The notes under the pieces: model-generated
Seen by the model: only the letters and a program-made list of their open reading frames with translations
Told to the model about the DNA's origin: nothing
Databases searched by the model: none
Shown: positions 1 through 64,000 of the stretch, piece after piece
Position numbering within the stretch: the first letter of the stretch is position 1
Layout of the letters: each line of letters opens with the position of its first letter
Translations under genes and position numbers: made by a program
Source of the DNA: Discostella pseudostelligera
Taxonomy: Eukaryota; Bacillariophyta; Thalassiosirophyceae; Thalassiosirales; Thalassiosiraceae
Direction of reading: 5' to 3'
Assembly (NCBI GenBank): GCA_036940085.1
Contig: JALLBK010000013.1
Span: 1-64,000, forward strand
DNA length: 64,000 bases

Positions 1-909
1 GTGATCGACCACAATTCGCGCATAGGTGACGGTACGGTCGCAGGGTATTTTGGTGATTTCTTCGTGGGAGAGAAATTTGATTGTGTTTGTCCCTTTTGTG
101 ATTCCATCCCGGCCTTTTGCCAGCCGGTAAAGTTCTTTTGCCATGGCTGCCGTCCATACTTTGCGGAGAATAGGGTTGGCAAGGAGCTTTGCATATTTGG
201 TGATCGTCTCTTTCGTGATTGGATGGACGACACCGTTGCACATTTCGGTGATATCAATATCCTGGGCAATTGTTGTTGGTGTGGATGCCCATTCAAACTC
301 TGTTTTGTCGTATAATGAATAGAGGGTGGCGTTTGTCCATCGTCATGGTGCTTGTAGTGCAATGTGTTTAGATCGCCGTGTAGGGTCAAGGCCGGGTTGT
401 GGGCTTTGTTGTTGGAGTTGCTTGTCGTCCACGCTCAGTTGTGGCGAGGGTGGTTGGTGGATATTGATATCATCACCACTGTTGTCGGGTGGTTCGGTAG
501 CATGTGTATTGTAGGGATGGTGGGGCTTTATCTGTTGCAGGGCCTGTTTGGATGTAGGGGGGTTGTTCACCCTCGGAGGTACCTGGGAGGTCGTAGGGTG
601 TGAAGTGGGTGTCACCCTCAGAAGTCGTTGGATGTCAGTAGGGTGTGTAGTGGGTGTCACCCTCGGAGGTGGATGTGTGTTGGGCACCACCCTTGGAGGT
701 GAGTTGTTGTCACGACACTTGTGAAGTAGGTCGTGAAGTTGTTGCATGATGTGTGCATGTTCAAGTTTATGCCGTGTGTCGGGTTGGATGTGGATGTCAA
801 GGCTTTGTAATATGTCGTCTGCCGCAAGGAGGGTGCGATCATGTTCTGAGATGACTGTCGGCGGTGCACAGTGTTTTGGATAGAGACGGAATATGTCACA
901 AATGTGCAC
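1..909 (-). pseudogene. copia pol linker and N-terminal reverse transcriptase, partial
   Basis: The frame beginning at a GTG at 909 carries ICDIFRLYPKHCAPP...SEHDRTLLAADDILQ, the region that joins integrase to reverse transcriptase in diatom copia elements. A Pro/Thr-rich stretch follows. A TGA at 343-345 interrupts the frame, which otherwise stays open to the edge and encodes the start of RT (VVHPITKETITKYAKLLANP, then KGTNTIKFL and RTVTYARIVVD). Between about 1012 and 909 the expected sequence (LGTKSLIFDDP, then a TDAYDSGAP block) is found in another frame, so at least two indels separate this part from the integrase. The catalytic YXDD motif lies outside the window. Confidence 0.75.
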
Positions 910-1011
910 TCGTCGGCTGTTGGGGCACCAGAATCATAGGCATCGGTACAGTGCCATGTGGCGCCCATGTTCCTCGTGTACGTGGGTCATCGAAGATGAG
1001 ACTTTTTGTGC

Positions 1012-2384
1012 CTAGTTGTGCAAGTGGTGTTTTGTTCCAGTCAAACATACCTGATAACTCGGTGTGTGGAGCATATTGAGTGTGAGTTCAACCTGTGGTA
1101 GGAATTCATCCCACAGTTGGATGAGGCATGTTGGATCAAGTGTTGCAAGGCTTGCAATGAAATGGTCCTTGAATGTGGCAATGGCGCGTTCTGCAGCATT
1201 GGCGCGGTGATTGTGTGGTGGGACGAGTTGGATTCTGATGTTGTTGCTGCATATAAATGCAGCAACAGTAGAAGAGCATTCGTTGTCCATCACGTTGAGG
1301 TTGATGGGTTGTGTCGTAGTGTGTCGATGATGCTCTTGAAGGCGGTGGTCATTGCCGCGTCGTTTTTCGTCGGCATTGGTCGGGCAAGAATGGCATTGAT
1401 ATCGTAGATGTACGCAACAAATATGTACACATTGTTTCGGAAGGACCGTACGGGGAAGGTTCCGGTCAAGTCAGTATACATTGTACCGGGATTCTCTCCG
1501 GCGAGGACAGCGTAGCAGTAGATGTTGTATGCGGCGCATATTTCTTGTTCTGGTTGAAGTTCATCCACCAATTTTTGTGCTGCAACGATCTCTTCATGAT
1601 TGTTGTGCGTTGATGCGTCATGTTGGCATACGCGGTGGAGGTGACCTTTGTCGGTTGCAGGCGTGTGACCAAGGTGTTTTGTAATGAGTGTCGTTGTGAG
1701 CCCAGGGATAGTTTGCAATTCGACATTGTGTGTGATGGCGTGCAGGAGTGTTGCCACAGGTGGGGAACCAAGGGATTGATGGATGAACTTGGCATATTTG
1801 CTCGGTGAGGATGTATCACGTACATGCATGATATTTGCAATGTGTTGTGGGGTGGGCGTTGGTGTGGGTTTCATGATGGGCAGCATAGGTTGTGATCCGC
1901 TGTTGTCATATAATGGTATCATCCACAGTCCGGTTTTGGTACATTTTCTGCCACACAGTATTGTTCATCCTTTGTATTTAATTGTGCATCCAATTTTGTT
2001 CAATGTTACTTCACAGCCGGCATTGCAGAGGTTGATGACAGAGATAAGTGAGTGGGACAAAAGGTTGGGTAGTATGTGTGCTAGCCTTGCCTGATCTGAT
2101 AGTGCTTCGATTTGCATTCTGCATGTGTGTGTAGTGCAGATGCGGTCACCATTCGGAAGCTGGGCCCAGATGGGTGAATTTGTGGGTTGCATGTCGGTGA
2201 ATGGGGCAGTAGTAGTGAGAAAGTGGCTACTGGCACCGGAGTCGACAATTGCCCACTCATGTGAGGTGTCATCGGTGAGCATGACTGTTTTAAGTAATGG
2301 TGTTTGGATGGGGGTTGAACTTTGTGTAGAGTCTGTAACAGATGCATTATTGATTAATTGTTCATTTCTACACAAAACGTTCAC
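1012..2384 (-). pseudogene. copia protease-integrase region, broken reading frame
   Basis: From 2384 to 1968 the frame encodes an aspartic protease with the DSGASSHF active site. After an in-frame TGA (1965-1967) the same frame continues through a pre-integrase segment (HLGHTPATDKGHLHR) and the first part of the integrase core (YTDLTG) to 1290. A one-base shift close to 1300 is needed to continue into VMDNEC, the NNIRIQLVPPHNHRANAAERAI block and LWDE...TLNML, which run to 1012. The DDE residues of the integrase are all visible across the break. The original protein can be recognised but not made from this copy. Confidence 0.78.
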
Positions 2385-2393
2385 CCCTAACCA

Positions 2394-3680
2394 TCAATAT
2401 TGGTACCCATGGTAGTACTGCTGGTGCATGGGAGGGGTAGGCATTGCCGGAGCTGGCATCATGGGCACAGGATGCTGATATGCAGGCGTGGTGGGTGGGA
2501 TCATCGCCATGGCATGGTGGTATTGTTGTGGCATGGTTGGAGGCATGGTTACCGGAGGTGTCGCCATCGGAGGTGGCATGTTGTATGCAGGTGTCGGCAT
2601 CGGAGATGTCATGTTGTTGTATGCAGCTGCAGGTTGCATAATATTGTTGTATGGATTCGTGGGGGGAGTAGGGTGCATTTGTTGTTGCGTGGGGTATGTG
2701 GGTGCACGGTTGTATGGTGTGTAGTTGCGGCCGCCACCGGGGGCTGCAGGGGGGCAACCCACTGCACTGGGCATGATTGTTTTATGGAGACCACTGATGC
2801 TGCCACCCATAGTGTTGTCACGTGTTGCATAGTAATTGTGGTAATGGCCGGGTTTGGAGCATGTGGCGCTGGTGTGGCCATCATTGACGTTGTCGCCATG
2901 GGTGTGGCAGTAATTCATGTTTTTGAAGCACTTGACTGGGTTGGGAGGTGTAACTTGGGTGGCCGGCGGTCCAGTTGGCACATATTGTCTGTGTTGATTT
3001 CCCCCGCAGCCGCTGCGTGGGTTGTTGTTATTGTAGTAATTGTTGCGCTGGTTATAAGGTGGAGGATACATGGGTGGGCGAGCCATGATTGAGTGGTTGA
3101 GTTGCTGTTGTAGGGTGGTGATCCAGCCCTGCAGGTTGTTTATCGTGTCCGTTTGGTTGCGGACACATTCTTCGGTGGCAGCGTAGGCGGAGCCAAAGTT
3201 GGAGATGGAATTTTCTAAGGCGGACGTGCGGGATGTGGTGGAGTTGTCATTGCTGACTTCGTTGATGTTCATTCCATACTGATATTGTGCCGCTGGGGTG
3301 GCCATGGCTGTGTCGGCGATGTGTATGGCTTGTTCCCAAAAAAAATTGAAGGCGGCGTAGTCGTTGCCTTCTGCCAAAGTTCTCTTCTTCCATGCCTTCA
3401 TCTCCTCTGGGTAGAGGCCACAGTTTTGAAGTATGATGATAGCAGCGTCAAGGATTTGGTGTTCTTGGAGGGGATGGTTGGCGCAGATGGTGTATGTGTT
3501 GGCAAGAAAAAGTCGATGGGTAAGGCTGTCAAAACCGTCGCTAGGTGACCAAGGTGCGATGTAGATGAGAATTTGTACAAAATCAGTGAGTGTTGGAGTA
3601 CCGATGACACAGAGATGATCAGGTGGAGCGGGGAAGCCCACTTTCATGTCGGTGATGGAAGTGGGTGTGGCGGCTGACAT
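2394..3680 (-). CDS. copia gag-like protein with zinc-knuckle-like motif
   Basis: Structural gag protein of the retrotransposon, 428 residues from an ATG at 3680. Residues about 1-200 are a helical capsid-like part. Residues about 205-240 are Asn/Tyr/Gly-rich. Around residue 250 there is a Cys/His cluster (CFKNMNYCHTHG...H.SATCSKPGH) that resembles the nucleic-acid-binding knuckle of diatom copia gags, although its spacing is not the classical CX2CX4HX4C. The C-terminus is Pro/Met/Tyr-rich low complexity. The ORF ends in TGA and the protease follows in the same frame, so in an intact parent gag and pol could have been one reading frame or separated by a suppressible stop. Confidence 0.8.
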   Translation of the reverse strand: MSAATPTSITDMKVGFPAPPDHLCVIGTPTLTDFVQILIYIAPWSPSDGFDSLTHRLFLANTYTICANHPLQEHQILDAAIIILQNCGLYPEEMKAWKKRTLAEGNDYAAFNFFWEQAIHIADTAMATPAAQYQYGMNINEVSNDNSTTSRTSALENSISNFGSAYAATEECVRNQTDTINNLQGWITTLQQQLNHSIMARPPMYPPPYNQRNNYYNNNNPRSGCGGNQHRQYVPTGPPATQVTPPNPVKCFKNMNYCHTHGDNVNDGHTSATCSKPGHYHNYYATRDNTMGGSISGLHKTIMPSAVGCPPAAPGGGRNYTPYNRAPTYPTQQQMHPTPPTNPYNNIMQPAAAYNNMTSPMPTPAYNMPPPMATPPVTMPPTMPQQYHHAMAMIPPTTPAYQHPVPMMPAPAMPTPPMHQQYYHGYQY

Positions 3681-3949
3681 GGTGGTTTGGGGTTTGTTTT
3701 TAAACTATTCTGCTAGCTCTGTCAAAGACTACTGAACAAAGATTATGCAAATGAATGAGCTAGAGAATTTATGAGTCTACAAACTAATTCTCGAGCTTGA
3801 GAATGGCACACGAGCGCTGGATGACTTGTGGGTATCATTGTAGGGTTTGTGTGCTTGCAATATCAGTTCAGGAGTCAACATCCGTTCATGTGGGTGAACG
3901 GACTTGAGAACGGACTCGCGAAGTGGCTGCTCTCAGGTGAACGGAATGG

Positions 3950-3995
3950 AATACTGGGCAGCGGGTACCGTTTCGTGTACAGGGTGCCCAGTATT
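3950..3995. repeat. 11-bp inverted repeat (hairpin) beside the retrotransposon
   Basis: AATACTGGGCA at 3950-3960 is repeated as an exact inverse complement at 3985-3995, with a 24-nt loop that itself contains two GTAC sites. A shorter inverted pair, TCCGTTCA / TGAACGGA, lies at 3881-3902. Both are 3' of the gag start, where the leader or LTR of the copia element would be expected, but no LTR boundary could be proved. Confidence 0.7.
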
Positions 3996-4024
3996 TCAGC
4001 ACTCTCTCTCAATGATGGCATGTT

Positions 4025-4235
4025 CCATCTCTTCCTTGCTCTCCTCCCTCATTAACTATGATACTATCACTCATGAAATGACAATTGGCGATGGCGCTCT
4101 CGGTTTCTCTCTCTCTCTCAGCACATCCCATCTCTTCCTCGCTCTCCTCCCTCATTAACTATGATACTATCTCTCATGAAATGACGATTGGCAATGATGC
4201 TCTCAGTTTCTCTCTCTCTCTCTCTCTGTGTGTTC
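4025..4235. repeat. Two-copy tandem duplication, period 103 bp
   Basis: The block beginning CCATCTCTTCCT at 4025 recurs from 4128 with about 95% identity. Each copy contains CTCCCTCATTAACTATGATA and ends in a (CT)n run. Short open frames seen here only reflect the duplication. Confidence 0.85.
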
Positions 4236-4319
4236 CTCTCCTCCCTCCCTCTCTCCCGACAACAATTTGATTGTTGCAACACAGAGGCAATGTCAATAAA
4301 ATGAATTTTATTTGCATGA

Positions 4320-4422
4320 TGATGAAGATTACGATGACGACAACGATGATACAACAATGACTTGTTGCATGATGATCATGATGATGACGATGACAATACG
4401 ATGAAGATGAGTTCATTGTTGC

Positions 4423-4453
<31 letters not shown>

Positions 4454-4620
4454 CAACAGCAATGTCAACGCAATTGTTGTATGATGAAGATGATGATAAA
4501 AATATGACGAGGATGACGATGACAATATGATTGTTGCATGTCATGATGCATGACGATGGCGACACCGATGTGATTGTTGATGATGATAATGACAATGACG
4601 ATGATGGACGACAACGAGTT
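4320..4620. repeat. GAT/ATG trinucleotide-rich tract with a pure (GAT)10 run
   Basis: About 300 bp dominated by GATGA/TGACGA triplets, with an uninterrupted ATG/GAT run at about 4423-4453. Open frames on either strand here encode only low-complexity Asp/His/Ile/Met runs and are not genes. Confidence 0.85.
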
Positions 4621-5702
4621 GAATGTTGCATCGGTAACAAGGCTATTGCATTGGCAGAACAGGGTCGCAGGGATTGGGGTGGTGCTGCCAGTTGAAGGGG
4701 GCGGGTGGGGGATGTCAGTGTATCTGCATGATCTTAATAATATCATGTAATTGGACATAGTGGAATTCATGTGCCAGTTGTGCTTGTTGTGCTGTATGTG
4801 TAGGGCTCTTCTTCTCCGCCTGCTGTGCACAGTGATGAGGACATTTTTTGGAGAGGGAAGCCCACAATCTCTGCTTAATGTATCCTACTTACATTGTATG
4901 ATATCAGAGTACAACAAAGGAATCGGTAATGAAAAGCAATGAGTTGGAAAGAATGGTGCACTAGCTTCCTTCAGAGGAATCAATAGATACTATCTAGTGA
5001 TCCAACAGATTATTTAAAAGGAAGAAACCGGTTTGAATTTAAATTTGTTGGTTGGAGGTAAGTAGGAGTACATAGGAGTTCAGCAAGCATCAACAACAAC
5101 TCAACCAAAAACCACAACTCAACCATTCAACCAACCACAACACAACTAACCACAACACCAACACCAACACTCTTCTTGACCATGATGATTGCCACTGCGC
5201 CTGCCACAATGCCTCCTACCCTCCATCAAGCAGCTAGTAGGTACTAGTCGTCCACCAACATGAGGATCATTGCTCTGTAATCCCATGTTGGTGTATCTCC
5301 AACATGGGCGCTGATGGTCATGGCTGCCATCAGAATCAAGATCCTCCACTGTGACATCACCATCATATGCTGCTGTGACCATAATTGCAGTATTGTCATC
5401 ACTGCCCCCATGGTCACCACTGTCGCCAGTTGCTCTCTCCTCACCAAAATTATTTATGAGTAGTTAATATCATCACTGATCACAAAGAGGAAGATGTGCC
5501 AGAGGGGGGAGGATGGCTGATGGGTTAGAGGACAAGGTAAGTGACAGTCAACATAATTTTTCAATTCTGACATAGGCCAGTGGTCCACCTCTGGTTCCAG
5601 GTGTAACTTGTTGTATCCGATGGATACCATCGGATAGATCTTAAAACAAACCATGCCCTAAAACCAAATGCACTTTTAGTGACACCAAAGATATGGTTTT
5701 TT

Positions 5703-5880
5703 TGAGATCTTTATGCTGAAACCCAGATCTTTGCACAAAGATCTCATACATCTGAACATAGGATTCAGTGAGATCTTTTTGCACAAGAAAGCTGCATCCT
5801 GACATAAAGACTTCTTTATGTCAGCTTCACCCCTGTTTGCTAGCTTCACCTAGCTTTGCCTAGCAAAGCCTAAGATCACT
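5703..5880. repeat. Cluster of short palindromes and AGATCTTT repeats
   Basis: AGATCTTTG/CAAAGATCT forms a near-perfect 20-bp palindrome at 5725-5744. GACATAAAG/CTTTATGTC makes a 4-nt-loop hairpin at 5801-5822. GCTTTGC/GCAAAGC flanks CTA near 5850-5870. GAGATCTT also recurs near 5704 and 5770. No terminal inverted repeat or transposase is linked to them. Confidence 0.65.
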
Positions 5881-8284
5881 TTTAAGCATAAACTAAGCTC
5901 ATAATTTTCATCTGAAGACAATCTGCACATCTAAGTTGTTTTGTGACTTTCACCTTCAGGGCAGCCTTCCAGCTCAAGTCAAATTCTCCCAAAAATTAAT
6001 ATTAAAGTATTGTTCTCATATTCATATCTGCCATGCCCATTGCCCATCTCAACTTTCATATCATTTCCTTGATCATCACGAATAATATTCTCTCTCCTAT
6101 CTCTCTAGCAAAGTAGCAAGTATTCAAATACCATACAGGTGAGCCGATTGACAACATCATTAAATCTTTATTTTTCATGTTGATTTGTGGAAGAAGGCGG
6201 GGTAGACGTAGGAGGATGGAGGGAGGGAGCGAGGAAGCCTGGACTGAAGGAGACGACAGAACACCACCACTGATGATGAAGTTGAAGGGCACTGATTGTG
6301 ATGGTGAACATGATTGCACCAAGATTTAAGATTTATGCCAACATCAACAGTGTGGGGACGAGGAGGAGGAGGAGAAGAAAAGGGAACGTGCTGTGGTAAT
6401 AAAAGAGGGGTGAGACTGGCGAGGCAACATCGAAGTAGAATGTAGAATCATAATATTAGCAAGTGACAATGACTACATGATGTTGATGTTTCATTCTAGA
6501 TGTGTTAAAGTTAATTGGAATGAGAATGACAATGTTCCAACCAGAACCCATTAATGATTAAATTAATGGTTCTAACAGATCATCACCAGTTTGATCTGTA
6601 GTAAACGTAATATGGTACTACTTGCACCAATTCAATGTATACATCTAAAGCAATTAACTACAATTCGAACCAATTGACTATATCATATAAAACCATCCAT
6701 TTGTACGTATGGCCTTGTGAAGATCACATTCCAGTGAACTATAATCAGAAACAATTAATTGTTTTCAGTTCCAATATTAGCTTGTGTGAGGTTGAGTNAT
6801 GGACTCAGTAGCCAGAGGGTTGTTGTTGTAGTTTGCTGTTGTTCTTGCTGTGTTGTTCTTCTCCTTACACCTACTCCTCATTCTTGCTCTGATTCCGATT
6901 GTGCTCCTGATGGGCTGAGCCAATTGTTCATGATGATTCATGGAGGCTGCCAGCACCTCTGGCTGCCAGGTCAGCCACTCCTAGTAACCCACAGCATACA
7001 CACCTCTTATGAACCCAATGACCACAGCCACACTTAGTAAACACAGTGTATGGTAGGAGTATCTAACAGCCGCAATGAAAGCCATTGTCAGAATTGTCAT
7101 CTTACTAGATGGTAGAGTCTTTGTGTTTTTTAGTAGCTAGTACAACTCATGATAGCTCATCTGGCAAACCATTGGCCTCTGACATACTATGATCCCCCTT
7201 GTGTCTGTACCTTATTGTAGTTCTTGAATCGCAATCTCTAGTAGAGTTTAGAGTCATTATTATACTTAGACTGTGTGGTACTCCTATGCCAACAGAGCAG
7301 GTAGTATCTACGAACTTAGTACTCCACCCCCCAACCTGTCAACACTCCTCAAGCTTCAACACGCACTTCATTGCAGATCAACTACTGGCATCACATATCT
7401 TGAGTATGGTACTGTTGCACAACATTATGACTCACTATGACCTGGTATCATGACTTGCAAATCCTGAGTCCGGCACTGGTGGTACTGGTACCTGGGCTGT
7501 GGTAAAAAGATTTCTTGCTGTGTTACTATGTGTTTGGGTCATTGACATTGACATTGGCAATGATCTCTCCTTTACGTTCCACCACTTGACATGAGCCAAT
7601 TGGATCCTTTGTAACAATGGTTACAAAGGTGGAGCATCTGGCCTTTGTCAGGTGTAAGATGTGTACCTTGAGGCATGATATCCTGAAGGGATAGTAGAAG
7701 CATCCTTCTGGAAGATATCATTGTCAGCATCTCACATCATCATCACCACATACTTCCTGATGAATCCCCACTTCTGCTGGAAGATTCAAAGATCCATTTT
7801 TCCTACATACCTGCAGGTACTATGTTGGAATTGGGAGGATCACCACATACTCACAAGATCTTTCTGGTTGAGGAGCTTTGAAGCCCAAAGCTCTGGCGCT
7901 TGACCACATTCAGGCAGGGTGATGTGGCAGTGCTCCTTCTGTCTTGTATCAGCACAGGCATGTAGAATTCTACAGACCTACTTACTCTGCTCTAGTAGTT
8001 GCTAGCAGAGCCTCCTCACTTTTCATTCTTCTAAAGCTTGCTCTTCCTTGTGCCCTCATCATCAGTACTACCGCATGCCTGGGTCACCACTGTCTTTGCC
8101 TTCACTAGGCCCTTTGCCTTCTTCACCTTTGCCACCTTACTTCACCTTTGCTGTTGTGAATACTATGATATCTACTAGTCTAGTATCTAGTAGGAGGTAG
8201 GAGACTCCGGGAATATCATACTAATTTGATGAGTAACCTTCTTGAATCAATCAATGTGAAATGGTTTCAAATGGTCAGTGGTCA

Positions 8285-8340
<56 letters not shown>

Positions 8341-8342
8341 AC
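8285..8342. repeat. (TAC)n microsatellite, about 19 units
   Basis: An uninterrupted TAC/ACT run of about 57 nt. No gene spans it. Confidence 0.95.
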
Positions 8343-8732
8343 TGTTAAGAAGAAGGCTCTGCTTCAGCCACACAACCTTACAATGTTTTCTTCATCTTGG
8401 AACCAGCGAGGCTGGTTGTGGTTTATGCAGGAGCAGCAGGAGTAGGTCATGTCTCATTCTTTGGGGCCAATCCTGCAACTGCTGCCTACTGCTACTGATG
8501 CTACTCCACCAACTTTGCTGGTTATGAGATGTTACCTGTCCTGGAGTTTCCGCCACATTTTTGAGATGTGCATTCCTTGCCACAAACTGCTGGTCACTTT
8601 GTGCCTGGAAGGAATGCAACACAAAACATGTGGTGACTAATGATGGATGTGAGTACCTACTAGTATGTAGTACCTATTAGTAGTACCTATGATGTACTAG
8701 TATGAGGAGATCCTCTTTATTTATTTGGTTCA

Positions 8733-9318
8733 TTGCACTCACCTCTTTTGATATGGTATTCAATGTTCAATTCTTTAATGAAAGTGAAAATCTTTGCACC
8801 ACTTCTGGCACAAATTGTGGCACTGATCTGGCAGGTTCCTGACACTGCTACCACAGTACAGTTTTGCAGAACGGTTGCTGGTCTCATCAAGGAAAGTCAC
8901 ACTTTGTTGTCCAGAGCTGGAGAGGGGACACACGGTGCTCTTGTCTCTCCCATCTGCCTCAAGTATCGCGTGATGATGCCTGGACCAAGGCTCTGATGAC
9001 ATCAGAGAAAAATGGATCGTCAATCACCTCCATCACAACTCAACAAGATGCTTCTAACATTCAGGATTCAATGGGAATGGGACAATATCAGGTTGATCAG
9101 AATATGAATGACATTCTTAGACTCAAATATCAAGCATTGACGCCACTCCTGAAAACATTATGTTGTTTGCTGAATACAGTCCTACCGACATTCAGGTGCA
9201 GGAGAGGAGCAATAATTCATCAAATGCAATAGTAACTCCTACACCCAATGATTGGCACAGGATCAGGATCAGCATGTACATGATTGATGAGGCTGACATT
9301 GTCTACTTGGAGAGGTAG
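8733..9318 (+). other. Possible remnant of a coding region
   Basis: Three overlapping plus-strand frames look more protein-like than the surrounding DNA. The last runs ENIMLFAEYSPTDIQVQER, then TPNDWHRIRISMY and DEADIVYLER, to a TAG at 9316-9318. It would be entered through an AG acceptor just before ACTCAAATATC near 9120. No start, no single frame and no known domain could be found, so this may be a decayed gene or a chance run of open frames. Confidence 0.2.
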
Positions 9319-9462
9319 ATCACAGATAATGTGCCATTGTTGTATTGGTATTGCGGAAGACGACGGATAATAAATTTGAGTGCAATCAGTACATAATTCT
9401 TCTTCTATTTGCTCTTACATTTCTTCGTTGCCCACCCATTCAAATAGCTGACAATGGTTCCT

Positions 9463-10889
9463 TCAAAACTGATGTGGACAAATGTCTACTGGTGTATGAC
9501 CATCATCGCCATACACAATATCCATGGGTCGTCCATCCGCATCCAAACTTCTCCTGCCCGCTTCTAAAATGGCAGTTCCTTGCACAGTTGTCCGAGCCGT
9601 GGCCAAGCTTCCATCATCAAAGTCCACAACCGTCCTCGTGCCAGCATTTACCGCCAAGCATGCATCGATGAAGACTTCAAAACTCTTCACGCCATAACTA
9701 GCCTGTCCACTAAACATGCCATTGGTGGGGGTATACTTCATAAATAATGGATTCACTGAAGCAAATGGTTTCCCATCACAGGCCAACGTCATGCCCCGAT
9801 GAGCCTGGTCGACATTAATTTCTCCGTTTGAGCCCATGTACAAAAATCGTTGTTGAGAGTGTACGTCACTCTTTGGTGCTACCCAGCTAGAAGTGTACAC
9901 CGCACATCCTAGCGATTTATCATTCAAATTCTCCCATTGTACCGTCAACGTTATGGAATCTTCCGTCTTCATACCCTTCGACGTGGCAATACCCGTGGAG
10001 GAAGTACCCGTGACGCGGATGGGACGAGCAATCCCCTCAAGGGTCCATTCCGAGAAATCAATATGATGAGAGTTGAGATAATATGATATATCCGAGGATT
10101 TGCCAGCCCATGCCTTGAATGTTTCGAGTTGATGTTTAGGTTGCGACATGTAGGCGAACATGTATTGGAAATTCCCCAACTGCGATCGAGCACGATCACG
10201 AGCATCGGCGTAGAATGGATCCCATCGTTTATGCACCTCCATAGCCACTAGTACATTCTTTTCCTTTGCAGCCTCGATGAGTTTAATATGTTGTTCCAAC
10301 GTTTGCACTATTGGTTTCGTGACCATAACATGCATCCCCCGTTCAATACAGGCCATGGCAATATCGTAGTGTGTGTCATCGGGTGTGAAAATAATGGCCA
10401 CATCACCAGATTGATACGTCTTTATGGCATCCAAATAGGCCGTGGGATTAATTGTGGTATCGGAGGGGTAGGTGTCACAAGTGAGGTCCATGTCCTTGTA
10501 GACATCACCGATATTCTTTTGCATGTGATTTCGTATTCCTGGAAATTTCGTGCCCTGCAAAAAAATTATAGAATGAGGTGTTTGCAAATGATGAGCAGAA
10601 TTCTGGGTGCCCAATAATAGATAGAGAGGACTGATATAATCAGAGACCGCGCCAAATTCTATTTACTCACATTGACACCACACATTCCCACCCTGTCCAC
10701 CTTCTCCCGCCGACGCAAGTCGAACATGGTGAGTGCCACCACACCCGAGCCCTTATCGCTATCGGCGGCGGTACCCCCGACATAGCCGGTGGTATATTCG
10801 CCAGTACCGACCATTAACACATTGGCCTTGTTGTTGTTGCTGCTGCCGCCGAGCTTGGGGCGTTTGCTACTGTCGGTAGCGGCGTCCAT
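9463..10889 (-). CDS. Gfo/Idh/MocA-family NAD(P)-dependent oxidoreductase
   Basis: Two exons: 10889-10671 and 10554-9463, joined at phase 0 across a 116-nt GTGAGT...TTGCAG intron; 436 residues. The N-terminus carries a Rossmann nucleotide-binding motif ([17 protein letters not shown], residues about 23-39). [15 protein letters not shown] follows, then VMVTKPI, the counterpart of the family's EKP motif with its conserved Lys. A His-containing central region ([13 protein letters not shown]) and the C-terminal alpha/beta GFO_IDH_MocA_C fold come next. Such enzymes oxidise or reduce sugar and inositol-type substrates; which one cannot be told here. The start is the first in-frame ATG; an upstream extension has no ATG. 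It is divergent from topoisomerase I, 423 bp ATG to ATG. Confidence 0.85.
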
Positions 10890-11312
10890 GATGTTGATGT
10901 TTTGCACGCCGGTGGATTTCGTCGGTGTCGGTGGGGCGGTCCGACGGTGGCCAGACAAGCCTTCGACGGACAGACGCGACTGCAAACAAGAGTTCCCCGC
11001 GTAGAACTAAATTGGTCTTGCTTTCTCATATTTGAGAATGGGATTTGAAATTAGTACTGTTCCTACGCATAGACCCAAATCAAATTACATCTAATAAATT
11101 CAAAGTACTTCTAATAAATTCAAATTTAATCTCATTCATTCAAATTTCCCGTTCCGGAGCGCGCCATCTCATCTACTTCATCTGCATCGCATCTGTCCAT
11201 CCGTCGTCCGGGCACAAGCACAACATACAAGCCCTCTCCGCGACGCCGCAGACACAAAAGCAAGCAGCAGCAACAACAACAACAACAATAATAATAATAA
11301 TCGACGGCAACC
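10890..11312. promoter_or_regulatory. Shared divergent promoter, oxidoreductase / topoisomerase I
   Basis: A 423-bp gap between two divergent start codons. It contains repeats of AAATTCAAA at about 11096-11146. The 5' leader of topoisomerase I is (CAA)n(TAA)n at about 11268-11300, ending just before ACCATGG. No canonical TATA box seen. Confidence 0.5.
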
Positions 11313-14135
11313 ATGGACTCCTCCTCCGACGACGACGTGCCACTTGGCCAACTGATGGCTGGGCGGAAGTCTGCCAAGCCAAGCGCCGTAGTATCCTCCT
11401 CTTCCGTCGCTGTGTCATCGTCGCCGTCATCATCGTCCAAACGGTCTTCGTCGTCGAAAAAACGTCCCAATTACAAGGAGGACAGTGATGATGACGACGA
11501 CTATGAATACAACGACGATTATGAAACTAGTAACGGATCCAAGAAGAAGAAGGTTAAGATTGAAAATGGTGGTGGCAGCAGTAGCAGTAGTAAGAAGAAA
11601 CCCAAAGTGGAGAAGAAATTTGTCGCCGCTGTCAAGAAAGAACAGAATGGCAATGGCAAGGCCAAAACCAAAGCAAAAGTCGAAGCTGGCGTCAACTCCC
11701 CAACGACCAAGCCAAAAAAGAAGACTCCCATTAAAAAAGAGTCAGCAGCATCAGGCACTTCAGCAGCCACTTCCAAACGTGGTCTCAAACAAATGGACAA
11801 GGCCGAACGCATCTCTCACGCCATGCAAGCCTACCTATGGTGGAATGCCAATGACCCTCCCGCGGGATGTCAATGGGTGAAAATGGAACATGCCGGGGTG
11901 TCATTTCCAGAAGAGTATGCTCCCCATGGTGTGAAAATGTTGTATGATGGGAAGGAGGTGGATTTGTCACCATTGGAGGAGGAGGCGTGAGTGCACTTTT
12001 TTGTGATTCTATTGGTGTTATTTTGATTTGAGTTCTACCACAATTCACTGCATTACTAACTCTATCTTCCAATACTTCTCTCTCTTACTTCTATCACTCT
12101 TTTCTCTCCTCTTTCCAGAGCCACATTCTTCGCTGCAATGGACCCGGACGGAATGCACCTTGGCAATCCCAAAACAGCACCCATCTTCATTAAGAACTTC
12201 ATGACTGACTTCAAAGCCATTCTGGGGAAGGGTCATGCCATCAAAGATTTTGACAAGTGTGATTTTGGACCCATACGTCGACATTTGGATGAGCAGAAAA
12301 TTGTAAAGAAGGCAATTACGGATTCGGAACGGAAACAGAATAAGGATGTGAAGAATACGGCCATGTTTCAGTTTGGGTATAGTTTGGTCGATGGACACTT
12401 GGAGAAGGTGGGGAATTACAATAGTGAGTGTAGATGTCATGACTTTGTTGTGTTCTCGTCATCACATTCTTCCGACTATGACTAACATTTTCATTTTTGG
12501 ATTGTGCACATCTTTTTATTCCTTCTTTACACACCTCCTCCTCTGCCCCCAGTGGAACCTCCCGGCGCCTTCCGTGGACGGGGGGAGCATCCCAAGATGG
12601 GCAAGCTCAAGCAGCGCGTGGCACCCGAACAAGTCATGATCAACATCTCCGAATGCGCTCCCGCACCCAAATGTGCCGTGCCTGGACATGCCTGGGGAGA
12701 AGTACGTCACGATCCCACCGTGCAGTGGCTATGTCAATGGACGGAGAATATCAATAATCAAAACAAGTATATGCAGCTGGCAGCGCAGAGTAGTTTCAAG
12801 GGGAAGAGTGACCGGTCGAAGTACAATAAGGCGGCGAAACTATGTGGTAATATTGTCAAGATCCGTGCTGATTACAAGAAAAATTTAACGTCGAAGAGTC
12901 ATGAGACTCGTCAGCTTGCCACCGCCATGTGGGTGATTGATCGGTTGGCATTGCGAGTGGGTGGAGAAAAGGATACGGACGAGGAGGCGGACACTGTAGG
13001 ATGCTGCTCGCTTCGTGTGGAGCACTTGAAATTTGATCCGAACAATGAAGGTGATGATAATAAGGAGATTGAGCTTGAATTCTTGGGTAAAGACTCGATG
13101 CTCTTCAAGCAAACCATCGACTTTGGTTCTGCATTGTACACGGAAAACAATGGCATGGGAGAGCAGGTGTATGAGAACTTCAAAAGCTTTTGCAAGAAGA
13201 AGAAACCGTCGGACGATGTGTTCAGCGATTTGACGCCGACGATACTCAACTCTCATCTCAAGGGTATCATGGAAGGACTAACGGCCAAGGTGTTTCGTAC
13301 GTACAACGCATCGAAGACTCTGCAGGATGAGCTACTAAAGACCGAAGGAACAGCGGGATGGAAACGACTAACGGCAAGCGAAAAGGTGGTGGAATACAAC
13401 AATGCCAATCGAGAAGTTGCCATTCTGTGTAATCACCAGCGTTCCGTGAGCAAGGCGCAGGAGGCAACGTTGGATAACTTAGGTGTCAAGCTTGATAAGT
13501 TGAAAGAGCAGAAGAAGGTACTGAAAAAGATCCTGAAAAAGATTACCGATGGTGATGAGAGTAAAATTCCAACGAAGAAGGATCCTGCAAAATTGGTAGA
13601 AAAGGCGACGAAGGCACTTGAAAAGGCGAAGACTATGAAGGAGAAGGCAAAGACAAAGGAGGAGAAGATCGCGGCAACCGAGGCAGATGAGAAGGCAAAG
13701 ATCTTGAAGAAGGAGGTTGCGGATGTCAAATTTAATGAGGCTCACTTGTGGGATAACGTGCCGAAGAAGGATCAGGTTATCAAACGCATTGAAAATTGGA
13801 GTGAAAAGATTAAGAAGATGGAGTTGAACATCAAGCACAAGGATGATAATAAGGAGGTCTCGCTTGGAACTTCAAAGGTATGTGGACAGCGTCGATGTGC
13901 TATTTTCGTTGTCAAATCATTGGCTCGCTTCCACATCGTTCTCATTTTTGTCGCAATGATTGTCGTGCATCATCAGTTGAACTACATGGATCCGCGTATT
14001 TCAGTTGCTTTTTGTAAGCGAAATGAAGTGCCCATCGAAAAGATTTTCTCCAAGACGATGCGAGACAAGTTCAATTGGGCGATGGCAGTTCCTCCTGATT
14101 GGCAATTCAATGAGGAGGTTGGAAAACAGGGATAG
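11313..14135 (+). CDS. TOP1: DNA topoisomerase I, type IB
   Basis: Nuclear enzyme that nicks one DNA strand through a 3'-phosphotyrosine and relaxes supercoils. Four exons: 11313-11986, 12119-12423, 12553-13877 and 13977-14135; 820 residues, in frame throughout. Residues 1-about 165 are a Ser/Asp/Lys-rich disordered tail. The core then follows closely ([41 protein letters not shown]). All catalytic residues of the family are present: Arg in LALRVGGEK, Lys in LGKDSM, Arg in KVFRTYNAS, His in CNHQRS and the Tyr in SKLNYMDPR. A Lys/Glu-rich coiled linker separates core and C-terminal domain. The last intron (13878-13976) is 99 nt and stop-free, so retention would insert 33 residues immediately before the catalytic Tyr. 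Confidence 0.97.
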
Positions 14136-14394
14136 CTTTGAAGTTTGCGTAAGGAAGGAAGAGGGAGGAGATCCATTTTTGGTCCTCGAACAATCCATAT
14201 TTTTCATCCAACTTTTTGGTTTACTCTACATGAGAACCTTATCGTTTTACTCAACATGAAAATAAGAAATAGTAGTAATTCAATGCATCATCGGTATCTT
14301 TCGACATTGATCCTTTGATAATATTATACATTTTTGTTATGCTCACTCGATCAGGAGCTGTTCTTTGTCGTTAGCAAGGCTGGATTACTCGATG
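14136..14394. other. 3' flank of topoisomerase I
   Basis: AT-rich, with AATAAGAAATAG and AATATTATA near 14265-14330 that may serve as polyadenylation signals. No gene seen. Confidence 0.4.
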
Positions 14395-15190
14395 TTGGCT
14401 GGATTGATCGATGTTGTGAGCTTCAACATATTTTTGTAGTATTCAACATGTGCCAATGCCTCCTCCTTCAAGGGAATACCGTCCTGAGTTAAGAATTCGT
14501 CACGGATTTTCGCAAATGCCTTGGCTTCATCAACGTCTTGCGTACTCAACTGAGGCTTCTTTTTTCACTCAAAACATTTGTCTAACTTGTTCGCCCATGC
14601 ATGAACAAATCTTCGTGGATTGCTGTTGCCCTTAGTTCGACGAAGATCGAGGCAATGTGTGCACGTTTGTCTACACTGATAGTCCCTTTACCTTTGCACT
14701 CAGTAGAATGCAAAGCTGGCATCGCAGCTAAATGTCCCCAAGTATATTTTCTATTACCAGGAAGAGACACAAGTTTATGAATCGCGGGGAGGATCGTGCG
14801 ATAGTCACCGCGGACACAATTGAATAGACCGCAGCAATCGGCATTTGACATCGGTTTCTCACGAGGGATTGTAGGAGGTGCACTATTGTCAATACTATCC
14901 TGGATAGTCTCGCCGGTCTGCACATTAAGAGGAGAACATGGTGCACCACCGACTGTCTCTTCATTGACTGTGTTTGTGTTGTTTGTCTTTGTAATACCAA
15001 AAGAGAGCAAGTCACGTTGTTGGGGTAGCCGGTATAAATCACCTTCCTTCGCACGCAATTCCATCATGTTGTTATACCGTTGAAAATTTTCACTGTGCTT
15101 TTTCCCAAATACATGCTGTTTCCAACAATTGATGGTGAATGGACGACGGAGATTAACAACTCCATCCGATTTACCCTTGCTACCATGGAC
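14395..15190 (-). pseudogene. Unrecognised gene, apparently decayed
   Basis: An open minus-strand frame runs from about 15190 (no ATG; reads GKSDGVVNLRRPFTINCWKQ) through an ATG at 15067 (MMELRAKEG) to 14582. It contains the protein-like stretch DYRTILPAIHKLVSLPGNR, then YTWGHLAAMPALHSTE. The expected continuation (VHAWANKLDKCFE, TGA, then QDVDEAKAFAKIRDEFL ... EEALAHVEYYKNMLKL) lies in a different frame, ending with TAA at 14395-14397. It therefore needs one frameshift near 14610 and reads through one stop. Either it is a pseudogene or it has short introns I could not define. I recognise no domain. Its 5' end would share the upstream region of the WD40 gene. Confidence 0.4.
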
Positions 15191-15476
15191 GCATGGTCGA
15201 TGTTCGCGTTGGATGTGGATGGTGGTGGGTGATGTGGGTGTTGGGTGTTGCTTCGCCTCTTCCCGCCAATTTTCTCCACACCCTTCTTCGCCACAATATC
15301 GCTAAAGTTTTGGCGGGAGACAGAAAGATATGGCGGGAGATTGGTTTACCTCCAAACCAACCAATCCTTCCCATCACCACTATCGTACGTATCACTACCA
15401 CTGCCACTATCACTATCTCCAATTCACCATAACCTCTCACTTCATCCTCGGGAGCTAGCACGTCCAATAGCAATAG
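15191..15476. promoter_or_regulatory. Promoter with three E2F-like elements
   Basis: TTCCCGCCAA at 15260-15269 and two direct TGGCGGGAGA copies at 15311-15320 and 15331-15340, exactly 20 bp apart. They lie 137-217 bp upstream of the WD40 gene's ATG and also upstream of the decayed minus-strand gene. Confidence 0.55.
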
Positions 15477-17246
15477 ATGCAAAGGAGCGACGACATTATG
15501 AGCAGTAGCAGCAGCAGTCGCAGTCGGATTCCCTCCCGTCTCCTCGTGATAGCGGGAACTTACGACGGTGTCCTCGCGGGTTGGGACACTGCCGCCGCCA
15601 GCAGCGTCGGCGCTGACGACAACAACAATACGGCAGACGTTGACAATAACAAATTTGACGATCAGAAACTAGAGCTGCAATTACTACGCAGGAAAGGATG
15701 TGATGGAAAGTATTTGAAGCTCATTTTCGCCATGGCGGCACACGAGGGTAGCGTTCGCTGTCTTGACATTGCTTCTGCCGGTGCTGCGGGTGCTGGTGTT
15801 GAACCATCTCCCAAAACTTTGTTATCTGGTGGATACGATGAGACCATAAACGTGTACAATCTCATCAAACGAAGTCAGGAGGGTGAATTAAAGACGCCGA
15901 ATGATTTGGGTTCACCACTCTGCTGTTCGTTTGCACCGCCATCTTCTTCTTCCAATAACAACAACGTCGCATCCACAATCACTACTGTATCAACACATGC
16001 CATGGTGGGCACAACCTCTGGGAAACTTATCCTCTACAAGAATAATAAAGATTGGTCCATTGAACATGTACTCTCTGGTCATCATCCCACCGAGGTGTCC
16101 TGTCTTGCCGTACACCCTACTGGAAAATTGGCATTATCGGGTGGAAAGTCCGATGGCAAACTTATATTGTGGGATTTGATGAAAGGTCGAATGGCATATG
16201 TGCACAAGGTAGTCTTGTCTTCAAGCGCCAAGAGACGGAAGGAGAATGTTACCATCAATCATATAGTGTGGAGTGGCGATGGCACACGATATGCATACTG
16301 TCATGGTACTAAAATTACCGTCAAGGATGCCAATAGCGGTGAAGATTTATTGGATGTCGATATGCCAGGACGAGTGAATCAATTGGCATTCATAGGTGGA
16401 CCGGAGGGCATGTTTGTGGCCGCGGCGTGCGATGATGGTGGGTTGCCCGTGTTGGAAGTCGGAAATGTTGATGGTGACGACGGCGAGGATGCTTACGATG
16501 ATGAAGCCGGTAACAACACACGACGTGCCATTATGGCCATTGAACCGGTGGAAAAAGTTGTGGCGGGTGATGATCGATTTAAGTGCATACGCAGTGTCGA
16601 GGGTGGGAGCGGTTTTTTGGTAGTTACTGCCAATAGCGGTGGTGTGGTTAGCTTGATGGACTTGGAAGATGCAGTACGGATGATGTTGACGACACCTTCA
16701 GAAGCTGGTGGTGGAGAACTAAACGGGGGCGACTCAGATAGCAGTATTGATGACGATGATGATGCTTCTATTGATGATGACGATGACGAAGCGGTCGAGG
16801 CGGCCGTGGATATATTAGATAGTGTTCGGATCGGATCTGGTGCAAGGATAACTGACTTGACTGTTTGGAGCTACGGAGGTGTTAATATTGAAGATAATGA
16901 TGTCGACGAGGATGCTGATGATGGTACTGTTAGTGATGATAGCAAAGATGACGAATCGATACCTACTTCGAAGGTGACAACGAGGACTACATCCGAAGAT
17001 GACAAACTACCTGCCACGAAGAAGAGGAAAGGTGAGAACGATCAAAAAGCAACGAGGACTACATCCGAAGATGACAAACTACCTGCCACGAAGAAGAGGA
17101 AAGGTGAGAACGATCAAAAAGCTTTTACTGGAGGTGCTCGGAATAAGGATGAAATTGGATTGGACGATGCGGCAGTGAAAAAGGCACGAAAGCTCGTGGG
17201 TCAAGCAAAGAAGCACCAAAAGAGGAAACAGAAAAAGAAAGTTTGA
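15477..17246 (+). CDS. WD40-repeat protein, MAK11/PAK1IP1-like ribosome-biogenesis factor
   Basis: Single exon, 589 residues; ATGs at 15477 and 15498 are both possible. WD-type repeats run from about residue 20 to 310, with family-like phrases LLVIAGTYDGVLAGWD, AAHEGSVRCLDIA, LLSGGYDETINVYNL, SCLAVHPTGKLALSGGKSDG.LILWDL and HIVWSGDGTRYAYC. Order and wording match MAK11/PAK1IP1, a nucleolar protein needed for 60S subunit maturation. Acidic Asp-rich runs around residues 420-440 and 470-490 and a Lys-rich end (KKHQKRKQKKK) fit a nucleolar location. A 72-bp segment is perfectly duplicated in the tail. Its stop is 60 bp from that of GatB, which converges on it. Confidence 0.82.
   Translation: MQRSDDIMSSSSSSRSRIPSRLLVIAGTYDGVLAGWDTAAASSVGADDNNNTADVDNNKFDDQKLELQLLRRKGCDGKYLKLIFAMAAHEGSVRCLDIASAGAAGAGVEPSPKTLLSGGYDETINVYNLIKRSQEGELKTPNDLGSPLCCSFAPPSSSSNNNNVASTITTVSTHAMVGTTSGKLILYKNNKDWSIEHVLSGHHPTEVSCLAVHPTGKLALSGGKSDGKLILWDLMKGRMAYVHKVVLSSSAKRRKENVTINHIVWSGDGTRYAYCHGTKITVKDANSGEDLLDVDMPGRVNQLAFIGGPEGMFVAAACDDGGLPVLEVGNVDGDDGEDAYDDEAGNNTRRAIMAIEPVEKVVAGDDRFKCIRSVEGGSGFLVVTANSGGVVSLMDLEDAVRMMLTTPSEAGGGELNGGDSDSSIDDDDDASIDDDDDEAVEAAVDILDSVRIGSGARITDLTVWSYGGVNIEDNDVDEDADDGTVSDDSKDDESIPTSKVTTRTTSEDDKLPATKKRKGENDQKATRTTSEDDKLPATKKRKGENDQKAFTGGARNKDEIGLDDAAVKKARKLVGQAKKHQKRKQKKKV
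16978..17121 (+). repeat. Perfect 72-bp tandem duplication inside the WD40 gene
   Basis: Copies at 16978-17049 and 17050-17121 are identical at every base. They encode two copies of a 24-residue unit (TRTTSEDDKLPATKKRKG...), each with a KKRK basic cluster. The frame is kept. Confidence 0.95.
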
Positions 17247-17306
17247 GGAGTTTTGTCATGAGACTTGACTACACGGAACGTTTGTAACCTTCTCTTAACG
17301 ATATGA

Positions 17307-19565
17307 TCAACTGCCACTGCATGCCTTCTTTAACACTGTACTCAATGCTTCCTTCATGAGCTCTGGGTGGGCATTTCCTTTGCTGGCTGCCATAATTTTA
17401 CCCACGAAATACTTTTCAATCTTCCATCTCTTCCTCTCCTCACCATGTTTGTATTGATCAAGCTGAGATGAATTCTTCGGATCGAATACGACGCTTTTGC
17501 AAAGTTGGATGAGAATTTCCTCGTCCGATACTACCTGCCATCCATTAGCCGCGGCGATATCTCTCGGATGATCTTTCCTCCCACCCTCGAAGTACATGAT
17601 GTTCAGTACCTTCCTTGCCATGGACGACGTGAGAGATCCATGGGCTACCATGGCAATTAGAGCGCCTAGACGAATGCCGTCTATGTTAGAGTAGTCTAAC
17701 GATGAAACAGCAGAATGGGTGTTGCCTTCGCTCGCGCTAGTACTCGTCTTCGCGAGTGCAAATAGATCATTGCATAGCAAGTTGGCAGCCAATGTGGACA
17801 GCGTATTTCTATAGTCCACTGTGACTATTTCTTTTCCGTCATCATCACAGTGGTTCAGTAGTAGGAGTTCGCTGTTTGCAAATTTCATCGTCTCTTCAAA
17901 TAGCAGGATTGCACGTGTATCACCAGTGATCAAACCTGCAACATCCATGGTCAATCCATAATCTTGAACTAACCTCGATGCGGCATCCTCCGGACTCTCA
18001 CCTAAATCCATGCGTAATTTATCCACATACTCCTCGAGGGTGGATCCCAGCGTCTCTTCATCAAGTATCAAGGGTGGTAAATCTGGTTCGGGCATGAATC
18101 GATAATCTACGGCATCTCCCTTGGCACGGATGCATATTGTCTCATCTGCCATTCCACCACTCCCAACGACCAATGTTCGTGTTTCCCGTCCGGTGGGTGT
18201 GCCTAGTTGCGCTAATTTCGATTGACGCAATGCTTCATATTCCGTAGCTGCAATAATTTGACGTATGGAATTGAGATTCTTCACTTCGACTCTGTGTCCA
18301 GTATTGGGCGGTAGGATCATTCGAGTATTTTCGGAACCTCTTGCACCTTCACTATCGGGTCCATGTTCACCGCCACCAACATGCTCGGTGTCAATAGGAG
18401 CAATGGACACATTCAAATCGCAACGCAAACTCCCCTCCTCCATCTTGCCATCACATATATTTGCCATTTGTAACAATTTGCGTAAACGTGACACGGCACC
18501 GGCCGCTTCGTGTGCAGAACGTAAATCAGGATGGGAGACTATTTCGATGAGAGCACAACCTGTTCGATTGTGGTCAACGCAAGAGTAATGTGACGATGAT
18601 GACGAGCCGACGATGGTCCTACCAGTATCTTGTTCAATTTGTATGCGCTCTATTCGGAGTTGGACAGGATCGGGTGGAGATGATGCCGATAACGATGTTG
18701 ATGATTGTGGTTCGATCGATTCTCTAGTCTGACCAGTGCGCTCATCAACATCATTATCACTGTCATCAGGATGATTATTATCTTGCACTTCTCTCTTATT
18801 GCGCATTCCCCTTCGTCGGACAGGCACACCGTCATCGTAACCACCGTCACCTGCACTATCGATTGGTAATTTTGCATTCAATCTTGTAGCCACAAGTGGT
18901 AAAAACACAACCAATCCATCTCGTGCAATAGGCCATCGTTGTTGTGTAATTTGATATCCCTGTGGCAAATCACCATAAAAATAATGCTTTCGTTCAAATC
19001 TGGATATTGTGTGAATCTTGTTGCAATTGAGTACAATTGCTGATAGTAAGGATGCATTGATGGTTGGTATGGATATGGGTTGAGGAAGTGTACCGGGATA
19101 GGCGATATCTATTGCATGAACATGTTCGTTGGGTGATTGTGTGATATCGTCGTTGTAATTGTCATTATCATTGTTGCTGCTGCTGTTGCCATGACGAAGC
19201 AGGCTATCAAGATCTTGGTGCCGATGATGAATGTGCCGATGCCTTGTTGGAGCAGAGGAGAAGAGCTTCGTTGGTACCATTAGCTGTGCGTGTATTTCAA
19301 TACCAATGACAGTCTGGTACAGTGGACGACGGGTTGAAGGAGGAGTAACACAAGTCTTGGACGACGATGTCGACGTATCCGTTTCATCTTCAAAGAAAAT
19401 GATTCCAGTATCCCGATCGTAGCGGAGCGTCGGCGATGACGACGTGGCAACGGACGATGCTGAGGAGGAAGCGACGCGACAATAGCATTGGAAAATGTTT
19501 GGCGGCGAAGACAATCGTAGTCGACGATGACGATGACCGACAATGCATTTGCTCCACATGATCAT
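17307..19565 (-). CDS. GATB: Glutamyl/aspartyl-tRNA amidotransferase subunit B, organellar
   Basis: Single exon, 752 residues. GatB activates mischarged Glu-tRNA(Gln) (or Asp-tRNA(Asn)) and, with GatA and GatC, amidates it; in eukaryotes it acts in mitochondria and plastids. The GatB/E catalytic core starts about residue 86 (VIGIEIHAQLMVPTKLFSS) and continues with AYPGTLPQPISIP, KHYFYGDLPQGYQITQ, HNRTGCALIEIVSHPDLRS, SLRCDLNVS and RVEVKNLNSIRQI, then the YqeY-like tRNA-binding tail to the end. The N-terminal 80 residues are Ser/Arg-rich and suit an organelle presequence. It is longer than typical (about 480-560) because of a hydrophilic insert at about residues 230-310. The start is the first ATG after the promoter elements. 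Confidence 0.95.
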   Translation of the reverse strand: MIMWSKCIVGHRHRRLRLSSPPNIFQCYCRVASSSASSVATSSSPTLRYDRDTGIIFFEDETDTSTSSSKTCVTPPSTRRPLYQTVIGIEIHAQLMVPTKLFSSAPTRHRHIHHRHQDLDSLLRHGNSSSNNDNDNYNDDITQSPNEHVHAIDIAYPGTLPQPISIPTINASLLSAIVLNCNKIHTISRFERKHYFYGDLPQGYQITQQRWPIARDGLVVFLPLVATRLNAKLPIDSAGDGGYDDGVPVRRRGMRNKREVQDNNHPDDSDNDVDERTGQTRESIEPQSSTSLSASSPPDPVQLRIERIQIEQDTGRTIVGSSSSSHYSCVDHNRTGCALIEIVSHPDLRSAHEAAGAVSRLRKLLQMANICDGKMEEGSLRCDLNVSIAPIDTEHVGGGEHGPDSEGARGSENTRMILPPNTGHRVEVKNLNSIRQIIAATEYEALRQSKLAQLGTPTGRETRTLVVGSGGMADETICIRAKGDAVDYRFMPEPDLPPLILDEETLGSTLEEYVDKLRMDLGESPEDAASRLVQDYGLTMDVAGLITGDTRAILLFEETMKFANSELLLLNHCDDDGKEIVTVDYRNTLSTLAANLLCNDLFALAKTSTSASEGNTHSAVSSLDYSNIDGIRLGALIAMVAHGSLTSSMARKVLNIMYFEGGRKDHPRDIAAANGWQVVSDEEILIQLCKSVVFDPKNSSQLDQYKHGEERKRWKIEKYFVGKIMAASKGNAHPELMKEALSTVLKKACSGS

Positions 19566-19888
19566 ATCATATCATGGCTTGGCGGCGGCGGCGGCGGCAA
19601 AGTATCGTAGCGAGAGATGGTAGATATTAGATATCGGTTTTGGTATTGTTGGAATTGATGCACCCACCACGTGGGAAAGCGAGTCAACTTCCCGCCATTT
19701 TCGCCACAGTGCTTTCGCCAAATAAGTTCCCGCCATTTGCTCGCGGCATGCGGCAGCAAACAGCAGCAAACCGAGCATGGTCCAAGCGTGGCGCTGCCGG
19801 TGGCTGCGGGGTGCCGGGCTGCCGCTCTCATAACTCGACGACCCACTACTATCCTCCCACACCCACGCTTATCATCCGACATCAAGAG
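19566..19888. promoter_or_regulatory. Divergent promoter, GatB / nitroreductase, with paired TTCCCGCCATTT
   Basis: Identical 12-mers TTCCCGCCATTT at 19689-19700 and 19727-19738, 38 bp apart, in a 323-bp gap between divergent ATGs. They match the E2F/DP consensus. An open frame reads through this stretch into the nitroreductase, but the promoter elements make the ATG at 19889 the better start. Confidence 0.6.
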
Positions 19889-21205
19889 ATGACATCATCG
19901 CCAGTATTTGCTTCGTTAGCCTTCGTCGCTTCGTGCGCGAGGAGGAAGGCTGCTGCACCTACGACTATCGCTGTGGTCGCCACGAGAAGGACCGCTGCCA
20001 CCGCCGCCGACATCACCATCATCAATAGCAACAGCAATACCAATGTCAATCTTCGTTCCTTCCGTAAAGTAATAAATTCAAGAATATCTGCTCGTAGATT
20101 CCAACCGAATACTCCAATACCTAATGCAGTTTGGAAGGATATTTTATCGATGACATTGGTGAGAGTGAGACCTGTGGTCTGTGCTTGTCTGTCGTAGTGG
20201 CGAGTGTTTACGTAGACGTTGAATAGTCTTTGGTTTTGGTCCGAAGGAGGGCAAAAATAGAGCGTGGAAATGGACTTGTATGTTGCTTATTATTGGTTAG
20301 ATACTTCACTTCGAGATCTTCTCTCCCCGTCACGTTCCTCTTTCATCTCTCTTTCTTGCCTTCTCTTTGCTGTCTACAATTTCTAGACTTCACCATCTGG
20401 TTTCAATCTACAGCCAACACACATAATCCTCCTACGAAATGCCCGCCTCAAATCATTACTATCCGAACATGCCATGCTAGGAATGGGAAATAAATATCGT
20501 ACACTCGATGCTTCGGGTATTGCCATAGTCTGCACAGACTTGATGCCCGGACGACGGATTGATCGGATCTATCAATTAGAGACTGAGGGTGGAGTACGTG
20601 ACGATGGATATATGGCAGTTATGAAGGTGGCTAGTTCTTTCTTAACGGGGGAAGGATCCGTATCGGGTGGGAATTATGGAAACTCGCGTAGTAGTTCGCA
20701 GAATCGAATATCCACATTCCTGAAACGAACCGTGGCACATGCACTCAGTCCAATCCAACCCATGCCCACGATGGAAGATGTCGAGAGTTGGTCGTACAAA
20801 AATGCCGGCATCATGTCATCAATCTACACCTTGTCGGCCACGGCGCATGGATTGTCGACATGTATGATGGAGGGATATGATGCTCGTCGTGTGAAGGAGA
20901 TACTGCGCGTGCCGGATCGGTATGGTATTCCGCTCATGGTGGCTACCGGGTATGAGTATCGTGGTGAGGAGACGGATGATGCGATGGTGCACCTGCCCAG
21001 TTATGTGCATGCCGACTTCTTGGTATGTGATGATGGTAATGATGATGATGCCGAGGAGGAGGAGGGTGCGAGTAGGTCAAAGCGCAAAACGCCACGGTTG
21101 GATATGAGCGAGGTGTTCTTTGGTGATACCTTTGGACAACCCTTGGATTTTCTACTCGACAATCATATTATTGAGGAGGCTCAAGAAGCGGCGCGGAGAA
21201 TGTAA
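19889..21205 (+). CDS. Nitroreductase-family flavoprotein, probably organelle-targeted
   Basis: Two exons, 19889-20158 and 20387-21205, phase 0, 362 residues. The FMN-binding nitroreductase fold is shown by INSRISARRFQPNTPIP at the start, TSPSGFNLQPTHIILL formed across the exon junction, and the later AYxNAG-like phrase SWSYKNAGIMSSIYTLSATAHGLSTCMMEGYD (shortened: KNAGIMSS...AHGLSTCMMEG). These enzymes reduce nitro-groups, quinones or other acceptors with NAD(P)H; the natural substrate is unknown. Residues 1-about 55 are Ala/Arg/Thr-rich with an early hydrophobic stretch (VFASLAFVASCARRK) and suggest a transit peptide. A short Asp/Glu-rich insert lies near residue 310. Divergent from GatB. 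Confidence 0.85.
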
Positions 21206-21592
21206 TTGCAGCCTGATAACAAATAAGAACCAATGAGCCTCAACCGAACACGGTGCGTCCTTAAACACCTATCATGCCCGACATTCCAATGCATCAATGA
21301 GCTGGAAGACGAGCGTGACGATTATTCGTCGCTGCACCTACATACACTAACAAATGAAGTATCTTTTGAACTAGGGGGGGTGCTAATTTATGAAACGATT
21401 ACATCTACATCGTGGTATTTTGCCAGCCTTCCAAATGAAAGTGAACTGGAGTGACTAGTAGACAACGGGTGGCAACAGATAACACTGGGACAATAATTTG
21501 GCTTCGATCTCCAATCAATCAACCCAAACAATCTTTTGACATTAGGTAGAACATGGAGAGAGCCGCTGTCCTAGGTGTAGACATCAAATGAT
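21206..21592. other. Intergenic, convergent 3' ends
   Basis: 387 bp between the nitroreductase and histone H3 stops. A 73-codon ATG frame at 21233-21454 lies in it but has no recognisable features and sits in the expected 3' UTR. No canonical histone stem-loop is evident downstream of H3, consistent with a polyadenylated variant-type gene. Confidence 0.4.
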
Positions 21593-22399
<807 letters not shown>

Positions 22400-23986
22400 G
22401 GTGATGGTATGATGCGATAGCTAGTGTTTTTTGTTAGAGAGTTGTTCGCGATGGCTTCGATGCAAAATTATGACAGTAGCTCCAGCTCCGTCACGCGCCG
22501 GCTCTGCGGCGACGGCGGTTACAGAGGAATAGTACAAGTCTACGTAGAAAATTAAAAGAAGGCCGTGTGTCAGGAAAAGAAGTGAGAATTCAAGGTGTTG
22601 TTGTGCTGAAAAATTGAGCGAGGGAAGTGCACGCAATCTGACGAATCCGATCGCGATTCTTTCCAGTGCCTTTTCACACACAAACAAGTCGAGCAAAAAA
22701 GTGAATCATGACCGAAGCCATGGCCTTCCGCGGGCAACCAACCATGGCGGCCGAAACTGCCGTAGGCATGAAAATGGTTTGTAGCGATAAGTAGCGATAG
22801 CGGAAGAAGGTTATGAGCTCATGATATTCGCCTCCCCTACGGATTATTCATCTAAAATAGTACAATATCTCGATGCGACAGTGACAGAATTGCAAGCCGC
22901 CCAGAGGCCGCCAGCTGCCGCCAGCCAATCGTCTTTTTGGTATTGCATTGCATTTTGATAATGAATGGTAATAACATATTGGTAATGGTACCGGTGCCGG
23001 CCCTCACGAGATGCAACCTCTCCATCGACTCTACTGAGTGAAGCAACATTCACATCTGGATACCAATACCAGGCAAATCATGTTTGCTTCTGATCCTGAC
23101 AATACACTCCTACGCTGCAGTGGTTAAATGTTGACGACACTAAAGATCTATTATCTCGAACCCCGCCAATACTTGTGAGTTCATCGCCATCGTCTTCTCA
23201 TTCATCATCGTGGCACACGGGATCCTCATCATGCTTTAATTTTCAACAGCGACCGTGTGCATCACTACTATCAAAGCCGTCGGTAGAAGAAGAGAGCGAC
23301 AAATAATATTACTTTTGACACCTCCCTAACGCGACGACGACGACGATGACGACAACGAAACCGAATGATCCTCATAGATCCTCATCACAATCACAAGCAT
23401 CACACATCCTACACACTCCATTGGGACAATTTTACGCAGCAAGAATCTGTAGGATGATCTTCAATACACGCAAAGGTCAGTTGTGGATTTAAGATATGAT
23501 TTCGAGCAGCAATCTTCAACTCGTGTTAGATATTGCATGAGAATTACCATGCCATTTTGTTCATTGACAGATTAGCGATGAATTGGAACGACGAAACACA
23601 CCGGAACTCATTTTCCACTAGGCCATCACGACAAGTGACAGTTGTTTGGCATCAGGCGATAACCGGCATACAATAATCATATTCTATAATAGATTGGGCG
23701 GTCGAGTGACTAGCGAGATGAAATCTGGCATTCAGAAGCAACGGATCTCGAGCGTCATTCGTCGTTGATTGAATGCTGATTTGCTTGGTATGCACACCGA
23801 TCGAGGCTCAGTGAGCTTGAGCAAACGTCGTATGAATATGCGGCAATCATTTGATCTGGTTTCTCTTTTATGATCAACTACAATGATCACAATATCAATG
23901 CAGAGTATTGACGGTAGACCAATTAGATGAATTGTATAGCATTCTCGCCCTCGACATAGAGTGTAAATTTGTCACCTCAGGATGAA
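22400..23986. other. 1.6-kb intergenic region upstream of H3
   Basis: No gene recognised on either strand. The first 300 bp are the H3 promoter side (GCGATGG, CCTTCCGCGGGCAACC). Farther right the sequence is unremarkable, with scattered short open frames only. It ends at the 3' side of the UDP-sugar pyrophosphorylase gene. Confidence 0.45.
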
Positions 23987-26689
23987 TTACTCCACTCTGT
24001 TTACCACACCATCTGCCCCAACATGGTATTTTCCAGGTTCAGTGATGATAATCTCCAGCAACTCGTGTTGCTTCAATGTATATCCTCGGATGGCTACTTC
24101 TTCTGGGACATCCGTTGCCCCCTCTGGAATTTCTTCAATATCACATCCTTTGTTCCGAACGACCAATCCATCCACGGTGACATCACAATCATGTCCAGTA
24201 CGGATCACGAGCGCTCCATCCAAGTCCAAATTCCTTACCTTTAAATCTTCGCCCTCTAAGACAAGTGTGGATCGCTTTGTAACTATACCACCGTGAATCT
24301 TCTCAACGACCTCTCGTTGCGTAATAGCGAAACCTGGACAGAGAATGACGCGAGGACCAGGAGTTACCGGGATACCAGCAACCATCACGAGATCTTTTTC
24401 CTCCGTGACATCAATGTCAACTCCAGCGAACTTTAACTTGCGCTGATTTTGTATGTATTTGTCAGATTCGGCACTAGACATAGTACCGGGCGCCTTCCCA
24501 CCTTTATTAACATCTTCGACACCAGCATCCAACGAATTCTGTGGTAGGAAGTATGATGCAAGATAGAGACGCAAACATCAATGCAAGATAACGATGCATA
24601 ATTTGACAGTGTCTCCAGTTGGGCCCTCACCTTTGCGGGGCTGAATGTAAACCACCGATCGAACATCGTAAATCCGATATTGGCCTCACTTCCCATCTCC
24701 TTCTGAAACAGCTTTGGAATATCCTGCATCATACATTCGAGTCTCGTCGGTTTCTTAAACTCCGTTCGCAGCTTCTCATCCTTGTACTTTGGATTCACAA
24801 ATTCGACCACAACACCCTGATCTTCCCCGTTAAGAGTCTTCGCGTAGGCTTCCAATTCAATCACAAGATTGTTGGCATTACCAGGGTAAGGTGAGTATCC
24901 GGTCTTTGGATCAGGAACGTCGCCCTTGCAATCACCTTGGGAGGAGAGAAGAGGACCGAGCTGATTGTACTCAACGTTGATGACAAGACTCTGGATTTAT
25001 GGATAAAGGATATGGAGAGGAAAGTCGGTTGAGTGATATCGCGACAAGGAATAGAACAACCACCAACAAGAAAATGTACAACTCCAACCAAGCAACCAGT
25101 TCATCAGAGTGCTCACCTTTTCGGGGTCGGTCTTGTGCTCCAATCTGGCAATGGCGCCTGCCGCCTCTCCCGCCAATCGAGGGATGCAAATGCTGTTCAT
25201 ATGAAATCCCTTCGCAATACTCACACCCAGCGTAGGCAATACACTATTTATCACCAGTGCATTCGTATCTTGCAAGAAAATGACATGTTTGACCTTGCCA
25301 TCGGACTGCCACTTATTGACCAATCCCGACTTGTAGAGTAAATGATGGACATCTCCATGACCATGTGGCTTTGTTTCAATGACCCATTTGGAGGTCATGG
25401 AGAGAGACGCGTTGGTATTGGATAATGCAGCCACCTTCTCTTGCTTGACAATGGTGACTTGGTCCTTCTCAAATCCGAAATTATCATTGTCGGCGAGTAA
25501 CTTTCGAGTTAATGGATCGGTATCATCACTAGTCATGATGACAAGCGGTGTGCGTATATCTTCGACATTGGTTTCGCCCTGCTCCAACAGCTGCAATCGT
25601 GCCATACGCTGCATAGCCTGAACATACTTGGCATACACTTCCAAATACGATTTCTTCGTAATGACATTGGTCTCTAAACTAAGTTTGATACCCGAATAAC
25701 CCAATCGTTCACCTAGTCCACCCGCCACTAGCACAAAGGCTGTATGTCGAATACCCGATAGACCAGCCTGTTCGGCTTCATTAAAAGTCATGCCGGTGTG
25801 AGGATTGGCATGAGGATTTTCGTACGATAAGCTTTCTCCCTCGGGCACCGATGCTTCGAATTCGGCAAATGGATTGGTACCCATGGCCGATTCACGAAGG
25901 AGGATACGTGCCTTGGAAATGTAGGCGGGTAGACCACCAGGATAAGATTCATCCAAGTCGGCAATCTAGAGAGTATGTTGTTGTGTCGTTTGATGTGCGT
26001 GCATGTGTGCAAAACCATTGATTGTGTGGGAGGAGGAGAAGATAGTATTTGTTTGTCAAAATATGCCACTATTTGTCGATAACAAATAAATGATAGAATC
26101 ATACCCAACGAGTCGACAATCGTCCCTATATTCCAATGACTAAATTCAAACAAAAACAGCAAGCAACTCTATCCTGACGATGGAATTTTTCTCTCTAACT
26201 TCACAACTCAATTCTATTTATCACACATCTAAACTTTCGTTTGTCACTTACCTGTTCTGCCAACATTCGTTTTTCCTCATCTTCAACACCTACTTCGGGC
26301 CAATCACCATACACATGTGTTTGATGCTGATGATCCAAATCATGTTTGATTAAACGCAGTAATGCCGATCTACCCCGAGGAGAGAGTAGTTCCCAATTGG
26401 CGGGAGAGATCACCTTTTCGGCGGCGGCTGATGATGTGTCGGTAGTAGAGGACGAAGTTGTGGATGCGAGACATGTTGACGACAAGATTGATGGCGACGC
26501 TGCTAATGGTGAATCGTCTTCTTGTAATCCACCTCCCCGGAAGAATGGTAGAATAGAGGCACCACCACATCGACGATGATGCAATTGCTGCTCCTGTCCA
26601 TGACACAATGGCGACGAAGCCGACGATGCTGTGAAGCCATTGGCAAATACGTCAGCGCTGAGCAATAGTAGTAGTGATAGACGCATCAT
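23987..26689 (-). CDS. USP: UDP-sugar pyrophosphorylase with N-terminal leader
   Basis: Makes UDP-sugars from UTP and sugar-1-phosphates, feeding polysaccharide and glycan synthesis. Four exons, 26689-26252, 25965-25117, 24990-24631 and 24538-23987, all phase 0; 732 residues. The UTP-binding loop is FVLVAGGLGERLGYSGIKL. Other family phrases are DESYPGGLPAYI, TPLVIMTSDDTDPLT, KPHGHGDVHHLL, INVEYNQLGPLL and GYSPYPGNANNLVIEL. The C-terminal left-handed beta-helix is GPRVILCPGFAITQ onward. The N-terminus (residues 1-about 75) is longer than in plant cytosolic USP: a hydrophobic MRLSLLLLLSADVFANG, then FTASSASS and a Ser/Thr-rich linker. That suggests a signal peptide, possibly the bipartite plastid type with Phe at +1, but this is weak. 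Divergent from RPB4. Confidence 0.93.
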
Positions 26690-27081
26690 TTCTATTTAGT
26701 ATCTCTGTTGGCTTGAATTCACAAATTAATGCATGGAACAAGCCGCGGGCTATCGTAGAGCATTGGCATTGCAATTTGTTACTCCTAGTACGAGGAGGAA
26801 GGTTGGTGCCACACATACCGTGCCGCATGCCGCTTTTGTTGGGTTCGTTGTTGTTGCTGTGGATCTTTTGTGGGTGTCTTCCGCGCATACGTCACACCTG
26901 TGCGCCTGCTTCGCGCCAAAACTGAAAATTGAAAATTTAGGTAGCCCCAAATCTCCCCCCTAAAATTATTCCCCCAAAACCGACGGCCAGACCCTCTCTC
27001 CTTATCGTCTGTCAGTCAGCCGATCGCGCCTCAAAAATCGAACCCCTCGAACAACAACAACAACAACATTCTTGCTTGACC
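26690..27081. promoter_or_regulatory. Divergent promoter, USP / RPB4
   Basis: 392 bp. Contains TCGCGCCAAAA near 26911 (E2F-like half site) and a (CAA)n leader at about 27050-27068 directly upstream of the RPB4 ATG. Confidence 0.4.
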
Positions 27082-27858
27082 ATGATGTCCGCCGCCGATT
27101 CCTATGCCACCGCCAATGGCAATAACAACGGCATGATGTCTCGATCCACCTCCAGACCTGGCGCTGCCGCCTCCGCCTCCAATGTCACCATCGAGAACAC
27201 CGCCGAACTCTCCTTCCCCGCCGAATTCGACACCGACATACAAATTCTATCCAACGCGCAGGTTGCCGTTATCTTACAGATGTCTGCCCAAAACGCATTA
27301 GTTTACGATATGGAATTAAATGAGATATATAAAAAGACGCAAAAATATGTGGAGCGATATAATACAATGAAAAATCCCGAGAAGGGGAGGGAGTTGGTCG
27401 ACGAATTGGATAACTTGCAAAAGTGAGTCATCATTAATAGTTTGGTGTGCTGTGTTTTGTTTGAATCATATTCGGATTGTCATGCAAAGCTTGCTTGGTT
27501 GCTTCCTTGCTTCATCGGCACCCACTTCGTCTCTCAAATTTCGCCGTATCTATCTATTTCCACACTCAACTTTTGCCAAATCCCTCTAACCTCGCGCACA
27601 ACAAATCTTCAATCGCATCAACCATCCAACTCAATAAGTGCACTAACCTCCTTCAGAAAAGAAACCGAGGATGGTCGTTCCGAATTAGAATTGCATGGCT
27701 TCGAGGTCGCAGCACTAATGAATCTCGTGGCTACCGACACCATGGTTGAGGAGGCAGTGGCATTAATACCAAGTTTGGGACGATTTCCGGAAAGTGCCGT
27801 CGATGAGATATTGGAATTGATTCGTAGTACGATGATTCGGATTGTTTCGTATGCTTAA
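27082..27858 (+). CDS. RPB4: RNA polymerase II subunit RPB4
   Basis: Subunit that pairs with RPB7 in the Pol II stalk and binds emerging RNA. Two exons, 27082-27422 and 27657-27858, joined at phase 2; 180 residues. The family pattern is clear: a central helix (LSNAQVAVILQ), a Lys/Tyr-rich mid part ending KTQKYVERYNTMKN, and the C-terminal HRDC-like module GFEVAALMNLVATDTMVEEA followed by ALIPSLGRF and DEILELI. The first 35 residues are low complexity. The start is the first of two adjacent ATGs after the CAA leader. Confidence 0.88.
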
Positions 27859-28155
27859 TCAACTGAGAATGTGTTCAAGTTCAAAGAGGAAAATTGAGCG
27901 AGTGGATTGGAGTTGGGGGGTTGGAGAGGGCATGGAAGGACAGGTTGGAATAGTGAAAAATCGAGGGTGGACAATTTAGATAAAAGTTTCGAGGCTGAGT
28001 GTAGGGAAAGAAGCACCAGATGGATATAGAGTGTGGTCGTTGCGGGGAACTAACCACAATTTACATAACGCACAAACTAGAGATACCTCTTGTTCCCTCT
28101 GTTTAATGTCATGTTGTCATTATCGTTACTATTTACCGAAGGCTTACATCGTTCA

Positions 28156-29283
28156 TCAACGAGAAACACTCAAAAACTTGGCCCGTGCCACCTCCAACTC
28201 TTTTGGTGGTACAAGATCCAGATATTTCTTCATACCCTCATTTGCCAATTTACTCATTTCATATACATCGCTTTCGCCCACGATCTCATCCACGGTACTC
28301 TTCCCACTGTTTAATTCCTTCAATAGATACTGCACTTCGGCACGCATATCCTCCACAGTAGTTAATACCTCATTCCTCAAAAGGTACGCAATACTTTGTG
28401 AGGTTTTAGGTATGGCACCCCCACCCAAATACAAATTTGCCCGATCCGGATCGGAGTAGTAGATGTTGTCGGCAAAGGCATTGAATGCCTTTTTGAAGTT
28501 GAGTTTGTTGGAGAGTAGTGACGACGACGACGAGAGAATGGTATCAATCTGCGTGAAGATGGATAGATAGTCCTCCCTTTTCGTTGTACTTGTTGTGTCA
28601 GCTCCTCCTCGCAGTAACTGATCAATCCGAGCCAAATCATATTCCACACCCAGTATCGGTTGCAACAATGTGGCATACTGATCCAATGCCGACGGTGGAC
28701 CATCTGATCCAGACGCCAACTCTCCACCATACTTTATATTGTCCGCTTCATCTTGATTCCATATGCGAATTTGTTCAAGTAGAGGATTGGTTAATGGGTT
28801 GGGTTTGAACAGATCTGAATTGGTGGTGGATGCACATGCAACCTCGGGGCGGCTGGTGATGGAAGCAAGACCTAGAATGGATGATAGTTTGACTGTTGTG
28901 AATAATGCCGACCTTCTGCTCATTCTTTGGAGGACTAGATGTGGCGAAGAAGTTGCTAATGATCTCGTCGAGGTTGTCCATTCGTAATTATTGTAGCTCT
29001 CGTTGGTGTGATGATCACCGTTGTTGCTTTTGACGGAATTCATGAGAGAAAAGCCACTCCTATTGACGTGCACTATCAATCGGTTGTTATCACCGAGACG
29101 AGTAGTACTGTATGTCATTCTCCAGCTGGCATCAACCGAGGAAGGAGAGGATAGATGATGTGGAGCATCAGACACAAACGCAGACACAGCAGCAGAATTG
29201 CTAGTGCTGCTGCTGCCCCCGGACATGATGAGCAGCAATTGCAGGACCGCAGATAAGGAGAAGATACACTTTAGTGTAACCAT
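28156..29283 (-). CDS. Thylakoid-lumen protein, Psb31/PsbQ-like
   Basis: Single exon, 375 residues from the ATG at 29283 (the upstream frame has no ATG). It has three-step targeting: a hydrophobic signal peptide (LKCIFSLSAVLQLLLIMSGG); a cleavage motif VSAF-VSDAP, close to the diatom plastid ASAFAP motif; and, at about residues 125-155, a twin-arginine thylakoid signal (RRSALFTTVKLSSILGLAS...ACAS). The mature part, about 220 residues, is helical, with NPLTNPLLEQIRIW, AFNAFADNIYYSDPDRANLY and LRNEVLTTVEDMRAEVQYLL. From memory this resembles Psb31, the diatom extrinsic photosystem II protein with a PsbQ-like four-helix bundle; a general PsbQ-family lumenal protein is the alternative. Function would be at the oxygen-evolving side of PSII. 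Confidence 0.65.
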   Translation of the reverse strand: MVTLKCIFSLSAVLQLLLIMSGGSSSTSNSAAVSAFVSDAPHHLSSPSSVDASWRMTYSTTRLGDNNRLIVHVNRSGFSLMNSVKSNNGDHHTNESYNNYEWTTSTRSLATSSPHLVLQRMSRRSALFTTVKLSSILGLASITSRPEVACASTTNSDLFKPNPLTNPLLEQIRIWNQDEADNIKYGGELASGSDGPPSALDQYATLLQPILGVEYDLARIDQLLRGGADTTSTTKREDYLSIFTQIDTILSSSSSLLSNKLNFKKAFNAFADNIYYSDPDRANLYLGGGAIPKTSQSIAYLLRNEVLTTVEDMRAEVQYLLKELNSGKSTVDEIVGESDVYEMSKLANEGMKKYLDLVPPKELEVARAKFLSVSR

Positions 29284-29804
29284 TTTCGACGTAAAATGTG
29301 CATTGATCAATTATCAATTATCACAGATAATCCTACGGTCAGAGTAAGCAGATCCCCACATGTTCATGGCTGTTCATGGATTGGACCGTGGAAGTGGAGG
29401 TGGAGGTGGAGGTGGAGTGGAGAGGAGGTTCCCGCCCAGCCAGTTGCGTCAGCGTCATCGATATCCAGTCCGCGCCATATTTTTTGCATAGAGTCAGAAG
29501 AAAGTGGCGATGATTCGGTTCTTCTGCATGGTGCGGCACCGGCACTGTGCGGCAGCAAGCAAAAGCAAAAGAGAAGCCAGCACCCAAAAGCAAAGCCGCC
29601 AATCTCCAACAACACCCATCACGACATAATTGCACCGCCCTGCTATGCAGCATTGCAAATGATGCCACCCCCCACCGCCACTGTGAAACCAACCTGACCT
29701 TGAGAGATCGTTGCCAATTTTCCAGCGCAAGGAGCGGATAATCATCCATCCCCCGTCACTTCGCAATTGGGGAAGCCAGAGCATTGAGAAGTGGCACCGA
29801 CAGC
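29284..29804. promoter_or_regulatory. Divergent intergenic region, Psb31-like / orphan gene
   Basis: 521 bp. GGAGGT/GGTGGA repeats at 29391-29420, one TTCCCGCCCA at 29429-29438, and a run of AAAGC-type repeats at about 29560-29590. No gene. Confidence 0.4.
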
Positions 29805-30822
29805 ATGGCCCTCGCGTTCTTCGTTGACAGCCCCGACGGCCTCGGCACCGCCTTTGCCGCACACGATGAATACATGGCCGTTTTCACCTTTTTTGTTCGG
29901 GGAAAAATTCCGCCAAAGACCTGTGCTCCATTATCTCCCGATGTTGATGATTGCTACATGTCACCCTACTGTTTCATGCCGAAGCTCAACAACAACCACG
30001 AACAGCATCAGCATCAGTACTCCCATAATCAGCAGAATCAGCACAGAGGGAAAGGTGATCAACAGAAACAGCATACCGGATATCTCATCTTCGTTGCCCA
30101 AGTACCATGGTTGGAGTTGAATCCACCACAAACGACGACAGTCACCAACACCCCGCACCAACAAGCGTTGGATTGGATGAGACGCAATTCCAAAGCATCG
30201 GCACCCACTCTGGGAACAGTGGAAGATTTTCAAGACAGGTTGGGGCTGAAAGATGAGGAGGTGTTTACCTTTACAAAGGATGGGTGTTATCCTACTGTAT
30301 GGGATGTATCCCAAGCTCTTGGTAAGAATTGCGATGCTTTCCTTCACCCCGCACTTGGTTACCGTCCCCACCGACCGAACCAATATGTTTTGTTGCTAAC
30401 CCCTACCCTCGCTTTACTTTCGCTCACTCACTCACTCACTCAAATCATGAACCACAGAAGATAGAGCCGTGGAGGTAACTTGCGATGCCATGGGTTGGGA
30501 AGTACCCAAACATTGGAGAGCGACACGTCAGAAACATTTGGATTTGCATGACATGCCGATCCTAGACTTGGCGGTTTGGGACCAGAATTATCGTCAACGA
30601 CAACAAAAACGACGACGACGAGGTCTTAGCAATGGTGGTGGTTGCTCCAATGACATCGTCTATGAACATGGAAATACTATTCGCAATGCCGAAGAACATC
30701 ACGGTACAACTGTGACACAAAGGGTCGAAGCTACGAATGCTCCTGCTGCTGACGCTGATAAGCGTTGCTATGATAGGCAAGAGGAGAAGAAAGATTGTTC
30801 GACAGAGGAGCATCAATGCTGA
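29805..30822 (+). CDS. Orphan protein, 293 aa
   Basis: Two exons, 29805-30321 and 30458-30822, phase 1; first ATG used. I recognise no domain. The N-terminus (MALAFFVDSPDGLGTAFAAHDEYMAVFTFFVRGKIPPK) includes a Gly/Ala turn and ends in a Cys-containing loop. Residues about 70-100 are a Gln/His/Asn-rich insertion. LIFVAQVPWLELNPPQ follows, then a region that spans the intron (GCYPTVWDVSQALGEDRAVE). The tail is Arg-rich (RQRQQKRRRRG) and then hydrophilic. Order and splicing support a real gene; homology unknown. It reads away from the Psb31-like gene and toward CKS1. Confidence 0.6.
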
Positions 30823-31437
30823 GCGTAGTGAAAGAATGAGAGTGAGAATGCAAGATATGTGGGAAAGTAGCGGTATGGTAGAGGGCATCGGCTTCTCTGC
30901 TTCAATGACAGCGAGGATCGAGGAGAAGTGAACATATCATCATAGAGATAGACTGCTACTACAGTTATAATTATTGTGTAAAGTATTGAAATGCACGCAT
31001 AATGCTGCAGTGTCTGGATTTGGGCAATGATTGCGGTGAGTTCTCACAGGCTATCGACAATCGATACAACGTCGAGCACTCAATCAGCTAAGCTTGGCGG
31101 GAGAGCAGCACGGTGAAGGACAGACACATTCATCACCACAACATCATGATTACACGTGGAAAAGAATTTCAATTGGCGGGGAGGTCTCGACTCGACTCGC
31201 TTTCAACTTTCAAGTGGCAGATATTTTTTGGCGGGAGCCGACTGCAGTATTTTGGCGGGAGATGCTGTGACCGTTGCTATTATGTGTGCTGCCTTTTGCT
31301 CTCTTTTGCTGCTTGCTGCTCTACAATATAGTTTGCTCGTTGTTGTTGTTGTTGTTGTTGTTGTTGCTGTCATTCTGCACCCCGCCCCAACATTCCGCTT
31401 CCGAAACACCAAGAAGAACCTCCGTCGACCATCCACC
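30823..31437. promoter_or_regulatory. CKS1 promoter with four TTGGCGGGA elements
   Basis: TTGGCGGGAGAG at 31094-31105, TTGGCGGGGAGG at 31173-31184, TTGGCGGGAGCC near 31228 and TTTGGCGGGAGATG at 31251-31264, all in the same orientation. A (GTT)n run at about 31335-31366 lies in the leader. Confidence 0.6.
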
Positions 31438-32214
31438 ATGAGCAGCTCACGAATTGAATACAGCGAGAAGTATGCCGATGAGGAGAATGAATATAGGTAT
31501 GTATCTCGAATGGTGGTTTTCAGTGGCGGCGGCGGAGGAGGAGGAGGTGTGTGGCGATGACATGACAACAGCGCCATTTGCCGTGACCCATAGGTATTGA
31601 ATGCCTCCTCCCGCCTCCCCTACCCTGCCTTCCCCGCCTCGTGCCTCATAATCAATGACGGGAGCACCAGAAGTGTTGAAATGTACAATTTATGATTAGT
31701 TGAATTGGGGAGGTTGGTGGTGCAATATTCTATGATGATTTTCTGACTGACTTTTATGTTGATCTGGAACAATGACACCCACCTTGACGACGTGGCCAAC
31801 AGTGATAGTCTTCTACCTTGTTGATTCTGACGACGGCGGCACGCCTGACTCTGCTTGGCATAAATTGTGAAAGATTATTCTTTTTCTGACTGGATTTATC
31901 GCTCATTCTAACTTCTCAATTTCCGTTAAACTCGTATCCATACCTCGACAAATAATTTCAGGCACGTAATCCTTCCCAAAGAACTTGCCAAAACATTACC
32001 GAAATCCCGACTATTATCCGAAAATGAATGGCGTTCCATCGGTGTACAACAATCACGGGGATGGCAGCATTATGCCATTCATCGTCCGGAGCCGCATATT
32101 TTGTTATTCCGTCGTCCATTAGGTACTGATCCAACTACCGGGGAGGTCGATCCAGAATTGAAACGAATGGCATTGGAGGAGTATAAGGGACAATTTGGTT
32201 TGAGGGGAAATTGA
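31438..32214 (+). CDS. CKS1: Cyclin-dependent kinase regulatory subunit CKS1
   Basis: Small adaptor that docks on CDK and binds phosphorylated substrates. Two exons, 31438-31496 and 31962-32214, joined at phase 2 over a 465-nt intron; 103 residues. The sequence is highly conserved: [20 protein letters not shown], then [16 protein letters not shown] and [19 protein letters not shown]. The HxPEPH hinge that governs strand exchange is intact. It has about 25 extra C-terminal residues ([20 protein letters not shown]...), slightly longer than animal CKS. Four E2F-like sites upstream fit G1/S expression. Confidence 0.97.
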
Positions 32215-32814
32215 GTTGGGGATTTGTTTTGTGGGGAGGATAATTGGTGTTTGGTTCTTCCAGTCGACTGTCTAACTTTACTCGAAAAGGGACGAGATGC
32301 ATGCAATAATGTTTTCTACCGAGAAGAGAGATGGCGACAACTGGGAGAACTATTCTAGCATGTTTATGTGCGATTTCAACCGAGATGGCGGTGTTTAGCT
32401 CGGATTTGGGTAGTAGAGAACCAAGAAACTTCTTAGATAATTGTATCAACTCCATCATCCTCCCGACTTCATACCCTCATGAATTGCTCAAACGGCAGAT
32501 CATTTATGCACAGCGATCTCACAAAGCCGCACGGCATTCATGACTGCGCGTCTTCTGCAGTGATTGACGTAAACCTTACACCGCATGATGAAGGACAATC
32601 TCCAGAGAGAGAGACTAAAGGTTGTCAGTGGCATAGATTGATCATCATAACGTAGTTCTTAGTTCTATCCGAGCATCCCGAACCACACCTCTGTGTGAAA
32701 GAAAAGGGTCTTAGGAAGCATTTGTTCTCCTGAAACCAAATTCACCGCCGGCAAAAGACGGTTAGAGGGTCGGAATCCACCCACCACCAACCGGGCCGGA
32801 TAACAGTTATTTCT
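32215..32814. other. Intergenic, convergent 3' ends
   Basis: 600 bp between CKS1 and bS18m stops. Only short, feature-free open frames; nothing recognised. Confidence 0.4.
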
Positions 32815-34467
32815 TCACACCAACGCCCCCGGTCCACCCAACAATCTATCCAACGTCTCTCGCTTCTTACTCCCCTTGGGTCCACCCAAATGATCCAATA
32901 AGGCATTGAGATCATAATACTTTTTAATAATTTCGGTGTCATCCTGTAGAGGCCACAATCCTCGCTGTTCCAACTCGACCTCCCATGCTTTCTTCATCGT
33001 CTCATTGTCACCCTCTTCCTTCGACTTCTTCGAGACGACATCCACCACTCCTCTCTCATGCAAATATCCATGATCTTCGAGCTTCCACTGTCCCAAATGT
33101 GGTATCAACCCCAAATGTCTTGCCCGCTTTACCAATTTGGCAATCTTACGTTGATCCTTGGCACCCAATCTCGATTGGATCCTATTCATTATTTTTCCCC
33201 CGGGGGTGGTATATCGTCGTAATAACGAGAGATTATTATGATGCAACAATCGTTTGGGGATAAGTTGAGCATGTCGACGATTGACCTTACGTGTGGGATT
33301 AAGATCCGAGGGTAAGATGTCAGCGAGTGGATCATTGGCATTGTCTTCGTATCCACCCTCATCCTTGAAGGCACGACGGTGTAATTTGGGATTGAGGTAG
33401 GCTAGATCTAAATCGGCGTCAAAGTACTGTTTGTTCGTTTGGGCTAGGAGGGTGTGATCGGGACCGGATGAGATTGTGTTGTGAGGGATTAGATCGTCGA
33501 GACCAGCATCGTCATTACTGCTGTTGCCAGAAGAAGAAGAGGAAGTACTAGTACTGGTATTTCCATCCGAAACGAGCTTGACAAAATCTTTGGGATCGAT
33601 ATTGTGCTCTTTTTGGGCGTAGGTTTTGAGCGCTTGATATTCCCGTGGAGTGAGTGGAAGTTGTTGGTTGTCTGTGGCAGTAGTGGTGGAAGAGGAAGAG
33701 GAGGAATAGTACGCTGGATCACGACCAATGGGACCCAAGGCAAGTTGCATCTCTTGGATGCGACGAGCTAGCCGTTCGTGTTCGGAATTCAATGAACCCA
33801 ATCCATCATCGACAGCATCCCCTGCTGCTGCTCCTCCCTCCCCGACGACGGAGGAAGCAGCCTCCCTCCATCTCTGTTCAAGATGTTTCATCACCTCCTC
33901 GGACTTACTTTCATCATCCAGATTTAATAATTGTTTATCCTTCATTGACAGTTCTGCAAGGGTCTTATTTGTCCATTTCCCGGTGACTGCATCCCGAATG
34001 TAAGATGGTGGGAGCTGTGCTGCAGATGAGGCCGAGGAAGATGAAGACGAGGGAGAGTTAATATTACTGCTTTCGTCATCGGTGGATAGGAAATATTGTC
34101 GTGCGTCATCATCGGCATTAAATAATTTGGCAGTGGCTTCGGCATCGGTTGTGTGGGTGTTGGAGGAAGCTGGTGCTGGTGCTGCGTCGTTTTCAGTGTT
34201 GTTCTTATTGTCATCGTTGCCCCCAGAAGAAGTAGAAGAAAAACGCACCACCAGCGAGGTGTCGAGGTGGCCGAGAATGGTGACGGAAGTTCGGCTGCTG
34301 CTTCTGCTGCAGGTAGTGGTATTCGCCGACGGCGACGGCAGCAAATGTTGATGACGCTGCTGAATATTAGAGGAAGAGATCAGCCTGCCGCCCTTGCAAC
34401 CGTTTCTCCATAGGAGGCAGCGGTGAGAAGAGGATGCGGAGGAGGCTCGAAGAAGAAGGGGAAACAT
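32815..34467 (-). CDS. Mitochondrial small-subunit ribosomal protein bS18m, extended
   Basis: Single exon, 550 residues. Residues 1-about 65 are Ser/Arg-rich with hydrophobic residues (MFPLLLRASSASSSHRCLL), like a mitochondrial presequence. The bS18 fold is near residues 395-475: RRHAQLIPKRLLHHNN, then TTPGGKIMNRIQSRLGAKDQ and RKIAKLVKRARHLGLIPHLG, matching the family's GKIxxRxxTxLxxKxQRxLAxxIKRARxLGLLP signature. Bacterial S18 is about 75 residues, so this protein carries long Ser/Asn-rich N-terminal and C-terminal additions (about 75 residues, WxLEDHGYLHERG...). The additions look hydrophilic and partly disordered. Three E2F-like elements lie upstream. Confidence 0.82.
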   Translation of the reverse strand: MFPLLLRASSASSSHRCLLWRNGCKGGRLISSSNIQQRHQHLLPSPSANTTTCSRSSSRTSVTILGHLDTSLVVRFSSTSSGGNDDNKNNTENDAAPAPASSNTHTTDAEATAKLFNADDDARQYFLSTDDESSNINSPSSSSSSASSAAQLPPSYIRDAVTGKWTNKTLAELSMKDKQLLNLDDESKSEEVMKHLEQRWREAASSVVGEGGAAAGDAVDDGLGSLNSEHERLARRIQEMQLALGPIGRDPAYYSSSSSSTTTATDNQQLPLTPREYQALKTYAQKEHNIDPKDFVKLVSDGNTSTSTSSSSSGNSSNDDAGLDDLIPHNTISSGPDHTLLAQTNKQYFDADLDLAYLNPKLHRRAFKDEGGYEDNANDPLADILPSDLNPTRKVNRRHAQLIPKRLLHHNNLSLLRRYTTPGGKIMNRIQSRLGAKDQRKIAKLVKRARHLGLIPHLGQWKLEDHGYLHERGVVDVVSKKSKEEGDNETMKKAWEVELEQRGLWPLQDDTEIIKKYYDLNALLDHLGGPKGSKKRETLDRLLGGPGALV

Positions 34468-35177
34468 TGTCCATTAATATCAATATTGGGGATAGGAGTA
34501 CTACCACCACTTCCTCTTCCTGCACAGTCGATGGCGGCGACGGCTTGTGCTCGTAGCGTGGTTTGGCTCGAGCTTCGTTGTGCGGTGGATGGACGGATGG
34601 AGGGTGGAAGAGGAAAATGGCGGGAAAATATGGCGAAAATAATGGCGGGAAGAGTTATCAGTTGTTGACTCGACTTCTAGTTTTGCCTCTCTGGCACGAC
34701 CATGTTTTGGCGGGAAGCTCAAAATAGGATTGATTTTCGTAAATATAATAATTTGTGGTAAACTTTTCTCCTTCTATCTAATATTTACTGATCTCAATAT
34801 TTTGCAACTTCTTGTAACTGGAGTACAATTTGCATAGAGCTTTAAATTACCGCCACACCACAGCTATCGTCATTTTTTTGCTTTCTCTCACACTGGAAGA
34901 TCGTTGATCGATCTCAATTAAGCGAAAGTAGCTACAGTGATATTGTATAAATATTCGCCAAATGGAGTTGAAATCATGGTCTTGAACCCAACCCTCTCGC
35001 TCGGCTGGCGGCCAATCCCAAACATCTGCAAGGCGCACTAAGCTGGAAGGCTCACTAAGCCGGATTTGGACGACCCATAACCATAATAATCACTTCCGAC
35101 ACTGTCAGTAATTCATCCTCTCCCCGGCAGTAGTAGTAGCACCGGCACCGGCAATCGGTTTTGGGCGGTCATCGGTC
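34468..35177. promoter_or_regulatory. Divergent region, bS18m / giant phytotransferrin-like gene
   Basis: AATGGCGGGAAAA at 34616-34628, AATGGCGGGAAGA at 34641-34653 and TTTTGGCGGGAA at 34705-34716 cluster on the bS18m side. Past 34740 the sequence is AT-rich. Nothing recognisable as an iron-response element was found before 35178. Confidence 0.5.
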
Positions 35178-38100
35178 ATGCTGTGTAAAAGTAGAATGAG
35201 CTCTGATCGTGGTCACGGACATCGCTCCTCCCACTCCCAACGCAGCTTGCACCAACGTCGTCCCACTACCATTCATTCTGATGCAACCTCTTTTCCAACG
35301 ATATCAACAGCAACATCAATGACAACAGCAGCAACCACATCACGACGACAACGAGGAAGAGTACATGCCCCACTCCCATCTCTTCTGCATCAGCTGGTAG
35401 TAGCACTGCCATTCTCATTATTACTCCTACCGGTATTGCTCTCTAGTGTTCTTCATAGAATTGTCGTCGAGGGAGCCGAATCGGGACAATTGTTGGGAGG
35501 ACTTTACACCCCCACCACGGATGTTTCGCACATGTAAGTGTTCCGTTGTTTAGGTCTCAAGGGTCATGGGACACCAACTTGATCATATGTTGTCTGTTGT
35601 CTTATGTCAACTTCTACCCGTTATCCTCTCCTCTCTCTCACTTCTCACTGAATTGTTATCCTCGTATTTCTCCATCCTTTGCCTACTTTTGTGTCCCTCC
35701 CCAACCTCTGACATTTATGTGTGTGCATCTCCGATATTATTAGTGTGGCATTGTCTGAACTAGTCCGTGCCATCTCCGTCGAGAATGACATCAACAACGG
35801 TACTTCCCTCTACCAAATGACAGCACTTGGGAAAATCTCCCTCGAAAGCATTGTCTACCCCGGCGACGATGCTGCATCACTCGAATTCCAAAACAATGAT
35901 TTTGGTACTGGTTTTCTCAACCCCACAACCAATGTACTGTACGATTTGTACATGCATGCCCTATGGAATAGTGACCATGGAAATAATCAAGATTCCTCCG
36001 ATGGTGAACCATTGGCACGACCATACTACCAATTCCTTGACGAGAAGGTAGATTATTATGGTCACTCCATCATCAATGCCGAATTTTCAAAAGCGTCCGG
36101 ATATGACCCCAGCTTAACCGCCGAAACCATACGTGTCATATGTTTGTGGAATGCCGCCATCCAAAGTCTCTACGATGCTGTGGAATTGTGTGCCGACGCT
36201 TCTGTGGGGGATGTCATCGATGGTAGTAGCAATGAAACAACTCCCGTCCTGGTGGAAGTAGATATCAATGATGCATCGTACATTAGTCCAGTGGATAAGG
36301 CTGCGGCATTTTGGTCTGGGGATCATATCCCCCGGGGGGATGAGAATGGCGATGGTATCCCAGAATTGGATGAGACCGATGATTTCACACTGTATTCGTG
36401 GGCTGCGCGTATTCGAACGTACTTTGCCAATCCTATCCCGGGCGAAGTGTTATTTGATGCCAATAATGAAATTCTGGCAGGTCTTCAGAATATGCAAACA
36501 TTGTTGGGATCGTGCATATCGTCCCCCTCGCCGGATATGGCGTTGAGCATGAGAATGGCCGCGGAGGATGTCTCGCGTTACATGACTGTGCCCTTGGTTC
36601 AGAGCTTGATTCATTTTGCTGCCGGAGTGGTGGTGAATGGAACGCCGACGACGGAGACGGGATCAACAGTTGCAGCAGGAACTACGACGATGGCTGCTCC
36701 TGCTACGGAGGATCCATCAAATGATAAGATTGATTGGGCCATTGTGAGTTACTTTATTACTTTTGCATCAATCGTCACGTTTGCCCCTTTTCACTGACTT
36801 CGCGTCATCTCCCAACCAACCAACTATAGCTGTATGGACTCGTAACGATCCCCCCTATTCGTGTATGCCAAGATTATAACTTTGATACTCTCTACAGCGA
36901 GCTGGTCGTTAACGCAAAGGCTGATGGCAATCTGAGTGAACAGACTTTTTACGACATGCTGCATACCCTCCATTCACGACTATTATGCCTCCGATTGTCC
37001 TGTGACATGGTGGGTACGTCAAACATCCTCTCGTCGGACAATGGTATGGATGCGGACGGGGGTGTCTGGCCGACATGCACTGACCCCACCGCCGACTTTG
37101 ACGGGTATGCTATCTCGGAAAATGTCGACCGTGACACATTCCTGGAGTATGCCAAGGTGGATTTGGATGTGCGGACCATCGTCGCCCTCGTGGAGATGGA
37201 TGCCGGAGATGCTGCCTATGATGTCTATCGCTGGGGGCGAAACATGCGGGTAGAAAGTACCAGGAATGCTGCCCTCATGGACTTGGAGTCGGAGCCAAAT
37301 CACTCTAACAACGATGTCGGTACAACATACGTATCGTTCTTTGATCAACAGTCAATGACCATTGGTGAGCACATACGCGAATCGATCATGGGAGGAGGGC
37401 TTCTTGGGCTCTATGTGGACGCAACGCCGGGGCAGCGCAAGATAATTACCGAATGGACCTTCCTCGCTATCTCGCTACAAATACACGCCCTGAACGCCAT
37501 GTACGAGGCTATTGATAGCTGCAATGCAGGGGCGCAAGAGACGACGTGGGACCGTGGCGTAGCGGCGCTGTCGGGGTGGGCCGAAGAAACAGCAGACACC
37601 GATGGGTTGTTGCTCATGGAGGTCGAACGTTTCTTTTGTCGAGCCAACGATTCATGCGATACGTACACAAGCGATTCTACGATTAATGGGCTGATGTGGG
37701 ACGCCATGACAACTGGAAAGAATGGCCTTGCCAACCTAAGTGGAGATATGAGTGGGTGCAGTATTGCCGAAACTTCGGTGGCGTCTATAAAAAAGTTGGT
37801 CCTTACAATTTTAGTAGATGCCGCTGCAACCTTTGCGGATTTGATTGCACAGGATACGACGAATGCGATTAATTTGGCGCATGGCTGTGAGTTTATCTAC
37901 ATCGCATTATGTAACTTTTATTCACCACACCCAGCCAACGCATTATGGTCTCATGCTAATTTGTTATTCAATCGTGCGCAGACGGTATCGCACTAGCATT
38001 GGCACCGCTGATGCAAACACTTGATACTAAAGCCTTCGGAATCATTAATACCAATATGGGCGTATTTGGATCGACTGCTCAACCCATGGTGGATGGAAAG

Positions 38101-41100
38101 AACGAGGTGATGGATGCGCTGATGAATTTCGTGACCGTCGCTGAAATCGATTGTTCTTTGTTGACTAGTGGACTATGTGGCGGAGGAGGAGATGGAGATG
38201 TGACTGCAGGATTGACGTTGAGTCCTAGCCTTACTCCGCCGAGTCCATCTTCTACACTACAAAGCAAGTGCGCATATGCATTCGACGGAGGCCTCCCTAG
38301 TAAAGAGGGAGATATTTCGCAGCCGCTGCTGAGTAACGCATATACTCCTACATCGAACGTCGATCACATGTAAGCTTGTATATTGCGTTTGGCTCTTTGC
38401 TTGTTTCCTTCTGCAACAAATCTCATTCTGGCGCATCAATCCTTCCAGTGTCAAGCTTACAGAACTCGTCGATCAAATTTCTAACTCAGAGACCAATTCT
38501 GATGGGCTTTTGTACTATACACAAATTAACGATGGAGTTTCTCTGCAATGCCTTATGATGGGTAATCAGTTGGCTCCCATCATTAATCCTCTGTTCGTGA
38601 TCAACACGTACGGATTATGGATCAGCTCAGCTGGTGACGGTGACCCCGATGGATACAGTAGTAAATCATTTGATGATGTATCATTTGATGATAAATCATT
38701 TGATGATATGAATGTTGTCAACTATGGAGATGCGGTTGTCACAGACTCATTTAACAAGGAGACGGGTTATATTCCTGAACTTACCGCTGAAACCATTCGT
38801 GTCTTGAATATGTTGATGGCGATGGTGACAGAGATGTACAGGGCGGGGCAAAGCTGTTTGAATGGAAGTTTGATGGATACTAATCCGGTCGATTTTGCCG
38901 CTGCGCTCTGGTTTGGAACTGCGCAAGATCCATCTTCATCCGACGGAGGTACTTTGTACGCATGGGCTCAAAGGGCTGGGACAAACTTCTCGGGGCAAAC
39001 TCTTTTGATACCTGATGCAATTGCAACCGACCTAAGTGAACTTCAACAAAGTTATGCAGATTGTGTTGCTCTTGTGGAAGAAGAGAAAGCTACGAAGGGA
39101 GTTGAGATGAGACACAAGGTTGATGATATCACACGGAAGTTGTTTGTACCCTTGGTGCAAAATTTCATCCACCATCTTGCTTCGGAGGTATGTGTTTACC
39201 GCGCCAGCGGTTGATTGCCTTGGTGTGATGCTGTGAATGAGTTGACTAATGCTTGATTTTTGGCATTTTCTTTTTGCACAATGATACAGTCAGGATTGAC
39301 AGATGTGGAGCCGACAGAGGAGAGATATTTCGTAGTTTTGTATTCGCTCGCACTACTCCCGATGATTTCTATATGCGACAAGGTTGGGTTTGATGATTTA
39401 TTCACCTCATTGATCGAAGATATTGGAAACTACGACGCTCGTAATTTTTCGATATTTATTGCGCAACTTCAGGCCCGGTACGAATGTCTTGGGATATCTT
39501 GTGAAATGATCGGCTTGCATTCAAGTGCTAGTGCTGAATGGCCAGAATGCAAAGCTACCTCCTTTGCAATCACCGGTTACTTGCCGGCCTCTGATTCATC
39601 ACGCGAGGTGAGTTTATACTCTGCATATTTATCTGTTTTAACGCAATTCGCAAGTTCCTGCGCTCAAATACTCGGATCACTTCATAGATGTGGCAAATTG
39701 ACCTTGACGTGAGCACTATTTTGACATCCATTGTCATGGAGGTACGTGACCCCAGTCTCTTTTGGGTGATGTGCGATTTGTTTGTACGAAGTCTCATCTA
39801 TCCGTCTTTCATTCCTAGGCAAATGATATTGCATTGGATATCTTCGAAAATGGCCGCAATGCAATGAGCAACGACGGCACAGGATCATACCTATCACTCA
39901 ATGATATCAGTACTCCAACTACCAACAACGCGGAGGTAAACGAGATCTACCAGAGCTTCACGTCGGGTTCGAATGGAGTTGACTACACTGTTATAACAAA
40001 GAATGCAATAATGGGCGAAGAGGCTTTCGCGTTTGCTTCAGTGTTGAAACGAAGCTCTGCTGCAAGGCTTGCTATCGCCACTATTCAGATGCACATAGTC
40101 ATTCTCAACAACATGTATGAAGCAGTGAGTTTGTGTCAAACCGCTATGTCTTCTGGAACAGTTGATGACGGAGTGGGTGTGTACTGGGATAGTGCTGTGG
40201 CAGCTGCAGTCGGCTCGACTGAGGGTAATGAGGAGGGCGGCTCCACCACCAATGGGTATCTCTTTTATCAACTTGCACAGGAGCTCTGTGGATATTTTGA
40301 CAGCTGTGATAGTGACGGCCAGTCCGTTTTGATTAATAGTCTCATGGCTGAGTTTGCGGCCGGTCAGTCGGCACTACAGAGCAGTCAATGTGACGTGGCG
40401 CTAAATTCACGATCGACAATCGAAAGACTGCTTCAGTCTATTTTGATCGACAACTTGGCATACCATGTGAAAGCAGCTTCTGATGGCGATGAACAGCATT
40501 GCTTAATGGCTCATGTTGCAGCGAATGCCCTCGTGCCACTAGTTCGCCGCGACATTGAAGCCGACGCTTCCGCGAATACAATTGAAGAGAGCGTTATGGC
40601 TACATTCAGTGAATGTAATGTGAATGATATCGAAGCCGTCTATCAAGCTCTCGATTTTTATGTGGAGTCTCAGAGCATCAATTGCACCTTGTTAAGCAGC
40701 CCCGTTTGCGATGGGACTAGTACTACTGATGATTATGTTGGATATGAAAACCCTGATGAATTTACGTCGAACACCGATGGCAACACACTTTTCAATAACG
40801 AATATCAACCAATGATGGACGTTACGAATATTGAGGGTCTGTCGTCGATATTGAGTGCTATCTGCAGTTCTAATAGTACAGATGCAGCCAGAGAAGCATA
40901 TTCGAACGATGCAACTGCTGGAATTACGATTGAATCGATGAGTTTGCTTGCCAAGTACGCCATGGCTGACGAACTTCAACTCAATCAGTACATTTATGCC
41001 CTCCAAGACGGTGTGGATATAACCGACGGGTCTCTGCTGTTCGATAACAAACCGGCCAGTGAATATGCGAACACCATCACGAGTGATGCGCTTGATATAA

Positions 41101-44100
41101 GCCCAGCCCTCGGTTGTCGATCTATGAAGGTGCATAATATATGGATGTGGATCGTACACAAGTGTAAGTCAAATTACTTTGTGATTATCGAACTCTCTCT
41201 TTCCCTTTTTTAACGTTGGATTCTTGTGCCATGCATGCAGTAAATTCAATGATATTTACTTGCAAGTCTGCTGACAGTACTCAAATGGGGCTCATTGACG
41301 AGGTAAGAGTGTTGCTCGAATTCATCAAATTTGATAGATACATATGGGTAGTGGTTGATGACTCAATTCCATTGAACGAAAACTCCGCAGGCAGCAGCAT
41401 TGTGGGATGGAGGTCTACTGTATGACATGGCGGAAGAGCTCGGGCCAAAATTTGGACACAGCCAGGACGGGGGGATGACTTACTTGAATCGCAAGATAGT
41501 AGACCGTTTGGTGAAAGCGCGTGATATAATTTCCAACACAACTAACACTTGCAGCGCAGCAGATGTTCATGACTTGCGGATCATTGTGAGAGAAACCATA
41601 TCATATATGACGGCCGTATTGATCCAAAGTCTTGTTGATTCGATGATAATTGGTGAGAGAAGTCTCGAATGAATTTTTCATCAATTTTGTGTTCCTTATT
41701 AATTCGTCGTTTTCCTTCAGAGTATGATACCGTCGAGGAAGAACAGCAAGCAGTCGAACTGATGGCCTTCGCGACACTTCCACGCATCAAAACTTGTGGG
41801 CACGAAGCAGCGTATGAGACTCTTCAAGCAGACTTGATAATAAACAAATACAATACCGACATGCTTGCCAATATAACGGCCAGCCTTCAGAGTCGCTACA
41901 ACTGTCTCGGCTTGACATGTGACGATGTCGGACGCCACACTCAGGACAACATGTCCCCTGAATGCGCTGTAAATCTTAATATTGCAGGATATTCCCCAGT
42001 GGATGCCCAAAAAACCAACATGGTACGTTTTTTCTGTGCGTCCGTATGAATCAATGCAGATTGTCGTCAACTTAGCATCTAATCACGTTGCGGTTGCAGC
42101 TTGCCAGGGTTGACCTCGACGCTGTGGCGATCCATCAAATGATGAGCATTGAAAAGTACGACATTGCAAAGCGAATTTACCTTGAAGGACACAACTATTA
42201 TGATTATGACAGCGCGGACAGATATAATTTTGTCAGTCTCTTCAATTTTACTCAAAACCAAACAATCGACTATTCCGACTTTCCAATGTACCAGTTATAC
42301 TCTGAATATTACGGAACCAACGATTTCATCCATGAGATGATAATGCAGATCTTGGAGCAAACAGGTTCGTTTGCTGACATGCCAGCGACCCAGCGTGACT
42401 TGGCACTTGACGTCGCCATTTCGAACATGTTGTCATACATGGCTGCTTTGGAGGCACTCTACGATTCGGCTAACATGTGTGATGCCGTAGACGGAGGGGC
42501 AGTTGCATTAAATGCGTTTGACGGCGCCGTCGGTTTACTGGTAGGCTCTGTTGAAGGCCCAGAGAAGGGGGGGAGTCAAAATCAGGAGGGACAAATGTTT
42601 TACAGTATCGCTGGGAAAAGTTGTGTTTACAATGATTGTGTGGGGAATGAAATCAACGAACAACTATTTCAAGCCTTGACCGATGGCCAGAGCTTCATTT
42701 TGGAAAGAGACTGCGAATCTGCGACGAAATCAGTGGAAAACATCAATGCACTTCTGAAGGTGCCGTTGGTGCAGTCTCTCATTTACTTTTCCGACGAAAC
42801 TACATACGAAGTTGCGGATAATGTTGCAGCTGGGTATGTCGCTACAATGGCTGTGATTCCCATCATCTATGAAACCGATCCTTCCTCTGCGACAGCAATT
42901 GAAACAGCGATGAAATTGGATGATCCATCATGGACGCTTGCAAGTAAAGAATTGGAGGTGCGCAGTGCACTGCAAGTCTTCCTTTCCAGCCAGGCATCGG
43001 GCATCAATTGCGCTCTCGTAACAACATCTGGGAAACTTTGTGGGACTGTTGAAACAGCATATGATCCAGATGAGCCAATGCCAATATCCGATGGATTATA
43101 TGTCTCGACAAATTATGTCGGCGACAGATCTGCAATTGCACTTGATGTGAAAGAAATTCAATCCTTCTTGAGTCAGAACAACGCTGATGAGGCCAACCGA
43201 GTTTACACCTATGGTGAGTTCATGAGGAATTTGTTTTTTCTTTTGCAATTCATTTACGCTCAGCTTTGTTGCTGCTGAAATTGCCACCCTATCGTAGGTC
43301 TCAATTCAGAAATCCATAGCGGAAACGGATCACCTACGGGGAAATTGCGTTCCGTTGCTCGTTTCAGTACGGATTCGAACAGCACGATGAAGAGTGATCC
43401 GACTTACAACATCTTTATTCACGGGCTCTCTGATGAAAACCATGAGTTCATGGGAAGACCAGCGACCTTATATGCAGATTCTTTTGTTTCGAACCTGTTG
43501 AATGCAAACATGCGGGAAGCATCAAACGCCATGGTTGCGATCACAATTTGGATGCAGGTAGCTCATAGTCTGCACGCTTCTTACCGGGCTTGTCAGCAGT
43601 CGTCTTTATCTGTGGATAGAAACCTACAAAATAGCCAAGATCCTTCGTTATTTATTGATGAGGCAGCCGCCTATTGGATTGGCGACAACCAAGACACGGG
43701 GAGTTCATCTGACGGCCACCTATTGTACGCCCTCACTGAGTTTGTAGGAGATAAGTTCGAGGATATTCCCTCGGGATCTGAATCGGAGATCAACATGCAA
43801 ATCATTGACCTGTTCAACAAGGCAAAAAATCACCTCGCAATTTCCAGAGGTTGCATGGCCGGTGAAGATTCTCATTTGACGCTCATGAGTTTTATTGACG
43901 AGCTCATTCCATTGATGATTATCCCCCTGTTGCGTTGCCTGCTGTATTATTTGCGTGAGAATGATCTAGTGCTGGTGAGGGTGTACGCAATTGCCGCGCT
44001 TCCTCTTTTCTCGACATGCTCTCCTGCAACCTACAATGAATTGAAGGATCAATTGATCAACCACGAAGCCATCGGAGTGAACAAAGGATACATTTATTCG

Positions 44101-45524
44101 AAGATTCAGAGCTTGTACAGTTGTTTGGGTAAGTGTTTCGTCCGTCGCCTATTATGATGCTTTGAGATAAGAAATCCTCTCAACATACATTCACACAGGA
44201 TTGACTTGTGACTCTGTCGGCTTTATGAAAACTGATGGCTCTATTGGCTGCGAGGACGATTCGGACCTGAAGAGCTTGGCTGGTTATAGATACGAGGCAG
44301 AACCGGAGGTAGTCAGCGAATCTTCGCGTATTGACGTCGAAATGAAAAAGGTTGAAATTTTCTTAGATAATGGTGTGAATCACTTCTCAGATAGCCAAGA
44401 AGACGTGTTCAAGAGTGCATTCGAAGTGTACAAAGCATCACTTAGAAGTATCGCGAGAGACACTAAGAGAGAAGTTGTGCCTGCATTCTCTGCCTTCCGT
44501 CGCTACTTCGCCTTTGATGATTATTACGCTGACACCATGATTGTACGTGCCCAGATTGATTGTGCCATTTTTTCCGCGTCGGACACTTAAATTTTTGGCA
44601 TTTTATCCTTGCAGGCAAATGCTTTCCTGAAGGGAGGTGTATTCAAAGGGGCGACGGCTGATCAACGGAAGAGGGTCATTGTATTTGCCATGAGATATAT
44701 GGTTACATTTATGGCGGTCCTTGAAAAAATGTACAGTGCACTTAGTTCATGCAGGCAAGGTAGCGGTGACGATGATGGAGCAATGAATCTTGACGTCGCG
44801 GTAGCATACTACGTTGGGTCGTTGGAGGGCGGAGATGGTGGCGGCAGCTACGACGGGAGCCTAATTTACATGTTGGCGAAGCGGATGTGCGTTCATTTTC
44901 AAACATGCACTTCGTCCAACGATGCCATGATAAACGAGCGCATTGTCAGCCTGTTCTACACAGGACAAGGTGAAGCGGAAACTGGCGTGAGTATCTACTA
45001 TCAATTTGGCCGAATATTCTTACTTTGCGCTAACCTTCAGTGTTGTTGCCCCTCAGTCTTGTGACTCTCTCGAAAGAACTGTGCATGAAATCGAAAATTC
45101 TCTAATTGTGCCGTTGATTCAGGGGACGCTCTTCAGTGCCAGAGAAAATGAGTTACACTTCAAAAAGCGTGCTTTTCGAGAATTCTATCCTGAGGGTTAC
45201 GTGGTAGCACAATCTATTCTTCCTATCTTGAATGAAGCGGACACTTATGCTGCGAATGAAATAAAGAATGTTATGGTTACCAAGTTCCCTAGCCAAGGCA
45301 ATGATGATTCATCAAATGATTCAACGAAGGTTCACAGCGCCATGAAGATCGCAGTTTCTAAAATGGAGGGGGTCGATTGTACGCAGATTGGGACGATTGG
45401 CGGCGCTGGTCTTTGCCCAGGTGATGATGGCACATACAGTGCACTCAACTCGGCCTCCGTCTCAACTGTCTCGATAACGTCGCTGACCATTACTTGCGTG
45501 ATATTGTGTTTAGCATTCATTTAG
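35178..45524 (+). CDS. Giant cell-surface protein with eight phytotransferrin (ISIP2A/FEA1)-like lobes
   Basis: Sixteen exons: 35178-35533, 35744-36743, 36830-37886, 37982-38369, 38449-39187, 39290-39607, 39688-39741, 39819-41163, 41241-41302, 41391-41652, 41721-42022, 42100-43213, 43298-44128, 44199-44542, 44615-44986, 45057-45524. The sum is 9,012 nt with every junction in frame: 3,003 residues. A hydrophobic segment at about residues 70-95 ([20 protein letters not shown]) is a signal or anchor; the last 22 residues are hydrophobic (TVSITSLTITCVILCLAFI), a membrane or GPI-type tail. Between them are four B-A lobe pairs. A lobes show the family phrases VDLDV..I.....A.DIA.DIF..G.N, A.V.YVGSLEG..GGS..G.L.Y.LA...C..F..C, VPLIQ and a late IxCxL..S..CG. 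The known family binds Fe(III) with carbonate at the algal surface; this many repeats is unusual. The iron role is inference from motif similarity; adhesion or wall function is possible. Confidence 0.82.
35500..38200 (+). repeat. Module 1 (lobes B1 and A1)
   Basis: B1 runs from YTPTTDVSH to CLRLSCDMVG. Its core is LTAETIRVICLWNAAIQSLY...AAAFWSG, with an Asp-rich insert (DENGDGIPELDETDD) before LYSWAARI. A1 starts at AKVDLDVRTIVALVEMDAGD and holds NAMYEAIDSC, GLLLMEVERFFCRANDSC and IDCSLLTSGLCG. Confidence 0.75.
38330..40720 (+). repeat. Module 2 (lobes B2 and A2)
   Basis: B2 starts at YTPTSNVDH and has DFAAALWFGTAQDPSSSDGG, TLYAWAQRAG, LFVPLVQNFIHHLASE and YECLGISCEMIG. A2 begins in an 18-codon exon (MWQIDLDVSTILTSIVME) and has SAVAAAVGSTEGNEEGGS, LFYQLAQELCGYFDSC and INCTLLSSPVCDG. 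Confidence 0.78.
38663..38707 (+). repeat. Three 15-bp tandem units in lobe B2
   Basis: AAATCATTTGATGAT-type unit three times in frame, encoding SFDD(V/K/M) repeats; an acidic surface insert. Confidence 0.85.
40790..43050 (+). repeat. Module 3 (lobes B3 and A3)
   Basis: B3 begins at YQPMMDVTNIEGLSSIL and is the most divergent B lobe: its AAALW is followed directly by DGGLLYDMAE, lacking the 10-12 residue loop of the other B lobes. It ends YNCLGLTCDDVG. A3 starts LARVDLDAVAIHQMM and has VGLLVGSVEGPEKGGS, MFYSIAGKSCVYNDC, VPLVQSLIYF and INCALVTTSGKLCG. Confidence 0.75.
43110..45430 (+). repeat. Module 4 (lobes B4 and A4)
   Basis: B4 has AAAYWIGDNQDTGSSSDGH, LLYALTEFVGDKF and YSCLGLTCDSVG. A4 has AVAYYVGSLEGGDGGGS, LIYMLAKRMCVHFQTC, VPLIQGTLFSA, YVVAQSILPILNEAD and VDCTQIGTIGGAGLCPG. 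It is the closest of the eight to the ISIP2A/FEA1 pattern as I remember it. Confidence 0.8.
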
Positions 45525-45573
45525 AGGTTATTGAACTAATTGTAAAGCGAGGCGACTTATTTCTACCTCTATT

Positions 45574-48489
45574 TCAATCTGTTCCGACAGAACTATTCGC
45601 GAATTCAATAGAGGCATTCGGCGCATTTTCAAATGGAATGCCTCCGTGAAAATGAGCCAATGCTTCGTGGCTATGTAAGGAGCCGCATGTGCTCGAATGC
45701 GACCAGTGATATGTGGTTACGAATACGAGTAGGTGCATGGCCAACACATAAAAGAAGAGGGCTGTGCGCATCTCTTTACTCCCGAGCGTCGTCTTGGCAA
45801 CGATGAAGACAATCTTTTCCATCGGGCTCATTTCACTAGGGTGAGAGATTGATTGATTCTGTGAGACTTGGCGCGAAATTATATGAAAGACAAAGTGGCA
45901 TGGCACACTCACTTAAACTTCCTCTGTCGCTCCGCCCTGCTGAACTGCCGAAACGGATCCACAGAAGCTTCATATCTCTGCTCAAGTGCTTCCAAGTCCA
46001 GATTTCTTTCTGAGCCACGGCCACGCATTCCTCCTTTGGAATTTCCCCCACCGTTGAAACTCTGCAGGTAACGCACTTTTTCATAAAGCTTAGCATTGTC
46101 CGTCTTCAATGCCTCGGCCGCTTCGACCTGTATTTGAAGCTCACGCTTAAAACTATCTCGTTCCATCTCTAATGTATCGCATCGCACACGGAGACGGTCT
46201 CGCTGGGCCATGACGATTGTGGCAACCGAATGATCATCGTGAGCCTCCTCAGCAGTGGCAGTCGCCGATGGAACTGGAAGCGGGTTACTAGTAGGGGGTG
46301 CCTTCGGATCTAATATCCTTTGCAGCGTGTTGGGATTGGGCGGCTCCGTTGACCCAAATGGCACGTCACTGAGTGCCGAGCGATTGGGTTTGGTTGGCGT
46401 AGCCACCGCACGTTGGAGATCATTCTCAAGTGAGGCAACGAGTGCCTCGGCATCGAGGAGAGACGTCTGAACAGTGTTCAGTTTCTGTTTCAACTCATCG
46501 CGTTCCTTGTTTCCGTCGCACTTTTCTCGCCGCTCGCGAACCAAATCAGCTTCTACTTTACGCAGTTTTGCCACGAGAACTGATTCCAAATCATCCTCCT
46601 TGCCTAAATTATCAGGATGGGTCATTTCCGGATCAATGTCGCGGTGATCAAAATCGACGGCGTTGTATTCTAATCGCTTGAGAATGCGTAGCTCGTGCCG
46701 CATCTTGTCCACGGCATCCTGGGAGGGTGCACTGGCTACTTTCATCTCAAGGGCGGTTACCTGGTTGGCAAGGAACGAGCGCTCCCGTTCCAATGCATCA
46801 ATGCTCATTCGCAGTGATCTGATGTATAGATGGCGAGGGACACGAGTAGTTCGGTGAGGGTGGTTGCGCAACGATTGGTAACATAGATCAACACAGATTT
46901 GAGCCAGAACGCACCTTCGTTCCTCCGATATGGACTCTTCCTTCACGCGCACTTCCTCTCTCAATGCATTGCACGTAACCGATAGCTCAACAATTTCGGC
47001 CTCGTACGCCTTCCGCTCAGACAGGTACTCGGCTAATTTTGATCCCAACACCGCACCAGAGGAAGGTGGTGCACCGTCTCCTACGACGTAACCACTACTT
47101 CCCGAGATCGGAGATTTGCCCATCGCCTCAATCTTAAGACGCCAGGTATCCCTTTCTCGTCCCATCTCACTTAATTCCTCCCGCAATCGTTCCGCATCCT
47201 GAACCAATATCTGACGCTGGGCCTCCCATGCCGCCTCGCGCTCGCCAAGGCCGTCCTCGGCCTTGAGCAGTTGATTGGCCGAGGCTTCCCGCCCGGCCCG
47301 CTCGGCACGTAATTGAAGTTCCACGCTTTCAAGTTTCCGCGATGTGATGGCCTCTCGTTCGAGAGCCTCGGCGGCACGTCGTCCCTCCGATTCAGCGAGT
47401 TCTTCCTGTGCCTTCCTGTGTGAGGTGAGAGGAGGGTTGACATGAATGGGGAACAGGCAAAGGGTGTTATTATAAGTATGAAAATGAAACGTAGAAATGA
47501 TGTAGATCTTGTTCCACTGAAGAACAACACACCAAAACTCACTTTAGCTCCTTCTGGATTTCCTCCTCCCTGTTCTGTTCCAATTCTTCAATTTTGCCTG
47601 TAAATACGAAGGAGAGGGTGTATTTATTGAGAATAGTAACAACGGCAGAAATTGATGACACCCCATCCCCACAGTTGAAACCGACAGCGAAGGACGGATA
47701 TGTCGACAAAGAAATAAACTCACTCTCCAACTTTCGAATGGTAATATCCTGATTCTTCAATCCACGAAATTCTACCTCATACTCTGCCACCTCACTACGC
47801 AGTCGGATCAATTCTTCTCGTTCCGCCAAGGACAAGGCACCACCACCCTCGTTCCCATCGGCAGCACCACCACCATCACTCTTCTTTGCTCCTCCCCCCT
47901 TCTTCAGAGCCTCATTCAACTGACGTTCCATCTCCTTCAATTCCCCCTGCAATTGTATCTTTTCTTCATTTCCCAATTCCAACTCATCATTCAATTCTTC
48001 CATCCCCCGTAATAAATTATTCAATTGATCATCCTTACTTGTTAATAATTGAATAGCTTGTTCAAAGACAATGGATAGATCATCGATATCATCAAAACAG
48101 CAACATTCATATAAAGAGTGATAGAGTTGTAAGAAGGTAGTTTCAGCAAGTTTGCATCGGCGTGTGAGAGCATCAATTTCAGACTGGTAATGTTTGATGG
48201 TAGATTTGGTTTCGGTGGCCAATGTAGCAATGCTACCACTGTTGCTCGATGATAACAACTCATCCTCGGCAGATTTCAATGCACGTTTCAAACTCTTGGT
48301 AAATTCCCCCAATTGCTTTCGTGCCACCAGGGAGGTCTCCTTGGCTTCGAGTAAGGATTGGGCGGTGGATTCGAGCTGTGGACGACGTTCGGGGAGGTTG
48401 AATTTGGTCCAGGAGGTTAATGCCGTTTGGAGTAAGGACAGGCCATCGTTGTTGTTGCTGTTGGAGGAGGAGGAAGAGGATGCTGCCAT
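45574..48489 (-). CDS. CASP/CUX1-type Golgi coiled-coil membrane protein
   Basis: Golgi tethering protein with a long coiled coil and a C-terminal membrane anchor. Five exons: 48489-47724, 47597-47543, 47415-46915, 46818-45913 and 45835-45574; 829 residues, in frame. The N-terminal CASP region shows WTKFNLPERRPQLESTAQSL, EIDALTRRCKLAETTFLQLY and EVEFRGLKNQDITIRKLES. The coiled coil follows. The C-terminal CASP block contains IDALERERSFLANQVTALE, the LRILKRLEYNA phrase, AQRDRLRVRCDTLE, NAKLYEKVRYLQSF and QRYEASVDPFRQFSRAERQR. A transmembrane segment (TALFFYVLAMHLLVFVTTYHW) follows near residue 765. Intron 46819-46914 is 96 nt and stop-free. Its stop lies 49 bp from that of the giant gene; its start faces ATP synthase subunit b. 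Confidence 0.93.
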
Positions 48490-48935
48490 GATATGTTAAG
48501 ACGAAGATGAAGCGGTGTTTGTAGGAGAGGCGACGGATGTCATGGTCATGGTTGGTGTCTGTTGGTGTTTTTGCTGCTGCTTTTTGGGGCTTGGTTCTGG
48601 TTTTGGGGGGCTGGCGGGTTGCGGGCTTTTCTTGTTTCTCGTACAAAAGGTCTGTCCGACGACGGTGCTAGGAGCGGTGGCGGACGCCATGGTCATGGTT
48701 ACTTCTTTTGTTACCATAGTGATGGATTTGGCAGGTGGTATTTTCTCATAATGACGTCATGCTTCTCTCAGCTAATCTATTTTAGAATTAAATCTCCACG
48801 TGCTGTCGTCTGTCTGTCGGCCAGATTCGTCTGCACAAAAGCCAAAGCAAAATCCTTGGCCCTCGCGTCTTCTTCTTGTCGCCGCCGCTGCTGCTATTGC
48901 TGCGTTGAATAGGGATAGGGATAGAGTCGTCGACG
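48490..48935. promoter_or_regulatory. Divergent promoter, CASP / ATP synthase b
   Basis: 446 bp between start codons; GT/GC-rich near CASP, (GCT/GCC)n-like run near 48885. No clear E2F-like element. Confidence 0.4.
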
Positions 48936-50570
48936 ATGATCCGTGCCGCCACCTCGTCCGCAATTCGGAGGGCTGCCCTCCGCTCTTCTTCTTCTAGGGG
49001 GTGAGTATTATTTCAATATTATTTTGTCGAGTGTAGTGGTTGGGGGATGAATTTGCGGCGGTAGGGGGTGAGAGGGTGAGGCAGGTTAGAGAGAGATTGG
49101 CAGTGGAGGGAAGGCGGCAAAGAGAGAGATGGATGGGGCCTAGGCTGGTCGTGGGGCGCGGGTGATCATAACAATATTATTGTGCGATTATTTCCGCACG
49201 AGAGGTCTCTTGACATCGGCGAGGGCCTGTGTCGGTGCCTTCGATTGTAGTGGCGGTGGTGGTGGCTGGTGGCGATTCGAAATTGGCACTGCCTCAACCT
49301 CAAACCACGCCAATAATCGACAACATTCCACGGAAAGAAATTGAGAGCTCATTCTCTATTGGGTACTAGCGATTTCAACGGGGAGAGAAAGTGAATTGCA
49401 AAGTGTTAATGATGGACAATTCGTTGCCGCCCAACCACCACCCCCACTTCTTCCTGCGGAACAGTGTTTGTGGCAACCGGCAGCAAGTTCTGTTTCATTG
49501 TTCGATATCTCGCGCGTTTTGGAGCGGGGGGGGCTGCCCATTGAAGCGAAGGGGGTTGGACTGATGTTCTATCCATCTTGTTTGACTTTCAATTTATTTA
49601 ATTTATTTGCGAATTGTACTCACCCGTCACTTCTGCACTCCATACCCAATTTTCATATCTATTCCACATTATTATCGACTATCGACGTACTCCATCAACA
49701 ATTCACAATAGGGCACCCTCCTGTGCCATCCAGGGGAACATGAGCTTTCACGCTTCTGCCAAGAAAGAACAAGAGGCCACCGCTGAAACCAACCTTGTGG
49801 CCAAGGAACAGAGCAAGGGGGGACTTTTCGGGACTGGTCTCTCGGAATGGTTCGCCCTCCCCGTGGGAATTGCCGCGGCTGTCCCACTCATCAAATTCGA
49901 CTGGTACGTCATTAACGAGGAGACGCAACTTATGGCCGTCTTCATTGCCTTCTGCGTCACCCTCTACACTCAGGGAGGCGATGCCATCTACAAGGCCATC
50001 GATGAACGTGCGGTGACCTTGCTCAAAGATCACACCGAGGCCGAAGAGAAGGTCATTGAGGCGCTAGAGCAGAAGCTTGTCTTTCTCAAGGCAAATCAGA
50101 ATATGGTGAATGACTTCAATGCCATCAATGAAATACGTGAGGAGACGTTCAAGAAGCTAAATGCCGCGGGTGCCATCAAACCTCAGCATGACTTCAAGGC
50201 GCAGGTCGAACGTATGCTCAGCATGATCGCCACCGAGGAGGCCAATGTTACCGATAAGACAAAGATGGCGTTAATGAGTGAGGCTACTGCCACCGTTACT
50301 GAACAGTTCTCCACCGATAAGGCTCTTAAGAAGGCTGCGTTGGATTCGGCCATTGCCAAGTTGAAAGGCGCTTCCGCTGGTGCGGACCCCGTCCAGGCGG
50401 CATTTGTGCAGTTTTTCAAGGATAAGGCCGCCGCCGCCAAGGCGTCGAAGGATGACAGCGAAGAGAAGGCTCAACGAGCGGCCTTGATTGCCAAAATTAA
50501 CTCCGTGGCAAAGAATGAAGGGTTCTTCTTTGAGTTCGATGCCGCTGGCCTTCCGAAGATGAAGGCTTGA
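48936..50570 (+). CDS. Mitochondrial ATP synthase subunit b
   Basis: Peripheral-stalk subunit of F1Fo ATP synthase. Two exons: 48936-49000 and 49712-50570, joined at phase 2 over a 711-nt intron; 307 residues. The first exon encodes a textbook mitochondrial presequence, rich in Arg/Ala/Ser without acidic residues (MIRAATSSAIRRAALRSSSS), continuing into APSCAIQGNMSFHASAKKE. The mature part has LFGTGLSEWFALPVGIAAAV, a first membrane-near helix, YVINEETQLMAVFIAFCVTLYT and then a long amphipathic helix (IYKAIDERAVTLLKDHTEAEEKV). Without the upstream exon the ATG at 49740 could be taken as the start, but it leaves no presequence. Confidence 0.85.
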
Positions 50571-51324
50571 ATATTATTTTGACTAGGTTATGTGCTGGTC
50601 ATTAGGGAGGACGATTATGTTTCACTGATTTTGTAGACGATGATTTCTGTGGGAAGGGAGTGTAACAATAACTACACTGTTTCACAACGATCCGTGTTAT
50701 TGCTTGCGCACATTAGAAATGGTTTCGTCGTCCACTCGTCCACTGAACGATATTAGATTCATTTATCTGAACATTCTCAGCGCCCGTCAATCTGTGATCT
50801 AGCGTCAATATGTCAGTGACACTGCTCAAATGGATTCTTCGACACGCCTACGAATGACGTGTATGAGTATGATCAACGATCATTTCGAATGGAAACAGCA
50901 ACTAACGAGCACAATGATGCGTAGGTAGGAGTAGCTCAGATTCGCATCGATCAATTCACAATTCAATCTACCGACTTCTACATTATAGTCAGATCTCTGC
51001 AAGCAAGACATCTTCGGAACAGTCTCGAGAGAGAGTCTGCACGAAATGCGATCATGTTGTAAAAAAGGTATTCATCAATAAAATATGTAACTAACCACTT
51101 ATATACAAATCCGTAGGCACTACCTGGAGATGATACGAGAATAGACTTCAAAACACTTGCCGTCTCAACACATCTCTTCCTAAATGCAGCATCTCATGAT
51201 TCGCTTGTTCGTCTCAATATTCACATCAGTTGTCTTTTTCGTATCCATATAAACGAGTTGAGTTAGCAACTACACACGCAACACTCTCTCGCTAGATGTC
51301 CAAATCAAAACTGTGTGTGCTTGC
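50571..51324. other. Intergenic
   Basis: About 750 bp. No gene. Several AATAAA-like sites (for example near 51078). Nothing else stands out. Confidence 0.4.
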
Positions 51325-51939
51325 TTATACGAAGTAACGAGCCTTCTTGAGTCGCTTCATGATGTTCAGAGGAAAATTTACGAGTTTGCAACGGCATAGG
51401 TTAACAGTGAGTACATCATGGTACAAGTGAAAAAAATGAGTTGGGTAATACACCATGCAAATTTACAAACTTACTCTTTCCGCCGGGTCAGGGAAAACTT
51501 CTCCCACAGGCATACTCATGGACATGGACATCGACGATACAATATCAAAGTTGAATTCATTTGGACTCAATGACATAGACTCATCGAATCCTAGCGACAT
51601 GGAACCCTCCACATCCTCAGATGTTTCACCACACCAGATACGCTCTTGAACACCTGGCAAGTAAGTGGTCGACATTTGCTCGACAGTTCCACCCGATGCG
51701 AAGTAGCCATTGCCATTCTTCATCATGCAACCCTTGTATGGACGGTCGATGACGTAAAAGTAGCCTCCAGTGTTCAAACTCAAGAACTGATCACGGCATT
51801 CGTCGGCAGTGAGACACGGTGTCGGGGTCCCTGTACCTTCCCATTGAAGTAAAAGACGAGATTCGGCTAGTAGGCAGTTTGCCAGGAGCAGGGCCGAGGG
51901 AAGCAACTTCGTGACGGGCATGGTGAACGACTTCATCAT
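51325..51939 (-). CDS. Small secreted Cys-containing protein with Ser-Met repeats
   Basis: The main exon is 51939-51475. An excellent GTAAGT donor follows AER, so a last exon at 51345-51325 (KARYFV, stop) is plausible; without splicing the frame stops at 51463. About 160 residues. A signal peptide comes first (VTKLLPSALLLANCLLAES). A domain with evenly spaced Cys follows: CLTADECRDQF, GGYFYVIDRPYKGC, KNGNGYFASGGTVEQM and GVQERIWC. From memory, this Cys-Lys-Asn-Gly domain recurs in diatom secreted proteins, but I have no name for it. The end is a Ser-Met-rich run (SMSLGFDESMSL...SSMSMSMSMP). Role unknown; perhaps frustule or extracellular. Confidence 0.62.
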
Positions 51940-52632
51940 AGGCGGCTATCGGCAGCAATGTATCTTCAAAGATGTCAATGATATTATTATGTGCAGAGAA
52001 AAGTGATTTTGTGTGGAGGATATGGCTCATTATTTCAAGCCTCCTCTCAATACCGTTGCGCCATTTTTTTGAATTCATCGGCATGTCGTCGTTGCGTTGA
52101 CTTCGCCAACCCTAACGGAGGGAATTCTCTCTAGAGGTAGATTTCACCCGAAGAAGATGCCGTTTCGCAGATTTACGTCTTTTCTTGACCGAACTGCACA
52201 AAAATGCGCCTTTCCGCCCAGTTTGACTTCTATTTTTCTTCCCTTTGGGGTGGACTGCAGTCTCGTCTTGTCGTTGTGTGTTCTGTGTGGTTTCGGATTT
52301 TGGAAATCGGATCTTCCGGATCTTTGATTTTCCCCCAACCCCGCACTCTCCGTCTTCCGTCTGTGTTTCGTCGAGGACACCTCCACGTGGAAACACGATC
52401 TCTCTCGTCGAGAACACCTCCACGTGGAAATATTCCCATAGCCAAGAAGATCGTGAAGCCAAGCAAGCATTGTTGGTACGAGTGAGAGTAGTGGCGAGTG
52501 ACAAGGACAACATTCAATCAGCATGAAGAAGTACAGGTCATAATGAAAAAATGTCAATCTCTTCATCTTTATGCAACTTCACAAAGGAATTCCGCCCCTC
52601 TCTCTCTCACTTTCACTCTTTTGATTTATTGC
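51940..52632. other. Intergenic with a 26-bp direct repeat
   Basis: TCGTCGAG(G/A)ACACCTCCACGTGGAAA occurs at about 52368-52393 and 52405-52430, period 37 bp, each with a CCACGTGG palindrome (G-box/E-box). Overlapping open frames on both strands have no domain features and were not called. Confidence 0.55.
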
Positions 52633-55600
52633 CTACTCATTTGTCCTCCTCTTCTTCTTCTTACCGATGCTACTCTCCTGAGATTCGTCGTTTAGAAACT
52701 TCCTCTTGTCCTCGATGAACTTATCGACATTCCAATCAAGACAATTGGCAAAGTTATGCGAACCACTAAAAACGAAGAGTACAGTAATATCTTCGTTTTC
52801 CATACCATCCAAGTTTGGTAGCAATTTTGGAGTGATGAGGAAATACTGACCACAATGATCACTATTGCTAGACGGACCGGCAGGAACGGTGGAATTCTCG
52901 ACAATACGTTTGAATACCAATCTCTCATTACGCTCATCGAGGCCCTGATTGATCTCATCCACACATCGGAAGGGACTGGCCATTAGGTTTTGGAGACCCA
53001 TGAGATACATAATTGTGCTGACGGAGCGCTCGCCACCCGAATGTGTCTGGGCGGAGAGTGCTTGGAGACTTGAGGCCTCACGAAACTTGACAAGGATTTC
53101 CACACCCCAGTCCTTGAAATTGTATTCTCCATTGTCCCTGCTCTTTCCCTGGTAGAGACGGACCTCTCCGGCGCAACCTACCTCCTTCATATAGGTACTG
53201 AACTTATCACTAACCTGCCTCAGAATATTGATCAATGCCGACTCCCAACGTCCAAGTTTCTGCACAAGCTGCTTCTTCTTCATATCCTTTTCACCCCCAA
53301 TGTCTTGTAGCTGCTCCTCCAACTGTTCAATCTCCTTCTTCCGTTCTTCGTACTGGCGCATAACGTGCGGATTGTCCGTGATGGAGTTCACCTTATTCTC
53401 CGCCTCATCAAGTGCATCCTCGACGCCCTCGAGGGATTCGGGAAGGTCTTCTTGTTCAAGACGTTCGTGCCACTCTTCTTTTGGTGCGATAGTTTCGGCC
53501 TCCTTGAGCAGCATTTTGAGGTTGTCCTTCTTTCGATTGTACTCGGCGTCGGCGGCCTTGTACTGATTCGCTAGTTCTGCAGTCTCTGCTTGTTTCTCCT
53601 GAAGCTGATAGCTATGCATTATGTAATGTAACGAAAGGTGCGTTAGTGGAGGATGGATTAATCGAGGAAGACCCACATCAAAGAAGCAACACAGAGTTGC
53701 ATAAAGTACTCACGTCAAATGTCTGAGAATATCCGAAAGGGCATCTTCTCTCATCTTGAGACCCGTCAGAGTATGCGTCACCTTCATTATCTGATTATGC
53801 AAATCCCCAGCATTCTCACTAGATGAAATGTTCGATTCCACGAGCTTCTTGATTTTGGCAATCTTCTTAGCCTTCTCTTTCTCATTGTCCTTGGACGCGG
53901 CTTCCTGTGCCTCCTGATACTTATCACGCTGGTTCCGAAGTTTATCCCTGTAATGTACAAAATCGTTCTTGGTACTTTTTGCATCCTTGTAACGTTGCGA
54001 GACAAGCTGACCTTGGGCATTCATTTCATCAAACCGTGCCTTGTGTGCATTGACTTCCGGGTTGAGCGACGCAATCGATTCCTCGGCCTCACGGATGGTT
54101 TCGGCGAGCTGATCTCTCAAACGTGGATCACTCCCCGGCCTCAAGATTTTAGCGGGCAACACTTCATCGGGGACAGTACCAATCTCACCGGAATAGCGCG
54201 ATACCTGCGACGTGTACTTGAACGATGCATTTTTATACGTGTAGAAGAAGCACGAACTTTGCTTCCGAGTATCGGAGCTCGATTCTTTGGTACTGAGGAA
54301 TTCAATTAAATCCTTGCGCTCGAGGGAGTTGTGTACCACCTCCCCACCTACGAGGACCTTGTCAACATTGTGCTTGTTCACAAGCGCTTGCATAATGATG
54401 TCGGGTGCAGTGAAGGTCTCGTCGAGGTAACCCAAGAAACCATGCTCCCTCTTCAGGATGTCCATGCGCTCTTCGGAATACATGCGAGGTGGTACCTCAT
54501 ACTGTCCACTACTGTTCACAATGATGATATTGATCGATATGCCACGCTTCTCGCGAACCTCGCGGTAAAGCAAATCGTAATCTTCCTTGCATTCTACAAC
54601 ATAGGCTTTCCAGGTGGTGTTGGCCACATGTTGTTCGAGGTACGATGCAGCCAATTGATTCTCGGGTTGGACCTCAGCAGCCACAGGTCCCCAAACTTTC
54701 TTTCGGAATATCTTACGATTCTCGTCGATGAATTTGTAGGCTTGTCCAACATTCCCAAACTTGTTACAGAATGATTCGAGACGTAACTTCTTATCATCCT
54801 TGAGACGATCTAATCGGCTCGCAGCCTCGTCCCTCTTTTGCCTAGCCTCTTCAATCCGGTCCGTCAACCGTCCCATCTTGGACTTCTCGTTATTCATACT
54901 ATTCTTAATCTTCACCATTTCCGCTTGGGTATCCTTCATCGTCTTCTCGATTTCGGCAATGGGAGGGTAATCATTGGCCTCCGCCTCGATCTCTTCGAGA
55001 CGATTACGCTCCTTCTCCAAGTTCTTCTCCGCCCGACGTTGCGATGCATCAATAGTACGATAATCATTCATCTCCTGCTCCACCTCATCCATGTATCGAT
55101 CGCACTTGACGAAGCATTCATCGTAGGACTGCTTATCCTTCTTAATTTTCGTCTCCGACGCCTTGTACCGTCCCTGGATGTGAGAGAGGTCCCCCTCGAC
55201 GGTGGCATGCTTCTCGGCCAGTGGACGTATCTCCTTCTCTGCCTCCTTCTTTTGCTTCTTCAATTCCTCCCGTTTCTCCTTGGCCACCTTGGCCTCCTCC
55301 CGCTTCTGATCAAAGACCAACCACGCCCGTTTCTTCTTGAGCAAATCAATCTTCTCAAGGTAGGATTCACGTTCCTTCATAAGCTCCTTCTCACGTTCAA
55401 GACGTTCATTCTCCTTCTTCAAATTGGTCAAATGCGCCTCGAGACTGGCCACATCGGTCCCACTCGATTGCAATGCTTTTTCTAGCTCGATGAGATCCAA
55501 GTGTGTAGTGTACAGCGACATGCTAAGTGATTTTTCAGTCTCGATCAATAATGCCTGTTTGTCAAACCCCGAAAAGCTCCCAACCTTGTCTTGGGGTAGG

Positions 55601-56254
55601 AAGGTACAAAGGTTGTCAATATTGATTTTGTATCGTTCCGATACCAATTCTTTAACAGCCTTGAGATTTTGTTTGTGTCCATTGATGTAGTAGGTGGATG
55701 CTCCCGCACCACGTCCATTCTCACTGCCCTTGTCGCGATCGATGACTCTACGAATAATATGGGTGGCTTCCCGCTTATTGCCACTGCCATCACTGCTTTC
55801 GTTGGGTGATAATTCAATCTCGATGGTAGCCTCGTCTTTCTCATGCTTGATGAAGAGTCGGGCATCGTCGGCACGTCCCAGGAGTGGGGGCTGACCGCCG
55901 AGGCCGAGGCAGATGGCGCACAGAATGGTGGACTTGCCTGTACCGTTGGGCCCTACCACCACATTCAGCCTGATTAATTGATGATATGTGAACACAAATA
56001 TGCAATAGGTGTGTGTGTGAGAGAGTGAGATGGGAGCGGGCACAATGCAGCAAAGCAAAGCAAGCCACAAAACCAATGACAACGATGACCGACAACAAAC
56101 AGTAGACAACTCACCGCGGACCGGGGAAGAATTCCACAGCATCATAGGTCAAAAAATTGGTTAGCTTGACACGCTTAATTGAGCCAGGTTTGTAGTTACT
56201 ATCTTTCTCCTCTTGGGAGGGGCGGTAGATCTCGTCCAGTAGGGAGGCGGTCAT
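52633..56254 (-). CDS. SMC5: Structural maintenance of chromosomes protein 5
   Basis: ATPase arm of the SMC5/6 complex for recombination repair and replication-fork stability. Three exons: 56254-56115, 55969-53714 and 53611-52633; 1,124 residues. The start ATG sits in GCCACCATGA. The N-terminal head has GSIKRVKLTNFLTYDAVEF and the Walker A loop VVGPNGTGKST, then AICLGLGGQPPLLGRADDA. Two long coiled coils surround a hinge near residues 500-660 (GYLDETFTAPDIIMQAL). The C-terminal head has the signature loop THSGGERSVSTIMYLMGLQ and Walker B/D-loop FRCVDEINQGLDERNER. Length is normal for SMC5. Two TGGCGGGAGACA elements lie upstream. Confidence 0.97.
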
Positions 56255-57150
56255 GGTGGCTCTTCGATTCAATTATGTCCGCGGCGGCAGGCAGAGGTTG
56301 TACCATGCCATGTCCATGACAATGTTCATAGCATGTTGCTTGTTTTTCTTCTGCTGTGTTCGCGCTCAATATTGCGACTTCGCGCCATAATAATTTTGGA
56401 TGCCAATTTTGATTTTTTGGCGGGAGACATAAAGACTCGACTCACAGAATCAAGTGGCAGAGAAATAATGGCGGGAGACAGAAGTTGCTCAACCGAACAT
56501 CAAGGAACACCAACGATCCGTGGACCTTGATGGGACGGGAAGTCGTGAGAGCTTCCACATCATGGGTGATCCCAAATCCCAGCCAACAGCCAAACTCCTC
56601 CAAGTGATGAACAATCAAAATCATTGCAATTGCACAGAATTGCACGTCGGCGGGTTCGAATAGAAATAGGAAATCGATCAATATTAGCTTCTTCCCAACA
56701 CGCTGAACGAGATATACCCCCTACGCAATCAAAGCCGAGAGCGAGCGGTCGCCCCACTGCTAATTTCTGGGGTAATACAGGTGAACGATAGCTAGCGGCG
56801 CCAGAAGATTCATCGGCACACCTATCATGACATGCTCGAATAATTCCAACATGGCTTTGTACGCCCGACGCTCACTGCGGGTAATTGATCCAGAGAGTCA
56901 TGTGAGTTAAGTTGTTGATGTTGCGCCAACGGGTAATTTCTTTATGTCACTGGGGTATGTTTATGTAATTCGTCTTGGTCGGCCCATCATTTTGTCTTCT
57001 CGTTATTGACACATATACACACATCATACCGCATCTCATTATCTCTCTCTCAATTATTCTTCTACATTATAAAAATAGGATGGCAGCGCCGAGTACAAAC
57101 GCCAAGTGCACAAACTAAGCAACACCCGCCTCCGAACTCTCTCTACACAA
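56255..57150. promoter_or_regulatory. Divergent region, SMC5 / GTPBP1-like, with E2F-like pair
   Basis: TGGCGGGAGACATAAAG at 56418-56434 and ATGGCGGGAGACAGAAG at 56468-56484 lie 164-230 bp upstream of SMC5; TTCGCGCCATAA lies near 56376. On the other side a TATA-like TATAAAAATA is at 57068-57077, close before an ATG at 57080 that opens a 12-codon uORF (stop 57116-57118). Confidence 0.55.
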
Positions 57151-59220
57151 ATGTCCTACCGTCTCGATGAGGGGAAAGGTCGTTGCACGTATCACATTGG
57201 TGTAGAGGATGATGGATGTCACTCTCTACTAGATTATCCCGCCGTGTCTGAGAGTGCATGGATATTGGAGAGTATAGCACGAAGTTTAAATGCGGTGGTG
57301 TTGCAGAGGAAGATGATTCAGAATGAGATTGAATGCAGCCATGCTGAGAATGACGAGGAAGTACTGACTTTAACAAAGGATCGTTCACGTGTCATTGTCG
57401 TTGACGAGCCACCCGTCTTGGCTCGTGGGGATATGGTGGGGGAATACCACTGTGAGAATGAGGATGAGAAGGAAGATAAGGCGGATGTACGAGGGGGGGC
57501 TGCGGTGGGGGAGAGTGGTTCCACTACCAATGGCAAGGGAAACAACAAGAAAAAGACGAGGTTGTGCACGGAGGAGGGGTCGTACACTCGTTGTGAGCTT
57601 GTGATTCAACGAGTTGAGACTCACTTGCTTGATCCATCTCCGCTGTCTTTGTCGGCGCTATCACGAGTATCATCTTTCGGTGAGGGTGTGGATGGGGCCA
57701 TGGCGACTACCGATCTCAGAAAATTGGCAGGGTTACGATTGGATAGGAGCGCCAGCATTCACGAGGATGAAGCCGAGTTGCAGACATCGTCACCCAAGGA
57801 AGAAGAGAAATCTAGAATGGGCAGCAGCATGGCGGATGATTCTATTAGCAAACCAATCTCGGTCGAAGAAACGCTCTCCTCACGGAACATTCGTGTCGCT
57901 GTCGTCGGTAATGTCGATGCGGGGAAGTCTACCCTCATTGGTACGCTCACCACATCTTTCCTCGACGATGGACGAGGCTCCAGCCGTACTGCAATTATGA
58001 AACACCGGCACGAGATTGAGAGTGGCAGAACATCCACGTCGTCTTCCCATCTGCTTGGATTTCGACACTCGGGTGAAACTATTGCCGGATGCGACAAAAT
58101 CCGATCAAACAAAATGAAGTCTGAGGATGAAATCGCCAGATCATCCTATCGTATCATTACTCTTATGGATTTGGCAGGACATGAGAAGTATCTCAAGACG
58201 ACGATTCATGGGGTTTCGTCTGGTATGGCCGATTACGGTTTGATCTTGGTAAATAGTCGCCATCCTCCGACGCACATGACGCAGCATCATTTGAATTTGT
58301 GCTGCACGTATGGTATTCCGGTGGTGGTGGTATTCACCAAAATTGATGGATGCCCGGATCATGCCTTGGATACGTCAAAGAAGGAGTTGTCAAAGTTGTT
58401 GAAATCTCCCGATATTGGTAAGAAGCCATTCGCTATTAAGACGGAGCAGGATGTAACTACTTGCATTGGCAAACTGCACACGCTTGCGCCTACGATTGAC
58501 ATTTCATGTGTAACGGGGGAAGGACTTGATTTGCTTCGGAAGTTGCTCTTCGCCCTACCAAAGCGTCGACGTCATGAGAAGAAGGTGAATCGTCCATTTG
58601 AATTCTTGGTCGATGATGTATTCTCGAATGTCCCCGGTGTAGGTTCCGTAGTGTCTGGATTTGTCAATGCCGGCGAACTTACTGTGGGAAATACCCAAGT
58701 TTACATTGGACCGACGGATGATGGTACCTTCTTGAAAACGGTGGCCAAATCAGCTCATATTGCACGCATCAATACGACACATGTTACTGCTGGTCAGTCG
58801 GCAACGTTGGCATTTTCCTTGAATAAGGAGATGCGTAAGAAGCTGCGACGGGGTATGGTGGTAGTTCGTGACAACCCCACATCAACAAAAGTATTTGATG
58901 CAGAAATTTGCGTCCTCAAGGGTGAGGGCACGACAATACGGAAGAGTTACCAGGCCTATGTTCACGTGTTGAATGTGCGACAGACGGCATTTGCTCGTAA
59001 TATTGAGATTGTGAACAACAATGCTCTGGGGTTGCCGCCGAGTCACTGCGCGGATTCGGATGGCATTGTGTTACGACCGGGTTCTCGAGCCAAGGTGTGC
59101 TTCGAATTCGCAAAGCGACCAGAATACATTCGACCAGGAATGAGGATGCTCTTCCGTGATGGGCGCGTTAGGGGTGTGGGCATCATTACTGGTATACCTG
59201 CGGTGGAACCTGTTGCATGA
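57151..59220 (+). CDS. GTPBP1/GTPBP2-like translational GTPase
   Basis: Single exon, 689 residues from the first in-frame ATG (57151). The EF1A-related GTPase domain starts about residue 245: G1 VAVVGNVDAGKSTLIG, G3 DLAGHEKYLKTT and G4 VVVFTKIDGC. The GTPBP1-specific phrases LGFRHSGETIAGCDKI and GMADYGLILVNSRHPPTHMT are present. Beta-barrel domains II and III follow (VDDVFSNVPGVGSVVSGFVN, AGQSATLAFSLNKE, GMVVVRD, RPEYIRPGMRMLFRDGR). GTPBP1-like proteins act in translation elongation/ribosome rescue and mRNA turnover in animals; a diatom role is inference. The 245-residue N-terminus has an acidic, low-complexity middle. Confidence 0.93.
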   Translation: MSYRLDEGKGRCTYHIGVEDDGCHSLLDYPAVSESAWILESIARSLNAVVLQRKMIQNEIECSHAENDEEVLTLTKDRSRVIVVDEPPVLARGDMVGEYHCENEDEKEDKADVRGGAAVGESGSTTNGKGNNKKKTRLCTEEGSYTRCELVIQRVETHLLDPSPLSLSALSRVSSFGEGVDGAMATTDLRKLAGLRLDRSASIHEDEAELQTSSPKEEEKSRMGSSMADDSISKPISVEETLSSRNIRVAVVGNVDAGKSTLIGTLTTSFLDDGRGSSRTAIMKHRHEIESGRTSTSSSHLLGFRHSGETIAGCDKIRSNKMKSEDEIARSSYRIITLMDLAGHEKYLKTTIHGVSSGMADYGLILVNSRHPPTHMTQHHLNLCCTYGIPVVVVFTKIDGCPDHALDTSKKELSKLLKSPDIGKKPFAIKTEQDVTTCIGKLHTLAPTIDISCVTGEGLDLLRKLLFALPKRRRHEKKVNRPFEFLVDDVFSNVPGVGSVVSGFVNAGELTVGNTQVYIGPTDDGTFLKTVAKSAHIARINTTHVTAGQSATLAFSLNKEMRKKLRRGMVVVRDNPTSTKVFDAEICVLKGEGTTIRKSYQAYVHVLNVRQTAFARNIEIVNNNALGLPPSHCADSDGIVLRPGSRAKVCFEFAKRPEYIRPGMRMLFRDGRVRGVGIITGIPAVEPVA

Positions 59221-59674
59221 TGATGTGTGGAGATTTGGACGAGATAAAATGTCTTGCAATGTTATTCGCCATATTGCTCATACTATCATTGTACCATGTC
59301 GACAATAATGTTGTCTGAGGTAGGTCCTGCATTAAAGGAGACATGAGGGAAGCACCTTGGCTGTGGACGGTGCTTATGAATAAACTGCATGTTGTAAGCT
59401 AGGAAAAAATTCATTGTACCTTCCAACCGCTTCCAAATGTTCTCGTGTACTTCCCTTGCATGCTGGCGTTTGCATGCACCGAGCGTCTCTAGAGATAGTA
59501 CCTAATCCGATTACTCCCATCATATCGACGAAATCAACTCATATTCCTTGTAAAGTAATGAATATCTAAGTTTATCATGAAAGTCAACAGGCTCGTCGCC
59601 TTCACACAAAAACAATACGAAATACGAATATCATCTAATTGAAATGCCTCCATCCACAAGCACAAAAATAATTC
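59221..59674. other. Intergenic, convergent 3' ends
   Basis: 454 bp between GTPBP1-like and glycosyltransferase stops. No gene; several short AT-rich runs that could hold poly(A) signals. Confidence 0.4.
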
Positions 59675-61819
59675 TCAAACCTTTTCATATACATCCTTCA
59701 CTTGGACTTGGAATATATTGAATCCCTGCTTGACATCAATGAAAAGGCATCGTACATTGCCTGCACGACAGATATGATGACTCAACGACATGAACAAGTT
59801 CCTGAGTAATGGAAGCGAGTACCAAAGACTCTTCATTGTGGTACCAATCCTCCAGCAGGAACAAACAACAATGAAGAAGAAGAATATTTTGGAAATGACA
59901 AGGGTGGAAACAACTCCCGGTCGTCCAAAGATTGCGTAGACCAAAGTCTTGACAGCCTGAAGTCCCACGGGCCCTCCGGGCTTATTCGGTTTGAGGTTCA
60001 TCCTCCACTTTGGATTGACGTACATGGTCTCTTGGAGAGAAAGGTGGAATCCGACATGTTCGCACCGCTGACCATCGTCTCCAGAATCGTACCGGGCCGT
60101 GTTGCCACGTTCACGGATCAGCGCCATGGGGTACAGTGTCATTCCATTGAAAGCGGAAACAACCTCATATGGCTTGTCATGATTGTTGGTGGCATCGTTG
60201 GCGGATTGGATCATGAATAGTTGCATTGGACTAGAAGCATCACACAGATTGCGCCATCGATCACCCGCTGGCATCAATTCACAGAACGAACGATGCATTC
60301 GTCGAACCTTTTGGTTGTCGTTGCTTTCCTTGGCTCGAAAAGCTGAAAAGTCATATGGCGGTGTAATCGTTCCTAGAGTGCCCGGCCATACCTGACCAGA
60401 CGAACTGGCAAATACATAATCTCGAGCAATATTGCTTTCTAATCCAAGAGTATGCAACAATCCCAATGGAGAGATGGATGTTCCAAGATCGGCATCGAGT
60501 ATTACCATGTGGCTGTACATGTCGTACTCACTCTTGCCCAAAATGTACTCGAGCAAGATCTGTCGGAACTCTCCAAGCTTGCCAACACCAGACGCGGTAG
60601 GAGTTGTAAATGGATTCTTATCATATCGGTCCATGATGCCCAATTCGCAGTTTGGATTCTTAGGCCCGCAGCTCATTAGGTCGACCGTGTATCGTGGTCC
60701 ATCCTTTCGAGAGGACTCTTGCTCTGACCAGCTTTGGAATGCTTGACGAGTACCATCATTCGAATCATTCTCAAAGATCACAAGCGAGAGTTTCGCTGGC
60801 CGTGATTCTGGGTTGAATAATGATGAAAGGCCGTCCATATTCTGTCTCAATGCTGGAATGCTGCCCACGACATTGCGTGCTAGGGCATTGATGATGAGCC
60901 CACCCGATTGATTTTGGAGATATTCCAAACCACGTTCGACAGCGGATACATCCTCGGGATTGTACGATGAGAGCTTTCCACTACTGAGATCAGACCATTG
61001 TTTTTCCGAAAGACAGAGAGGTCGTACGTTATTACTACTGCTGGTGGCGGCAATACTATCGACGCTATGGCTGTGAAGACATGCGCCCTCGATAGTCTTG
61101 GAAATGTCTGCCGGTAGATACACGCGATACCATCCCCAAATGAAGGGATTCCATATGGAATGTGGGCATACCATCTGAAGCGTCATGTTGATTATGACAA
61201 GGAGACTGAAGATGATGGAAATAACAAATGGCATTTTCCAATTCGACTTTGCGAAGTTGGCCAAATTTGATGATTGAGACATTGTGTTGGGGGCGCCATT
61301 TTCTTTGTTGCTACTGGGAACATCGAGGTGGCTCGTAGTGATACTATGCGACGAAGATCCCTTGTGAAGCAATGCCACGGTCAAAAACGTACTAATCATC
61401 ACTGGCCATGATGAAAATTGCAATAACGAGCTCCATACCATCTCGCAATGTCGAATGAGGGGGTACCAATGGAAGCTTCCCCAATCTTTGGGATGCGCGT
61501 CCCAAATTAGAAATGGCAACAAGGTCAATATTGACAACGGAGGGATGAGCCGTAGCAATGCTGATGATGCAGTGATGTGATGGTGGTAGTAGCCTTCCGA
61601 CGATTCATGGGCCGGTCGATGGTGGTGGTGTCTGCCAAGCTGATGATGATAATCGTCGTCCTTCTTCTCGGAATCGTCGTCGCTTGAGCTCGAGAACGAA
61701 CCGCATTCGACCTTATCAAGTCTCATATTCTCACGGGGGAGAGAGGAGCAAACCCCCGTCGTTGTCGTTGCCGCATCGGATGTAGTTGGCTGCCGCCGGA
61801 GCTTGAGTTGTTTCCCCAT
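59675..61819 (-). CDS. Membrane-bound glycosyltransferase, CAP59/GT69-like
   Basis: Single exon, 714 residues from the first ATG (the frame extends upstream without one). Residues about 1-85 are hydrophilic with a His-rich stretch. Hydrophobic segments follow near residues 90-110, 140-165, 200-225 and 655-690 (GRPGVVSTLVISKIFFFFIV), so it is multi-spanning. The catalytic part has NALARNVVGSIPALRQNM, LSLVIFENDSNDGTRQAF, an acidic D-x-D-like site in MVILDADLGTSISPLGLL and CEHVGFHLSLQE. The FENDSNDGT and LDADL pattern resembles fungal CAP59-type (GT69) mannosyltransferases, but only weakly. Sugar and acceptor are unknown; Golgi glycan synthesis is likely. Confidence 0.7.
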   Translation of the reverse strand: MGKQLKLRRQPTTSDAATTTTGVCSSLPRENMRLDKVECGSFSSSSDDDSEKKDDDYHHQLGRHHHHRPAHESSEGYYHHHITASSALLRLIPPLSILTLLPFLIWDAHPKDWGSFHWYPLIRHCEMVWSSLLQFSSWPVMISTFLTVALLHKGSSSHSITTSHLDVPSSNKENGAPNTMSQSSNLANFAKSNWKMPFVISIIFSLLVIINMTLQMVCPHSIWNPFIWGWYRVYLPADISKTIEGACLHSHSVDSIAATSSSNNVRPLCLSEKQWSDLSSGKLSSYNPEDVSAVERGLEYLQNQSGGLIINALARNVVGSIPALRQNMDGLSSLFNPESRPAKLSLVIFENDSNDGTRQAFQSWSEQESSRKDGPRYTVDLMSCGPKNPNCELGIMDRYDKNPFTTPTASGVGKLGEFRQILLEYILGKSEYDMYSHMVILDADLGTSISPLGLLHTLGLESNIARDYVFASSSGQVWPGTLGTITPPYDFSAFRAKESNDNQKVRRMHRSFCELMPAGDRWRNLCDASSPMQLFMIQSANDATNNHDKPYEVVSAFNGMTLYPMALIRERGNTARYDSGDDGQRCEHVGFHLSLQETMYVNPKWRMNLKPNKPGGPVGLQAVKTLVYAIFGRPGVVSTLVISKIFFFFIVVCSCWRIGTTMKSLWYSLPLLRNLFMSLSHHICRAGNVRCLFIDVKQGFNIFQVQVKDVYEKV

Positions 61820-62343
61820 GGTAACGATATTGGTAGTCAAAAGAATGCCAATTAATTCATGGCCAGTTAGATCTTTGCCTGTGTGCGGCTTCAAGTTTTT
61901 CAAAAATCTTCTTGACCCAGTTGACGTGGGAATTCTCACAAATTTGGCGCCAAAGCAGTGATCACACTTCTTCTTTCGCGCAAGTCTTTTTCGGGGGGCT
62001 GTGCCGAGATGCGGATTTTGTTTTGCAGATTCAATGTTCTCATGTTCACCTTTTCAGAGGAATTGGAACAAATACCCAACCAGCCATCAACGTTGGATCA
62101 TCGTCCTACTCGATGTTCGTTCCTCTATGCAAGAGAAGGTGTCTTCGTTGGTACTCCTACTTATATTCAAGATTCGTTTCCTCTAGGAGAGAGTAGCGAC
62201 TAGATTGTGTACAGATCGTTTAGCTAGGTTTATCCTCAACTTTCATCTTATCTGTCTTAAAGAGTACAAGTCATTTTCCGACAAAAGGATGATCGCGAGA
62301 TGGGATCGTCATCTCCATCATCCATCACCTCAACTCTCCTCTC
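61820..62343. promoter_or_regulatory. Upstream region with palindromic TTTGGCGCCAAA
   Basis: A perfect 12-bp palindrome TTTGGCGCCAAA at 61943-61954, 124 bp upstream of the glycosyltransferase ATG; it reads as two overlapping E2F half sites. Otherwise no features up to the transporter stop at 62344. Confidence 0.5.
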
Positions 62344-64000
62344 TCAAATAGATACTGATGGTGGCCTTTCATCGCCGCTTTCCAAACGAATCTCGTTTTC
62401 CTCGTTATTGTCATCGTCCATCCCTCCTGCAGCATAACCCTTACAAAGTTCGACACTACTGCTATGCTCACATAGCATTGGAGAACTAGTACCATCTAAT
62501 CCCACCACATCACCACTTACTACTAATTGATCAAATTGAATTCCCACCTGATAACACGCCAACCACAATCCTAAGGATGCAATTATGCTTGGCAAACTTC
62601 CGTACTTGACAATTCCCTCGATACTTCCGGCGAAGTTGTTAATTGCGCTACCTACGGCCTTGGCTATTCGTTGACCAACCACATCTATCCAAAATTTAGC
62701 TCTGAATTTAGCATCATCACTCGTTGGCATGTATAGTACCTCCTCGGCAGGATCGTGAACGGAATATGTCAGGGCCTTGCAGATACTCAGTGAAACGAAC
62801 AAAAAGTACAGATTCTGAGGAAAGAGGACGAATGCAAAGATCGTAACGAGGAGGAGCACCGTTGGGAAGATCCGGATGGTGATACTCAGTCCATAGTGCT
62901 TGATGAGACGTGGGAAGGCATAGAAAGATAGGAATAGGGAGAGAACGTTGACAGTTTGACCATACCATCCCAAGAATTGTATGTAGGTAATGCCTCTGGC
63001 GTTCGAAGTACTAGTACGATAGTTGTTGTCATTTCCACCGTATTCACTTGATTCGTCCTCCACCACACTTATTCCAACACCAAAACGATCCAATCCGATC
63101 AAATTCATCTCATAATGCATGCAGGTCAGTGCAATCTCGTAAAGTACTGATACTGCCAGTACTAGTTGAAGGTACTCGTGGCGAATGATCATATGCACTC
63201 CGCCGAATAGATCTCCAAAGACAGTGTTGTTGATGGCGGCATCATCGATCCTTGGCACTTTCTCTTCGCCGTCGTCGTCGTTATCCACAACACTGGCGCG
63301 AATAATGCTCGCTTGTCCCTCAGATGAGGCAGCAATTGTACTTGATCTCATGGGCTTCGTAAAGAGCCGTGCATACAATGCCATGACGGCCATTCCAACG
63401 CCGATGAATACACATGCTAAGAATATCAACATGGGCGTCACATGCGCGTCGCTACCACCTCTCACGACATCACCTCCATCTTGCGTGATATCAAATACAT
63501 CCACTTCTTTCCCTTCCATGGTATCCGTCGTTCGCCCCAAGATTGTCACGAGTGTGCTCCCGCCGATGGCACCCATCTGAGCCAATGCAACAGTGCTTCC
63601 ATAATGCCGTTCGGCCGCTTCCAATGTCAGGTGTGAATTGGCAAACGCCCAAAATATAGTGATGGACACCGAGCCGTAAGATTCGATGAGTGCAAATAGG
63701 ACATATCCCAGGGTAGGATAGTACCAACCGCCATCACTTGCATCAGCACTGCTACTGCCAGTGTTGTTGTCTATATTTCTCAATGACTCTGAATCATATG
63801 GCAATCGAAACGAAGGATGTTGTCGCAATGCCAAAGCCACCGTAATAAAGGCATGTATATACACACTCCCCACAATGTAGAATACAACCGTGGGAATCTT
63901 GGATACAGAAGTCGATCCATCATCGTCCTCGTCGTCCTCGTCGGCTTTGTCACGCTCAGACCAACGAAAGCGATTCCAGACATTAGAACTCATTCGTATC
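62344..64000 (-). CDS. NTT/TLC-type nucleotide transporter, 5' end beyond window
   Basis: Plastid/bacterial ATP/ADP-type carrier family. The frame is open to the right edge; the ATG at 63993 gives 549 residues, but the family's first two membrane helices are missing before [14 protein letters not shown], so upstream exons probably lie outside. About 10 membrane segments are visible. Family phrases are [53 protein letters not shown] and the conserved [20 protein letters not shown] near the C-terminus. Two hydrophilic loops (about residues 165-185 and 300-320) and an acidic tail are extra. In diatoms such carriers sit in the plastid envelope or ER-type membranes and import nucleotides; substrate cannot be predicted. 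Confidence 0.72.

Follow-up and report, generated by a model that had tools for sequence, protein, structure and literature searches.

An eight-lobed giant protein of the ISIP2A/Fea1 superfamily in the diatom Discostella pseudostelligera

Across large parts of the ocean, iron is a limiting nutrient for diatoms, whose Fe(III) uptake protein phytotransferrin (ISIP2A) has been well studied. The window analysed here, a 64,000-nt stretch of contig JALLBK010000013.1 from Discostella pseudostelligera, contains a long coding region with eight phytotransferrin-like lobes, and raises the question of whether these lobes bind iron, and how many of them do.

Gene model and giant relatives

The gene model was re-derived by script, the splice-site motifs having been chosen by eye and then joined. 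Sixteen exons separated by 15 GT..AG introns of 68–210 bp gave a single frame at 35178–45524 on the + strand, in agreement with the 16 in-frame exons proposed by the first-pass annotation. The frame extends from an ATG at 35178 to a stop codon at 45522–45524, with a spliced coding length of 9,012 nt that corresponds to 3,003 amino acids with no internal stops. As the first hydrophobic stretch begins only after 65 residues and an alternative in-frame Met48 yields a more usual signal peptide, both the ATG at 35178 and Met48 are possible starts, and 3,003 residues represents an upper bound.

An orthologue search in other diatoms, also suggested by the first-pass annotation, identified 13 giant relatives of 1,871–4,189 aa, including ACHAWF_018259 (Thalassiosira exigua, P0045), CCRYP_005898-RB (P0052; we take the CCRYP prefix to denote Cyclotella cryptica) and ACHAWX_007338 (Stephanocyclus meneghinianus, P0053). 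These three are collinear with the Discostella giant at 42–47% identity in the best local alignment, which spans 100, 87 and 30% of the query, respectively. The four B-A modules described below have collinear lobe-by-lobe counterparts in other giants, among them that of T. exigua, which carries an additional N-terminal module and thus ten lobes compared to eight in the query. Two of the three proteins are recorded as "hypothetical protein".

The model of the giant's gene was built from genomic sequence, and in principle the same picture could arise from a set of separate genes or from a misassembly that fused them. We consider such an artefact extremely improbable, given that the relatives contain several modules per protein and that, in an alignment with 7 of the 13 giant relatives, the spliced protein was continuous over the splice junctions, J10 lying within a variable loop and J1 being covered by T. 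exigua alone. Moreover, P0048 and P0050 fill nearly the whole of their respective longest contigs (6,213 of 6,289 and 6,909 of 6,940 bases), indicating an unbroken frame in both, and the record of CCRYP_005898-RB carries a MAKER quality string with 17 exons, which presumably denotes full transcript support. The multi-module relatives and the continuity of the junctions thus bore out the earlier proposal of a single gene.

Eight homologous lobes of two types

The lobes alternate in the order B-A-B-A-B-A-B-A (Table 1) and form four modules at residues 105–919, 920–1627, 1628–2289 and 2290–3003. The four B-A pairs of the first-pass annotation were therefore recovered, but not their uniform size of about 720 residues, the modules measuring 815, 708, 662 and 714 residues.

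Table 1. Segments of the giant gene; lobe boundaries in residues were converted by hand to genomic coordinates through the exons
Feature	Residues	Exons	Coordinates	Strand	Basis
N-terminus, hydrophobic signal or anchor segment, beginning of lobe B1	66–97 (hydrophobic segment)	1	35178..35533	+	exon model, hydropathy
Lobe B1	105–541	1–3	35490..37096	+	canonical ISIP2A profile, probability 97.95%
Lobe A1	542–919	3–4	37097..38325	+	canonical ISIP2A profile, probability 99.12%
Lobe B2	920–1272	4–6	38326..39565	+	canonical ISIP2A profile, probability 98.21%
Lobe A2	1273–1627	6–8	39566..40787	+	canonical ISIP2A profile, probability 99.86%
Lobe B3	1628–1947	8–11	40788..41980	+	canonical ISIP2A profile, probability 99.33%
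Lobe A3	1948–2289	11–12	41981..43083	+	canonical ISIP2A profile, probability 99.95%
Lobe B4	2290–2635	12–14	43084..44275	+	canonical ISIP2A profile, probability 99.85%
Lobe A4 with C-terminal hydrophobic tail (2981–3003)	2636–3003	14–16	44276..45524	+	profile probability 100%

Profile comparison placed every one of the eight lobes in the ISIP2A/Fea1 superfamily. Each of the eight lobe profiles was homologous to canonical ISIP2A/Fea1 (probability 97.95–100%), compared to 0.04–0.42% for the eight reversed lobe profiles and 0.05 and 0.51% for the reversed group profiles, and this lobe-wise check upheld the earlier assignment to the ISIP2A/FEA1 family. The canonical HMM applied to the single sequence scored above 5 bits in 7 of the 8 lobes, missing B1. 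Pfam Fea1 (PF07692) matched module 4 (residues 2294–3003; 6.2e-9, 35.8 bits versus a cut-off of 25), and no Pfam Fea1 match was listed for modules 1–3 at a limit of E 10 in a search where HMMER filters drop most weak matches. Among the giant relatives, P0046 passed (34.1), P0045 fell below the cut-off (16.7) and P0044 gave no match. The Discostella genome also encodes at least two canonical ISIP2A genes (two on contig C278) and one bilobal gene; an exon-by-exon Fea1 family search of this genome did not list the giant gene, and the exon of lobe A3 directly matched both ISIP2A genes (E 8.0e-10 and 1.5e-9).

The best matches of B lobes were B lobes (lowest E 1.7e-39) and those of A lobes were A lobes (lowest E 1.3e-24). 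Two deeply split lobe types alternate along the protein, with canonical ISIP2A placed beside the A type. Canonical ISIP2A/phytotransferrin, for example that of P. tricornutum, consists of one A-type lobe in contrast to eight homologous lobes in the giant, and its beta-rich stretch at about residues 88–190 largely lacks a counterpart in the giant's lobes. Compared as lists, the helices were similar in order and lengths between the predicted models of two relatives, the canonical ISIP2A P0057 (pLDDT 86.5) and both lobes of the bilobal module-4 homologue P0003 (pLDDT 85.1, pTM 0.85). As a check on kinship with the transferrins of animals and Dunaliella, sequence searches of the PDB returned no match for module 4 or the canonical profile and one weak match for the bilobal profile (apolipoprotein A-II, E 0.11), and Foldseek with the canonical ISIP2A model returned no matches at E 0.001.

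The first-pass annotation had regarded described family members as short and none as being of this size. Neither statement holds, because ISIP2x8 (p84), an eight-fold ISIP2-like protein of Thalassiosira oceanica, was reported with the same functional idea in 2012 (Lommer 2012, PMC3491386), and Fea1 domains were reported in algae in even numbers from 2 to 10 in 2016 (Lelandais 2016, PMC4855317). The giant is of the kind reported as ISIP2x8, with eight ISIP2-like subdomains in one thalassiosiroid protein, and its eight-lobe architecture was already known; we infer orthology from the lobe count and the kinship of the diatoms rather than from the ISIP2x8 sequence. By its description, the Ostreococcus tauri protein Ot-Fea1 shares the even-numbered multiplication of Fea1, a signal peptide and a C-terminal hydrophobic segment (PMC4855317), and differs in having two domains and belonging to a green alga. 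The literature examined reports no biochemistry on an eight-fold giant.

Conserved positions and candidate ligands

As a reference we used 58 positions conserved in canonical ISIP2A, counted as cells of aligned lobe residues that are not mutually independent. The lobes retained 26 of 109 D/E/Y/H cells (24%), eight of them contributed by the single position D300, and 1 of 22 R/K cells, compared to 133 of 276 remaining conserved cells (48%); in these alignments the lobes share 17–24% identity with canonical ISIP2A, which makes the helix register uncertain. Each lobe retained 0–1 of Y275, E279, E281, D282, R330, Y395 and E412, seven positions chosen post hoc after viewing the alignment. At most of the D/E/Y/H and R/K positions that canonical ISIP2A conserves, the giant has a different residue, and we infer from their conservation a role of the canonical residues in iron binding. 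The lower retention of D/E/Y/H than of the rest leaves eight iron sites, and Fe(III) binding together with carbonate by every lobe, unproven, and the lobes, if they bind iron, probably use less than the full canonical residue set.

Position 281, a glutamate in canonical ISIP2A, is tyrosine in 6 of the 8 lobes and histidine in B4. Some lobe-specific residues, such as Y281, are conserved between orthologues, which suggests a retained site, and the tyrosine replacing Glu281 is a candidate ligand should the lobes bind iron. This differing pattern of conserved residues, including H281 in B4, would also fit lobes that bind another ligand, such as Zn, Mn, Co or an iron complex, at a site unlike that of canonical ISIP2A, and zinc supply affects the levels of Ot-Fea1 (Lelandais 2016, PMC4855317). 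We nevertheless regard another ligand as unlikely, considering that direct evidence for any ligand besides iron is nil and that the relatives assayed in the literature examined bind iron.

Surface anchoring, iron regulation and function

By hydropathy, the giant looks like an anchored surface protein with hydrophobic N- and C-terminal ends, as claimed earlier; a third stretch of 19 residues (2526–2544) barely exceeded the threshold used. The protein ends inside its C-terminal hydrophobic segment, without a cytosolic tail and hence without a cytosolic endocytosis motif. The same hydrophobic ending was found in 6 of the 8 C-terminally complete giant relatives, P0052 and P0053 having weaker tails that end in R. 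P0057, near-identical to one ISIP2A of the Discostella genome, likewise has no cytosolic tail, so a C-terminal cytosolic tail is not universal. The giant, an acidic protein (pI 4.3), is probably located at the cell surface and anchored there.

The published iron-response promoter motif ACACGTGC was absent within 700 bp upstream of the giant gene with one mismatch allowed. Exact copies were found in none of 13 loci, this genome's ISIP2A genes included, and a one-mismatch copy at −434 of one ISIP2A gene compares with about 0.5 expected by chance. Since the motif is missing from ISIP2A loci too, its absence upstream of the giant says little. In T. oceanica, ISIP2x8 is listed under iron-regulated cell-surface proteins (Lommer 2012, PMC3491386), and a 2023 study found no well-defined response of its transcripts to iron resupply, as was also the case for ISIP2.

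We lean towards the explanation that one gene encodes an anchored surface protein of four B-A Fea1/ISIP2 modules that would act as a multivalent surface iron binder. This reading is supported by the gene model, the collinear giants and the profile matches of the lobes, by the listing of ISIP2x8, by the presence of Ot-Fea1 among iron-loaded proteins (Lelandais 2016, PMC4855317), by the ISIP2A genes of the same genome and by the acidic pI; it is weakened by the low D/E/Y/H and R/K retention, the absence of ACACGTGC and the lack of a clear ISIP2x8 iron response. These last three observations, together with the hydrophobic end without a cytosolic tail, would also suit a surface, wall or adhesion protein that is based on the Fea1 scaffold but no longer binds iron, its lobes acting as spacers or stalk units. 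We find such a loss rather doubtful in view of the orthologue-conserved Y281, the iron-regulated classification of ISIP2x8 and the iron loading of the two-domain Ot-Fea1. Another reading, to which we give similarly limited credence, is that the eight lobes swapped the canonical residue set for a tyrosine-containing one. The giant would then differ from a simple string of eight ordinary phytotransferrins: it would be a surface scaffold lacking a tail, would bind iron or some other ligand by a second chemistry not described so far, and would load single-lobe ISIP2A.

Our analysis adds to the known eight-lobe architecture that several thalassiosiroids have collinear giants, that B and A lobes diverged long ago, and that the lobes poorly preserve ISIP2A's charged and tyrosine positions. 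If the giant is a multivalent iron binder, its eight lobes would let the cell display metal-binding lobes more densely on its surface. There the protein may trap or retain Fe(III) on behalf of the cell's own single-lobe ISIP2A and further components of iron uptake, with a putative hand-over of the iron to these partners.

A conserved gene for a giant Fea1-type protein

Re-derivation of the giant gene from the sequence confirmed that its 16 exons join in frame, as the first-pass annotation had claimed, across 15 GT..AG introns of 68–210 bp, with no internal stop in 3,003 residues (327 kDa, pI 4.3). The four B-A lobe pairs were likewise recovered, but not their uniform size of about 720 residues (Table; lobe borders were placed by eye at a recurring motif). 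Within the protein, B lobes paired best with B lobes and A lobes with A lobes, the lowest pairwise values being E 1.7e-39 for B1-B2 and E 1.3e-24 for A1-A2. The C-terminal hydrophobic tail was present, and so was the N-terminal hydrophobic stretch, which with Met48 as an alternative start would be placed like a usual signal peptide; the Stephanocyclus homologue has ~23 residues ahead of its own stretch.

The giant gene is real and conserved. With residues 105–3003 as query, a search confined to proteins of similar length, in which short relatives are not represented, returned 13 relatives of 1,871–4,189 residues. These included ACHAWF_018259 of T. exigua (3,664 residues, 47%, entire query covered), which differed from the giant protein by one additional N-terminal module, ACHAWX_007338 of Stephanocyclus meneghinianus (2,399 residues) and CCRYP_005898-RB (2,547 residues; the prefix presumably denotes Cyclotella cryptica), whose MAKER quality string gives 17 exons and contains values of 1 that we take to mean transcript support. 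All eight lobes paired best at the expected site in the relatives extending that far, and the spliced protein was continuous with up to seven relatives at the 15 splice junctions, of which J10 lies in a variable loop and J1 was covered by T. exigua only. In two relatives, P0048 and P0050, the modules lie in one unbroken frame, since both fill nearly the whole of their longest contig (6,213 of 6,289 and 6,909 of 6,940 bases). Relatives P0055 and P0056 contain three B-A pairs; P0054 (4,189 residues, lacking a start methionine) contains eleven lobes in the order A-B-B-B-B-B-B-B-A-B-A, and the first six of its seven consecutive B lobes switch between two subtypes in the lobe tree.

Two canonical ISIP2A genes of the same genome share a contig at a distance of ~35 kb; the product of one has a tail-less hydrophobic end, and that of the other continues past its hydrophobic stretch into a polar C-terminal tail. 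The genome also carries a two-lobe gene, split over two ORFs, whose single B lobe and single A lobe are very divergent.

Table. Locations of the giant gene, its protein segments and other features; percentages are probabilities against the canonical ISIP2A profile
Feature	Location	Strand	Remarks
Giant gene	window 35178–45524	+	9,012 coding bases
N-terminal hydrophobic stretch	residues 66–97		
Module 1	residues 105–919		815 residues; B1 97.95%, A1 99.12%
Module 2	residues 920–1627		708 residues; B2 98.21%, A2 99.86%
Module 3	residues 1628–2289		662 residues; B3 99.33%, A3 99.95%
Module 4	residues 2290–3003		714 residues; B4 99.85%, A4 100%
C-terminal hydrophobic stretch	residues 2981–3003		
15-bp repeat	window 38662–38708		within lobe B2; ~3 copies, SFDD units
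Tandem duplication	window 16978–17122		perfect, 72 bp; within ORF 15477–17246
TAC repeat	window 8285–8340		perfect, 18.7 copies
436-residue ORF	window 2394–3704	−	Pro/Met/Tyr-rich, Cys-His stretch; perhaps the remnant of a retroelement gag, judged by eye
Canonical ISIP2A gene	locus L007 (contig C278), about 5240–7134	−	
Canonical ISIP2A gene	locus L008 (contig C278), about 4108–5827	−	
Two-lobe Fea1-type gene	locus L009 (contig C898), 1855–4263	−	

Homology, fold and origin of the lobes

In the Pfam search, module 4 exceeded the cut-off for Fea1 (PF07692), and modules 1–3 gave no Fea1 match. The lobe-by-lobe HMM comparison proposed at first pass, with lobe profiles built from 5 to 11 orthologous sequences each and a canonical ISIP2A profile of 49 sequences as the target, matched 8 of 8 lobes at 97.95–100%, against at most 0.51% for reversed-profile controls (lobes 0.04–0.42%, A group 0.51%, B group 0.05%). 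On the single giant sequence, the plain canonical ISIP2A HMM scored above 5 bits in seven of the eight lobes, and the exon of lobe A3 matched both ISIP2A genes of the genome (E 8.0e-10 and 1.5e-9).

Folds were compared by the succession of helices in AlphaFold2 models of two homologues: P0057, a canonical ISIP2A (mean pLDDT 86.5) that is by exon 96–99% identical to one ISIP2A gene of the Discostella genome, and P0003, a bilobal module-4 homologue (pLDDT 85.1, pTM 0.85). Both models were mostly helical, and every lobe showed a 33–34-residue helix followed by a similar helix series, with canonical helices 370–384 and 386–401 corresponding to a single long helix in each P0003 lobe. The canonical model also has a beta-rich part (~88–190), and much of it lacked a counterpart in the giant's lobes. 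Foldseek of the canonical model against the PDB gave no matches at E 0.001 and PDB sequence searches gave no useful match, which argues neither for nor against kinship with transferrins.

A quick tree of 74 lobes (36 B, 32 A, six canonical ISIP2A) split into B lobes (support 100) and canonical ISIP2A plus A lobes (100), with canonical ISIP2A forming a single clade (100) adjoining the A lobes (97). For both lobe types, modules 1 and 2 clustered together (99); B4 fell among B lobes of other multi-lobe proteins (99), and A4 leaned the same way without firm support. This tree suggests that the B-A pair is an ancient unit that has been multiplied, and that canonical ISIP2A is the counterpart of one A-type lobe.

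The first-pass annotation knew of no family member of this size. However, Lommer 2012 (PMC3491386) named an eight-fold ISIP2-like protein, ISIP2x8, in T. oceanica, and Lelandais 2016 (PMC4855317) reported that Fea1 domains occur in even numbers between 2 and 10; thus, neither the eight-lobe architecture nor the functional idea is new.

Anchoring, promoter and candidate iron ligands

The C-terminal end is a hydrophobic segment in the giant protein and in six of eight C-terminally complete giant relatives. Because the giant protein stops within this segment, it has no cytosolic tail to hold an endocytosis motif, unlike P. tricornutum ISIP2, for which such a motif was reported; it may be GPI-anchored or a membrane protein without a tail. 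The palindrome ACACGTGC, described as a motif of iron-regulated diatom promoters (Lommer 2012, PMC3491386), was absent from the 700 bp upstream of the giant gene, and the ISIP2A loci of the same genome held no exact copy either. In T. oceanica, the ISIP2 and ISIP2x8 transcripts showed no well-defined response to iron resupply in a 2023 study (PMC9873189).

The two-domain Ot-Fea1 was found with iron (Lelandais 2016, PMC4855317). Conservation suggests an iron-binding role for canonical residues. The conserved set comprised 58 positions at least 95% conserved within residues 190–490 of canonical ISIP2A. Over the eight lobes, aligned to the canonical protein at 17–24% identity with a helix register that may slip, 26 of 109 aligned D/E/Y/H cells and 1 of 22 R/K cells were retained, compared with 133 of 276 remaining conserved cells (Fisher p 1.1e-5; the cells are not independent). 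Every one of the eight lobes retained D300, five retained Y228 and none Y275; E279, Y395 and E412 were each retained in one lobe, D282 and E301 in two. Seven positions chosen post hoc from the alignment were retained at 0–1 per lobe, versus 3–5 per lobe for five others. Position 281 was Tyr in six lobes, His in B4 and Asn in B3, mostly alike in orthologues. The positions named here also varied in other multi-lobe proteins. Given the low identity, the possible register slip and the putative nature of the ligands, the giant protein may contain anywhere from zero to eight iron sites. The most useful addition of our analysis is this doubt over iron binding by the giant's lobes.
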